Below are positions 1 to 46,022 of a stretch of DNA of 46,022 nt, piece after piece (the stretch's first letter is position 1; every line of letters begins with the position of its first letter). Source of the stretch: Nitrospirae bacterium MYbinv3 (GTDB lineage Bacteria > Nitrospirota > Thermodesulfovibrionia > Thermodesulfovibrionales > Magnetobacteriaceae); the NCBI GenBank assembly GCA_002753395.1, contig PEAB01000020.1, positions 1 to 46,022 on the forward strand, in the 5' to 3' direction. The position numbers and the translations under genes were made by a program. The notes beneath the pieces are model-generated. The model worked only from the letters and a program-made list of their open reading frames with translations. It was not told where the DNA came from and did no database searches.

Positions 1-105
1 GAATGGATTAATTTTAGCGCATACAAAAGTTGGAAACACTTGGTAGATTACATTGATGATGTGCTTAATAATTTTGGACAAGAATATATAATTAATTATG
101 GGTAG
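1..105 (+). CDS. 3' end of an unidentified gene (edge fragment)
   Basis: Frame 1 is open from the first base to a TAG at 103-105, giving 34 residues that end in the acidic, aromatic tail DYIDDVLNNFGQEYIINYG. The composition is protein-like. It overlaps the minus-strand ORF that starts at 189, and both cannot be intact genes. One explanation is the tail of a transposase that inserted into the minus-strand gene. This is inference, since the family cannot be told from 34 residues. Confidence 0.3.
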   Translation, partial: EWINFSAYKSWKHLVDYIDDVLNNFGQEYIINYG

Positions 106-189
106 GTACTTACCATCCCTTTCAATTAACATCTTAATTACTGTTTCAAAACCATCGGGATTATTAATTCTTACATCTGGCTCAGGCAT
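1..189 (-). CDS. Partial small ORF with strong RBS, cut by window edge
   Basis: An ATG at 189 is preceded by a strong Shine-Dalgarno (AGGAGG around 193-200, about 6 nt spacing). The frame stays open to the window edge (63 codons). The first 30 residues (MPEPDVRINNPDGFETVIKM and on) look like an ordinary soluble protein. The rest is rich in I, F and Y and less protein-like. An open frame on the other strand ends at 105, so this gene may be interrupted near 105-115 by an incoming element. No family recognised. Confidence 0.4.
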   Translation of the reverse strand, partial: MPEPDVRINNPDGFETVIKMLIERDGKYLPIINYIFLSKIIKHIINVIYQVFPTFVCAKINPF

Positions 190-335
190 AAATACCCTCC
201 TTTATTTAAAAGGCTTTGCTACTACAATACATAAAATAAAGAGTTCTGCCAATAGCTTATAATTAGCAAAATATTTTGCTTTAAACAGTCAATTCAATCA
301 TTAATTAGCTGTTATCACATTAATAACAACTATTC

Positions 336-519
336 TAGCTTGACGATGTCATATTCCAAATCTCTGTAATAAGATGTCTGAACCACGATTTAACGGATTA
401 AGGGATTGTCAGGATTATATTTAAAAAGGCTTTCTGTCTTTTTCCTGTAAATCCTTAAATCTGTGTAATCCTAGTTCAGACAATCCCTACATTTACTTAA
501 ATCTGACATTGTCAAGCTA
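336..519. mobile_element. Small MITE-like element, TTGACAATGTCA-type ends
   Basis: A 184-bp non-coding element bounded by inverted repeats: TAGCTTGACGATGTCA at 336-351 and its near-perfect complement at 504-519. Inside lies the core shared with four other places in the window. The core starts with TCTGAACCACGATTTAACGG and ends with the complementary CCTAGTTCAGACAATCCC, so it is itself an imperfect palindrome. No transposase is encoded and no clear target duplication was seen. The rest of 190-713 holds only this element and the one at 549-714. Confidence 0.7.
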
Positions 520-548
520 TAGTTATACATGTATTACAGGTATCTTTT

Positions 549-714
549 TATATACTAAACTAAATGGAGTTTGCAAAAAGATTTTGACCTTGACATCCAA
601 TAACATGAAAATGTCATTCCTGCGAAAGCAGGAATCTATGCGTCTTGACGGGATTACGGAGTGGATTACTCGGGAATGACAAGATTTTTGCAAACCTGAC
701 TTATCTTGGTATAT
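549..714. mobile_element. Small inverted-repeat element abutting restriction gene
   Basis: The ends at about 549-585 and 682-714 form imperfect inverted repeats, both reaching the motif GTTTGCAAAAA. The interior carries the hairpin ATTCCTGCGAAAGCAGGAAT near 615-634 and a second outward copy, CGGGAATGAC, at 671-680. The right end touches the stop codon of the neighbouring endonuclease gene (714-716). The insertion therefore lies exactly at the 3' end of that gene and may have supplied its stop. Non-coding. Confidence 0.55.
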
Positions 715-1865
715 CAACTGATAGTCTCAAAATCAATGATCTTGTTTGAATTAAGGCAGTACTTGATCAGTTTCAGGTTATCCCACTGAAGTGTCTTTGC
801 AGGTCTCCTTCCTATCGTATACCTTCTCTTAGCGACCTCGTTTTTATGGACTATCGTACTGGCGTCAAAATCGTAAGCGACTAAGAAGGCATGGATCATG
901 TCATAGTCTCCATAGGCATACTCGTCCTTGACCCAGTCGACGTACTTGAGCAGCTGCTCGATGTCCTGTGGTAAGGCGGCGGCCTTTTTGATCTCACCGA
1001 CCAGGTACTTAGACCTTGTTGGTTCAAAGCCTTTTATGTAGGCATATCCAAAGAGATCCATTTTATCCATGTAGTCTATAGGTTTAAAGGGAGAGGCAAC
1101 AACCTGGTGGGAGAGGTAGTCCCATCGGCCAAAGGTCTCAAGCGTCCTCTGATCCTCATACGACAACTGATAAAGGATGCCCGCCTCAATAGCCATTTCA
1201 TGCTTTAAGTAGTCATCCTCTGCACAGCTTCCTAAGATTGTCCTGACGTCCAGACTGTAGCTAGGTGTCCGCAGTCTCTCTACGATGGCCTTGTGAAACC
1301 CTTCGTAGTCGCTCTTGAAGATATTGATACTCTCCTGAGGGGCGGAAAGGGCGTGTTGATTATATTTAAGGAGGACATCCTTGAAAGCCTGATTCTCTAC
1401 GTCGTCAAACTTGAGGAAAGAGACCTTCCAGAACGCCCTTAACATCCTAAAGGCGGAGGGGTTTGACGACAGGATGTCATCCATGTCCACACCCGTTGAA
1501 AAGAAAAATGGGGAGGGTTTAAAACAGCACAACCAGCGCTGATTGACGCTAAAGCCGCCCTCATCCCACACAAGGGCGTCCTTCATATCAGTATAATCAA
1601 ACGCCCGTGCACAACCAGCCTCTGGGAAGTTTGAAAACTTACAGTCGCTCTCTATGTTTACAAGTTCCCCTATGCCATATATCTTTCTGTCTATAAAAAA
1701 GTAGATGTTATCTTGCTGTTTCATTGTAGCATAATCGGCAAACGTTGCCTCATGATGCTTCTTCCATATCCCAACAGGGGCAGACAGCTTTGTGGCATAT
1801 ATACCACATGATATATATAGCTCTAACGATTCGATACTGTCCAGATTAAAGATGTAACCGGCCAT
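714..1865 (-). CDS. Probable type II restriction endonuclease
   Basis: A 383-residue soluble protein encoded 7 nt downstream of a Dam-type DNA adenine methylase on the same strand, the usual layout of a restriction-modification pair. Near the C-terminus there is a plausible PD-(D/E)XK catalytic core: D270 in DLFGY, then E291-x-K293 in KYLVGEIKK, followed by an amphipathic stretch DIEQLLKYVDWV. That spacing and the hydrophobic strand before E-x-K suit type II nucleases. The overall sequence is not a family I recognise and is longer than DpnII. The function rests on context plus this motif, so it could also be another methylase-associated protein. The gene ends at a small repeat element. Confidence 0.6.
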   Translation of the reverse strand: MAGYIFNLDSIESLELYISCGIYATKLSAPVGIWKKHHEATFADYATMKQQDNIYFFIDRKIYGIGELVNIESDCKFSNFPEAGCARAFDYTDMKDALVWDEGGFSVNQRWLCCFKPSPFFFSTGVDMDDILSSNPSAFRMLRAFWKVSFLKFDDVENQAFKDVLLKYNQHALSAPQESINIFKSDYEGFHKAIVERLRTPSYSLDVRTILGSCAEDDYLKHEMAIEAGILYQLSYEDQRTLETFGRWDYLSHQVVASPFKPIDYMDKMDLFGYAYIKGFEPTRSKYLVGEIKKAAALPQDIEQLLKYVDWVKDEYAYGDYDMIHAFLVAYDFDASTIVHKNEVAKRRYTIGRRPAKTLQWDNLKLIKYCLNSNKIIDFETIS

Positions 1866-1872
1866 AAACGGG

Positions 1873-2760
1873 CTAACTCCAGTTCTTGATCAACACCTCA
1901 AACAGCCCTCTTCCACGTTTATCGCCTTTGCAGTTGATAGCCCGATTGGCCTCTATCTCCTGGATGTTGTAACCTCTGTAGAGGTCCTTGATAAACTCCG
2001 TGTTGGAGTTTGAAAGCATTACGTGGCAACCCTTCTCATTCAACGCTGTAAAGACCTCTGACAGCTCAATCTGGTCATTGTCTGAGAAGTCACCCTTGGA
2101 GTACTTTGTAAAAGACGAGGTAGCTGTAAGCGGATGGTATGGTGGGTCAAGGTAGACAAAATCATTGGATTTTGCCAGTAAAACGGTCTGCTTGTAGTCC
2201 TGGTGATATATTCTTACATCGCTGGAGTTGAGGTAGGCTGATATGTTTAAGAGATTTTCTCTATCCAGTATGGCAGGATTTTGATAATCCCCAAATGGGA
2301 CATTAAACTCACCCCTTGAGTTTTCCCTATACAGGCCGTTGTAACACGTCTTGTTAAGATATATAAAACGGCTTGCTCGTTGTACTTTATCCATTAGAGA
2401 GGTGTCCTTAGCCCTTTCCTTATAGAAGAAGACTTCTTTATTGTTCTTTCTTGCAAGACTCCTTATCAGCTTATCAACGTTGTTCCTAATAACCAGGTAT
2501 GCGTTGATAAGCTCTGCGTTTATGTCAGATATGATTGCCTGCTTGGGCAGAAGTTCAAACATCAGGGCACCCCCCCCAACAAACGGTTCAATGTAGGTAT
2601 CGTACTTTTCAGGGACGTTAACCGCAAGGACGTTCAACAATTGCCTCTTGCCACCGGCCCACTTAACAAACGGCCTAGACCTGGTCACTTTAGCTCCGCT
2701 CGCTTGATGAGACATAGTTCCGCCCTCAAGCCCCCTTGCCTGCATAGCATTGTCCATCAT
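1873..2760 (-). CDS. dam: DNA adenine N6-methyltransferase, Dam/DpnM type (class D12)
   Basis: Transfers a methyl group from S-adenosylmethionine to adenine in DNA. Visible motifs are FVKWAGGKRQLL at residues 31-42 (N-terminal binding motif of the D12 class), EPFVGGGALMFEL at 58-70 (AdoMet-binding FxGxG) and the catalytic DPPY at 205-208. The C-terminal RAINCKGDKRGRG segment is like that of DpnM and Dam, which recognise GATC; the same target here is inference. The length (295 aa) is normal for the family. The start at 2760 has no clear ribosome-binding site, and an in-frame ATG at 2715 leaves the conserved region intact and is a fair alternative. First gene of a likely two-gene operon with the endonuclease gene 7 nt downstream. 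Confidence 0.93.
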   Translation of the reverse strand: MMDNAMQARGLEGGTMSHQASGAKVTRSRPFVKWAGGKRQLLNVLAVNVPEKYDTYIEPFVGGGALMFELLPKQAIISDINAELINAYLVIRNNVDKLIRSLARKNNKEVFFYKERAKDTSLMDKVQRASRFIYLNKTCYNGLYRENSRGEFNVPFGDYQNPAILDRENLLNISAYLNSSDVRIYHQDYKQTVLLAKSNDFVYLDPPYHPLTATSSFTKYSKGDFSDNDQIELSEVFTALNEKGCHVMLSNSNTEFIKDLYRGYNIQEIEANRAINCKGDKRGRGLFEVLIKNWS

Positions 2761-2940
2761 TCAGAACAGGTCTGTATATGTTGAGTTATCGAGTTGCCCT
2801 CTCAGCTTCTTTTTTTAAGTAGCACAATGTTACTTCTATAAAATACACAAAACAAACGGATTTTAGCAAGGGTGTAGTGTGGGTGCCAGTAATTCTCATT
2901 GAAGAGTGAAGATATATCTTTGATGGATGGCTTCTGAAAG

Positions 2941-3091
2941 AACATCATAGGGTGCATAAGAATTTCATGGGGGACAATAAAAATTAATGGGGTCAAGGGG
3001 ACTGGTCCCCTTGTGGGTGGGTCTGAGGGAGGGCAAAGCCCTCCATTCTATTCAAAAATCCCCACGAATTTCTTATGCACCCAACATCATA
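2941..3091. mobile_element. 133-bp MITE (2950-3082) with 9-bp target duplication
   Basis: Inverted repeats start GGGTGCATAAGAA at 2950 and end with the complement TTCTTATGCACCC at 3082, matching over about 24 bp with two mismatches. The sequence AACATCATA flanks the element on both sides (2941-2949 and 3083-3091), as expected for a 9-bp target-site duplication. The interior is a G-rich segment with two palindromes, AAGGGGACTGGTCCCCTT and GAGGGCAAAGCCCTC, also found at three other full sites in the window. No ORF. The rest of 2761-3263 holds a fragment near 2885-2899 resembling the TIR of the 29539 element and nothing else recognisable. Confidence 0.8.
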
Positions 3092-3263
3092 GCAAAGGCT
3101 GACATAAATACGTTATGTATGCTATATTTTATCTTACCCTTTTGTCTATCTGGGGTTTTTCCAATATAGTAGAAAAGACAGTCACCAAAGCGCCAAACGA
3201 CAGATGCTTCTTTATCTTCATGTATAAATGCAGCATAGGGAGAGCAGCGTTCCGCCTTCTATC

Positions 3264-6047
3264 TTATTGTTGTGCGATGCAGACGCGGTTGCGGCCTTGG
3301 CGTTTGGCGCTGTAGAGGGCGTTGTCCGCGGCCTGAAAGATTTCCTGGGTCTCCTGACCGTGGTCTGGCAGGACTGCCACGCCTAATGAAAGTGAAATAG
3401 AGCCGAGGGATTGACGCTCGTACACGACGTTTAGTTGCTTGACGCCTTCGCGTAAAAACTCGGCGCGTTCCCAGGCTACATCAAGCGAGGCGTCGGGCAT
3501 GATGAGCGCAAACTCCTCGCCACCGTAGCGGCATGCGACGTCTCCATTGCGGACATTCTTTTTCAGATATATCCCAAGCTCTCGTAAAACGGCATCTCCA
3601 GCCTCATGGCCGAAGGTGTCATTAAACCGCTTGAAGTGGTCTATGTCAACCATGATGACGCCTACCGGAGTGCCTTTCCTGATGGCGCGGCCCCGCTCCA
3701 AGTCAAACGACTCCTCCATGTAGCGGCGATTGTACAGTCCTGTAAGAGGGTCTCGCGTGGAGAGGTTTTGCAGTGTCTCGCGTAGCTTTAGGTTGGCTAT
3801 AGCCATAGCTGAGTTTTCAGCAATAACGATAGCAAGATGCTTCCTTGCCTTAAGCCTCTGAGCTTCACCTTCCTTATCTAAGACAGGGGCAATCTGCAGA
3901 TGCAGCAGGCCGAGCGTCTCCCCCTGCGCAGTCATAGGTACGCAGACGTATGAATTCATACTATATCCCAAGTGCTGACATCTTAGGACTGTTTGAGCAT
4001 GTAAAATTGAGTGGGGGCGTCCTCGACGTAGTGCCCAACAATCATCTGGCTTTAAAATATCCGACTCAGGTGGCACATCTCCCCATACAGCCTTAGCCTC
4101 TAGGATGTTGCGTGAGGTACTAAAGGCGTACAATGCCCCTGAATCACCGTCAAATAGCTTTGAGGCCGCTTCTACAATAATAGAACAGGCCTCATCAACG
4201 GTAGAGCAGGCCAGCAATAGTTCGCTCATCTTACTAAGCTGTCTGTTTTCATTGTTACGCTGCTGCAGAGCGGCTGCCCTCTCGGACAGTTGCCTGTTTA
4301 CAAGCTCTAACTCAGCTGTTCGCTGGGTTACCCTGTCTTGAAGCTCCTCTTTTGCAGAAAGCAGCTCACTCTGCATGCGTTTATGCTCAGCCAGCAGGCG
4401 AAGCGACTCAATGCCAAAGGACAGATCCTCGGTCAGCTCTACTAAAAGCCCTACCTCTTGTGCATCAAATACGTCAATCTCTCTGGCACATACGGTTAAC
4501 ACGCCAAGTACCTTATCCTTATTTATCAGCGGTACTGCCAAAGTTGAGGAATAAGCGTATTTAGTCGCCTCTATGTGCAGGTAGGCACACTCAGGGTCTG
4601 CCATTATGTTGTTTGACATGGCTGGTTTGAGCGTATTTATAGCCCTTGAATAGATAGTAGCTTTTGTTAACGCATTTAAATGCAGGGTCTCCAAATAGTC
4701 CTTTTCGTAGCCTATCTGTGCCAAGATAAGGATGCCCTTGTCTTTGTCATCCTGTATTAGACCTATCCAAGACTGACTGTAGCCACCATCCTCTACAACT
4801 ATGCGACATACGTCGTGGGTCAAGACCGTATCGTTGGTGGCGTATGCCAGGGCGTGATTGCACCGGCTAAGTATGTTTAGACGTCTATTAAGGCCGATTA
4901 GCTTCTCTGTGCGTTCATTGACCTTATTCTCAAGTTCAGTACTATAAGCCAACAATCTACCCTGGTATTGCTTCAGATCAGCTGCCATACTGTTAAAAAG
5001 CTCCGAGAGCTGCCCCACCTCGTCGCTTGAAGTAACCTGCAGCCTAACGTCAAGGTTTCCCTTGCCAATCTCAGCGGCAGCTAGACCAAGCTGTTTTATT
5101 GGGACAGAGATAGAGCGTGAAAGCAGGTATATGATCAACGTGGCCAGCATACCTACAAACAGGGAAATGATAATCGTTATATTTCTCAACGACACGGCAG
5201 AGGCAAATGCCTGACTTGTCGGGACGTTGATGATCAACGTCCAGTCGTTGCCTTGAAAGTCGAGGTACCCAGATTCCTTGGCAAATGCGAGTATCTCCTC
5301 GATATTCTTACTCTTGTTGGTGTGCTTCGTACTCCCATAGCTCTTGCCCTCTGATATCATTTGCTGGATCATCGGCCAGTCGGGTGATATCCCTTTCAAT
5401 ATCTCGTTTTTATTGTGGCTTGAGTATAGGATCAGGCCATTTTTATTGACCAAGTCTATCTCAAATGAGTTGTCAACGGTATCGTGTTCAACTGCCCTTT
5501 TGGTTATTTCGTGCAGGTGATCTATGAATACCCGTGAGGTTACAACGGCAAATGACACTGCTACCTTGTCTTTAACGACGTGGGCAAAGCGAAACGCCGT
5601 CTCTTTGAGGGTAACGGAGACGGCTATATCCATAGCAAAATTGCTGCCTTCCGAGATTTTACCCCAGTAGCCTTTCAATTCATCTTGTACTCCGATGTTT
5701 TTGCCTGTTGTATCGATGAGACGCACTCTGTTGATGTTGTAAAATGACACTGAGGCGTATTTGTTATCGTGGCTTTTGTACTCCATTATGCGTTCCTTTA
5801 TCTGTGCCATCGAGGACGCCTTGGAGCTGACAACTGGGTCATTTGCAAGGCGCTTGATGTCTATATATTTTTCATATAGCATCCTGTCTATCTTGTCGAT
5901 GGCGTGGAAGGCCTTTTCTTCCAAGTTGCGCCTTATCTGTGTTTCCAATGCTCTGGTGTTTGACACGTAGTTGGTGTAAGAGACAAGAACAATGAAGACC
6001 ACCCCTATGGCCGAAAACAAAAAAGTAAGCTTTGTTGCAAATCTCAT
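3264..6047 (-). CDS. Membrane diguanylate cyclase (sensor-HAMP-GAF-GAF-GGDEF)
   Basis: Makes cyclic di-GMP from two GTP. Layout of the 927-928 residues: membrane helix at 7-28, periplasmic Cache-like sensor at about 30-285, second helix at about 288-311, HAMP at 312-364, coiled coil, GAF at about 395-540, coiled coil, second GAF at about 610-750, and GGDEF at 766-928. The active-site loop reads GGEEF (843-847). An RNGD inhibitory site (834-837) sits five residues upstream, so product inhibition is expected. GTG at 6050 and ATG at 6047 are both possible; ATG is preferred because TATAAT lies 8 nt before it and no Shine-Dalgarno is evident, suggesting a leaderless message. No EAL domain. Ligand unknown. 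Confidence 0.92.
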   Translation of the reverse strand: MRFATKLTFLFSAIGVVFIVLVSYTNYVSNTRALETQIRRNLEEKAFHAIDKIDRMLYEKYIDIKRLANDPVVSSKASSMAQIKERIMEYKSHDNKYASVSFYNINRVRLIDTTGKNIGVQDELKGYWGKISEGSNFAMDIAVSVTLKETAFRFAHVVKDKVAVSFAVVTSRVFIDHLHEITKRAVEHDTVDNSFEIDLVNKNGLILYSSHNKNEILKGISPDWPMIQQMISEGKSYGSTKHTNKSKNIEEILAFAKESGYLDFQGNDWTLIINVPTSQAFASAVSLRNITIIISLFVGMLATLIIYLLSRSISVPIKQLGLAAAEIGKGNLDVRLQVTSSDEVGQLSELFNSMAADLKQYQGRLLAYSTELENKVNERTEKLIGLNRRLNILSRCNHALAYATNDTVLTHDVCRIVVEDGGYSQSWIGLIQDDKDKGILILAQIGYEKDYLETLHLNALTKATIYSRAINTLKPAMSNNIMADPECAYLHIEATKYAYSSTLAVPLINKDKVLGVLTVCAREIDVFDAQEVGLLVELTEDLSFGIESLRLLAEHKRMQSELLSAKEELQDRVTQRTAELELVNRQLSERAAALQQRNNENRQLSKMSELLLACSTVDEACSIIVEAASKLFDGDSGALYAFSTSRNILEAKAVWGDVPPESDILKPDDCWALRRGRPHSILHAQTVLRCQHLGYSMNSYVCVPMTAQGETLGLLHLQIAPVLDKEGEAQRLKARKHLAIVIAENSAMAIANLKLRETLQNLSTRDPLTGLYNRRYMEESFDLERGRAIRKGTPVGVIMVDIDHFKRFNDTFGHEAGDAVLRELGIYLKKNVRNGDVACRYGGEEFALIMPDASLDVAWERAEFLREGVKQLNVVYERQSLGSISLSLGVAVLPDHGQETQEIFQAADNALYSAKRQGRNRVCIAQQ

Positions 6048-6101
6048 CACCCACTATTATACACTACAGCGAAAAAAAAGAGTAAAAGGATGGAGAAAGT
6101 A

Positions 6102-6433
6102 CCAGGGCAGTTGCACTAGACAAAAAATGTCTGAACCACGGAGCCTCTTGCAAATCTCAAATCAAGCAATTATTACGCCCCAAAAATATCGTTTAATATT
6201 AATCGCTTACATAATTAGCTTTTTGCTATATTTTACATAACATGTATTTTTGCAAGAGGCTCCACGATTTAACGGATTAAGGGATTGTCAGGATTAGGTG
6301 AAAAAAAAGCCGTAAAATGTATTAATGGCATGGATCTATATCCAGTAAATCCTTGCATCCGTTTAATCATGGTTCTGACAATCCCCTAAGGTCAACTAAC
6401 AACACGTCAAGTTTTTAAATGCATTTGCCCTGG
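6102..6433. mobile_element. MITE-like element, CCAGGGCAAT-type ends, with nested insert
   Basis: Ends are CCAGGGCAGTTGCA at 6102 and the complement TGCATTTGCCCTGG ending at 6433. The interior is the shared core (TCTGAACCACG, then ATTTAACGGATTAAGGGATT), interrupted at 6137-6266 by a second small element. Removing the insert leaves about 206 bp, close to the uninterrupted copy at 29678-29866. Non-coding. Its right end lies only 4 bp before the -35 box of the downstream gsp operon promoter. Confidence 0.75.
6141..6262. mobile_element. 122-bp nested MITE with CACG target duplication
   Basis: Perfect terminal repeats GAGCCTCTTGCAAA at the left and TTTGCAAGAGGCTC at the right bound an AT-rich interior without an ORF. 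CACG occurs immediately on both sides (6137-6140 and 6263-6266). Deleting the element and one CACG restores the uninterrupted core TCTGAACCACGATTTAACGG exactly as seen at the other copies. This is direct sequence evidence for an insertion event. Confidence 0.85.
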
Positions 6434-6437
6434 AGGG

Positions 6438-6466
6438 TTGCCAAACTTTCTGTGGGAGGGTATAAT
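6438..6466 (+). promoter_or_regulatory. Sigma-70-type promoter of gspI operon
   Basis: TTGCCA at 6438-6443, a 17-nt spacer, and perfect TATAAT at 6461-6466. The expected start near 6473 leaves a leader of about 8 nt before the ATG at 6481, with AGAGGG just before the start codon. The -35 box begins 5 nt after the last base of the mobile element that ends at 6433. Confidence 0.7.
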
Positions 6467-6480
6467 GTTTAAAGAGGGCA

Positions 6481-6900
6481 ATGAAGACAGCGGGGGTTTT
6501 GCAAAAAGACGGTTTTACGCTAATAGAGATTATGGTTGCTATTACTCTTGTGGCTATAGGGATAACCTCAATAGTGCAGCTTTTTTCAGGGTCGTTGAGG
6601 CTGGTTTCCTCCTCTGAGGGCTACACAAAGGCGATTGTCGCCGCTCAGTCTAAGCTCAGGAGCGTGATTGCTGACAGCAACCTAAGGGAAGAAGAGTATA
6701 TGGAAAAGGCCAATAATGTCTATACATATCATGTGTCGATCCAACAGATAGATAAAGACAAGACCGATCCCCTGCAGTACGATCTATATTCAATAAAGGT
6801 GACTGTAAAATGGAAAAGTGTCGTTAATGAAAAATCTTATACCCTCAGTACCGTATATGCTAAAAAGAAAGATACGATAGTCAAGACGACGCCCTCTTGA
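6481..6900 (+). CDS. gspI: Type II secretion minor pseudopilin GspI-like
   Basis: The N-terminus carries a class III prepilin signal: a short charged leader, cleavage expected between G11 and F12 in the DGFTLIEIMVAI segment, glutamate at mature position 5, then a hydrophobic helix to about residue 35. The size (139 aa), the position as first gene and the following gspJ and gspK support GspI, one of the minor pseudopilins at the tip of the pseudopilus. It is processed by a prepilin peptidase not encoded here. Three bases separate it from gspJ. The leader peptide and helix are certain; the letter I is by order and length. Confidence 0.82.
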   Translation: MKTAGVLQKDGFTLIEIMVAITLVAIGITSIVQLFSGSLRLVSSSEGYTKAIVAAQSKLRSVIADSNLREEEYMEKANNVYTYHVSIQQIDKDKTDPLQYDLYSIKVTVKWKSVVNEKSYTLSTVYAKKKDTIVKTTPS

Positions 6901-6903
6901 TGT

Positions 6904-7578
6904 ATGTCTCAAGATAAAAGAAATCGCTTTATACAGGATTCTTCAAAAGGTTTTACCCTAATAGAGTTGATTATAGCTATGACTATACTGACGATGATAG
7001 CGCTGATCCTTGGCTTTGCCATGCGGCTTGGTATAAAGAGCGTTGAAAAAAGTGAGGCGAAAATAGAATATTTAGAAAGGACCAGGGCCTCGTTGAGGAT
7101 AATCGAGTCTCAATTGCAGTCTTTTGTACCGCTCACGTATGACGATATGGGGAAGCGTTATTACTATTTTAAGGGGCAGGAAGATAATTTGTCATTTATG
7201 AGCAGTGTTTCGTTATGGGGCAGACAGAGTGGCATGATACAGGTGACATATGAGGTGATCAGAGACAGAGACGATGACTCTATGTCGCTTGTTGTTCAGG
7301 AGGAGAGCGCCTATACTAAGGAGACGAGAAGTACAGTCCTGTTAAAGAATTTTAAGGAGATATCGTTCAACTTCTTCGTCAAGAAGCCGGAGGACAAGGA
7401 AGGGGACTGGAGCAAGGGTGTGGAAGGGGCCGACAACGTCCCCCTGTGGGTGTCATTGACTGCTGACAGCTCCAACTTCAAGATAGAGATGATGATACCT
7501 ATAAGGGCAAGGGCCTCTATTACCATGAAAAATCCCCCCTCTACAAATATCTTTGGCGGCATTTCTACGTTTAAGTAA
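6904..7578 (+). CDS. gspJ: Type II secretion minor pseudopilin GspJ-like
   Basis: Prepilin-type N-terminus with cleavage site before FTLIELIIAMTILTM (about residue 17), followed by a C-terminal globular region of about 180 residues. The length (224 aa) and the long segment after the helix fit GspJ, which forms the pseudopilus tip complex with I and K. The stop codon TAA shares its last A with the ATG of gspK, so translation is probably coupled. Confidence 0.82.
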   Translation: MSQDKRNRFIQDSSKGFTLIELIIAMTILTMIALILGFAMRLGIKSVEKSEAKIEYLERTRASLRIIESQLQSFVPLTYDDMGKRYYYFKGQEDNLSFMSSVSLWGRQSGMIQVTYEVIRDRDDDSMSLVVQEESAYTKETRSTVLLKNFKEISFNFFVKKPEDKEGDWSKGVEGADNVPLWVSLTADSSNFKIEMMIPIRARASITMKNPPSTNIFGGISTFK

Positions 7579-8567
7579 TGACTCCGGTAAGACGTAACTC
7601 AGAAGGTATTGCCTTGATACTGGTTTTATGGTGCATGGCAATTCTTATAGGTCTGTCTCTGACCCTGTCCTACATGTCTCGTTCTGAGTCTAAGGCGAGT
7701 CTCAACTCTAAAGAGTACGTGAGGGCAAGTTTTATAGCGGAGGGGGGAATAAATCAGGCCATTGTGGAGCTTCTCTACAGACGCAAAAGACCGGATGACG
7801 CGGATAAATGGAAGTTCGACGGGGTTTTTAGGTCAGTTGAGATTGCAGGTGAGACGTGTCTTATAAGGTTGACCCCAGAGACGGCTAAAGTAGATTTAAA
7901 CGCTGCCAATGAAGTAATATTAAAGGGGCTTGTTAATGCCCTTGGTATTGACGCCGATGTACAGGACATAATAGTGGACTCTATACAGGATTGGAAGGAC
8001 AGTGATGATTTACACCGCTTGCACGGGGCCGAGAGCGATTACTATATGTCTCTTAAACATCCATACAAGTCTAAAAACGCCCCATTTGACGCCGTTGACG
8101 AGCTGCTCATGGTCAGAGGGGTAACGCCCGATATATTTTATGGAAGCGAAGGCAAAAAGGGACTTAGAGACCTTGTTACGGTATACAATAAAGGCGGTAA
8201 GATAAATATCAATGCCGCCCAAAAGGAGGTCTTGATGGCCCTGCCCAACGTCACTGAGGATGTTGCCAACATGATTATTGAGCGCAGGAAGAGCCTGGAG
8301 TTTAAACAACCCAATGAGCTTCAGGATCTGCTACGTGATGTGTTTGCTGCTATACAGGGTTACGTTGACCTGTCAGAGCCTAATGTCTTTACTGTCGACT
8401 CCATTGGTAAGATACAAGGCTATGCGTCACAAGTAGGAATAAGGGCTATTGTAGAGTTAACCGCAACTGAGGCTAGTTACTTATATTATAAGGCCCCTGA
8501 AAAGTTTACGCTACAAGACCAGGAGGGTGAGTCAACCGATAAGCCTGGTAGTACTGCGTCAAAGTAA
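7578..8567 (+). CDS. gspK: Type II secretion minor pseudopilin GspK-like
   Basis: A prepilin-like N-terminus (EGIALILVLWCMAILIGLSL) lacking the FTLIE consensus, as is usual for GspK. A large domain follows with two helix-hairpin-helix-like segments: VDLNAANEVILKGLVNALGI near residue 95 and ININAAQKEVLMALPNVTED near 210, both typical of GspK. GspK caps the pseudopilus tip. The length of 329 residues is normal. The ATG overlaps the gspJ stop by one base, and the next gene starts 24 nt downstream. Confidence 0.88.
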   Translation: MTPVRRNSEGIALILVLWCMAILIGLSLTLSYMSRSESKASLNSKEYVRASFIAEGGINQAIVELLYRRKRPDDADKWKFDGVFRSVEIAGETCLIRLTPETAKVDLNAANEVILKGLVNALGIDADVQDIIVDSIQDWKDSDDLHRLHGAESDYYMSLKHPYKSKNAPFDAVDELLMVRGVTPDIFYGSEGKKGLRDLVTVYNKGGKININAAQKEVLMALPNVTEDVANMIIERRKSLEFKQPNELQDLLRDVFAAIQGYVDLSEPNVFTVDSIGKIQGYASQVGIRAIVELTATEASYLYYKAPEKFTLQDQEGESTDKPGSTASK

Positions 8568-8591
8568 GGAGTATATTTTTTAAGATATTTT

Positions 8592-10082
8592 ATGAAGAAG
8601 ACAAAAGGCATTGTTTCATTGTTTAAGCGTTCTATAAAGCATCCTGCTGCAGGTGTCAGGCTGGCGGGGTTACGTAAGGCAATATCTGTAGCAGGAAAGA
8701 TCCTTCTGCTTTCACCCTTTGAGTTAACTAGGCAGAAGCGGCGATCATTGGTGATAACGATAGAAAAGGGTTGGGCAATGGCCTGCATCCTTAAAGGTAC
8801 TCCATCGAGATACGTGGTTGTAAAAAAGAACCTTTTTAAAGGTCTGGATAATCAGTATCCTTCACCTGAGGAGTTAGGTTACTTCATCGGCATGATTACA
8901 GAGGGGATGCCGGTAAAAAAGATGAACATAATCTTAACCGTACCAAAAGAGTGGTGCGTAGTCAAGGCCAATCAATTCCCTGCCGTAGTACTAGATAATC
9001 TTTCTTCTGTTATTGCTTTTGAAATGGATAACCTCACACCATTTTCAGCAGATGAGGTCTACTACGATTATGATATAATAAAGAGAGACGGACAAACAGT
9101 CTCTGTTGCCATCTATACGGTAAGGAAGCAGATGGTTGATCCCTATCTCTACGGTTTTCAGAAATGCGGCTACAAGGTCTCTTCTCTTACGCTTAATCCG
9201 CTGTCATTGGTGAGGGCCTGTCTCTACAGCAAGCGACAGATAAAAGACGCCTCAAGGAAAGACGTATTGGTAATAAACTTTATGCAGGGTAAAACTGAGC
9301 TGATAGCGGCTGAAAATGGGGTGCTTACCTCAGTCTATGCCTTTAAATCAGACGACGTTGATGGCGTGCTATCATACGTCAAGGACAAGGTAAGCGACAA
9401 CACCCTCATCTTTATCAATAACGACCCAACCATTGATACCTCAGTAGAGGAGATAAGCGCTATGCTGCCTTCTTCTGCTATTAATATGGATACGCTGTCC
9501 TTACCGGTAAAGGATTCAGCTGCGTATGACCTGCGTCTGCCGCTAGGAGCAGCTATGGGAGTTGGCCAGAAAGCACGAAAGGCTATAAACCTCTTGTCGT
9601 TTGGGAAGGTTATTGAAAAGAGACTACCCGTTGTAGTGACATTATTGCTTTTACTGTTGTTTATCCCTCTTGCCATCTTTCACATACATATCCCCATATG
9701 GAAGGACGAGCAGGCCTTGGTCGAGCTTGATAAACAAATAAAGGTCTTAAAGCCTGAAGTCGATAAAGTGGAGAACATAAAAAAGGAGATCAAGGCCATG
9801 GAGGACGATTTAACCGTCTTAAATAAATTTAACAATAAAAGAAGGCTTGTATCAGAGATGCTCAAGGAATTGACAGTAATACTTCCCAATGATACCTGGC
9901 TAGCCAGGTTAACTATTACCGATAAGGATATTATGATAGAAGGTTATGCTCCGACAGCGACTTTATTGCTGAGTATACTTGATAATTCAAAGTATTTTAA
10001 GGATGTTGCTACTACTGCAACGACTTATAAGGATACCAGGTTAGCTAAAGAACGGTTTCAGATAAAGGCTGCTTTTAAGTAA
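8592..10082 (+). CDS. gspL: GspL-like assembly protein (PilM-like plus PilN-like halves)
   Basis: Residues about 50-335 resemble the actin-like cytoplasmic domain of PilM/GspL (for example NIILTVPKEWCVVKANQFP near 112-130 and NLTPFSADEVYYDYD near 147-161). One membrane helix spans about 345-365, then a coiled coil and a PilN-like ferredoxin-fold region (MLKELTVILPNDTWLARLTI) to residue 496. This two-part order is that of GspL, which links the ATPase GspE to the membrane platform. The first 45 residues are basic and not clearly part of the family. It lies between gspK and the gspM-like gene. Confidence 0.8.
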   Translation: MKKTKGIVSLFKRSIKHPAAGVRLAGLRKAISVAGKILLLSPFELTRQKRRSLVITIEKGWAMACILKGTPSRYVVVKKNLFKGLDNQYPSPEELGYFIGMITEGMPVKKMNIILTVPKEWCVVKANQFPAVVLDNLSSVIAFEMDNLTPFSADEVYYDYDIIKRDGQTVSVAIYTVRKQMVDPYLYGFQKCGYKVSSLTLNPLSLVRACLYSKRQIKDASRKDVLVINFMQGKTELIAAENGVLTSVYAFKSDDVDGVLSYVKDKVSDNTLIFINNDPTIDTSVEEISAMLPSSAINMDTLSLPVKDSAAYDLRLPLGAAMGVGQKARKAINLLSFGKVIEKRLPVVVTLLLLLLFIPLAIFHIHIPIWKDEQALVELDKQIKVLKPEVDKVENIKKEIKAMEDDLTVLNKFNNKRRLVSEMLKELTVILPNDTWLARLTITDKDIMIEGYAPTATLLLSILDNSKYFKDVATTATTYKDTRLAKERFQIKAAFK

Positions 10083-10086
10083 TAGT

Positions 10087-10629
10087 ATGAAGGGGAAGAA
10101 ACTCATAGGCGCTCTACTGATAATACTGGTATTAGGTCTGGCTATCATCTTTGACAACGTCTACCGTGTCGCTGAAGAAAGGAAAGAAGACGTTGCAGAT
10201 AGGAAGACCTTAAAGGTAAAAAAAATAAAGGAATATAAGGCTATAGTTGAGAAAAAGAAGGAACTAGAAGAGATCCATGAAGATTATAAGAAAACCTTAG
10301 AGCTGATAAACAATTACGTAATTCATGGCAAGACACCAGCCCTTGCAGCGGCAGATGTGCAAAACATCATTCAATCAATAATAACCCCTCGTGGAGGCAA
10401 TGTTACACGTTTCAACGCTAAACCGCCGGATAATACCCCACCCTTTCAGGTAATCAATATAGAAATGGATGCGACTTTTCCGAACATATCTGTGTTAAAC
10501 GATACCCTCTATCCCATCGAGACCAGAAAACCGTTTTTGTATGTAAAGAAAATAGACGTAAGACCGGTCAACTACATGGTACCTATAGACCTTATGGTAA
10601 ACTTTGAGATATCTGCCCTTATGAAGTAG
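10087..10629 (+). CDS. gspM: GspM/PilO-like inner-membrane assembly protein
   Basis: A short cytoplasmic tail, one membrane helix at about 5-24 (LIGALLIILVLGLAIIFDNV), a long charged coiled coil (residues 28-95) and a small C-terminal domain. This is the layout of GspM and PilO, which pair with GspL/PilN. Starts 5 nt after the gspL-like gene and ends the first secretion operon. The 3' end overlaps the convergent glycosyltransferase gene by 11 bp. Sequence identity in this family is always low, so the call leans on layout and gene order. Confidence 0.72.
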   Translation: MKGKKLIGALLIILVLGLAIIFDNVYRVAEERKEDVADRKTLKVKKIKEYKAIVEKKKELEEIHEDYKKTLELINNYVIHGKTPALAAADVQNIIQSIITPRGGNVTRFNAKPPDNTPPFQVINIEMDATFPNISVLNDTLYPIETRKPFLYVKKIDVRPVNYMVPIDLMVNFEISALMK

Positions 10630-11737
10630 CCTCAACCACGGAGGTCAGGTAGCTTTCATACTGCTGTGCAATGTTATCCCACAAGAAGGTCTTGGCGTAG
10701 GCCCTTGCGTTATCCCCGATGGTTTGTCTGAGGGGGCTGTTATCGAGGAGCTTTATCAAGACTGCGGTCAGCTCCTTATGGTTTCCAGACCTAAAGGACA
10801 ACCCCATGCGGTGTTGTTGTACAAAGGCCAGCTCTTCGATGTCGCTTACGACGATGGCCTTGCCGCAAGCTGCCGCCTCTATGATGCTTATTGGAGATGA
10901 CTCATGACGCGATGGGAGCACAAAGATGCGTGCCCGGCAAAGCAGTCTTGTCTTTTCCTCTGCTGAGACAAAGCCAGCGTATGTCACCCTGTCTCTCACA
11001 GCGGGTGTGATGCCTTTGCAGAGCCTCTGTACGGAGTCTGTCTCATATCCAGCCAACACGAGTCTGAGCTTAGGGTATCTGCCGCTGATCTCTTCAAATG
11101 TCCTTAGGAGGATATCCAGCCCCTTGGTATAGGTGTCTATACGGCTAAAAAAAAGGATATAGTTGTCGTCCTCAGGTGTGGTGTTAAGGAGTTCCACATC
11201 TGTTCCATTTGGTATGACTACGCAGTTGATGCGTTTTTTATCAATACGTGAGGTTACCTTGCGCATGGTGATTTCTGATACGAATATTAATCTATCATAG
11301 AGGCTTGGATAAAACTGTTCCACTATATACATGGGGACAGAGTATAGAGGATTGAACTTCAGTATAGAGTGTTTCTCCATTATCCCCTGGATTTGTAAGA
11401 TGACTGGTGTTGTAGTCAGGTATCTTGAGAAGAACGGGGTAGAGGGCAAGAAGTTCTCTACGATGATGTCAAAATCTCCGCCATGCCTTCTGACATAACG
11501 TCCGGCCTCAACTGTGTACAGGAGCACGCTCTTTGTGAGGCTCTTGCTCTGGGTACCCACAAACACGTGGCGCAGTCCCTCGGTGTAGCAGTCTTTGGCG
11601 TTTGGGTATTTCATGCACAACAGGGTGATATCGTGGTTGGCCTTCAATCGTTTATATATTTCATAGGCCCTTACCCCGGCCCCGCCAAACCCAAATGGGC
11701 TGTGTCTGCTTTCGTAGATTATCTGGAGTATTTTCAT
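10619..11737 (-). CDS. GT4-type glycosyltransferase (GT-B fold)
   Basis: A two-domain glycosyltransferase that would move a sugar from a nucleotide donor to an acceptor such as a surface glycan. The N-terminal MKILQIIYESRHSPFGFGG has the glycine-rich loop typical of GT4 enzymes. The donor-binding half carries SRIDTYTKGLDILL and the E-x7-E motif in RHESSPISIIEAAACGKAI. The start is set at the fourth in-frame codon, ATG 11737, because TAAAAT ends exactly 7 nt before it, and MKIL is the usual beginning. There is no Shine-Dalgarno. Convergent with gspM. Substrate unknown. Confidence 0.87.
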   Translation of the reverse strand: MKILQIIYESRHSPFGFGGAGVRAYEIYKRLKANHDITLLCMKYPNAKDCYTEGLRHVFVGTQSKSLTKSVLLYTVEAGRYVRRHGGDFDIIVENFLPSTPFFSRYLTTTPVILQIQGIMEKHSILKFNPLYSVPMYIVEQFYPSLYDRLIFVSEITMRKVTSRIDKKRINCVVIPNGTDVELLNTTPEDDNYILFFSRIDTYTKGLDILLRTFEEISGRYPKLRLVLAGYETDSVQRLCKGITPAVRDRVTYAGFVSAEEKTRLLCRARIFVLPSRHESSPISIIEAAACGKAIVVSDIEELAFVQQHRMGLSFRSGNHKELTAVLIKLLDNSPLRQTIGDNARAYAKTFLWDNIAQQYESYLTSVVEATS

Positions 11738-11806
11738 TAAAATCATTTTAACATAAATGCCTATGTAGTTTACTCCGCTCTTTACTGAACATGTCTGTCA
11801 TTGTAT

Positions 11807-11830
11807 GTCATTCCTGCGAAAGCAGGAATC
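11807..11830. repeat. GAAA-loop hairpin repeat (REP/dRS3-like)
   Basis: Contains the perfect hairpin ATTCCTGC-GAAA-GCAGGAAT preceded by GTC. The same unit, with small changes, occurs at 613-636, 25437-25462, 25489-25512 and 43974-43997, always between genes. Similar dispersed palindromes are known in several bacterial phyla; their role here is unknown. Confidence 0.75.
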
Positions 11831-11896
11831 CACGAGTTTTTGTGTTTAACGAATTTACGTAAGATTTACGGTAAAATAAAGCAGGAGGTAGAGAGA

Positions 11897-12115
11897 ATGC
11901 CTATAACTATTGATTTAGCAGACTGCGAGATGTATAAGGACGGGCTGCTGGAGGGAGAGCGGAGGGGTTTACTTGAGGGGATAGAGGGTATGCTTGAGAT
12001 TAAGTATGCTGATGAGGGGCTTAGGCTTATGGGATCGGTGAGGAGGCTTGAGGGCTTAAAGGATCTGATAAAAAAGTCAGCGTCGGTAGAGGAATTGACG
12101 ACATTTTTCCTATGA
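11897..12115 (+). CDS. Orphan C-terminal piece of an Rpn-type nuclease
   Basis: A 72-residue ORF with AGGAGG at 11883-11888, 8 nt before ATG 11897. The pattern GLLEG-ERRGLLEGIEGMLEIKYADEGLRLM matches the tail of the Rpn/PD-(D/E)XK protein at 37511-38404 (GMQNMLEALLRAKFGEKGLSLM), which has the same charged helix, a G-L-L-M core and a final acidic segment. The nuclease domain is absent, so this is a remnant or a stand-alone tail domain. The intact RBS means that a short protein could still be made. Confidence 0.5.
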   Translation: MPITIDLADCEMYKDGLLEGERRGLLEGIEGMLEIKYADEGLRLMGSVRRLEGLKDLIKKSASVEELTTFFL

Positions 12116-12450
12116 TGTAGGATGACATAGTTATACATGTTGGAGGACATTTTTACCCCTTTAGTGTTTTAGAATTGTCTTTGGCTTGAGTAGGGCTGCA
12201 CCTGTCTTGAGACGACAATCTCCTATACGTCAAGTCCTACTTAGGATGTGCATCGCCAGCAATCTGCTAGGTTGGCGCTTTTGACTTCGACTATTGAAAA
12301 ATAACTACTAACTGTGTCGTTATGAACACAGCCTGCTGATTGGCTTGATACAGTTTTTCTAATAGATTTGATTGTAATTAGCATGGCCTATATCTTGCAA
12401 TAAAAGTAATTATGTTTTCTATTTATAACCTAATATTGTAAGGAGGTATT
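12116..12450. other. Intergenic region, no feature recognised
   Basis: AT-rich sequence between the Rpn-type remnant and the upstream region of the secreted-protein gene. No ORF with a ribosome-binding site, tRNA or known riboswitch signature was seen. Short imperfect hairpins occur around 12210-12290 but lack a T-run. Confidence 0.5.
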
Positions 12451-12588
12451 TTGGTAACAAACAAGAAAGCTGAAGTGATATACAACAGAATGGAATATAG
12501 AAGATTGACAGTGTTGAGAAATGCGCTTGAAAAAGTGATGTGCTTGACAAAGTATAGGGTGTTTTGCTATAAAAGATACACGTTTTGA
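12451..12588 (+). CDS. Possible 45-aa basic small protein (TTG start)
   Basis: AAGGAGG at 12440-12446 is followed after 4 nt by TTG at 12451 and an open frame of 45 codons ending in TGA at 12586-12588. The product is basic and rich in Y and R (for example VIYNRMEYRRLTVLRNALEK). The Shine-Dalgarno context AAGGAGGTATT is the same as that of the big gene downstream at 12841. A promoter-like TTGACA/TATAAA lies inside its 3' part. It could be a real small protein, a leader peptide or a duplicated 5' region. Confidence 0.3.
   Translation: MVTNKKAEVIYNRMEYRRLTVLRNALEKVMCLTKYRVFCYKRYTF
12544..12573 (+). promoter_or_regulatory. Upstream promoter of secreted-protein gene
   Basis: TTGACA at 12544-12549, an 18-nt spacer, and TATAAA at 12568-12573. 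It is the first of two closely spaced consensus-like promoters in front of the gene at 12841. Confidence 0.5.
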
Positions 12589-12609
12589 TTTATGCTTGTT
12601 AAAAAGAAC

Positions 12610-12639
12610 TTGACAAAGAATTGTTTTAGTGGTTATACT
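12610..12639 (+). promoter_or_regulatory. Proximal promoter of secreted-protein gene
   Basis: TTGACA at 12610-12615, an 18-nt spacer, and TATACT at 12634-12639. It predicts a leader of about 195 nt before the ATG at 12841. The leader is AT-rich and ends with a strong ribosome-binding site (AAGGAGG, 12824-12830). No known riboswitch fold was recognised in it. Confidence 0.65.
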
Positions 12640-12840
12640 CATTATGAATTTTATGGGAAGTTGGATGGTTTGGATTCCACTAAAAATAACAGGATGGAGA
12701 AGACTCCATGCTTATATTCGAAGGGGGTGATAGTAGTATAGTTAGTGAGGTCTGAGTTAGCTTATTTAGTTGTGTTGACTTATCAATGAGGACAAAATGT
12801 ACAGTTTTTCTGTGCAAAACAATAAGGAGGTATTGAGTTA

Positions 12841-14607
12841 ATGAAAAGCAAGTTTTTAGTGTTGTTGCTACTCTTGGTAGTAGTATTCGCTGGTTTCAAC
12901 CTTGCTCAGGCAGCGACGTCACAGATAGACAACATGCCAGGCGGGGCAGGTTATGCTTATTGGCAGACCAATTCAAGTTGGAGAACGCTGCTTAATATTC
13001 AGAACGTAGACAATGGTACGATGATGGCAGCAATAACTGGCTGTACCGGCTATTGGGTGGATATAATCCTGTTTGATGAGAACAGCAGGCACCTTGCAGA
13101 TTGGCAGATGCCCTTGACACCAAGCGATAATACGGGGTTTGTAATATCAGGAGCAGTTACCAGCGGCAGCGCTACAGGATCAATAACTATTCAGCCTTAC
13201 AGTGTTGCAAGCACAGTAGTATGCGGTCAGGCGCCAACTATCGGTGTTCCTACAAACGGTCTTACTATAAGTGGTGTGCCTGTCAGTGCAGATGGTTTTA
13301 TGAAGGGTTATGTGAGTATCGTTATGAAGGCAACCTTTATAGCAGGCGTACTTACTAACGAATACCCGGATCTTATGTTAATAAGGGCAGCATATCTGAA
13401 CGGTACAAGCAGTGCGTTCGCTATGAATGGTCCTACGTTTCAGGGTTTTGTTAATGTTGGAACCAACAATGGTGCAAATGGCGTTGTAAGGGAGAACAAT
13501 CCTGATCAGTGGTTGGATACAGTTCCACGCCCGAATCAGCGTACAGTTTGTGATGCTAACACGGATGGTGGCTTTGGCAGCTCTTATGGTAAGCAGAGCG
13601 CGTCGAGGGAGACAATAGGTTTCTGGGAAATGATGGTAACAAACAGTGTTTTTGTACCATTTCTTAGCACACCTGGCGTATCAGGATGGGGAAGAGTCGT
13701 TTGCGATTTGAACCAGGTAACATACCCAACACTGGGCTCTTCAACAGGCCGTTATTGGGCACGTTACAATGTAGCTGATCAGATAGCCAGTTCATTAGTG
13801 ATGGTTGCACCTGCATCGAGCGCCTCGTTGGAGACCACTCCTACAGGTCCAACACAGCAGATAGCATCCCCTGCATATTCCAGGCACTTAGATGCTAACG
13901 CTTATGATGACGCTGAGAACCCAATATCAACAATTCTTGACTTCCCAGAGGTAGCAAGAATCCGTTTTGGTACAAACAATGGTGATATACTCATCAATGC
14001 AACGGCAGGTGAGGCTCGTTTGATCGTATCAGCTCCTATCTTTGGATTTAGCTATACAGAGCTCCCTGGTGGATTCGCTGATGCGTATCCTTTAGTAGCA
14101 GAGTCTAAAAACGTTCATGTAACTAACTTAGTGTATGGCAGCAACCCTGCTCTGTATTATGCTAATGTTGTTAATGCACAGGCAAATCCATTGTTACAGA
14201 CTGTAACTGATTATGGTAATTTCTACAACATACCAGGTACATACTGGGGTCCATGGGTAACACCAACAGGTACAATCGCAACTGGTATCTCACAGTTTGG
14301 TTTAGGTGCAGAAGCGGCAACGTTGTCAGCCATATCTTTCACCGAGAATACCAACCCTATATCACCTGAAATTGGTAGCCTTAGCAACCATGTAAGCGGT
14401 ACTGTTGGCGATTTAAGCGGTTACAAAAAACCAACTGGAGCGCTTTGCGGATTTGCAATGGATACAGCAGGAATTTGTAAGGCAGCTAATACAGCATTTG
14501 ATTGCAATACAAGCTCAGCTAGCTTAGGTACCGTTGTTTGCCCGAATGGAGCAGCTGGTAATACGTACTACTATAATGCATGTTATGGTGTGTGCTACAG
14601 ACGCTAA
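12841..14607 (+). CDS. Secreted protein of unknown family, probably abundant
   Basis: A 588-residue protein with a clean signal peptide (MKSKFLVLLLLLVVVFAGFNLAQA, cleavage expected after residue 24 or 25). The mature part is rich in G, A, S, T, N and aromatic residues and has few lysines, as in surface-layer or exported structural proteins. The last 55 residues hold six cysteines, which may form disulfides. Two consensus promoters, a perfect Shine-Dalgarno and a strong terminator suggest high expression as a single-gene unit. Sitting between the two gsp operons, it is a candidate substrate of the type II system; this is inference. No catalytic motif or known domain recognised. Confidence 0.75.
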   Translation: MKSKFLVLLLLLVVVFAGFNLAQAATSQIDNMPGGAGYAYWQTNSSWRTLLNIQNVDNGTMMAAITGCTGYWVDIILFDENSRHLADWQMPLTPSDNTGFVISGAVTSGSATGSITIQPYSVASTVVCGQAPTIGVPTNGLTISGVPVSADGFMKGYVSIVMKATFIAGVLTNEYPDLMLIRAAYLNGTSSAFAMNGPTFQGFVNVGTNNGANGVVRENNPDQWLDTVPRPNQRTVCDANTDGGFGSSYGKQSASRETIGFWEMMVTNSVFVPFLSTPGVSGWGRVVCDLNQVTYPTLGSSTGRYWARYNVADQIASSLVMVAPASSASLETTPTGPTQQIASPAYSRHLDANAYDDAENPISTILDFPEVARIRFGTNNGDILINATAGEARLIVSAPIFGFSYTELPGGFADAYPLVAESKNVHVTNLVYGSNPALYYANVVNAQANPLLQTVTDYGNFYNIPGTYWGPWVTPTGTIATGISQFGLGAEAATLSAISFTENTNPISPEIGSLSNHVSGTVGDLSGYKKPTGALCGFAMDTAGICKAANTAFDCNTSSASLGTVVCPNGAAGNTYYYNACYGVCYRR

Positions 14608-14639
14608 CTGTCTTTTATAGACATGTTTATTGATAAAGA

Positions 14640-14668
14640 GGGGCCTACAAGGCCCCCTTTTTTTTTTT
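14640..14668 (+). terminator. Rho-independent terminator after secreted-protein gene
   Basis: Stem GGGGCC (14640-14645) pairs with GGCCCC (14651-14656) across a 5-nt loop, followed by an 11-nt T run to 14668. It is the strongest intrinsic terminator in the window. Confidence 0.92.
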
Positions 14669-14693
14669 GAAAAATGAAGAAAGGTGTCTTGAT

Positions 14694-15161
14694 ATGGTTA
14701 AAAAAAACATAAGAGCATACTTAATGATTTCTATTTTTGTTTTCCTTCTTACTGCATCATGCAGCCACTCTAACATAAGAGTTAATCCCACTGATAATTT
14801 GGAAGAAACTATTAAGGCTTTCTACGATCTAAAAAAGCAGGGAAAAACCTATGAAGCATGGAACTTTGAGCGAATGTCAACATACAAAGACGAAAAAATG
14901 CGTGAAACTGCAAAAAGCAACTATTTATCACGTCAAGGCGGTATGATGGCCGTCAAAGGATATGAGATCTTAGAGATAGGGAAAGAAGGAAGCGCTGTCG
15001 AGGGTCTTACTCCGGTTAAAATGAAGATCACCTCAACCTGGCCAACAATGACGGGTTTTAAGTTTCCAGAGGGCGACAACATAATAGAGATGGAAGACCT
15101 GTGGCAGAAGATCGATGACAAGTGGTATCACATAGTAAGAGGGATGGAGAAAAACTGGTAA
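14694..15161 (+). CDS. Small lipoprotein of unknown function
   Basis: Starts at ATG 14694 with AAAGGTG upstream. The leader MVKKNIRAYLMISIFVFLLT ends in a lipobox (TASC), so the mature N-terminus would be a lipidated cysteine near residue 23. The remaining 130 residues include an ETIKAFYDLKKQGKTYEAW segment and a final WQKIDDKWYHI segment, a pattern common in NTF2-like or DUF4878-type lipoproteins. That assignment is only a suggestion. A longer TTG-started frame from 14667 lies in the terminator T run and is unlikely. Confidence 0.7.
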   Translation: MVKKNIRAYLMISIFVFLLTASCSHSNIRVNPTDNLEETIKAFYDLKKQGKTYEAWNFERMSTYKDEKMRETAKSNYLSRQGGMMAVKGYEILEIGKEGSAVEGLTPVKMKITSTWPTMTGFKFPEGDNIIEMEDLWQKIDDKWYHIVRGMEKNW

Positions 15162-15208
15162 GCGTTTTAGGGACGTTCTTATGAGAGCAGCGAGGAGGTG
15201 AATTTTTT

Positions 15209-15427
15209 ATGACAAAGCTTTTATCAAGGGCATTTGAGAAGGCATCTACATTGCCTGAATCCTTGCAAGAACAGATAGCTAAGCAGTTACTCGAAGACAT
15301 AGATGCTGAACTAAGATGGGAACAGACATTTAGCAATTCTCAGGATGAGCTTGATATCTTGGCTGATAAGGCGCTTAGAGATTTTAAAGCAGGTCGTTTT
15401 ATTGAGCGGGGCTTTGATGATGTATGA
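15209..15427 (+). CDS. Putative antitoxin of a RelE/ParE-type pair
   Basis: A 72-residue acidic helical protein with a perfect Shine-Dalgarno (AGGAGG, 15193-15198). The segment TLPESLQEQIAKQLLEDIDAE resembles antitoxins encoded next to RelE/ParE-type toxins. The stop codon overlaps the ATG of the toxin frame (ATGA at 15424-15427), the classic coupled layout. The adjacent toxin gene carries a nonsense codon, so this antitoxin may now be an orphan. Confidence 0.65.
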   Translation: MTKLLSRAFEKASTLPESLQEQIAKQLLEDIDAELRWEQTFSNSQDELDILADKALRDFKAGRFIERGFDDV

Positions 15428-15717
15428 TCTCCTGTTTGACAGAGGATTTTATTAAGTGATTTAGAAGACTACCAGTAAGAATAAAGAACCAAGCTGCTAA
15501 GAGTTATCGATTGTGGAAGGTAAACCCTGACCATCCAAGTCTAGAATTTAAGAGACTACACATAGATCGTCCAATATACTCCGTCCGTGTTGGACTTGGA
15601 TGGAGGGCAATAGGATTACATCAGGATGATAAGCTGATATGGTTCTGGATTGGTTCTCATGCTGCTTGTGATAGACTTCTAAAAAAACTAAGGCAACAGA
15701 GACTATTAGATAAGTAG
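15424..15717 (+). pseudogene. RelE/HigB-type toxin gene with in-frame TGA at codon 12
   Basis: From ATG 15424 the frame reads MISCLTEDFIK, then TGA (15457-15459), then continues FRRLPVRIKNQAAKSYRLW and on to a stop at 15715-15717. Across the stop the product is a normal-length (97 aa) toxin of the RelE superfamily, with the conserved end LIWFWIGSHAACDRLL. A single change in a CGA-like codon would explain the stop. The rest of the frame is intact, so the mutation seems recent. Restart from TTG at 15511 would drop the N-terminal helices and probably give an inactive protein. Confidence 0.8.
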
Positions 15718-15837
15718 ATTTCTTAACAAGGAAGGTGCTAAAGTGAGCTTTCTTATATTGGTAGTCAAAGTTCTAATGGGATGCATAACGTTGATTGATT
15801 ATGGTTACATAAGCATGTTAGAATTTATCAGGTAGAT

Positions 15838-16131
15838 ATGATGATGTCTATCGTGATGTTTATAAAGGAATCAAAGAAGAATCGGCCAGCAAATGTTGAA
15901 GCGAGGGATGCTGCTGTTTATACGAGCGATTTAGCAGAGATAAAGTCAATGTTTATAGATATGCTGTTATGGTATAAAAAGTTCAACCAAAGGCTTGATG
16001 AACTCTGTAAAAAGGTAGATTCGATGAATGCAGGACTAAAGCAGACAAGACTAGACTCAATAAGAGTTTCGATGGGCGAAGCAAAACTCAAACTACAGGA
16101 TATAGATGTTAAAGGCTCAAGTAAGCTTTAG
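15838..16131 (+). CDS. Shortened paralogue of the downstream coiled-coil nuclease-like protein
   Basis: A 97-residue ORF whose middle (SDLAEIKSMFIDMLLWYKKF) matches the beginning of the next gene (SDLAEIKSMFAELLAWQRSA). Its end (MGEAKLKLQD) matches that protein's VGEAKLRLQV motif near residue 160. The region between, including most of the coiled coil and the first half of the nuclease-like domain, is missing. The simplest reading is a duplicated gene with an internal deletion. Whether it is still functional is unclear. Confidence 0.5.
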   Translation: MMMSIVMFIKESKKNRPANVEARDAAVYTSDLAEIKSMFIDMLLWYKKFNQRLDELCKKVDSMNAGLKQTRLDSIRVSMGEAKLKLQDIDVKGSSKL

Positions 16132-16146
16132 ATTAAGGTGAGTTAG

Positions 16147-16824
16147 ATGCAAAAGAAGCGTATATTTGATGAGGCAAATAATCCTGTTGTGAGGCAAAGC
16201 GACCTAGCTGAGATTAAATCAATGTTTGCTGAGTTATTGGCCTGGCAGAGGTCTGCAGATCAGAAGTTTACTGAAATTACCCAAAGCTTAAAATCTACAA
16301 ATGAGCGGATAGATACAACCAATGCTGAGGTGAGGCAGCTACGAACTGAACTAAATACACGGATAGATACAACCAATGCTGAGGTGAGGCAGGTAAGAAA
16401 AGAGATGAAGCTAACGAGGTCTGAACTTGGAGGCATATCAAAAAGCATGAGTTATGCGTTGGAGAATGAAGCGTATAGATTGCTGCCAAAACTTCTTAAA
16501 GATAAGTATAACATTGAGGTTACCGATAGGTTTGTAAGGGTCGAGATACAGGGTGAGGAGATAAACATCTTTGCTAAGGCATTGAAAGATGGCAAGCCTG
16601 TTTTAATCGTTGGTGAGGCAAAACTCAGACTTCAGGTTAAAACCGGTAGAGGTCAAACAGGTGATGACGTTTTCAAGCAGCTTACGAACAAGATAAAAGC
16701 TGCTATGACGGAGTACACAGATATGGAGGTTGTTAGCCTATTGGTAACCCATTATGTCACAGCTAATTTTTTGAAAAAAGCCGCTGAGAATGAGATTATC
16801 GTTGTTCAAAGTTTTCAATGGTAG
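16147..16824 (+). CDS. DUF3782-like coiled-coil protein with PD-(D/E)XK-like domain
   Basis: Residues 15-100 form a coiled coil. It contains two near-identical 18-residue units beginning RIDTTNAEVRQ, encoded by a 54-bp direct repeat (about 16307-16340 and 16361-16394). The C-terminal domain (115-225) has the pattern EINIFAKALKDGKPVLIVGEAKLRL, in which E-x-K follows a hydrophobic strand, as in PD-(D/E)XK nucleases. Such proteins are common in Nitrospirae and cyanobacteria and are often annotated DUF3782 or, misleadingly, chordopoxvirus fusion protein. Biological role unknown. It lies 15 nt after its shortened paralogue. Confidence 0.65.
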   Translation: MQKKRIFDEANNPVVRQSDLAEIKSMFAELLAWQRSADQKFTEITQSLKSTNERIDTTNAEVRQLRTELNTRIDTTNAEVRQVRKEMKLTRSELGGISKSMSYALENEAYRLLPKLLKDKYNIEVTDRFVRVEIQGEEINIFAKALKDGKPVLIVGEAKLRLQVKTGRGQTGDDVFKQLTNKIKAAMTEYTDMEVVSLLVTHYVTANFLKKAAENEIIVVQSFQW

Positions 16825-16849
16825 CGCTTGGATGCCTTAGGGTGACACA

Positions 16850-17278
16850 ATGGGTTTAGTCTACGCTGAAATCACAATGACAAATCTCTATGACCTAGGT
16901 CTGTTTTATAGACAATTCATAACAAAGAATCAAGTACGAACACTAACAACCACTTGTCTTGTCGATACAGGGGCCTACAAGCTGGTTGTCCCTGAACACG
17001 TCAAGTTGCAGCTAGGTCTTACGGTGTTGGAGCAGCGTGAGGTTGAGCTTGCTGACGGGAACGTGAGTTTGTGCGACGTCGTTGGACCAATAGAGCTTCG
17101 TTTTGCAAACAGGATGACCGTTGCCAGTGCCTTTGTTATGGGAAACGAGGTACTGCTTGGAGCTATTCCTATGGAGGACCTGGATGTTGTTGTCGATCTA
17201 AAGGCGCAACGTCTTGTTGTAAACCCAGAAAACCCAACCATGCCAAAAATGAAAATCAAACAACACCACCTGCCGTAA
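16850..17278 (+). CDS. Retropepsin-like aspartic protease (clan AA)
   Basis: A 142-residue single-domain protein. LVDTGAYKLVVP (residues 38-49) contains the D-T/S-G active-site triad of clan AA aspartic proteases, and GNEVLLGAIPMEDLDVVVD further on resembles the paired ILG-x-D/N segment of the family. The enzyme would act as a homodimer. Encoded on its own, 25 nt after the coiled-coil gene, with AGGGTGA just before the start. Bacterial members are widespread, and their substrates are mostly unknown. Confidence 0.72.
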   Translation: MGLVYAEITMTNLYDLGLFYRQFITKNQVRTLTTTCLVDTGAYKLVVPEHVKLQLGLTVLEQREVELADGNVSLCDVVGPIELRFANRMTVASAFVMGNEVLLGAIPMEDLDVVVDLKAQRLVVNPENPTMPKMKIKQHHLP

Positions 17279-17329
17279 TTTCTATGCTTCTGACTTCTAT
17301 CTTTGTGAGTGTATGAATTAATGCTTGTT

Positions 17330-17407
17330 TCAGAAATAATAATCGTGCCTGCCACATCGTAACTGGCTAAAATCTCTCTTAAAGTGTTCAGTCAGGGTGA
17401 TTGTCAT
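17330..17407 (-). pseudogene. Truncated RelE-like toxin fragment
   Basis: ATG 17405-17407 overlaps the stop of the AbrB-type antitoxin (ATGA). The 25-residue product begins MTITLTEHFKRDFSQL, which fits the start of RelE/HigB-type toxins, then hits TGA at 17330-17332. No continuation of the toxin was seen in other frames downstream, so the body of the gene has been lost. Confidence 0.45.
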
Positions 17408-17679
17408 GTGTTTATGTTTTTTATAAGATCGTCCACGTTCTCATAGTTTTTTACCTTACCTGCTTTATAAGCCTCTAAGGCTTCGTTTATCTTTTCTCTT
17501 CCTGCCGCCGATAATTCTTCTCTTGCCTCTGGAAATTTGTTTACCATACAGGGTTTTAACACAATTGCATTGTCTACCATCTCGGCTTCTAAGATATCTC
17601 CGCCTTCAATACAAAGGAACTCCCTAAATCTCTTTGGTAAAGTAACGTTTCCATGACTATCCACTTTAATTTATGGCAT
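17404..17679 (-). pseudogene. AbrB/MazE-type antitoxin with stop at codon 3
   Basis: A consensus Shine-Dalgarno precedes ATG 17677-17679, but the third codon is TAA (17671-17673). Reading through gives MP-stop-IKVDSHGNVTLPKRFREF, the standard start of an AbrB/SpoVT domain in which position 3 is usually lysine (AAA to TAA is one change). The remaining 86-codon frame from GTG 17664 is intact. It keeps most of the swapped-hairpin DNA-binding domain and a helical tail that would bind a toxin. Restart at the GTG is possible, so activity cannot be excluded. Confidence 0.7.
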
Positions 17680-17769
17680 ATGTCCTCCCTGCTTACGCAT
17701 ATTAATAAGATTATCGTAGAATAGAAGCACGTGTTGTGTCAAATAAGTCTCGGGGAGACTTCCCACAGC

Positions 17770-17799
17770 TTGACAAAAACTCACCAATAGCGTCATTAT
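17770..17799 (+). promoter_or_regulatory. Probable promoter of gspG operon
   Basis: TTGACA at 17770-17775, an 18-nt spacer, and CATTAT at 17794-17799. The expected start falls about 5-6 nt before the ATG at 17812, and no Shine-Dalgarno is visible, so the transcript would be leaderless or nearly so. The -10 match is only moderate. Confidence 0.45.
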
Positions 17800-17811
17800 A
17801 TTTAATACAAC

Positions 17812-18213
17812 ATGAAACGAATGCTCAAGAAACAAGGCAATGATGGCTTTACACTGATTGAGATACTCATAGTGGTGATGATCATAGGTCTGATCGCATC
17901 ACTCATAGCGCCAAACATATTTGGCAGGTTTGAGAAGTCCAAAGAAGAGATTGCAAAGGCGCAAGTTGAGATGCTATCCTCGGCAGCCCAGTCCTTCACC
18001 CTAGATATTGGCAGATGCCCGAAGGAGCTAAGCGAGCTGCTGAGTTCTACCGAGAAGAAATGGCGTGGTCCATATCTCTCCAAGCAGACCATCCCGCAAG
18101 ACCCCTGGAACAGGGATTACCAGTATAAATGCCCTGGGGATCACGGTATGTTTGACCTCTATACCCTCGGTGCGTCTGGGAAAGTAGACGATAACAACAT
18201 AAAAAACTGGTAG
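17812..18213 (+). CDS. gspG: Type II secretion major pseudopilin GspG-like
   Basis: Prepilin leader MKRMLKKQGNDG, cleavage before FTLIEILIVVMIIGLIASLI, and the glutamate at mature position 5. The mature part has the GspG hallmarks AQVEMLSSAAQSFTLDIGRCP, GPYLSKQTIPQDPWNRDYQY and a final DLYTLGASGK loop that binds calcium in characterised members. GspG builds the pseudopilus shaft. Normal length (133 aa). First gene of the second secretion operon, with gspE 5 nt downstream. Confidence 0.94.
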   Translation: MKRMLKKQGNDGFTLIEILIVVMIIGLIASLIAPNIFGRFEKSKEEIAKAQVEMLSSAAQSFTLDIGRCPKELSELLSSTEKKWRGPYLSKQTIPQDPWNRDYQYKCPGDHGMFDLYTLGASGKVDDNNIKNW

Positions 18214-18218
18214 CCCAC

Positions 18219-19892
18219 ATGCTCCTTGGCGAGGTCTTAATCAGGCTCTTTGGCCTCAGACAGGACGACATAAACAGATCCCTCGACGTACAGAAGGAAA
18301 TTGGCGGATATATAGGCCAGATACTCATAAACTCAGGTCTCATTAACGAATATCAATTAATAAGCGCCCTCTCGGAGCAATTAAATATACCGCTCTTTGA
18401 TAATGAAACATTCAAGGGGCTAGACTCTGATCTAATAAACGACCTATCAGAGCGATTAAACATTGATTACCTGCTAAAACACAGCTTCCTGCCAATATCA
18501 AGACAAAACTCTCATGCAACATTTCTAACAAACGACCCCCTAAATGGCTATATCATCGACTATATTACAATGAGCCTGGGTAGCCGCGTTAGACTTGCCC
18601 TCGCTACTGAACAGACTATTGCAGAGTTGTCTAGACCGTTAAAGTCAGATGACAGGGACGTTGTATCCCTCCTTGTTGGTGACTCGCCAGAGGCACTCAA
18701 GGAGATGGCTTCTGAGGCCCCTGTCATCAAGTTCCTGAACAACCTGCTAAGCACAGCAGTAGACCTCAGAGCCTCTGATATACACTTAGAACCCTCGGAA
18801 GGAGTCAATCGTATAAAGATGAGGATAGACGGGGTGCTGCATGAAAACGAATCCATAAACGAAAAACTCTACCTGGCTGTGGTATCACGCATAAAGCTGC
18901 TTGCAGGGCTGGACATTGCTGAGAAGCGGCTTCCACAGGATGGTAAGTTCAGCACCAAGATAGCCTCTACCCTTATCGATCTGCGCGTGTCCACCATACC
19001 GTTTGCAGTGGGTGAGGGTGTTGTCATGCGTCTGCTATACAGGGCCAGGCTTACGTTTGACATAACCAGGCTTGGCATAGAGCGCGACGTTGTGCCGCTT
19101 ATCACGGAGTTGATCAACATGCCCTACGGTATCCTGCTTGTTACAGGGCCTACCGGCTCAGGTAAGACGACAACTCTGTACTCCATGCTTTCAAGCATCG
19201 ACCGAAAGGAAAAGAAGATAATCACCGTCGAGGACCCAGTTGAGTACAAGTTGGAGGGGGTTAATCAGATACAGGTAAAGGGTGAAATCGGCCTGAGTTT
19301 TGCCGCCTCCCTGCGGTCAATCCTCAGACACGACCCAGATGTCATCATGGTTGGTGAGATACGCGACCCTGAGACGGCTGAGGTAGCCGTGCAGTCCGCC
19401 CTAACTGGACACCTAGTGTTGTCCACTCTTCATACAAACGACGCCCCAAGCTGTCTGTTCAGACTCGTCGAGATGGGGCTTGAGGATTACCTCCTTAATG
19501 CCTCTATAATCGGCGTCATAGCACAGCGGATTGTCAGAAAGAACTGTGACAACTGCTCAAGCGTTGTTGATCTCTCACCAACACTGCTAAACAAGTACGC
19601 AATCACAGAGACCTATGAGATGTATAAGGATGTGCTTGGACTTACTATCGGGTTTAGGCGCGGCGCTGGCTGCCGCAAGTGTGCCGGCACCGGTTACAGG
19701 GGCATGATCGCAATCTACGAGGTGTTTAAGTATACGGATGACCTCAAGGAGACCTTCCTAAACGACCACTCACTGGAGGTGTTTAAGCGACAGTTGATAA
19801 ACAGACACACTTTTAGGACTCTACGTCAGGATGGAATAATAAAGGTCATCTCAGGTATAACGACGATAGAGGAGGTACTGAGGGTCTCGTGA
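18219..19892 (+). CDS. gspE: Type II secretion ATPase GspE
   Basis: Hexameric cytoplasmic ATPase powering pseudopilus assembly. N-terminal N1/N2 domains at 1-170, then the ATPase core with Walker A GPTGSGKTT (310-318), an Asp box around ITVEDPVEY, Walker B VIMVGEIRD (375-383) and a His box in GHLVLSTLHTNDA. The C-terminal zinc-binding knot is intact (C443, C446, C485, C488), as in GspE rather than PilT. 557 residues is normal. The stop overlaps the GTG start of gspF by GTGA. Confidence 0.95.
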   Translation: MLLGEVLIRLFGLRQDDINRSLDVQKEIGGYIGQILINSGLINEYQLISALSEQLNIPLFDNETFKGLDSDLINDLSERLNIDYLLKHSFLPISRQNSHATFLTNDPLNGYIIDYITMSLGSRVRLALATEQTIAELSRPLKSDDRDVVSLLVGDSPEALKEMASEAPVIKFLNNLLSTAVDLRASDIHLEPSEGVNRIKMRIDGVLHENESINEKLYLAVVSRIKLLAGLDIAEKRLPQDGKFSTKIASTLIDLRVSTIPFAVGEGVVMRLLYRARLTFDITRLGIERDVVPLITELINMPYGILLVTGPTGSGKTTTLYSMLSSIDRKEKKIITVEDPVEYKLEGVNQIQVKGEIGLSFAASLRSILRHDPDVIMVGEIRDPETAEVAVQSALTGHLVLSTLHTNDAPSCLFRLVEMGLEDYLLNASIIGVIAQRIVRKNCDNCSSVVDLSPTLLNKYAITETYEMYKDVLGLTIGFRRGAGCRKCAGTGYRGMIAIYEVFKYTDDLKETFLNDHSLEVFKRQLINRHTFRTLRQDGIIKVISGITTIEEVLRVS

Positions 19893-21088
19893 GCAGTTTT
19901 AAGTATCTCTGTGTTGATTCCAATGGCAAGGAGATTACCGGATCTATTGCTGCCGTAGATCCAAAGGATGCGCAGCACATATTAAAGGACAGGGGGCTGC
20001 GCGTTGTGAGCCTCAATGAGACCTTGTCCAGGGCTGGTTCAGACAGGCGCCTAAAGAGGAAAAAGGTGGACGACATGGAACTCTACAACGTATCAAAGGA
20101 GCTTACCGTTCTGCTGAGGGCTGGGCTGAGGATCGATAACTGTCTTGAAATCGTTGGAGGCTCTACGTCGAACCTGACGCTCAGGGAGCATCTCAGGGGT
20201 ATCCTCAACGATGTAAAGGCAGGCAAGAGCGTAGCTGACGCCTTTGAGAAGGTAAGTGTCTTTACCTCCCTTATGGTCAATGTCATTAGGGTTGGTCAGG
20301 GCATCGGGGATCTCAAAATGGCCTTTGAGCATATCGCTAATCACCTTCAGTTTCAGATAAAGTTCAGATCAGAGATAAAGAACGCCCTCACCTACCCGAT
20401 ATTTTTGATACTGGCCAGCCTTGTGACCCTTGGGGTCATATTTAAGTTTATAATACCGCGCTTTTTTAGTATCTTTGGAGAAAATCAGGAAAAACTCCTG
20501 CCACTGGCCGCTAAGATACTCTACGGTGCAAGCAAGGTGTTTAACGGATATGTCTTCATAGCGGTTGTTGTAGGTGTCGTCATTTTTTTTAAATTCGTCA
20601 GTACAAAGAGACTGATACAGACAGCTTATGCCTATGCCTTGAACGTACCGTTAGTCAGATCGATGATAACAGACCTTGAGCTTTCCCGTTTCTCTTATGC
20701 CATGCACACTATGCTCAGCAGCGGTATTGAGTTCATAAAGGCGTTGAGGTACTCCATTGACCTGGTTGAGAACGTAAAGATTAGAGACTCACTGGAGCCG
20801 ACAATAAAGCTCATTAAGGAGGGCAGGGAGATAGGTGAGGTGTTTTCTCAGGTAGAGATGCTGCCCGATATCGTTGTCAATATGGTTCGTGTTGGTGAGA
20901 AGAGCGGCAACATGAGGGAAATTTTTCTTGAGTTGTTTAACATCTTTGACGATAGGTTCAAGAGAGGCATCAAGCGGATTGTTGTGCTAATCGAGCCGAT
21001 CATCATCACTGTGATGGGGCTTATTGTTGGTTTTATCGTAATATCTCTGATATTAACCGTTATGAGCGTGGGTAACATTAAGCTATGA
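19889..21088 (+). CDS. gspF: Type II secretion platform protein GspF
   Basis: A polytopic inner-membrane protein with two repeated T2SSF domains (about 65-190 and 270-390) and three membrane helices, near 165-190, 220-240 and 370-392. Signature segments are ELTVLLRAGLRIDNCLEIVG and the matching FSYAMHTMLSSGIEFIKAL. It starts at GTG inside the gspE stop and overlaps the gspH start by 4 nt, so it is tightly coupled to both. Length is 399 residues, as usual. Confidence 0.93.
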   Translation: MSSFKYLCVDSNGKEITGSIAAVDPKDAQHILKDRGLRVVSLNETLSRAGSDRRLKRKKVDDMELYNVSKELTVLLRAGLRIDNCLEIVGGSTSNLTLREHLRGILNDVKAGKSVADAFEKVSVFTSLMVNVIRVGQGIGDLKMAFEHIANHLQFQIKFRSEIKNALTYPIFLILASLVTLGVIFKFIIPRFFSIFGENQEKLLPLAAKILYGASKVFNGYVFIAVVVGVVIFFKFVSTKRLIQTAYAYALNVPLVRSMITDLELSRFSYAMHTMLSSGIEFIKALRYSIDLVENVKIRDSLEPTIKLIKEGREIGEVFSQVEMLPDIVVNMVRVGEKSGNMREIFLELFNIFDDRFKRGIKRIVVLIEPIIITVMGLIVGFIVISLILTVMSVGNIKL

Positions 21089-21489
21089 AGGTGCGGCAGC
21101 AGGGTGGCTTTACACTCATTGAGATGCTTATTGTGATCTTTATCGTATCATTGATATTTTCCGTGGCGCTGCCGGTTACGATGAGGTCGTTTCAGAGGTA
21201 TGCTGCATCCTTAGAGGCTGAGAAGGTGCTGGTGTTGATGTCCAAGGTGCAGAGGGGCGCCTTTGCTATGGGGTTTGATAGCTACGTGAAGACGGTTGAC
21301 GGGTTAATCTTTGTAAATGGTGAAGAGAATTCAATCCCGGATGTCTTTGCAAGGTTAGATAAACCGATAATCTTTTACGGTAACGGTACGACCTCTGGCG
21401 GGCGGTTGGTAGTCTACGTTAACGACTTTACCTTTTCCGTCACCGTAGCCGCCCCCTTTGGCAGCATTACCATGTCTCAAGATGCCTAG
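21085..21489 (+). CDS. gspH: Type II secretion pseudopilin GspH-like
   Basis: Prepilin signal GG-FTLIEMLIVIFIVSLIFS at residues 7-27 and a beta-rich C-terminal domain ending in GSITMSQDA. The size (134 aa) and position after gspF favour GspH, the minor pseudopilin joining shaft and tip. ATG overlaps the gspF stop. Last gene of the operon; a repeat region follows. Confidence 0.8.
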   Translation: MKVRQQGGFTLIEMLIVIFIVSLIFSVALPVTMRSFQRYAASLEAEKVLVLMSKVQRGAFAMGFDSYVKTVDGLIFVNGEENSIPDVFARLDKPIIFYGNGTTSGGRLVVYVNDFTFSVTVAAPFGSITMSQDA

Positions 21490-21499
21490 AGGGTGTATA

Positions 21500-21719
21500 A
21501 AATATTCAGGGGGGGTTGGGCAATAGAAGGGGAGGCTCTGCCTGTTGTCGCAGGGGTTCGCAACCCCTCCCCTCAGACCTAATGCTGTTGACTTAAGGAT
21601 GCAAAGATGCAAAAAAATAGAGAGGGCTTTGCCCTCCCTAGACCCTTCCACAAGGGGACTCGACCCCTTGACCCCCATTATATCGCATGTTTACACACAA
21701 TGTTCCTATCGTATACTGA
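21500..21719 (-). repeat. Composite dispersed repeat (reverse copy)
   Basis: In reverse orientation this region carries the G-rich palindromic core (about 21612-21690, with the GAGGGCAAAGCCCTC hairpin) plus an outer segment, GTTCAGTATACGATAGGAAC, at 21700-21719 that matches 25301-25320 exactly. A second module at about 21527-21572 is complementary to 42729-42772. A third short unit (TAATGCTGTTGACTTAAG, 21580-21597) recurs at 45961-45978. No gene. Confidence 0.7.
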
Positions 21720-22268
21720 ACTATTACGACAGAGCATATCCCTAATGCGATAAAAGATATAAAAACTTGTGGTACATATGATTACTTAGTTGTATGTCTT
21801 GATGCAGAAGAGATGAGCGTTGAGGATAAACATAAAGAGATCGAAGGATTTTTATCCGAAAAACAGTTAGCATTATTATCTGCAAAATTAGTAGTTGTGA
21901 TTCAAAACAGATGCATTGAAACATGGTTTTTAGGAAATCGGAAGATTTGTCCAAGAAATCCTAAAGAAGATACGTTCAGAGGATATCTGCGCCATTACGA
22001 TGTTTCTATTGATGACCCAGAATTAATGCCAAAACCAAAACTAAAGCTAAATAATGTAAGGTTTGAAACGCATGCACAATTCCACTGTGCTTATCTTAAA
22101 GCGATGCTTAGAGAGAAAGACATCCGATATTCAAAAGAAACCCCTTTTGAAGTCACAGCTAATCACTATATCGAGAGACTTATTGAACGCAATAGCGAAT
22201 ACCACCTAAAAACCCTAAAGTGTTTTTTTGATTTTTGCAAGACTATAAAAGGCAGCATACAGTCGTAG
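21720..22268 (+). pseudogene. 5'-truncated gene, possibly DUF4276/TOPRIM-like
   Basis: The frame is open from 21720 to a stop at 22266-22268, but the only in-frame ATG (21813) lies inside what looks like conserved sequence. The upstream residues (CGTYDYLVVCLDAEEMSVEDK) form a hydrophobic strand ending in D-x-E, as in TOPRIM-like folds such as DUF4276. Conservation-like sequence stops where the dispersed repeat ends, so the true 5' end was probably removed by that repeat. A 151-residue protein from 21813 is possible, but no RBS is clear. Confidence 0.5.
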
Positions 22269-22289
22269 ATTTTAGGGTAGTATACTGCC

Positions 22290-23495
22290 TTATAGCCGCT
22301 GTTTCAGGATATCTATTATATCGGTCTTTGTAAGGCTTACAGGATTTTCTTTGTTTGAGGTCTGAGCGGCTATCATCTCAAGGTGCTCTGTCTTGAGGCC
22401 ATAGGTACTCAGAAGCGGTAACTGCAACACAGATATCCACTCATCTATCTTGTAAATCAACCTTTTCAATGCAATATCCATCTCAACTGGGTCTTCATCT
22501 ATTAAGAGAGCGCCCACCGTTGCAAACTTTTTTAGATTCACCATGTCATTTTTTTCCGTTAGACGTTGGATGTTGACCTTTGTGGCAGCCCCGATTAGGG
22601 TTCCACATATAACGCCGTGAGGGATGTTAAAATAAGCGCTTATAACCGAGCTTAATCCGTGCACCACGCCAAGACCTGCATTGGCAAGGGTTATGCCCGA
22701 CATCAATGAGGCGTAGGACAGTGCCGTCCTCAACCCTATGTCGTTTGCAGCTGTTGTACAGGCAGCAACAAGTTTGTCCTTAAATAATGCCAGGGCGCTT
22801 AATGCCAAGCCGTCTGTCATGGGTGAGGCCTTGGTTGAGACATACGATTCTATTAATTGCGTAAAAGCATCTAAACCACAGGCGGCCGTGACTGAAGATG
22901 GGCAGGTGATGGTCAACTCAGGGTCAACAATGGCGGCGTCTGGGACAAAGTTGTCATGTCTGAGGGACTTTTTAAAGCCATTTACTCCCACTCGACTTAT
23001 AACGGCGTTTTTAGTTGCCTCGCTGCCAGTGCCTGCCGTGGTCGGCACGGCAATAAATGGTACTTTCACACCGCTGTGTACCACCCCGCTTCCAACCCCC
23101 TCAAGGTAGTCAAAGACAGGTTCGCCGGTAGGCAGCATTGCCGATGCGGCCTTACCTGCGTCTAAAACGCTGCCCCCCCCAATGGCTAGGACGACCTCAA
23201 TCGCCTTTTCCTTAAAGGCCCTTACTACCTCATCAACTAGCTCAGGCGACGGCTCTGTGTCGATCGTTGTGTGGTAGTGCTTGATTGAATGAGCGTCAAG
23301 GGTAGACAACAAGGCAGCTAATCTCCCAGAGGTCTTGAGCGAGCTTCCGCCGGTCAGCACAAGAACGCTCGTGCCGTATCGCTTTGTAATCTTGCCAATT
23401 TCGTTAAATGAGCCGGCCCCAAAGTAGATATGCGGGGTCTTAGCAAATTGAAATTTATAAGCCAGTTCTCTGTGGTCACTATACGTCAGTTTCAC
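22290..23495 (-). CDS. Iron-type alcohol dehydrogenase (group III)
   Basis: An NAD(P)-dependent oxidoreductase of the Fe-ADH family, probably cytoplasmic. Numbered from the preferred start: GGGS cofactor loop at 106-109, PTTAGTGSE near 151-159, and metal-site residues D209, H279 and H293. The fourth expected ligand, His in the usual DAxTHxIE motif, is Gln213 here (DAFTQLIE). I have seen this variant in other members, so it need not mean loss of activity. The start is set at GTG 23493-23495, which overlaps the stop of the upstream gene by GTGA. A longer frame to 23582 would overlap that gene by 91 nt. Substrate unknown. Confidence 0.88.
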   Translation of the reverse strand: MKLTYSDHRELAYKFQFAKTPHIYFGAGSFNEIGKITKRYGTSVLVLTGGSSLKTSGRLAALLSTLDAHSIKHYHTTIDTEPSPELVDEVVRAFKEKAIEVVLAIGGGSVLDAGKAASAMLPTGEPVFDYLEGVGSGVVHSGVKVPFIAVPTTAGTGSEATKNAVISRVGVNGFKKSLRHDNFVPDAAIVDPELTITCPSSVTAACGLDAFTQLIESYVSTKASPMTDGLALSALALFKDKLVAACTTAANDIGLRTALSYASLMSGITLANAGLGVVHGLSSVISAYFNIPHGVICGTLIGAATKVNIQRLTEKNDMVNLKKFATVGALLIDEDPVEMDIALKRLIYKIDEWISVLQLPLLSTYGLKTEHLEMIAAQTSNKENPVSLTKTDIIDILKQRL

Positions 23496-23800
23496 CACAG
23501 CCCTCTTTCCTCTGGACATATCACACGATGAGGTACACCTTGACGTGGTTTTGCCATCCACGGTTCTACGATCTCCCTCCATTTCTTGTAATGGGCAGTG
23601 TTCTTATGTTCGTTTATAGCTTCTTCGCTTTCGTATGCCTCGTACAGGAGAAACTGTGTTGGATCTTTAATACACTGAAGCACGTCAAATCTTACATTAC
23701 CAGCCTCTTTGATCGAACCCTCATGGTTTGTCCTGGTTGCGGCCTTAAAATCTTCCACGTGTTCCGGCTTAACGTATACCGTTACCGCTGTAACTATCAC
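23492..23800 (-). CDS. Antibiotic biosynthesis monooxygenase (ABM) domain protein
   Basis: A 102-residue single ABM domain: MIVTAVTVYVKPEHVEDFKAA at the start, then FDVLQCIKDPTQFLLYEAY and HYKKWREIVEPWM, the pattern of the YgiN/LsrG group of small dimeric alpha-beta barrels. Members act on quinols, AI-2 derivatives or polyketides without a cofactor. The start is GTG 23800 with GGAGG about 8 nt upstream. It overlaps the Fe-alcohol dehydrogenase start, so the two are co-translated and may act on the same small molecule; this is inference. Confidence 0.85.
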   Translation of the reverse strand: MIVTAVTVYVKPEHVEDFKAATRTNHEGSIKEAGNVRFDVLQCIKDPTQFLLYEAYESEEAINEHKNTAHYKKWREIVEPWMAKPRQGVPHRVICPEERGLW

Positions 23801-23837
23801 CTAACATACCTCCAATTTAATAAAGTTGAGAGATTAT

Positions 23838-24007
23838 TTTGACAATGTCATATTTAAATAAACATTATGGATTGTCTGAACTAGGATTACACAGATTATA
23901 AGGATTTACAGGAAAAAGATTTTAACTAATCCTGGTAATCCCTTAATCTGTTAAATCGTGGTTCAGATGTTTTTATAGCAACCATATGGAATATGACATT
24001 GTCAAAT
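23838..24007. mobile_element. MITE-like element, TTGACAATGTCATATT-type ends
   Basis: Inverted ends TTTGACAATGTCATATT (23838) and AATATGACATTGTCAAA (to 24007) enclose the shared core in the orientation opposite to the copy at 336-519. TTAT flanks both ends, a likely 4-bp target duplication. No ORF. The rest of 23801-24070 shows nothing else. Confidence 0.7.
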
Positions 24008-24070
24008 TATACTGTGGATACTATTAATTAGTCAAAAGTCAAAAAGCTGCGAACCAAAACAGGGCATTTT

Positions 24071-24964
24071 TTATTTGACGGCGCCCGATGCAAGTAGGTA
24101 ATTTGCTATTATACTGGCAGTTGTATTTATAACGGTCTCATCGGAGGCGTCTCTCTTGTGTCCTTCCATAACGTAGGTGTTTATGACGCCGATGACCCTG
24201 TCATTTGCCCTGATAGGGATACAGTAGTGACCATATGGCATGGCGTCCTGATTGAGTTCGTGCCGCTTGTCAACCCTGTCGGCAAACACTGTATCATTGC
24301 CTGAGGCGGCCTGTCCACTAAGACATTGGCTAAAAGGTACCGTCAGACACTCAAGCGTCTCCAATGAAGCCTTTAATACAAGCATGTCAGGTTTCTTCTT
24401 TTCTACAAGATAGATAGCGCCTTTTGTCTGTAGAAAAAGCCTTGGGATCGAAACCAGCAGCTTTAGGGTTTTTTCTAGTTTGGTGTTGAAATCGATAGGT
24501 TCCAAAAAGACATTCAAAATTTTATTTATAACTTTTTGTTTCATCTCCATTCTATGTCTATAAAGGGCTATCCCAATATTAACTAATAAGTCCCTTTGGG
24601 TGAATGGTTTAAGTATATAGCCAAATGGCTCTGTTATCTTTGCTCGGTTCAAGGTATCAAGGTCGGAGTGAGCAGTAAGATACACAATGGGTATGTTAAA
24701 ACGCTCATCTATCTGATAGGCTGCCTCAATGCCGTCCATCTTTCCTTCCAGCATGATATCCATAAGTATCAGCGCAGGGTTAATCTCTCCAGCTAGTTTA
24801 ACAGCCTCTTCACCGGATGCAGCGATAGCTGGAACGCCATAACCTATCTTTTTTAACTTATACTCTATATCTCTGGCAATAACGATTTCGTCTTCGACAA
24901 CCAGTATGTTCATACCTGTTGACACCCTTTCATATGGGATGTTGCTGTTCTCTGGTAAAGTCAT
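24071..24964 (-). CDS. Response regulator, receiver plus GAF domain
   Basis: The receiver domain at about 18-135 has an acidic pair in VVEDE, phospho-acceptor D69 in LILMDIM, a conserved T/S in YLTAHSD and K in ILKPF. The C-terminal half (about 150-290) is GAF-like (AIYLVEKKKPDMLVLKASL, then YCIPIRANDRVIGVINTYV). There is no DNA-binding or enzymatic output, so it likely works by protein contacts. The receiver is closely similar to that of the regulator at 30843-31601. Monocistronic, and no partner kinase is adjacent. The start at 24964 has GAGG-like bases upstream. Confidence 0.88.
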   Translation of the reverse strand: MTLPENSNIPYERVSTGMNILVVEDEIVIARDIEYKLKKIGYGVPAIAASGEEAVKLAGEINPALILMDIMLEGKMDGIEAAYQIDERFNIPIVYLTAHSDLDTLNRAKITEPFGYILKPFTQRDLLVNIGIALYRHRMEMKQKVINKILNVFLEPIDFNTKLEKTLKLLVSIPRLFLQTKGAIYLVEKKKPDMLVLKASLETLECLTVPFSQCLSGQAASGNDTVFADRVDKRHELNQDAMPYGHYCIPIRANDRVIGVINTYVMEGHKRDASDETVINTTASIIANYLLASGAVK

Positions 24965-25164
24965 TATTCTCTGCGCCTCTTGTAAAACTCCTAAACAGGA
25001 TTCATTTTTTTAATTCTCCTTATGTTAAAGTGTAGCAGCAACCAAACTAAAACACTAGGAAAACATTTGCTGGTAGATAGTGTATCATGGTTATTAGGAA
25101 AAATACTACGAGTGTTGGTATCATCTTAAAAAAGCATGGTAAATTTCTTTGGTTCTTTCGTATT

Positions 25165-25314
25165 TCATGTGGGTAGTCCAACCTTATTATAATTCAGCTT
25201 ACTTGTGAGCATGTAGATAATAACCTTTAGGTTTTTAAATGTTCTGTAACCCCTTGCTTTTGCTTTAGCTGCCTGTACTAAACTATTAAGCCCTTCGTAA
25301 TAGTTCAGTATACG
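25165..25314 (-). mobile_element. ISL3-type transposase C-terminal remnant
   Basis: Reading from about 25314 to the stop at 25165, the frame gives RILNYYEGLNSLVQAAKAKA followed by RGYRTFKNLKVIIYMLTSKL. The pattern EGLNxxxQxxKxxARGYRTxxN is the conserved end of ISL3-family transposases. About 50 codons remain, and no catalytic DDE region is present. The sequence upstream of the remnant merges into the dispersed palindromic repeat, and its first bases (GTTCAGTATACGATAGGAAC) also occur at 21700-21719 without the rest. Confidence 0.7.
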
Positions 25315-25402
25315 ATAGGAACACTGTGTATAAACATGCAATATAATGGGGTCAAGGGGACTGGTCCCCTTGTGGGTGGGTCTGAGGGAGGGCAAAGCCC
25401 TA
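25301..25402 (+). repeat. Composite dispersed repeat (forward copy)
   Basis: The segment GTTCAGTATACGATAGGAAC plus TAAACATGCAATATAATGGG leads into the palindromic G-rich core (AAGGGGACTGGTCCCCTT, then GAGGGCAAAGCCC). It matches the reverse copy at 21612-21719 over about 100 bp, and the copies at 2985-3043 and 42640-42732 in part. Two GAAA-hairpin repeats in opposite orientation follow at 25437-25462 and 25489-25512. Confidence 0.75.
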
Positions 25403-25572
25403 CCTTCTTAATACACTTATGGGTGAACTATTACCTGAATTCCTGCTTACGCAGGAATGACATGGAACAGCTAAAGACGCCATTTGCTGTCATTCCAGCG
25501 AAAGCGGGAATCTATTTTCAAGAGTTGCATAAAATACTGGTTTATAAAAAAGTGCAAAAGTATAGATTTAAT

Positions 25573-27801
25573 TTAAAACAGCCTGATGTTTAGAACTGAC
25601 AGGTTGTGTTTATCACCGCAGTTAGAGTATAACTCAAGCCTCACAAATTTAGTAGTAATAGTTTCAGGAAGTTCGGTGACATTATTGTCGGTCATAAACA
25701 CTTTACAGACGTCATCTACATATGCCAGTTCCTTCCAATCTATGCCGTTGTCGCTTATCTTTATGGCATACTGTCTGGGCGCTCGTGCGATGAATATGTT
25801 TCGTGGATATTGGGGAGTCAAGACGAGCTTCTTAAACGATACGGGTCTTTGAAACGTTAAATTTAACCATTCAGGATACACGGGCGGTGATTGAGTATGC
25901 CACGCAGTATAGGTTATCTTGGTACCAAACAGCTTATCAGTTCCTAAGCTGCCGAGGATTGATGATGCCTTTATGGACTCCATTTGCAGGTCTAACAGAC
26001 TTGCCTTACCTAGGTCAGGGAAAAACGCATAATCAATATCTATGATACCTATGCGATGGTCTACTCTATCAGAAAACGTATACGGAGGCTGGGTATGCCA
26101 GACGGTGAGTGGTTGATCTGAGTAAAACAGCCTATCTAAGGCTATGCTGCTAAAAGATGCCGCCTTAATGGATTCTAAAGGCAGATCTGTCAGTTCTGAT
26201 CTGCATTGATTTGCTTTATCAATAGGATTTTTGCGTGTAACCAAAAAAACCTTGGTTATTGGACTATCTGTGAATGTATACTCGGCCAGGCTTTGTCCAT
26301 ATCGAAGAGCAGTATTGACAACCATGCGCGGGATGGAATAGTTCCCTGGGAAACCACTGCTTGGAAGTCCAAACTCATCCCCTGAAAAATGGGGATTCGT
26401 GAGGTCATTATCGCCAAACCCTACACCTACAACGAATACGGCATCCAAATCACCTTTAAACAAGGGTTGTAGCCCCTCTTCCAGGACAGTGATCTCACGT
26501 TGTTGAACTGCAACGTAGTCAGTATTAATGTAGTATCGGGCAAAGGCCCCAAGTATAACCACTATGACAAGACCAACGTGAGGGAGAATTTGAAACTTCC
26601 TGTCTTCACCTATGCTAAAAAACCTCTTTATTAAAGATATCCAGATGCTAACCGCCCATACGACTAAAAGCACAACCATTGCTGAGATAACAAGCAAGAC
26701 TCTGTAATAATACACTGGCATGTAAAACATGGGGATTGCACACGAGGTAGCTAAAATAATGAAGGCAAGTATGGTTTTCTCAATATTCATACGTCTGTTA
26801 TTCTTATTGCCCTTAGTCCAAAACATAACAGATACAACGAATATGGTTACGTACAGAAAAACCTCTATAATATGTGCAAACGTGAAGTCATCGCTTATGC
26901 GCCATAGATTTAATATTCTCCAAACTGAATACTTAAAAAATTGCTGAATGTTACCTAAGATCACTTCAATGTTGGAAAATTCAAACTTCTTTATATCAAT
27001 GCTTATATCTCCTTTTTTACGAAAGATCGGCATAAATATAAATTTATTAGTAATGAAGTAGATAACCGTAGATAAGCCAAACATAAAATAATAGAATATA
27101 ACTTCTATCTTTCGTCTCATCCATGCAGCTCTATCTGTGAAAACGAGCAAGGACATTGGGATCAGAAGGAACATGAAGGCTATCCCAGGGTGGAAGTGGA
27201 AGGTTATTATCAAGAACAATGATGAAATAGCAAACAGGATCAACCTTTTAAAGCTGTGTAATAATATAGATAGTTTGAAGACATCGTCACTAACTCTCAT
27301 GACTTGAGACATACTGTATACGCTTATTATTAACGATATAAAGCCCGGTGCAAACACTACTATTGACCCCCAAGCGGCGTACACCGTTATCCCCGGTAAC
27401 AACATTATCAAACCCGTAATAATAAATGCCTTGTCTCTATCATCAACAAGGGCGTTAAACCACAGCCACAACATAAGAAAGGTTAAGATTATAACAACTA
27501 TATTTGCAGCACGCATAAGCGTGTAATAGTCAGTTGCTCCCCTTTTCTTTGTGTACATCTCAGTCATATAGGAATGTAGTCCGCTTGTCCACAGACAGAT
27601 GCTTTCAGCAGCTAAGATACGGCCAACCCCAACGAATGAGTTATACATCGTTGAGTTGCGGCAAACCGGATACTCTGATATCTGTTGAAACCAATAGTCG
27701 TCATGGGCCATATAGGAGTTAAAAAGGGCTGGCATATATGCAAAGATACATAACACAAATATGAGCATTATATTCTTCAGTACGCTTTCCTTTTTTATCA
27801 T
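25573..27801 (-). CDS. Large membrane protein, GT-C glycosyltransferase-like, with discoidin-like tail
   Basis: 742 residues with about ten membrane helices in the first 430. The first external loop holds AHDDYWFQQ (residues 32-40), and an acidic HDD motif at this place is typical of GT-C lipid-linked sugar transferases and GtrII-like proteins. The soluble C-terminal part from about 540 shows two similar beta segments starting SIKAASFSSIALDRLF (about 544) and SIKASSILGSLGTDKLF (about 609), each with a downstream WHTQ-P motif. The second continues into an F5/8 type C (discoidin)-like domain (FVRLELYSN). It probably glycosylates a surface polymer. TATAAT lies about 30 nt before the start. Confidence 0.65.
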   Translation of the reverse strand: MIKKESVLKNIMLIFVLCIFAYMPALFNSYMAHDDYWFQQISEYPVCRNSTMYNSFVGVGRILAAESICLWTSGLHSYMTEMYTKKRGATDYYTLMRAANIVVIILTFLMLWLWFNALVDDRDKAFIITGLIMLLPGITVYAAWGSIVVFAPGFISLIISVYSMSQVMRVSDDVFKLSILLHSFKRLILFAISSLFLIITFHFHPGIAFMFLLIPMSLLVFTDRAAWMRRKIEVIFYYFMFGLSTVIYFITNKFIFMPIFRKKGDISIDIKKFEFSNIEVILGNIQQFFKYSVWRILNLWRISDDFTFAHIIEVFLYVTIFVVSVMFWTKGNKNNRRMNIEKTILAFIILATSCAIPMFYMPVYYYRVLLVISAMVVLLVVWAVSIWISLIKRFFSIGEDRKFQILPHVGLVIVVILGAFARYYINTDYVAVQQREITVLEEGLQPLFKGDLDAVFVVGVGFGDNDLTNPHFSGDEFGLPSSGFPGNYSIPRMVVNTALRYGQSLAEYTFTDSPITKVFLVTRKNPIDKANQCRSELTDLPLESIKAASFSSIALDRLFYSDQPLTVWHTQPPYTFSDRVDHRIGIIDIDYAFFPDLGKASLLDLQMESIKASSILGSLGTDKLFGTKITYTAWHTQSPPVYPEWLNLTFQRPVSFKKLVLTPQYPRNIFIARAPRQYAIKISDNGIDWKELAYVDDVCKVFMTDNNVTELPETITTKFVRLELYSNCGDKHNLSVLNIRLF

Positions 27802-27873
27802 GTGGGGTTCTCTTTACGTTGTCTCATTATAATAGTTCACCCGATGTGTTAAGAATGGAGGGGTTTACCCTTC

Positions 27874-29487
27874 CTACAATGGCTTATTAAGTGGAAACAC
27901 CAATTCTTTACTAATGCGTCTATCTCTCATCTCTTTATATTTATTTATTATGCCAGTCTTCCATAGAAAGTATCCAAACTTGCCCCCAAGTACAGAGTAG
28001 TCAAAGTGCACGACGTATTCTATTAATCGCTTGAAATAAAAGAAGAAGCGTACTATGAATAAAAGATTTGGGAAATATACCTGACTCTCAGAGTATGGTT
28101 TTGCAAACTTTAATAAATAATTGAGGAGCTTGGAGGGGATGCGAGCTATGGTAGACAAGTGAACTAAGACGTTAGCAAATGAAGGCAGTATTTTAGTATA
28201 GCTGTCTTTAATGCTTTTGGCGCTTATACCTAGCCGCTCAAATTCAAAGGCAAGTTCAGTATTTGGTATCACGGCTAATGAGAATATATTCAGGATGAAA
28301 GGTCTAGGCAGATCGTATATTAACCTGATAGTGTCCTGTACATCCTGTTGATTTTCAATAGGGTTGTCGAGTATTATGTCATAGCTTGGGGGCTCCATGT
28401 ATCTGGAGTATCCTGAAATGATGTTTGTCGCCCGTCTGATCTGGTCGCAACTAGTAGTTCTCTTGTAAAATTTAAGGATCCTATCGCTTCCAGACTGTAT
28501 CCCCATCCTTACCCTAATCATACCAGCCCATACCAGAAGCTCCACTTTGTCTTTTCTAATGTTGGCTGGCTGAAGTCCATAAACAACAAACGGAACATTT
28601 ACCTTTTCCCTCCATTTTATAGCAAACTCTTGCAGTATATTATAAGGAATTCCTATAAAACCGTCATCGCTAAAACATATAGTCGATATATGAGGGTGTT
28701 TTGAAAGTACATTCTTTACTTCTTCTATTATGTAATCTACAGAGGGATATCGTATCTTTCTATAGTTTGCGTCGTTTTTAATAAACTTGCTGTTACTGCA
28801 ATAAATACATTTATGTGGACAGCCAATTGACCATATCATATAGTAGGATAAATTGTTATATTGTAGGTAATGCTCAAGTTCACAAGGGACAAAACCAATC
28901 TTATTTTCAAATATCTTTTCATCATTCGCATATAAGGGAAAAGGAAAACTCCCCAATTCCTCTGGGGTATGTAATGGCAAAAAATCATTTTTAATGATTT
29001 TCCCTTTTATGTTAAACCAAAAGTTTTTCGTATCATCGTAACTTTTCCCATTTTCAAATCTTGAGATAAAATTAATAAAAGCAGTTTCACCCTCGCCAAC
29101 ACAGATAGCATCAGCAAAGTTAATAGCGTCATTAGGGTGTATTATTGGATGTATGCCGCCCCACAAAATAAAAACATCTTTTCTTAATTTTTTTACCTTA
29201 CTAATAATTGTTTTTGTAAGATCTGAGAAAGACGTCATAGAAGAAAACGCCAACATATCGTATTTACTTAGACTTGAAGCTATGATTTCCAGATTGCCCT
29301 CATCAATCATATTTGGGATAACTTCATTTTTTATATATACCTTCAGCAGGTGCAAAGATGAGTAAAAATTATTAGGGCTTATGTATAGTACATCTGCATT
29401 TCCATAATATTTTCGGGTCAGACTAGCCATCTTCCTAAATCCTATTGTGTGCAGTCCGCTTTCCACTGATACGAATGCTATTTTCAT
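27874..29487 (-). CDS. B12-binding-domain radical SAM protein
   Basis: A Rossmann-like cobalamin-binding domain at about 1-150 (VFILWGGIHPIIHP and ICVGEGETAF) followed by a radical SAM core with the cluster motif CPHKCIYC (C223, C227, C230 from the preferred start). The C-terminal 150 residues are basic and hydrophobic. The fold matches methyltransferases or ring-forming enzymes of the BchE/HpnP-like class; the substrate is not predictable. The start is ATG 29487 rather than the longer frame to 29544, because a consensus promoter (TTGACA, 16 nt, TATAAT at 29495-29500) ends exactly 7 nt before it. Confidence 0.88.
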   Translation of the reverse strand: MKIAFVSVESGLHTIGFRKMASLTRKYYGNADVLYISPNNFYSSLHLLKVYIKNEVIPNMIDEGNLEIIASSLSKYDMLAFSSMTSFSDLTKTIISKVKKLRKDVFILWGGIHPIIHPNDAINFADAICVGEGETAFINFISRFENGKSYDDTKNFWFNIKGKIIKNDFLPLHTPEELGSFPFPLYANDEKIFENKIGFVPCELEHYLQYNNLSYYMIWSIGCPHKCIYCSNSKFIKNDANYRKIRYPSVDYIIEEVKNVLSKHPHISTICFSDDGFIGIPYNILQEFAIKWREKVNVPFVVYGLQPANIRKDKVELLVWAGMIRVRMGIQSGSDRILKFYKRTTSCDQIRRATNIISGYSRYMEPPSYDIILDNPIENQQDVQDTIRLIYDLPRPFILNIFSLAVIPNTELAFEFERLGISAKSIKDSYTKILPSFANVLVHLSTIARIPSKLLNYLLKFAKPYSESQVYFPNLLFIVRFFFYFKRLIEYVVHFDYSVLGGKFGYFLWKTGIINKYKEMRDRRISKELVFPLNKPL

Positions 29488-29494
29488 AAAGGCT

Positions 29495-29522
29495 ATTATA
29501 ACATAAAAACCGTCTTTGTCAA
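29495..29522 (-). promoter_or_regulatory. Consensus promoter giving a leaderless radical SAM transcript
   Basis: On the minus strand TTGACA (29522-29517), a 16-nt spacer and TATAAT (29500-29495) are both perfect hexamers. Seven bases separate TATAAT from the A of ATG 29487, so transcription should begin at or within a base of the start codon. Confidence 0.75.
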
Positions 29523-29538
29523 TAATATTTACCAGGGC

Positions 29539-29675
29539 CAGCAATTCTCACTGAATTTGCAGAATGGCTTTTTATAAGGATTTTACTGTATATATGAAAA
29601 ATATTTTTCGCGGTGTTTTTATAGTATATTGCTTATATATTAACAAATTACATTCATTATCAGTGAGAATCGCTG
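29539..29675. mobile_element. 137-bp MITE with 9-bp target duplication, nested in another
   Basis: Terminal repeats CAGCAATTCTCACTGA at 29539 and TCAGTGAGAATCGCTG ending at 29675 match at 15 of 16 bases. TACCAGGGC flanks both sides (29530-29538 and 29676-29684), a 9-bp target duplication. The target was the end of the CCAGGGCAAT-type element that continues to 29866. AT-rich, no ORF. Confidence 0.85.
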
Positions 29676-29677
29676 TA

Positions 29678-29866
29678 CCAGGGCAATCGCATTTGAAAAA
29701 ACTGTCTGAACCATGATTTAACGGATTAAGGGATTGACAGGATTTAGGTAACAAAACGATTAAAATGTATCAAGGCTATGAAAATATATTCTGCAAACCC
29801 TTCCATGTTCAGGCAATCCCTAAGGTCAACGAACAATGCGTCAAGTTTTTAAACACGATTGCCCTG
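29678..29866. mobile_element. MITE-like element, CCAGGGCAAT-type ends
   Basis: Begins CCAGGGCAATCGCATTT and ends with the complementary ACACGATTGCCCTG. The interior carries the shared core (TCTGAACCATGATTTAACGG to TGTTCAGGCAATCCCTAAGG) and the sequence GCGTCAAGTTTTTAAA near the right end, also present at 6406-6419. It is the same element as 6102-6433 without that copy's insert. A second element is inserted in its left end. Confidence 0.75.
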
Positions 29867-29916
29867 TAACATTTACGACGGAGGGGAGGGGCTATTGCAT
29901 TTATAATAGTTGGATT

Positions 29917-29972
29917 AAAAAGCCTTAGAGATTCATGAGAAAGCTAGCGTTTCAGTTATCTCTAAGGCCTTT
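29917..29972 (-). terminator. Terminator of flaG-like gene
   Basis: AAAGGCCTTAGAGAT (29972-29958) pairs with ATCTCTAAGGCTTTTT (29932-29917) across a loop of about 25 nt, followed by T residues. The arm begins at the stop codon of the gene it ends. Confidence 0.65.
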
Positions 29973-30417
29973 ATGCCTTTGTAGAAAAAATGTGCTCGAT
30001 GTTTTTCTTCATCTTCTCTAACATCTTTAGGTAGTCTTCTGGTGGAACCTGTCTTATCAGTTTTCCTTCATGATCTACGATGCGTATGACCACGTTATTA
30101 TTCTCGTCAACAGCAAAATAAGCCTTGGAGAAGTTTTTATCAAACAATTTCTTTTCTTCTTCAGCCTTTTTCTTTGCTTGATTGGCACTTTCCTCTTCTT
30201 TTTTTAAATCGTCGTTTTTAGCAGTTACTGAAGGTTTTTCTCCATTAGAAGCCTCTTGAGCATCAATAGAATTGCGAATTGACAACGATACAATCTCTTG
30301 ATTATCATCTCTTTGCACCGTGCCGGTTGTTGTGTCTTGACGCTCAGCCGGTTTTCTGACTGTCTGATTCTCACGCACAGTTGCTGTTATGTTTGTATCA
30401 AAGCTCCTGATCTCCAT
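29971..30417 (-). CDS. flaG: FlaG family protein
   Basis: 148 residues. A low-complexity N-terminal half and a charged linker (KKEEESANQAKKKAEEEKK) precede the conserved FlaG domain from about residue 98: YFAVDENNNVVIRIVDHEGK and IRQVPPEDYLKMLEKMKK. FlaG proteins occur in flagellar operons and in some bacteria affect filament length; the biochemical role is poorly defined. No other flagellar gene is nearby. GAGG about 9 nt before the start may serve as RBS. Confidence 0.85.
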   Translation of the reverse strand: MEIRSFDTNITATVRENQTVRKPAERQDTTTGTVQRDDNQEIVSLSIRNSIDAQEASNGEKPSVTAKNDDLKKEEESANQAKKKAEEEKKLFDKNFSKAYFAVDENNNVVIRIVDHEGKLIRQVPPEDYLKMLEKMKKNIEHIFSTKA

Positions 30418-30842
30418 TACGGCCTCGCTCTATATTGTAATTGTATCTTCCACATTCTTTCTACTCCCATACCAACATGTCATAATCTTGTCTTCTATCT
30501 CTCTTTCACGTTGGCACGCAGCCATTTTCTATTGTTATATTAGTTTGTAGCCCCTTAACCCTTCTGTAGACTATTACCAGAGGCTATGTCTGCCTTCTCC
30601 TAATTCTTTATATCGATCTTTTATAAGAGATCTTATCTTCGCATATCACGCTATAGAATTAATTATCTTCTCTGTTGCTGCTTCCCAACATATGTTGTTT
30701 GGTCATTCACTACAGGTATTATAATACTTACCTCCTTGCGTTTGTGAGATAAACCTACGTTTTACTTATCGGTTAAAATTCCTAAAACTTTAGCGCCGAG
30801 GAAAAATATTTTATATCATGAAACATAAGAATTAACTATCTG
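30418..30842. other. Intergenic region, no feature recognised
   Basis: About 425 bp between flaG and the signalling operon. No ORF with an RBS, no terminal repeats and no RNA gene was seen. Sigma-28 (TAAA-N15-GCCGATAA) and sigma-54 (TGGCAC-N5-TTGCA) signals were looked for by eye upstream of flaG without a convincing match. Confidence 0.5.
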
Positions 30843-31601
30843 TCATATTTTGCTCTCAACATTATGTATTACAATAACTATGCCAATGTTGCGATGCTTA
30901 TCATCCGTAATTGCAACTGCGCTAAAATCAACGGATACTTCTTTGGCATCTTTTGTGGTAAGGATACGCTCCTTACTTATTACAAGCCCTTCCTCAAGAG
31001 TTTTCTTTACTGGGCTTTCTGGCATAACAGAAAAAACGCGTTCTATGTTCTCACCAATGGCCTCTTTGACCTTCCAGCCTGTTATTGAGGCTGCGCTTGG
31101 GTTCATAAATGTTATCCGCCCGTTGAGGTCTGTCATAATTACGGCACAGCCCATTAGCTTGAGTGTGGCCTGCAGCCATTGGTGACTCTCGTTGAGTTTC
31201 TTTTCTATCTTGTGTTTATAGAGCGCTATCTCAACGGTAATGTACAGCTCTCTCTGTTCAAAGGGTTTTAGTAAGTACCCGTAAGGCTCTGTGATCTTGG
31301 CACGGTTGAGGGTAGCCTGATCTGAGTATGCTGTTAGAAATATGACAGGGATGTCAAGTTGGTTGCTAATATGTTGAGCAGCCTCTACGCCATCCATCGT
31401 ACCCTTTAGCACGATGTCCATCAAGACCAGATCCGGCTTATGTAGTTGAGCCGACTTAATGGCGCCATGACCTGAGTCAACCATATCGACTACGCTATAA
31501 CCTAATTCTATGAGCTTGTCGCGTATGCTCATTGCTACAATGCTTTCGTCTTCTACAACCAGTATACTGGCTTTTTTAGAGTCGCTGTTAGAGTATTTCA
31601 T
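30843..31601 (-). CDS. Response regulator, receiver plus PAS domain
   Basis: The receiver domain (residues 10-130) has VVEDE, phospho-acceptor D62 in LVLMDIV, FLTAYSD and LLKPFEQ. A PAS domain follows (about 140-250: WLQATLKLMGCAVIMTDLNG, FMNPSAASITGW). There is no output domain. The receiver is a close paralogue of the one at 24071-24964. The gene starts 5 nt after the receiver-kinase gene with AAGGGG as RBS, and is the last member of the signalling operon. Confidence 0.88.
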   Translation of the reverse strand: MKYSNSDSKKASILVVEDESIVAMSIRDKLIELGYSVVDMVDSGHGAIKSAQLHKPDLVLMDIVLKGTMDGVEAAQHISNQLDIPVIFLTAYSDQATLNRAKITEPYGYLLKPFEQRELYITVEIALYKHKIEKKLNESHQWLQATLKLMGCAVIMTDLNGRITFMNPSAASITGWKVKEAIGENIERVFSVMPESPVKKTLEEGLVISKERILTTKDAKEVSVDFSAVAITDDKHRNIGIVIVIHNVESKI

Positions 31602-31606
31602 AGTAT

Positions 31607-32794
31607 TTAACCCCTTTTAGAGTACTTTAATTCGCCAAAGGTGACCTTAAACTTGGTTCCAACGCCGGCTTCACACTGTATGGAACCTTCTAACTGTTCC
31701 AGCGCCAAGGCGTTTACAAGTCTCAAGCCGAGGGTCTCTGCATTTTTTAGATCAATATTTGGTGGAATACCTATGCCTGTATCGCTGATTGTCAGGGTGT
31801 AGATCTCATTGGCCTCTGCCTTTAGCTCCACGGTTATGCTGCCCTCAGCATCTGCCGGAAAGGCATGTTTTAAAGAATTAGAGACGATCTCGTTTATAAT
31901 TAATCCGCAAGGGACGGCGGTATCTACCCCTATGTAGCACTCGTCTATGTTTGTCTTTAGGCTTACCCTGGCTGTGTTTAGACAGGAGGCGCTGTACAGA
32001 TGATTCAGGAGGTTTTCTACGTACTTAGCGAAATCTATCTTCTCCATGTTATCTGACTGATAGAGTTTTTCATGTATGAGGGCCATTGCCTTTAACCTCC
32101 TCTGGCTGTCTTTAAACATCTCCAGGGATTCTTTGCCTTTGATATAACGTGTTTGCAAGTCAAGCAGGCTTGATATGATCTGGAGGTTGTTCTTTACCCT
32201 GTGGTGGATTTCCCTCATAAGCACCTCCTTTTCCCGCAACGAGTGTCTTAAGCGCTCCTCTGCCTTTAGACGTTCATTTATCTCAACTTGCAGCTTTTCG
32301 TTAGTTTCCTTAAGCTGTGAGGTGCGTTTTTCAACGAGATCCTCTAAGAGATAACGGTATTTCCAGAGCTCCTCTTCCATCTTATTACGTGCCTGAAGCT
32401 GTTTTTTCAGGTCCTGTTCCACGCTCTTTAACGCAATAGAATTTTTAACCAGCCCTTTTAGCTCATACAGGTTAAACGGCTTGTGGAGAAATGCGCTGAC
32501 GCCTAATTCAAAACACCTCTCCATGTCTTCGTCGCTTCCGTGCCCTGTTAGGACAATAACTGAACACGGGTCAGTTGGAGCAAGGTTTATCTTTTGTAAA
32601 AACTCTATGCCATCCATAACCGGCATCTTAAGATCCAAGATTATAAGTATTGGATTGATCTCACTAAACAGCTTTAGACCATCAAGACCGTTTTTGGCCT
32701 CATGGATCTTGTAACCATAGACCTTTAGATGTTTCTTTATTGCGTCTATTACGATCTGCTCATCGTCGAGTATAAGGATTTTATGATTGTACAT
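31607..32794 (-). CDS. Hybrid receiver-histidine kinase (HisKA_2 type)
   Basis: The receiver domain comes first (phospho-acceptor D54 in IILDLKMP), then a coiled coil and a HisKA_2/HWE-like dimerisation domain with EIHHRVKNNLQIISSLLDLQ (histidines near 197-198). An ATPase domain follows with N-box INEIVSNSLKHAF and G-box ISDTGIGIP. This order, receiver before kinase, suggests that the kinase is controlled by an upstream phosphodonor. The start is ATG 32794, overlapping the 3' end of the multi-PAS kinase gene by 14 nt; the longer TTG-started frame is less likely. Confidence 0.88.
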   Translation of the reverse strand: MYNHKILILDDEQIVIDAIKKHLKVYGYKIHEAKNGLDGLKLFSEINPILIILDLKMPVMDGIEFLQKINLAPTDPCSVIVLTGHGSDEDMERCFELGVSAFLHKPFNLYELKGLVKNSIALKSVEQDLKKQLQARNKMEEELWKYRYLLEDLVEKRTSQLKETNEKLQVEINERLKAEERLRHSLREKEVLMREIHHRVKNNLQIISSLLDLQTRYIKGKESLEMFKDSQRRLKAMALIHEKLYQSDNMEKIDFAKYVENLLNHLYSASCLNTARVSLKTNIDECYIGVDTAVPCGLIINEIVSNSLKHAFPADAEGSITVELKAEANEIYTLTISDTGIGIPPNIDLKNAETLGLRLVNALALEQLEGSIQCEAGVGTKFKVTFGELKYSKRG

Positions 32795-35399
32795 CAGTTT
32801 CTTTAACCTCAATGGGTATCTTTATAGTAAAGGTAGTGCCTTTGTTAATTTTGGAATCACAGGTAATTGTTCCATTGTGTCCGCTGATTATCCCATATAC
32901 GATGGAAAGGCCCAGCCCTGTGCCCTTACCAACTTCCTTAGTTGTGTAGAATGGCTCAAAAATCCTGTCCAAAATCTCCTCATCTATGCCAACACCGTTG
33001 TCGGTGAATTTTATCACAACAAACCGTTTATCTCTCGACTTTCTAATGTCTATACGTATCTCAGCAGAGGATCTGGTTTGAGACAGGGCGTCCATTGCGT
33101 TCTGTAAAAGATTTATGAACACCTGTTCTAATTGGTTGGCGCTGCCGGTGACGGGTGGCAGATCAGGCTCTATCTTTTTTGTAAGGACGATGTTTCTCAG
33201 ACGTATACGCTCACCCATCAAGAGGAGGCTGTTGTGTATGATTGTTTCGATGCTAACCGGTTCCATTTCAATATCGTCGCGCCGTCCAAATGTGCGTAAA
33301 TGCTGAATTATATCGACAATCCGGTTGACCTGCTTATATGAAACAACGGCCTCCTTTTTAAGATCGTCTGTATTTAACAGACCCTGTTTAATCTCAAGGA
33401 TTAGGCCTTGTAAAAAGCTGCTAATGTATGTAAGTGGTTGATTTATCTCATGAGCAATACCCGTGGCTATCTCACCCAGCGTAGCCATCTTAGAGGAGGT
33501 CAACATCTTTAACTGTATCCGACGTGACTCCTCTTCGAGTTTTTTTATCTCCCTCATGTCGTGGGCAACTATTATAGTCTCATCGATGGTCTCATAGCTC
33601 CACTGTCCGAGTCTTGACAGATTAACCAGCACAGGGATCTCCTCAGACGCTGCCGTCTTCATGGTCGTGAACAGGTCCTTTGCGCTGCCTTTTATCTGCG
33701 CCCCATTTATGGCGTCCAAGATGTTTTCTGCAAAGATGGCGTCAACCCTCTTTCCTACAAGCTCTTTCTCTTCATAGCCTAAGAGGTTACATGCGGAGTG
33801 GTTTACCGTCTGTATAACGAATTCACGATTAACGACTATGAGGGCGTCCGTGAGGGATAAAAGTACGCTTTCAAGGTATGTCTTTGCATGAAGCAGTTGG
33901 GCGGTTCTCTCCCTGACCCTTATCTCAAGCTCGTCGTTGTATTTCTTTAAGGCATCCTCGGCCTTCTTGATCTCTGTGATATCGTGAAAGATGCCGCGTG
34001 TTACAGACGGGGTACCGTTTTCAAATATACAGTTGACGCTTCCCAGTACCACAATATTTCTACCATCCTTAGTGACAAACACCGTTTCAAACCTGCTGGA
34101 AATGCTTCCTATCAAAAAGCAATTGAAGTTATGAAGGGCGGTGTTAAAGTAATCAGGATGTATGATGTCAGCCAAGGTCAGTTTAACAACCTCTGCTTCC
34201 ATATAGCCAAGGGTGTTGAGCCATGAGCGGTTGACATACTTAAACCTGCCATCAGGGTCTACTACGTGGATCATATCCGAGGCGTTATCGAAGAAGTCCT
34301 GGAGTTGTTCCGTGTTTTTCTTAAGCTGTTCCTCGGCTAACTTCTTCTCTGTTATGTCAGAGATAAGGCCGTCGTATGCAATGAGTTCTCCGTTGGTATC
34401 GTATCTGGCAACAGGGGTGTTTCTTACCCACCTGATTGAGGCGTCCTTGTGAATAATACGGTGTTCGATAGACTGTACGGGTTCACCTCTTAATATCTTG
34501 GTTGTAAGGTCAGTTACAGCCTTACGATCCTCACCGTGGATCATGCGGTACCATAAGAATGGATCCTCTATGTATTCCTCTGTCGTGTATCCTGTTACGG
34601 CCACGCAGCCTGGCCCATGAGTTGTGGATATGGCCTTGCCAGCTCTGACCTCTACTGTATAAATGTAATCAGTGATTGCGCCTAACAGTCGTTTATAGCG
34701 GTTTTCACTGTGTCTTAAGGCCTCCTCAGCCAGTTTTTGCTGTGTGATGTCTGAGATGAGGCCGTCATAGGCAATCAACCGGCCATTCTGGTCATGGCGT
34801 GGCACAACGGTGTTTCTTACCCAACGGACTGAACCGTTCTTGTGGATAATGCGATGCTCTATAGAAGGCACGATGTCGCCTGCAAGGGTGTACTTGGCCT
34901 GCCGCATGACCATTTCGCGATCTTCCTCGGCAACCATCCGATACCACAGGTAGTGGTCCATCACGTACTCCTCAGAGGTATAGCCCGTAACGGCAACACA
35001 CCCGGCCGAGTGGTTTGTTGACACCGCCCTGCTGTCCTTGACTTCCACCGTATACATATAGTCAGTGATCGCGCCTACAAGCCGCTTGTACCTGTTTTCG
35101 CTGTGCCTGAGGGCCTCTTCTACCTGCTTTCGTTCTTTTATCTCCTCCTGCAGATCCTTGTTTACTCTATCAAGCTCCTTTGTGCGCTGATAGATGCGCT
35201 GCTGCAACGCTATGTTGGTCTCAAAGAGGGAATTGATGTTGCTCTCTACTCGATCCTTGAGAATCTGCCTGAGATTTTCTACAAACGACATTTTACCTTT
35301 TATTGACCTTATTTTTTCTTCTAACTCTTCGCCAATTATATCTTTTATATCCACCAATGCCCTATGAAGTATATTAGTCTCTATACGTCTCTCTTTCAT
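32781..35399 (-). CDS. Multi-PAS sensor histidine kinase
   Basis: About 872 residues, no membrane helix. An N-terminal coiled coil is followed by two near-identical PAS-PAC units (ALRHSENRYKRLVGAITDYM and ALRHSENRYKRLLGAITDYI, each ending GLISDIT), two further different PAS domains, HisKA with H-box GIAHEINQPLTYISSFLQG, and an ATPase domain with N-box QVFINLLQNAMDAL and G-boxes FTDNGVGID and GTGLGLSIVYGI. It is a cytoplasmic sensor of unknown ligand. The start at ATG 35399 overlaps the upstream lytic transglycosylase gene by 26 nt. The twin PAS units point to a recent internal duplication. Confidence 0.9.
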   Translation of the reverse strand: MKERRIETNILHRALVDIKDIIGEELEEKIRSIKGKMSFVENLRQILKDRVESNINSLFETNIALQQRIYQRTKELDRVNKDLQEEIKERKQVEEALRHSENRYKRLVGAITDYMYTVEVKDSRAVSTNHSAGCVAVTGYTSEEYVMDHYLWYRMVAEEDREMVMRQAKYTLAGDIVPSIEHRIIHKNGSVRWVRNTVVPRHDQNGRLIAYDGLISDITQQKLAEEALRHSENRYKRLLGAITDYIYTVEVRAGKAISTTHGPGCVAVTGYTTEEYIEDPFLWYRMIHGEDRKAVTDLTTKILRGEPVQSIEHRIIHKDASIRWVRNTPVARYDTNGELIAYDGLISDITEKKLAEEQLKKNTEQLQDFFDNASDMIHVVDPDGRFKYVNRSWLNTLGYMEAEVVKLTLADIIHPDYFNTALHNFNCFLIGSISSRFETVFVTKDGRNIVVLGSVNCIFENGTPSVTRGIFHDITEIKKAEDALKKYNDELEIRVRERTAQLLHAKTYLESVLLSLTDALIVVNREFVIQTVNHSACNLLGYEEKELVGKRVDAIFAENILDAINGAQIKGSAKDLFTTMKTAASEEIPVLVNLSRLGQWSYETIDETIIVAHDMREIKKLEEESRRIQLKMLTSSKMATLGEIATGIAHEINQPLTYISSFLQGLILEIKQGLLNTDDLKKEAVVSYKQVNRIVDIIQHLRTFGRRDDIEMEPVSIETIIHNSLLLMGERIRLRNIVLTKKIEPDLPPVTGSANQLEQVFINLLQNAMDALSQTRSSAEIRIDIRKSRDKRFVVIKFTDNGVGIDEEILDRIFEPFYTTKEVGKGTGLGLSIVYGIISGHNGTITCDSKINKGTTFTIKIPIEVKETDVQS

Positions 35400-36504
35400 G
35401 AACTGAGGCTTTAACAACCTTCTCGGCCACAATATCGTGGTCTATCTCTGCAAGCAACTCCTTTACATACCAGATCTCTTTAGATATAGTAGCGGGTATA
35501 GGGGGGTACTTGCTCTTCTTTGCAGTAACGCTCTCTGCCAGGTAGCTCTTTTTTATCTGTTCGAGGCTCTCGAGGCGTTCAGGAAGGCTCATGCTGTACC
35601 ACGTCTTCTTATAAGCAGCGTACTGTGTGTCTGCCAGCGTTTTTTTCTTGGCCTTTTTGGTGGTCTTAGCGCTGCCGGCGGTTTCTCCCTGTGAGCCTTG
35701 CGTGTATTCCTTTAGAACCTCACGGATGGCAAAAATCTTGCTTACGTAATTTGCGTTTTCCTTATTGTCAACACTAGTGGCAAAGGGTTTGGGGTTACCT
35801 CTAAACTTTTTATAGTACTGAGAGACGCTCTTAGGTGACCTATTGTACGCCCAAAAGGCCCATAGCCATCTGTCGCTATTAGTGATCTTTTCACCGTTTA
35901 TCTTATATACCCTGTCCCAGGCCAGGGTAAGGTTGTAATTGTCCTTCAGAAGCCTGATGGCGGCCTCCGTACTGCGCTGTGCATGGCTCCTGTAGTCGAT
36001 GTCGTCGTCAATAAGCCCATAGGACTTAGCAGTGGCCGGCATGAACTGCCAGTACCCCTTTGCCCCCGCCCGTGATAGCGCCTGAGAGTCCCATGCAGAC
36101 TCGGCCAGGGCAAGGAATACTATCTCAAAAGGGATATCGTTGTCCTTGCATTCTTGGTAGATCATCTTTAAATGCCCAGCCTCCAACATCCTATGCCACC
36201 CGCCGAGCAGGTGTTGATAGGATGTCAAAAGCTCCATGCCTTTTTCGTTTTTGTACTTTATTATCTTTTTATCATAGTCAAGATCTCTTTCACTGTAGAT
36301 GTTTCGCCATCTAAAGATCTTTAACTGGTTTTCCTTCCCCGCGGGAGGGTAGATGTGTGGCGCCTGGTAAAACAGCCGCCTTCCGAGATCACTGTTAGTT
36401 GCCTCGGATGACTTGCGTACAGCCTCTTTTGAAACAGCCGCATTGGTAACAGCACAAAACAGTACCAGTGGTGACACCAACACCAAAATAGCCTTATAAA
36501 ACAT
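35374..36504 (-). CDS. Lytic transglycosylase (SLT/MltD-type)
   Basis: A periplasmic enzyme cleaving peptidoglycan between MurNAc and GlcNAc. The start at ATG 36504 has AAGGAGG upstream and gives a signal peptide (MFYKAILVLVSPLVLFCAVT, cleavage near residue 22). The SLT domain carries catalytic E135 in FLALAESAWDSQ, then GAKGYWQFMPATAKSYGL and WAFWAYNRSP, as in MltD. The C-terminal 120 residues are lysine-rich and lack LysM repeats. The longer frame to 36795 lacks an RBS. The gene overlaps the sensor kinase start, so wall turnover and signalling are co-expressed. Confidence 0.9.
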   Translation of the reverse strand: MFYKAILVLVSPLVLFCAVTNAAVSKEAVRKSSEATNSDLGRRLFYQAPHIYPPAGKENQLKIFRWRNIYSERDLDYDKKIIKYKNEKGMELLTSYQHLLGGWHRMLEAGHLKMIYQECKDNDIPFEIVFLALAESAWDSQALSRAGAKGYWQFMPATAKSYGLIDDDIDYRSHAQRSTEAAIRLLKDNYNLTLAWDRVYKINGEKITNSDRWLWAFWAYNRSPKSVSQYYKKFRGNPKPFATSVDNKENANYVSKIFAIREVLKEYTQGSQGETAGSAKTTKKAKKKTLADTQYAAYKKTWYSMSLPERLESLEQIKKSYLAESVTAKKSKYPPIPATISKEIWYVKELLAEIDHDIVAEKVVKASVHERETYRD

Positions 36505-36700
36505 AATCAACCTCCTTACTGATATGGTGCTCACACCTGCCTTTTGCCAGAGTGTGGCTTGCCCAGTTCTTATGTGTTTATACTGTTTTATAAAAAAGCC
36601 CATATCTATTTTAATCATTACTGAACACATATTGTCAATAGGTTTATAGACGCAGGAAAAGTCTTGTATGATAAGGTGTTTGAAGGTTGAATTTAAAGAA

Positions 36701-37441
36701 TCACTTTTTATCCTGATTTCTTGATTTACTGATGATTGCACTGCACAAACCGTGGAGCATGTCCAGCTCCCACCGGGTGAGTCCGTAGCGGCCAACGAGG
36801 TGTTTAACGTTTCGTTCGATGTCTGATTCCAGGTTCTCTGAGCCTCTCATGCTAAAACCCAGGTAGTGCAGAGCCTCTGTGATACGGTTATAGAGGTTAT
36901 GTAAGTCTGCTTGGGGCATAAGCTGCTCAGGCGTCGTGTGTGCCGCGATCGTGTTGTCTGGCAGCCGCAAGGAAAGCTCATAGGCGACGATCAACACCGC
37001 CTGTGCCAGGTTAAGCGATGGTTGGGCGCTGGAGGTAGCTATCGTCATCAGGTAACCGCACGTGTTTATCTCGCTGCTGTAGAGACCGTTGTCCTCGCGG
37101 CCAAAGAGTATTGCCACCTTGTTATTGGCAGCGGTGTTGACTATCCTGTCGACAGCCTCCTTGATTGGATAGATGACCCCTCGAGTTTTGCCCATGTGAC
37201 GTGTAGTGCCAACGACGATCGTCTTGTCGCTTATCGCCTCAGAGAGGCTGCTGTAGACGGTGGCGTTTTCCAGCACGTCAGCTGCTCCGTGAGCGAGGGC
37301 GTTTGCCTCAGCACTGAGGTAGTCGCAGGGGTTTACTATGCAGAGTCTTCTGAACCCCATGTTCTTAAGCGCCCTGGCTGCCGCTCCGACGTTGCCAGGT
37401 TCCTTTGGATGTACGAGTGTGAAATAGATGTTCTCTTTAAC
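36701..37441 (-). CDS. trmJ: TrmJ-type tRNA 2'-O-methyltransferase (SPOUT)
   Basis: Methylates the ribose at tRNA position 32 in characterised members. All three SPOUT motifs are visible: EPGNVGAAARALKNMGF near the start, ILFGREDNGLYSSEI in the middle, and AQPSLNLAQAVLIVAYELSL. The C-terminal helical extension of about 85 residues is typical of TrmJ. The start is set at ATG 37441 (MVKENIYFTLVHPKEPGN), the usual family start. An ATG at 37480 is possible, but neither has a good RBS. Group 1 TrmH annotation is the alternative name. Confidence 0.88.
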   Translation of the reverse strand, partial: VKENIYFTLVHPKEPGNVGAAARALKNMGFRRLCIVNPCDYLSAEANALAHGAADVLENATVYSSLSEAISDKTIVVGTTRHMGKTRGVIYPIKEAVDRIVNTAANNKVAILFGREDNGLYSSEINTCGYLMTIATSSAQPSLNLAQAVLIVAYELSLRLPDNTIAAHTTPEQLMPQADLHNLYNRITEALHYLGFSMRGSENLESDIERNVKHLVGRYGLTRWELDMLHGLCSAIISKSRNQDKK

Positions 37442-37510
37442 CATAGAAGTAGTTAGAGCTGGAAACTCTGCTCCTACCATCGGGTAAGTCTAAGTATTGA
37501 GCAAGCGGGA

Positions 37511-38404
37511 TTAAAGCAGACCCTCAACCTCTGTTATGTCCTCTGCCTTTGTCAACGCCTCTGTTATTGCATAGAGCCTTGACTCATCCTCACACCCTCT
37601 GATCTTCTGCATTAGGGATAGACCTTTTTCACCAAACTTTGCCCTGAGCAATGCTTCAAGCATATTTTGCATCCCTTCTACGCGGCCTTCTTGCCGGCCA
37701 CCTTCCCAGCCCTTCTGCATACCCTTCTGCACTACCTGCATAAACCTTATATCCGTCTCTAAATCGTACACAATTGTCATCTGTTCCACCTCCTCTATTA
37801 CGATTCTTTGCATGTCTCTCAACTTTGAGAGTACTTCTAATTGTCTTAGATATCGTGATAAATCCAGTCCCTTGGCGACCTTCATCAACTCCGCTAAAAG
37901 CTCCTTTACAAATAACCTCTCATCACGCTCTCCGATGTTGCATAATACCGACAGGATTATCTCTTCTGGTACAGAAGCGTAGAGAAACCGTTCACATGCA
38001 ACAGCCCTTATATCTATTAACTCATATTTATAGCGTATCTCAGGCATATCCAAAAGACTCCTCATAGTCAGCTTATCACGGCCAATAAAAACCACGTACT
38101 GTCTTACCCTTATACCGTACAACGAGTAGATATGAATAAAGTAGTGCAGCATCATGATGAGCATACGTGCGTCATTTGTGCTCTGAACCTCTGCGTGTAG
38201 GATGTATGGTTCACCGCCATCATCGTTGTCTACCTTGAGTACTAAATCCGCTTCTCTTTCATTTGCCAACTGCATCAAGGTGTTTAGTCTGCTCACCTTA
38301 TCGGCGCTTACCCCCAATACCTTCTCCAGCAGAGGCCGTTGTATCCCCTCCATGACCTCCTTGATGATCTTATCGTAACTCCCTGGCCCTGTTGGTGTAT
38401 CCAT
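37511..38404 (-). CDS. Rpn/PD-(D/E)XK family putative nuclease (transposase-like)
   Basis: 297 residues. The N-terminal domain has DLVLKVDNDDGGEPYILHAE followed by VQSTNDARM. The D...E-x-Q pattern is the catalytic motif of the Rpn (recombination-promoting nuclease, formerly YhgA-like transposase) group. A glycine- and glutamine-rich linker (MQKGWEGGRQEGRVEG) leads to a helical tail. Such genes are dispersed in many copies in some genomes, and another tail lies at 11897-12115. TATAAT is 10 nt before the ATG with no Shine-Dalgarno. Role in the cell unknown. Confidence 0.78.
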   Translation of the reverse strand: MDTPTGPGSYDKIIKEVMEGIQRPLLEKVLGVSADKVSRLNTLMQLANEREADLVLKVDNDDGGEPYILHAEVQSTNDARMLIMMLHYFIHIYSLYGIRVRQYVVFIGRDKLTMRSLLDMPEIRYKYELIDIRAVACERFLYASVPEEIILSVLCNIGERDERLFVKELLAELMKVAKGLDLSRYLRQLEVLSKLRDMQRIVIEEVEQMTIVYDLETDIRFMQVVQKGMQKGWEGGRQEGRVEGMQNMLEALLRAKFGEKGLSLMQKIRGCEDESRLYAITEALTKAEDITEVEGLL

Positions 38405-38465
38405 CTTGATCTTTATTATACTACAACGAACGCCAAAAACACCTGAAATACTATTGTCTTGTCAG

Positions 38466-38510
38466 TAGGCAAAGCCTCCCTTTTTAATACATACGGGTGA
38501 TCTATTCAAG
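38466..38510 (+). repeat. Partial copy of palindromic dispersed repeat
   Basis: GGCAAAGCCTCCC followed by TTTTTAATACATACGGGTGA resembles the end of the composite repeat at 25390-25425 (GGCAAAGCCCTACC, TTCTTAATACACTTATGGGTGA). It lies just beyond the 3' end of the SIR2 operon, whose other end abuts a longer copy at 42640-42800. Confidence 0.5.
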
Positions 38511-38556
38511 CTCTGAATCGCTGATCTATTCCGTATTTGAAGATATTCTACTGTCG

Positions 38557-41415
38557 TTAAGTTAACACTAGTGTTTTAGTCATATGCTTTTCATAGATTT
38601 GCCGCAAGAAGTGATAACCGGCTTTGCCATAAATATTACATATCCTATTTGCCTCTTCTATGAGTTCACTCGTATATAGAAATTCTACTATTGACTGAAT
38701 ATGTTCCGGGTTAAAATCAGGTATAAATTTTCCAAGCATTTCAAGGTAAATATCTCCGATGTATCTGGCTGTTTGTTTAGGGTCGCCAATATCTTTGAGT
38801 TTGTCCAGATTTTTGATAAAAAATGGATAATTAAATCCTTCATAAACATAAGGCGCTGATAGATTTAACCACTTAACGGATTTATCATCGATGTTGTGCA
38901 GAAACACCGCCATTTTTGAGGAGGCTGATAGGGTTTGTACATCTTCAGGCGTCAAGGTTTCCATCTTTCCTATTTTGCCTTTGTATATTTCATATAACCG
39001 TCTCCAGAATTCCATGATTTTTCCCTTTATATCTAAGTTCTTAATTAAGTTTTCACTTTCCATACAGAAGTATTCTATAATCTCTTTTATCTGTTCGGGT
39101 TTCTGTCCATCAATAGCCTTTCTAAAAAGGCCGTCTGGTTGATCAAGTTCTTCATAATCCCGCAGATAACAAACAGTGATGTGCTGAATAATAAGTTCTT
39201 TGCAACGCTTTTCTTTAAAATCAAATGTAAGTGCATATTGATAATGCGATCTCATCAATTCGTAGTAGACTTGGCCACTATAAAGATAGCCAACCATGAA
39301 GGCCTCCCAGTATTTACTGCCTTTAACGTCGTATACCTTGGTGACTTTCTCTTTTACCCAGTTGCTGTCTAATCCGTATATATACGGCAAATAAAGGCCG
39401 AGTGATGTGTATGCCTCAATAATATCCTCTCTTAAAAGCTCATCAAATTTATCCGTATACTCTACTAACCATTTTGTATCAGCAGTTATTTTATTGATAC
39501 GAGCGATTCTCAACGCAAGAAATGCTAGGGCGGTTATTAATTTGCCACAAGAGGAATTATCCGTATGAAAGACGTAATCGTTGATTTCTTTATCCTCTTC
39601 AGGCTTTCTTAACTTTGTTAGCAGTGAAAAAACAATCTCTTTAGCCTTATCAAGATATTTTTCGGGGAATGCCCATGAATCCTCTCTTGTACCTTCCTGG
39701 ATTAGCTCTGCAATTATCCCTATAACCCATCTATGGTCAGCCCCGCCTAACCAATCACCTTTTTTGACTATATATTCGTCATTCCAGAACTCTTCTTTTC
39801 TTGTGTATAGATCGATAAATTCAAATAAGTTGCTCCAATATTTATTCCAATCTATAAACTCTTTAGCGCTCCACGCATCTTTAATTCCCGTAAGTAGCTC
39901 ATATACATAGATGTAACCTGTCTGTTCAAATGGGGTCAGATCGTTTGCAAACTTCTCTGGCTCTACTCTTGCCACTTCTGACAAGAGTTTGGCAAACCCA
40001 CCAACTGTTGGAGTTTCCCACTTATCGTCTGGTTTAAAATCCTTCAGTTCTTTAGCAAGTTCTTCATTTGTTGACCTTATTATCTCCTCTTTTGACAGCG
40101 GGGATGGACCGGGCCCCACCCGTAATCTAGGTAACCATGATCTATGACTAACACCTTCCTCTTCTGCATGTGTAATACTCTGCTGTTCTTCATAAAGAGC
40201 TTTGAACTCAGGAACCGATTTTAGAGGATAATACCACCTTTGTTTCCAAAAAGCAGTGTACACTTCTTGTTTATCAAGATATTCAGGAGGAATAAACTGA
40301 GAACTTTCATCTATTACTCTTATCAATAGTTCCTTTTCATCTAGTGTAAATTTACCTTGATTTGTTTCAAGTAACTCACACATCTCAGACTTATAAAATT
40401 TATAGTTAAAATAATCGATCCTGTTATCTCTTTCAAGCATAGAAATGAAAACATCCTTATATTGTTCCCATTTACTCCCAACAATGAATAAAACCAATCT
40501 CTTAAACAATGGATATCTGTATTTTTTGCTAAGAAATATGTCCAGTACTTCCCTTGTTTCAACAGGTTTATGCTCTGCCTTAGACAGAAGCATATCTCTT
40601 AAAATACCCGTCAATAAAAATTCTACACTATGACTATAAATTTCTTGAGAAAATAACGATGGGAACCATATATAAGAATAATCATTAGGTTCTACCTCTT
40701 GAGATTTATCAATCCATCCTCTATTAAATATCTCATTTAGTCTATCAGCAACTGATAAAATTGTCTTGGTGCTGCATTTTTCTCCAACTAGTACAATACT
40801 TTTGCTAACGTATCTATCTTGGTAAAGGCTAAATAAATCTACAACAGCTAGAGGTTCTACCTTTTCCTCTAAAGTAGACCATATTATATCAGTGATTATT
40901 TCAACTATCTTTTCAGCTTTCTGTAAGTCTTCAGGGTTATCGCTATTAAGAAATTTTGGCAAAAGGTTACTAGCTATTATCTTAATTTCAGACTCAAGCC
41001 AGGTGGGAATTAGATCGATTATTCCATGTGGTATCTTCTCAGTAGGTAAATTAATAAGTATTTTTACAAAATACCGCCATGTTCGATCGTTGTCTATATG
41101 CTGGCCGGTGTCGTCTTTGTATTCGGATACATCCTTGATTATTTTCAGCAGCTCATCAATATACCCTTCATTGCCTGGCGTATTCACCTGCTGAGAGACT
41201 TTTTCTAAATAAGAAAGAACATTCCAAGCAGGGACCGTAAAAGGTCCTTTTTCATCAGCAGGTTCTGGTTTTGGATTGTTTTTGGGTGAAAAATAACCTT
41301 TGTCTTTCAATGGTTGAAACCATTTTAAGTTTTTTGCTCTTTGGAAAAAGTAATTTTCGTAAGCGACATCCTCTCCAAGAGAAGTTAATATCCTTATTTC
41401 TTTTTCTGTCAACAT
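38557..41415 (-). CDS. 952-aa helical protein of unknown family, partner of SIR2 protein
   Basis: A large soluble protein without signal peptide or membrane helices, rich in amphipathic helices throughout, so probably an alpha-solenoid. Near the N-terminus is an aromatic motif (KWFQPLKDKGYFSPKNNPKP, about residues 30-49), then WNVLSYLEKVSQQ. I recall similar segments in large bacterial defence-type proteins but cannot confirm it. No Walker A, protease, nuclease or TIR motif was seen. The ATG overlaps the stop of the SIR2 gene by one base (TGATG), so the two are translationally coupled. Likely the sensor or regulator of the SIR2 enzyme; this is inference. Confidence 0.75.
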   Translation of the reverse strand: MLTEKEIRILTSLGEDVAYENYFFQRAKNLKWFQPLKDKGYFSPKNNPKPEPADEKGPFTVPAWNVLSYLEKVSQQVNTPGNEGYIDELLKIIKDVSEYKDDTGQHIDNDRTWRYFVKILINLPTEKIPHGIIDLIPTWLESEIKIIASNLLPKFLNSDNPEDLQKAEKIVEIITDIIWSTLEEKVEPLAVVDLFSLYQDRYVSKSIVLVGEKCSTKTILSVADRLNEIFNRGWIDKSQEVEPNDYSYIWFPSLFSQEIYSHSVEFLLTGILRDMLLSKAEHKPVETREVLDIFLSKKYRYPLFKRLVLFIVGSKWEQYKDVFISMLERDNRIDYFNYKFYKSEMCELLETNQGKFTLDEKELLIRVIDESSQFIPPEYLDKQEVYTAFWKQRWYYPLKSVPEFKALYEEQQSITHAEEEGVSHRSWLPRLRVGPGPSPLSKEEIIRSTNEELAKELKDFKPDDKWETPTVGGFAKLLSEVARVEPEKFANDLTPFEQTGYIYVYELLTGIKDAWSAKEFIDWNKYWSNLFEFIDLYTRKEEFWNDEYIVKKGDWLGGADHRWVIGIIAELIQEGTREDSWAFPEKYLDKAKEIVFSLLTKLRKPEEDKEINDYVFHTDNSSCGKLITALAFLALRIARINKITADTKWLVEYTDKFDELLREDIIEAYTSLGLYLPYIYGLDSNWVKEKVTKVYDVKGSKYWEAFMVGYLYSGQVYYELMRSHYQYALTFDFKEKRCKELIIQHITVCYLRDYEELDQPDGLFRKAIDGQKPEQIKEIIEYFCMESENLIKNLDIKGKIMEFWRRLYEIYKGKIGKMETLTPEDVQTLSASSKMAVFLHNIDDKSVKWLNLSAPYVYEGFNYPFFIKNLDKLKDIGDPKQTARYIGDIYLEMLGKFIPDFNPEHIQSIVEFLYTSELIEEANRICNIYGKAGYHFLRQIYEKHMTKTLVLT

Positions 41416-42587
41416 CAGTCTATTATATCGTCCATTTCACGAATCCTTTGATAATAGTCCTTGCCTCTTAAGTCCTTTATCTCATTCTCCCATGCACTTA
41501 GCACATCATTAAGTCGCTCATAACCCTTGAAATCTAAATAATAAGGGATTGGTTCAATGTTTAAGACTTCAAAGTATTCTTTATGTAGCCTAAATAAGTT
41601 CATCTCATTAAGATAAGTAGGAACTAAAGTATAGTGTTTACGTGAATTTTTTATTATGTACTCAAGTATAGGAAATTCCTCTAAGCCGTAACCAATAAAG
41701 AGAATCGTATATTCCTTAAAAATTTTTCCTATAAACTCTCTAAATTCAAGATTTTCATAGTACGTCTTTAAATAATCTTCTGTTGTTAATACGCAGCTTT
41801 CTAAACCATCTACTAATGAACCATGTATTGGATATATTTTACCATAATCTAAATTTTCAACCTTAAAATTAATAACATTCCGAGATTTTTTCTTTGTTAA
41901 TACAGCCTTGTCATCAACGATTTCGTTAAAAATCGATTTATTTTTCCTACTAAGAGCATTATCGAACTCATTATCGATATTCGATGATAACTTTATCCAA
42001 TCAAATTTTACCAAAAGATCATAAACACAACCACTCTCGTTGGGCTTTTTAGTTTTGTTCTCAAATGTTTTTTCATAGAACTCTTTTGCATCCAAAGTAG
42101 ACTTTGGCAAGATCTTGTGAAATATGGTTAATTTTTGTTTTGGATCATTAACATCATTAATTATTCTTTGATATTCAAAGTAATTTATTTTATTACTTTC
42201 ATATAGATATTCAATTGATTTATTTGCTAACTCCCTCCACAAGGGTAATCCTAACAGCTTTGACACACCTGCACCAACAAAGACTCCTAATTTTTCGTTA
42301 CGTATGAATATATTTTTCAAGCCTTCAGGTAATTTAAGATCATCCTCAATTAAAAACAATTTAGATATAGCGAATACAATATCTTGATCATCTATGGTAT
42401 TCTTTACTATTTCTAATAAGTCTTCATACGTTCCCAATTCTTTTTTCAATATAAACTGCTTAGAATGAGTCCACGGGTTCTCGAAGATTGCACTAATCAC
42501 TTGATTCATATCATCTTCCGCTAATTTATCCCTATAAGTACATTCGATATTTCTTAGCTCATCTCTAAAGATAACTCTACGAATCAT
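41415..42587 (-). CDS. SIR2-domain protein, putative NAD-consuming defence effector
   Basis: About 390-400 residues. Numbered from an ATG at 42617, the SIR2 core shows GVFVGAGVS (111-119, NAD-binding GAG), LPLWREL, the N-x-D motif in KLSSNIDNEFD (N213, D215), the catalytic-type histidine in YPIHGSL (H265) and FIGYGLEE (307-314). A helical N-terminal region of about 100 residues precedes it. There is no zinc-binding cysteine set, so it fits the SIR2_2 NADase type rather than a deacetylase. The start here is ATG 42587: TATAAT at 42608-42603 with TTGTTA 17 nt upstream would begin transcription near 42596, downstream of the alternative ATG 42617. First gene of a two-gene operon. Confidence 0.82.
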   Translation of the reverse strand: MIRRVIFRDELRNIECTYRDKLAEDDMNQVISAIFENPWTHSKQFILKKELGTYEDLLEIVKNTIDDQDIVFAISKLFLIEDDLKLPEGLKNIFIRNEKLGVFVGAGVSKLLGLPLWRELANKSIEYLYESNKINYFEYQRIINDVNDPKQKLTIFHKILPKSTLDAKEFYEKTFENKTKKPNESGCVYDLLVKFDWIKLSSNIDNEFDNALSRKNKSIFNEIVDDKAVLTKKKSRNVINFKVENLDYGKIYPIHGSLVDGLESCVLTTEDYLKTYYENLEFREFIGKIFKEYTILFIGYGLEEFPILEYIIKNSRKHYTLVPTYLNEMNLFRLHKEYFEVLNIEPIPYYLDFKGYERLNDVLSAWENEIKDLRGKDYYQRIREMDDIID

Positions 42588-42639
42588 ACACTTCCATAGA
42601 CTATTATACAATTCCATTTAACAAATAACAAGAGAGGTA

Positions 42640-42797
42640 ATAGCTCAGTATATGGTTGTAACGTTTTATATAAACATGCGATAAAATGGGGTCAAGAGGA
42701 CTGGTCCCCTTGTGGGTGGGTCTGAGGGAGGGGGTTGCGAACCCCTGCGACAGTGGGCAGAGCCTCCCCTTCTTTAAAAAAAGCACGACTTTCTTAA
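42640..42797 (+). repeat. Composite dispersed repeat (forward copy) upstream of SIR2 operon
   Basis: Contains a degenerate GTAATAGCTCAGTATATGG segment, TAAACATGCGATAAAATGGG and the palindromic core with ACTGGTCCCCTTGTGGGTGG. A second module follows (GGTTGCGAACCCCTGCGACA to 42772), complementary to 21527-21572. The right end (ACGACTTTCTTAAGCGCCCG) is a decayed version of the terminal repeat of the element at 2950-3082. Confidence 0.7.
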
Positions 42798-43028
42798 GCG
42801 CCCGACCAAGTTCTCTATAACCGGATTGGCAGCATATTTGGCGTGGCTGCTACATCAAGCTCGTATGGCGTCCAGATCACCCTTACAGGTGAGACCACAA
42901 CAGACCCTGTGGGGTTGAATTGCAATAACGTCCCGATGGCCTGCTTCCAGGGAAAAACAAATCCTAAACGTAACCTGGTGGGTTATTTCTGTAAATCAAA
43001 CAACGAAAATATGGTATACACATACTAG
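42798..43028 (+). pseudogene. 3' fragment of an unidentified gene
   Basis: The frame is open from the edge of the repeat (42798) to TAG at 43026-43028, and no ATG with an RBS begins it. The product includes IGSIFGVAATSSSYGVQITL and a cysteine-containing end (GLNCNNVPMACFQGKTNPK). The loss of the 5' part coincides with the repeat end. The S/T/G-rich character suggests an exported protein; family not recognised. Confidence 0.4.
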
Positions 43029-43111
43029 GCAAGTTTATGTTTTAGAAGGCATAGATGGAGGGTTAGGGGTAATGCTATTGCCCTTGCTTCACCTTCTCTA
43101 TCCTTATTTGT

Positions 43112-43117
43112 TATAAT
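43112..43117 (+). promoter_or_regulatory. -10 box giving a leaderless deacetylase transcript
   Basis: TATAAT ends 7 nt before the A of ATG 43125, and no Shine-Dalgarno is present. No convincing -35 hexamer at 16-18 nt was found. The geometry equals that at 29495-29500. Confidence 0.5.
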
Positions 43118-43124
43118 CTACGGT

Positions 43125-43949
43125 ATGACTGCTATACCTGTTCTAATGTATCACCATGTTAATGACAGAGGTTCTTTTATCACCGTTGAGGTGGCGCTGT
43201 TTGAATTACATATGCGGCTGCTCAAGGAGATGGGCTACAGGACTCTACACACCAGCGATCTCTTAGACGCCGCTTTCCAAAAGTCACCACCACACAAGTG
43301 CGTGATGATCACCTTTGACGACGGATGGCTTGATAACTACGTCTACGCATACCCCATCCTAAAGAAATATGATCTCAAGGCTGTCGTCTTTGTTGTCACC
43401 TCCCATGTAATCGAAAAGGGCTTACGACCCCGCAGCGACGAGGGGTTTACAACAGCGCTTCCCTCGCACAAGGAATGTGTAAAGATGCTTGAAGGCGGCA
43501 ACGGTGCAGACTGTGTGCTCTCATGGCAGGAGTTACAACAGATGGAGCTCTCCGGTTTAGTAGACGTACAATCACACACACACAGCCATGTGAGATTTGA
43601 CAAACTCTATCAGGACAAGGACGTACGCCTGAGGCATCTGCTCGATGACCTAAGACTCTCAAAGGAGCTTATCGAACAGAGGTTAAACAAGAGATGCGAT
43701 GCCCTTTGCTGGCCCTGGGGCGTGTACGACGACGAGTGGATATCAACTGCTTCTCAGTTGGGATTTAAGGCGCTCTTTACAACCCAAACGGGCACAAACA
43801 CCCCTCAGACCGACTTGATGAGGGTAAATCGGCTTGTTATCGGTAACATTGGGGGATTTTCGTTTAGAAAGAAGCTGTTTATACACTCAAATCCCTGGCT
43901 TAGCCGTATGTACGTGAGGACTTTCAAAGCTGATAGAACCGCTCATTAA
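43125..43949 (+). CDS. Polysaccharide deacetylase (NodB-type)
   Basis: A metal-dependent N- or O-deacetylase of the CE4 family, 274 residues. The NodB signature is present: MITFDDGWLDNYVYAYP (D65 and D66), and the HxxxH metal motif in VQSHTHSHVRF (H151, H155). The next conserved region, ALCWPWGVYDDEW, follows. The N-terminal IPVLMYHHVND is also typical. No signal peptide, so it would act in the cytoplasm. A glycosyltransferase gene lies 83 nt downstream on the same strand, consistent with a surface-sugar pathway. Probably a leaderless transcript. Confidence 0.92.
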   Translation: MTAIPVLMYHHVNDRGSFITVEVALFELHMRLLKEMGYRTLHTSDLLDAAFQKSPPHKCVMITFDDGWLDNYVYAYPILKKYDLKAVVFVVTSHVIEKGLRPRSDEGFTTALPSHKECVKMLEGGNGADCVLSWQELQQMELSGLVDVQSHTHSHVRFDKLYQDKDVRLRHLLDDLRLSKELIEQRLNKRCDALCWPWGVYDDEWISTASQLGFKALFTTQTGTNTPQTDLMRVNRLVIGNIGGFSFRKKLFIHSNPWLSRMYVRTFKADRTAH

Positions 43950-43973
43950 AACCTTGTCATTTCTGGACACCTT

Positions 43974-43997
43974 GTCAATCCTGCGAAAGCAGGAATC
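43974..43997. repeat. GAAA-loop hairpin repeat
   Basis: AATCCTGC-GAAA-GCAGGAAT, one base different from the copy at 11807-11830. It lies between the deacetylase and glycosyltransferase genes. Confidence 0.65.
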
Positions 43998-44032
43998 TCC
44001 AAACTCTATAGATTACCCTGTCAAGCACGGCA

Positions 44033-45151
44033 ATGACAAACATGATGGTTGTTAAGCCTATGCGGATACTGCATACAGAATGGTCTGACGGTTTTGGCGG
44101 GCAGGAAAAGAGGGTGCTGGCCGAGGCATATGCCCTTATGCAGCGCGGCCACTACGTCTGTATCGTATGCAGGGAACATGCAAGACTCAAAACCGAGGCT
44201 CTAAAGAAGGGCGTTACTGTCTACACTATGCCGCTTAAATCCAGCTATGACCTCACAAGCATCTGGCAGCTCGTCAAGTATCTAAGGCAGCACAGATTTG
44301 ATGTCGTCAATACTCACAGCGGCAAGGACTCTTGGATAGGAGGGCTTGCCGCCAGGATTGCAAAGACCCCTGTCCTTGTAAGGACGAGACACCTCAATAT
44401 CAAGTTGAAGCGAAACGTCATAAACTTCATCCACTACCTGCCCGATGCCTACATAACCTGCGGTCAGAACATGAGAGACACCCTCGTGCAGGAGTGCGGC
44501 TTTCCACAGGATAAGGTGGTCAGCATCCCAACGGGCGTTGCTAAAGAGTTCTTTGATACACGGAGAGACCTTCATGCCAAGTCCAAATACGGTCTTGACG
44601 CTGGCTCCGTCGTAATTGCCAACGTCGGGATACTGAGGACGGTCAAGGGTCAGGAGATAACCCTGCAGGCCTTTAAGAAGGTGCTGACTGAGCTGCCACA
44701 TGCCAAGTGTCTGTTAGTGGGGGATGGCCCCGGGCGAAACAGGCTGCTTAACGTTGCCAAGACGCTTGGGATATCAGACAACGTTATCTTTACTGGCTAT
44801 GTCGACAACGTCCCTGATATATACTCCTTTACGGATGTCAGCGTCCTGAGTTCCTTGTCTGAGGGGGTGCCGCAGAGCGTTCTTCAGGCTATGGCGGCTG
44901 GCGTCCCCGTGGTTGCCACAAGGGTCGGGGGCGTGCCGGAGATCGTTGACCACGGAGGTACCGGCCTACTGGTTGACTCCGGCGATCACGAGGCGCTCGC
45001 AGCCGAGATACTGAGACTCGTCAAAAACCCTGCTCTTGCAGCCGAGCTTACAAAGAACGCAAAGACCTATGCTTTAGAAAACCACTCCCTTGAGGCAATG
45101 GTCGATAAAATAGAACGTCTGTATATAACTCTCGTGCAAGAAAAAGTCTGA
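44033..45151 (+). CDS. GT4-type glycosyltransferase (GT-B fold)
   Basis: 372 residues. The N-terminal MRILHTEWSDGFGGQEKRVL holds the glycine loop. The donor half has NVGILRTVKGQEITLQAFKK, LLVGDGPGRNRL and the motif SEGVPQSVLQAMAAGVPVVA, in which the second glutamate of the usual E-x7-E is glutamine. This variant exists in heptosyl-type GT4 enzymes, so activity is likely retained. ATG at 44060 (MRIL) is a plausible alternative start, and neither start has a clear RBS. Probably co-transcribed with the deacetylase upstream. Acceptor unknown. Confidence 0.9.
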   Translation: MTNMMVVKPMRILHTEWSDGFGGQEKRVLAEAYALMQRGHYVCIVCREHARLKTEALKKGVTVYTMPLKSSYDLTSIWQLVKYLRQHRFDVVNTHSGKDSWIGGLAARIAKTPVLVRTRHLNIKLKRNVINFIHYLPDAYITCGQNMRDTLVQECGFPQDKVVSIPTGVAKEFFDTRRDLHAKSKYGLDAGSVVIANVGILRTVKGQEITLQAFKKVLTELPHAKCLLVGDGPGRNRLLNVAKTLGISDNVIFTGYVDNVPDIYSFTDVSVLSSLSEGVPQSVLQAMAAGVPVVATRVGGVPEIVDHGGTGLLVDSGDHEALAAEILRLVKNPALAAELTKNAKTYALENHSLEAMVDKIERLYITLVQEKV

Positions 45152-45207
45152 AGAAACTTCCCCATTGTCACCTTATCAAGCGGCGGTTATACTGTTATCA
45201 GCGGTAG

Positions 45208-45729
45208 CTATTGCTCAAACACGTCTTTGATGTCTACCTCTAATCCTTCAATGATCTTTGACTTAATCAGACCTTCACCCTCGGCCAACGAGAATAGCTT
45301 GTACCTATCGCCTTCAATGGTCAAGACCTCGACGGTCTCAAACTCAGGAAGGACAATCCAATATTCAGGTACTTTGTACCGCTCGTAAACGTCTCTTTTG
45401 GTTGCCGTGTCCTTCCAGTAAGAACCCTTAGATACGATTTCACAGACCATATCAGGGACGCCCCTTATCCAGTCTTTTATTATTGTCATGTTTTCATTTT
45501 TGATAAACAACAAGTCAGGTTTTAGTTTTTGCTCACCTTCTTTTAGGATAACATCAAGCGGGGAATAGTAAACCTTTCCTGTCTTGTTTTTCCTCAAATG
45601 GTATAAGATGAGGCCAAGTATGTTCCTGCTAATATTCTGGTGCTTTTCAAACGGGCTTGGTGACACAATCTCCACTCCATTGATTATCTCTGTCAGGTCA
45701 AAGTCTCTTTCTAATGTCTGTGCTTCCAT
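45208..45729 (-). CDS. Uma2 family putative endonuclease
   Basis: A 173-residue PD-(D/E)XK-fold protein of the Uma2 (DUF820) family: VEIVSPSPFEKHQNISRNIL at the start, KPDLLFIKNENM (the PD of the motif), VCEIVSKGSYWKDTATKRDV (the E-x-x-S segment) and YERYKVPEYWIVLPE. These genes are abundant in cyanobacteria and some other phyla, with unproven function. TAGAAT ends 6 nt before ATG 45729, so it is another candidate leaderless transcript. Confidence 0.85.
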   Translation of the reverse strand: MEAQTLERDFDLTEIINGVEIVSPSPFEKHQNISRNILGLILYHLRKNKTGKVYYSPLDVILKEGEQKLKPDLLFIKNENMTIIKDWIRGVPDMVCEIVSKGSYWKDTATKRDVYERYKVPEYWIVLPEFETVEVLTIEGDRYKLFSLAEGEGLIKSKIIEGLEVDIKDVFEQ

Positions 45730-45782
45730 AAGGATATTCTATCATATGATGAAAGAAAAGGGTAGTTAATGATGATATTAGG

Positions 45783-45852
45783 CCAGGGCAATCGCATTTG
45801 GAAAAAGCTGTCTGAACCACGATTTAACGGATTAAGGGATTGTCATAATTTA
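45783..45852. mobile_element. Truncated MITE-like element, CCAGGGCAAT-type end
   Basis: Begins CCAGGGCAATCGCATTTGG and runs through TCTGAACCACGATTTAACGG to about 45852, where similarity to the other copies stops. No matching right end was found before the window edge. Downstream, 45943-45985 carries the short unit GGGGTTAGGGGTAATGCTG plus TTGACTTAAG, also present in part at 43055-43075 and 21580-21597. No gene in 45853-46022. Confidence 0.65.
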
Positions 45853-46022
45853 TGCTAGTAGATCTACCCTCTATTTACTCAAAAACCCCTGCAATTCCTG
45901 CTAGTCCTGCAGAGGTAGTGATATTCAATCCCCCTCCCTTGATGGGAGGGGTTAGGGGTAATGCTGTTGACTTAAGCATTATTGATGTATAGCAAGTAAC
46001 ATCTTTAGCAGCCACGCCTGAC

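Follow-up and report, generated by a model that had tools for sequence, protein, structure and literature searches.

A predicted EVE/YTH-like and EndoMS-like fusion protein beside a Dam-type methylase: a candidate GATC restriction endonuclease in Nitrospirae bacterium MYbinv3

GATC is one of the most familiar restriction sites. The DpnII system of Streptococcus pneumoniae comprises DpnM, DpnA and DpnII, Sau3AI/DpnIII-type systems combine a C5 methylase with a MutH-like nuclease, and the SsuDAT1I system of Streptococcus suis, likewise directed at GATC, has two nucleases that are isoschizomers. GATC nucleases are usually seen as belonging to the DpnII, Sau3AI or DpnI types, a view also expressed in PMC12707154. 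According to PMC8228993, the mismatch endonuclease EndoMS/NucS flips mismatched bases. The EVE-HNH nuclease VcaM4I requires 5mC or 5hmC, and SRA, EVE and YTH domains are counted among the sensors of modification in a review. Additionally, EVE-PD(D/E)XK fusions are noted in the census of Bell et al., which predicts them to be type IV (PMC7641849); NucS, Sau3A, MutH and GATC are all absent from its main text. A literature search, with REBASE outside its scope, found no description of the nuclease family reported below in connection with GATC systems.

The window analyzed here is a stretch of 46,022 nucleotides from contig PEAB01000020.1 of this organism. Two minus-strand open reading frames are present in it, 7 nt apart: a methylase gene of 295 aa (1873–2760), the first of the pair, and a partner gene of 383 aa (714–1865), the arrangement described by a first-pass annotation. 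Type II restriction–modification is marked by a nuclease gene beside a methylase gene of the same specificity; the adjacency is present here and recurrent among relatives, and the shared specificity is presumed. The contig ends 713 bases past the partner gene; therefore, a further gene at the locus may be missing. No Rfam match at gathering scores was found in window positions 1–3300.

The methylase had been called a canonical Dam-type enzyme, and the profiles bear this out. It scores 300.3 bits against TIGR00571 (dam), above the curated cut-off of 114.85, and matches PF02086 at 3.8e-68, while its best solved relative is DpnM (2dpm, E 1.8e-74). The blocks KWAGGK, NGLYR and NVPFGxY, common to E. 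coli Dam and DpnM in the alignment (DpnM has KWTGGK), are kept; across eight aligned Dam-type sequences the shared recognition blocks are KWAGGK, NGL[YW]R and NVP[FM]GxY, which we take to be the GATC-contacting ones. On this sequence evidence, the enzyme is a Dam/DpnM-family adenine-N6 DNA methyltransferase that is predicted to methylate GATC, and it would mark self DNA as Gm6ATC. The partner would share this specificity. The locus thus resembles the DpnII system in its DpnM-family methylase but differs from Sau3AI/DpnIII-type systems, as its methylase is of the adenine type.

The partner was said to end exactly at a repeat element, and it does. Window positions 549–714 are one copy of a MITE-like element of about 166 bp with inverted arms at 541–579 and 685–723, whose right edge (713/714) lies directly against the TGA stop codon (714–716, complement). 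At least 42 matches at E≤0.001 occur in the genome, a lower bound from the scoring of 40 out of 270 initial candidates, and 19 of these matches, the window's own included, exceed 160 bp at ≥90% identity. The repeat has not truncated the partner, because the partner's C-terminus aligns with the ends of its relatives, and we judge it not to be part of the system.

At the sequence level, no Pfam family reaches E≤1 for the partner. It falls outside the profiles of both DpnII (PF04556) and Sau3AI/MutH (PF02976), in line with the view of the first-pass annotation on DpnII and Sau3AI. Twenty-nine relatives were retrieved, and an alignment of 25 sequences was built from the window protein and 24 of them, with five partial or broken relatives omitted. 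These 25 sequences matched nine families, and the DpnII and Sau3AI/MutH profiles (PF04556, PF02976, NF040973) were not among them. NucS_C was touched by 21 of the 25 at E≤1 (best 1.2e-6), and the PADLOC profiles PDC-S02 and PDC-S11 were found in 14 (best 4.8e-7) and nine of them, respectively, with a single REase_II match at 0.026. The putative catalytic residues D270, E291 and K293 (987–1058, minus strand), which had been read correctly as a D...E-x-K arrangement, are invariant in 25/25 aligned sequences and in 22/22 rows of an alignment that includes two distant homologues. Q304 and Y308 (942–956), next along the chain, are also invariant in the family and form a QxxxY motif that is presumably the one known from RecB-like nucleases. 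The two distant homologues, in G459 (98.4%, E 8.6e-15) and L127 (97.6%, E 2.8e-12), were tied to the family by profile comparison. Four further genomes of the phylum, as well as L089, have partial nuclease-domain matches that were not taken as family members.

The predicted structure gives the partner a clearer place. Its AlphaFold2 model (mean pLDDT 90.6, pTM 0.88) suggests an EVE/YTH-type domain of the PUA superfamily (codons 1–178; 1332–1865, minus strand) fused to an EndoMS/NucS-like PD-(D/E)XK nuclease domain (codons 212–373; 747–1232, minus strand). By VIA-align, the nuclease domain matches EndoMS 5gke (Z 12.4, rmsd 2.8, 114 aligned) and 2vld (Z 12.3, rmsd 2.3, 108 aligned), and it shares with EndoMS/NucS the conserved D and ExK; however, the N-terminal domain is EVE/YTH-like, and the whole protein scores 11.4 bits against the NucS equivalog, below its cut-off of 216. 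The N-terminal domain matches YTHDC1 6zda (VIA-align Z 11.4, rmsd 4.1, 134 aligned), 9szp (Z 11.3, rmsd 2.6, 125 aligned) and VcaM4I 6yex (VIA-align Z 11.1, rmsd 3.5, 140 aligned), and, among the 50 entries listed, those that match it comprise YTH chains, VcaM4I and a small number of chains without annotation. VcaM4I likewise fuses an EVE-like domain to a nuclease, but its nuclease is an HNH enzyme, whereas that of the partner has a different fold and travels with GATC methylases. From the modeled fold, the N-terminal domain is probably a DNA-base reader. Sequence comparison lends this assignment no support: an EVE profile touched one of the 25 family sequences (E 0.02), PF01878 found nothing in the window's genome, the best matches of the reader domain to solved structures were unrelated ones at E 0.33 and up, and hhalign against eight EVE proteins gave no match, with five column-shuffled controls scoring alike. 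Within the domain, Y23, F115, P119 and F122 are near-invariant or invariant, and they may belong to a base-binding pocket. A model of a distant homologue repeats the pattern (EndoMS Z 10.7, rmsd 3.6, 109 aligned; YTH Z 9.5, rmsd 3.2, 126 aligned), although its fold is poorly predicted (pLDDT 62) and the family sequences included in its alignment may have steered the prediction. In a viral fold library, two matches reached E≤0.001, and these covered single domains or had a high rmsd. The family, described earlier as unfamiliar, can be placed by its two predicted domains.

The surroundings of the relatives connect the family to GATC. A GATC-type methylase lies near the partner-family gene in 27 of 34 loci (L026 being counted through its other contig piece, L109), and in nine of these 27 it is on the same strand within 35 nt, as judged from tblastn edges. 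Seven of the 27 carry Dam alone, 16 a C5 methylase with a Sau3AI/MutH-like nuclease, two a C5 methylase alone, and two Dam with DpnII. Sixteen of the 34 loci thus lie in Sau3AI/DpnIII-type systems, although the partner itself has no MutH/Sau3AI profile match; among six neighboring nucleases tested, five (L007, L008, L009, L013 and L024) exceed the curated cut-off for Sau3AI-family identity and L031 falls below it. The two distant homologues lie inside DpnII-type gene clusters, a further likeness to the DpnII system, from which the locus differs in that its nuclease is outside PF04556 and its genome has no DpnII profile match. Four loci without an adjacent methylase (L018, L027, L029 and L087) have a C5 methylase elsewhere in the genome, one of which had been flagged with a stop but reads intact; for L021 and L023, no methylase partner was found beyond one weak C5 match. 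Because the relatives lie mostly in GATC restriction systems of several kinds, the partner is probably an overlooked GATC-cutting defense enzyme. We therefore consider it somewhat probable that the pair is a compact GATC restriction–modification system with the partner as its restriction endonuclease.

On a 28-row tree, Dam-type and C5-type partners split with support of 89/94, below the strict mark, and the long-branched L031 and L088 fall outside the split. The two C5-methylase-alone loci, L010 and L019, adjoin different Sau3AI-bearing relatives, as if Sau3AI had been lost twice while the methylase and the partner were retained. Profile searches found no Sau3AI/MutH or DpnII match in any of nine Dam-type genomes (G802 being a complete genome), none genome-wide for L010 and L019, and neither a MutH nor a DpnII match in the window's genome; these absences are soft because most of the genomes are MAGs. 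At this locus, as in the remaining systems with Dam alone or a C5 methylase alone, the partner is the sole candidate nuclease found. GATC avoidance was considered as a sign of active restriction and set aside as uninformative. The window's genome does not avoid GATC to any special degree, its observed/expected ratio being 0.67 (220,647 bases), whereas two congeners that lack the gene have ratios of 0.56 (200,000 bases) and 0.62 (141,804 bases).

The suggestion that the partner may be a new type of GATC nuclease holds insofar as it is a predicted PD-(D/E)XK protein whose family is tied to several kinds of GATC system; unforeseen was that 18 of the 34 loci also hold an ordinary Sau3AI/MutH-like or DpnII nuclease beside it. 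The partner would thus act as a second nuclease in roughly half of the cases, and a second GATC cutter looks redundant there, which counts against our preferred explanation, although SsuDAT1I provides a precedent. Since known EVE-type nucleases need modified DNA, the main rival is a modification-dependent accessory role, in which the EVE/YTH-like domain recognizes a phage-type modification that makes DNA resistant to Sau3AI or DpnII, and the EndoMS-like domain cleaves at that place, as a back-up against modified phages. A complementary role of this kind fits the 18 loci, and the requirement of VcaM4I, the listing of EVE and YTH as sensors and the type IV prediction in PMC7641849 all speak for it. 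Nevertheless, a requirement of the partner for m6A or m5C at GATC is hard to reconcile with hosts that would themselves carry one or the other. Such a role would also leave the methylase partnerless in the Dam-alone and C5-alone systems, where profiles find no other GATC nuclease, and it offers no obvious reason why the family should be linked with GATC systems whose enzymes are unrelated, unless GATC itself matters. We regard this rival as possible but rather unlikely.

The nuclease domain has its nearest match in EndoMS/NucS, a base-flipper according to PMC8228993. This, together with the lack of a MutH match in the window's genome, also raises the prospect of a methylation-tied repair enzyme like Vsr or EndoMS, which would cut GATC mismatches such as T:G from deaminated 5-methylcytosine or substitute for MutH. 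However, L016, L017 and L022 contain a separate Vsr-like gene, and G613, G060 and G061 have one close to their C5 methylase, so the Vsr job is filled there. Moreover, T:G mismatches do not arise from adenine methylation, the N-terminal domain differs from that of NucS, and a patchy spread, with one full-length copy (the window's) among 395 genomes of the phylum, is unlike housekeeping repair. This makes a repair function quite improbable.

Dam homologues are often solitary. Along with the state of some relatives, this would suit a methylase that acts as an orphan regulator and a neighbor that is a passenger, either degenerate or unrelated. Four copies seem broken or interrupted: L027 and L030 are frameshifted, L021 has a stop near the start, and L026 lies in two pieces, each at the end of a contig and followed by other sequence. 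Against this stand the intact window copy, the invariant active site and the recurrence of the same pairing in other phyla, and we hold a passenger gene to be very improbable. Regarding mobile carriers, neither the window protein nor alignment A1 found a relative in IMG/VR, and the window protein and the G459 homologue matched no phage record. The one distant homologue from there, L127, carries a viral label that is uncertain because its contig has a reverse transcriptase and a peptidase-like gene; viral spread of the family was accordingly not accepted. Among plasmid records, the window protein and the relative from L008 found one haloarchaeal record, the protein of which found only itself, and the distant homologues found none. 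A Sau3AI-like nuclease occurs in 20 other plasmid records; therefore, the partner is optional.

Our best reading is that the partner family is a nuclease family apart from DpnII and Sau3AI that is blocked by m6A or m5C self-marking. Because the methylase that accompanies the relatives is of the adenine type in some and of the cytosine-C5 type in others, the enzyme must tolerate both marks. The EVE/YTH-like domain would read the site, probably by base flipping, and the EndoMS-like PD-(D/E)XK domain would cut the DNA, such that GATC is cleaved when unmethylated and left alone when methylated. More tentatively, and with well under even confidence, we propose that a mismatch-repair nuclease of the EndoMS type has been joined to an EVE/YTH methyl-reader working in reverse, with cutting licensed only if the flipped GATC base is unmodified; this module would swap between m6A- and m5C-marking systems and would supply GATC systems, in both bacteria and archaea, with an additional nuclease that has been overlooked.

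If this is true, the partner would represent a further family of GATC nucleases, built from a reader and an EndoMS-like domain and tied to Dam, Sau3AI-type and DpnII-type systems, and would illustrate the way in which a restriction enzyme can arise from a mismatch endonuclease and a methyl-reader. If the partner is modification-dependent instead, GATC systems would have a built-in second line against modified phages. In the former case, the family would also offer a direct test of whether EVE/YTH domains can act as self-DNA locks, beyond sensing foreign modification.

The gene pair can be re-annotated with confidence as a Dam-type methylase and a predicted EVE/YTH-EndoMS fusion nuclease, the nuclease part being assigned from a modelled structure. 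The methylase (295 aa, 1873-2760, minus strand) comes first, and the ORF of its 383-aa partner (714-1865, minus strand) follows 7 nt later. The first-pass annotation had called the methylase canonical, and its place in the Dam/DpnM family of adenine methylases was confirmed by a TIGR00571 score of 300.3 bits (cut-off 114.85), by PF02086 (E = 3.8e-68) and by its best solved relative, DpnM (2dpm, E = 1.8e-74), with E. coli Dam next. Its KWAGGK, NGLYR and NVPFGxY blocks, which we take to be the GATC-contact regions of Dam, can be aligned to DpnM and E. coli Dam and recur across eight aligned Dam-type methylases. Two further D12 methylases are present in the genome, one with an internal stop. Upstream of the methylase lies a 928-aa HAMP-GAF-GGDEF diguanylate cyclase-like protein (3264-6050), and three consecutive ORFs at 6481-8567 appear by eye to be type II secretion pseudopilin-like, with prepilin-type N-termini. 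The repeat noticed earlier at the partner's stop codon is indeed there: a MITE-like copy of about 166 bp (549-714) abuts the stop with its edge. The genome contains no fewer than 42 matches to the element, and 19 of them, counting the window copy, exceed 160 bp with ≥90% identity. The element says nothing about the function of the pair. A shorter core of it occurs elsewhere in the window, at 11805-11830, 25439-25515 and 43973-43998.

The partner had been described as unlike DpnII and Sau3AI, with a D270...E291-x-K293 motif, and both points held. Searched alone, it matched no Pfam family at E ≤ 1 and, in NCBIfam, only a sub-threshold NucS model (11.4 bits against a cut-off of 216). In a pattern scan covering 84,980 species genomes, 29 relatives were identified, 24 of which were aligned with the window protein after exclusion of the partial or broken L021, L023, L026, L027 and L030. 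D270, E291, K293, Q304 and Y308 are invariant throughout this alignment, and also in 22 rows that include the distant homologues L088 and L031. NucS_C was matched at E ≤ 1 by 21 of the 25 aligned sequences (best 1.2e-6) and EVE by one (E = 0.02), while the family profile, compared with solved structures, found NucS 2vld (E = 5.1e-4). The AlphaFold2 model of the partner is confident (mean pLDDT 90.6, pTM 0.88), and its fold was compared using VIA-align and Foldseek. By VIA-align, residues 212-373 resemble EndoMS 5gke (Z 12.4, rmsd 2.8, 114 aligned); for residues 222-372 the match is NucS 2vld (Z 12.3, rmsd 2.3, 108 aligned). The N-terminal part resembles YTH and EVE chains, including YTHDC1 6zda (Z 11.4, rmsd 4.1, 134 aligned), YTHDC2 9szp (Z 11.3, rmsd 2.6, 125 aligned) and VcaM4I 6yex (Z 11.1, rmsd 3.5, 140 aligned). 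Because the YTH and EVE matches are tied, this predicted domain is named EVE/YTH-like; sequence comparison of the partner lent it no support.

The genomic tie of the family to GATC systems is strong. Thirty-four loci were compiled from the window, the 29 of the species-genome scan, a haloarchaeal plasmid (L031), a screen of 391 genomes from a single class (L087, L088) and an IMG/VR contig (L127); two gene pieces at contig ends in one genome (L026, L109) were scored as one locus, and the 200-300 bases of other sequence past each piece suggest that an insertion may have split this gene. At 27 of the 34 loci a GATC-type methylase is found close to the partner gene: a Dam-type methylase alone in seven (window, L002, L004, L005, L006, L026, L030), a C5-methylase with a Sau3AI/MutH-like nuclease in 16, a C5-methylase alone in two (L010, L019) and a Dam-type methylase with DpnII in two (genome G459, carrying L088/L104, and L127). 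Five of six Sau3AI-like neighbours tested passed the 300-bit equivalog cut-off (L007 560, L008 554, L009 510, L013 439, L024 418), the haloarchaeal one scoring 85.7 bits. In L011, L013 and L017 a second, different C5 methylase type (~560 aa) adjoins the Sau3AI-like nuclease and the partner. Contig edges lie beside the partner gene in L003, L021 and L023; the L003 genome has a Dam-type methylase at the end of a different contig, and a search omitting the second C5 type found no methylase partner in the L021 and L023 genomes beyond one weak C5 match in the latter (E = 2.6e-9). No partner adjoins the gene in L018, L027, L029 (whose contig stops 51 bases past the match) or L087; their genomes carry a C5 methylase at another site, the single stop-flagged one being intact. 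A repair role for the protein looks less probable, since L016, L017 and L022 have a distinct Vsr-like gene, and in genomes G613, G060 and G061 one lies close to the C5 methylase.

None of the nine Dam-type genomes (the window's, 96.6% complete; L005's, complete; and those of L002, L004, L006, L030, L003, L023 and L026) contained a MutH/Sau3AI or DpnII profile match. L023 was included because its gene tail and neighbouring methylase match L006, with no Dam found in the assembly. The C5-alone genomes of L010 and L019 likewise gave neither match, an absence that is soft for L019, a 1.5-Mb MAG. On a 28-row tree, C5-type rows, except the long-branched L031, separate from Dam-type rows (support 89/94), and the Dam label requires two changes, a value reached by 0 of 500 shuffles. 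L010 groups with the Sau3AI-bearing L009 (100/99) and L019 with the Sau3AI-bearing L022 (95/87). The simplest account is a swap of the partner between Dam-type and C5-type methylases, with Sau3AI lost twice and the partner kept.

The G459 cluster runs from a Dam-type methylase through a stretch of ~0.85 kb, DpnII (PF04556, 374.4 bits) and the partner homologue to a beta-class methylase; in L127 (2093-5909), overlapping or closely spaced ORFs encode a Dam-type methylase, the homologue, DpnII (337.3 bits) and an N6_N4 methylase. That a reverse transcriptase also lies on the L127 contig casts doubt on its labelling as viral. Both homologues are only ~24% identical to the window protein, but profile comparison with the family covers residues 2-335 for the G459 homologue (98.4% probability, E = 8.6e-15) and 2-333 for that of L127 (97.6%, E = 2.8e-12). 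Although the model of the G459 homologue is poor (pLDDT 62), it can still be matched to EndoMS (Z 10.7, rmsd 3.6, 109 aligned) as well as to YTH domains (Z 9.5, rmsd 3.2, 126 aligned). A short beta-class methylase (~260 aa) lies directly 3' of the partner in both the Dam-type L005 (6162-6959) and the DpnII-type L104 (7619-8395), the two sharing 52% identity.

Sau3AI cleavage of GATC is indifferent to m6A (PMC11037411), and the GATC methylation state that is cut differs among the pneumococcal DpnI, DpnII and DpnIII cassettes (PMC12707154). The partner might itself be a modification-dependent back-up nuclease, which we consider the main alternative, though less probable than our preferred explanation. 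The strongest objection to our preferred explanation comes from here, as the studied EVE nuclease VcaM4I requires modified bases, with a pocket that receives the flipped 5mC or 5hmC (PMC7897488), and a type IV role has been predicted for EVE-PD(D/E)XK fusions (PMC7641849, PMC12707154). Ranking L021 and L026 as broken copies also slightly raises this alternative and lowers the preferred one. Methylation-blind cutting of GATC, or a need for m6A or m5C there, would entail self-cutting in one or other host group. GATC avoidance in the genome is no stronger than in two congeners without the partner gene. The main text of the EVE census (PMC7641849) mentions none of NucS, Sau3A, MutH or GATC, and the literature searched yielded no link between the EVE/YTH-EndoMS architecture and GATC systems; a characterised match may exist in REBASE.

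EndoMS flips bases out before cutting (PMC8228993), and this precedent, with that of VcaM4I, suggests that the partner may flip a base out of DNA as a step in reading its site. Given that the family accompanies both adenine and cytosine methylases and two unrelated GATC nucleases, the common factor would be GATC itself. On balance, we lean towards the pair being a compact GATC restriction-modification system, in which the 383-aa partner would act as the restriction endonuclease.
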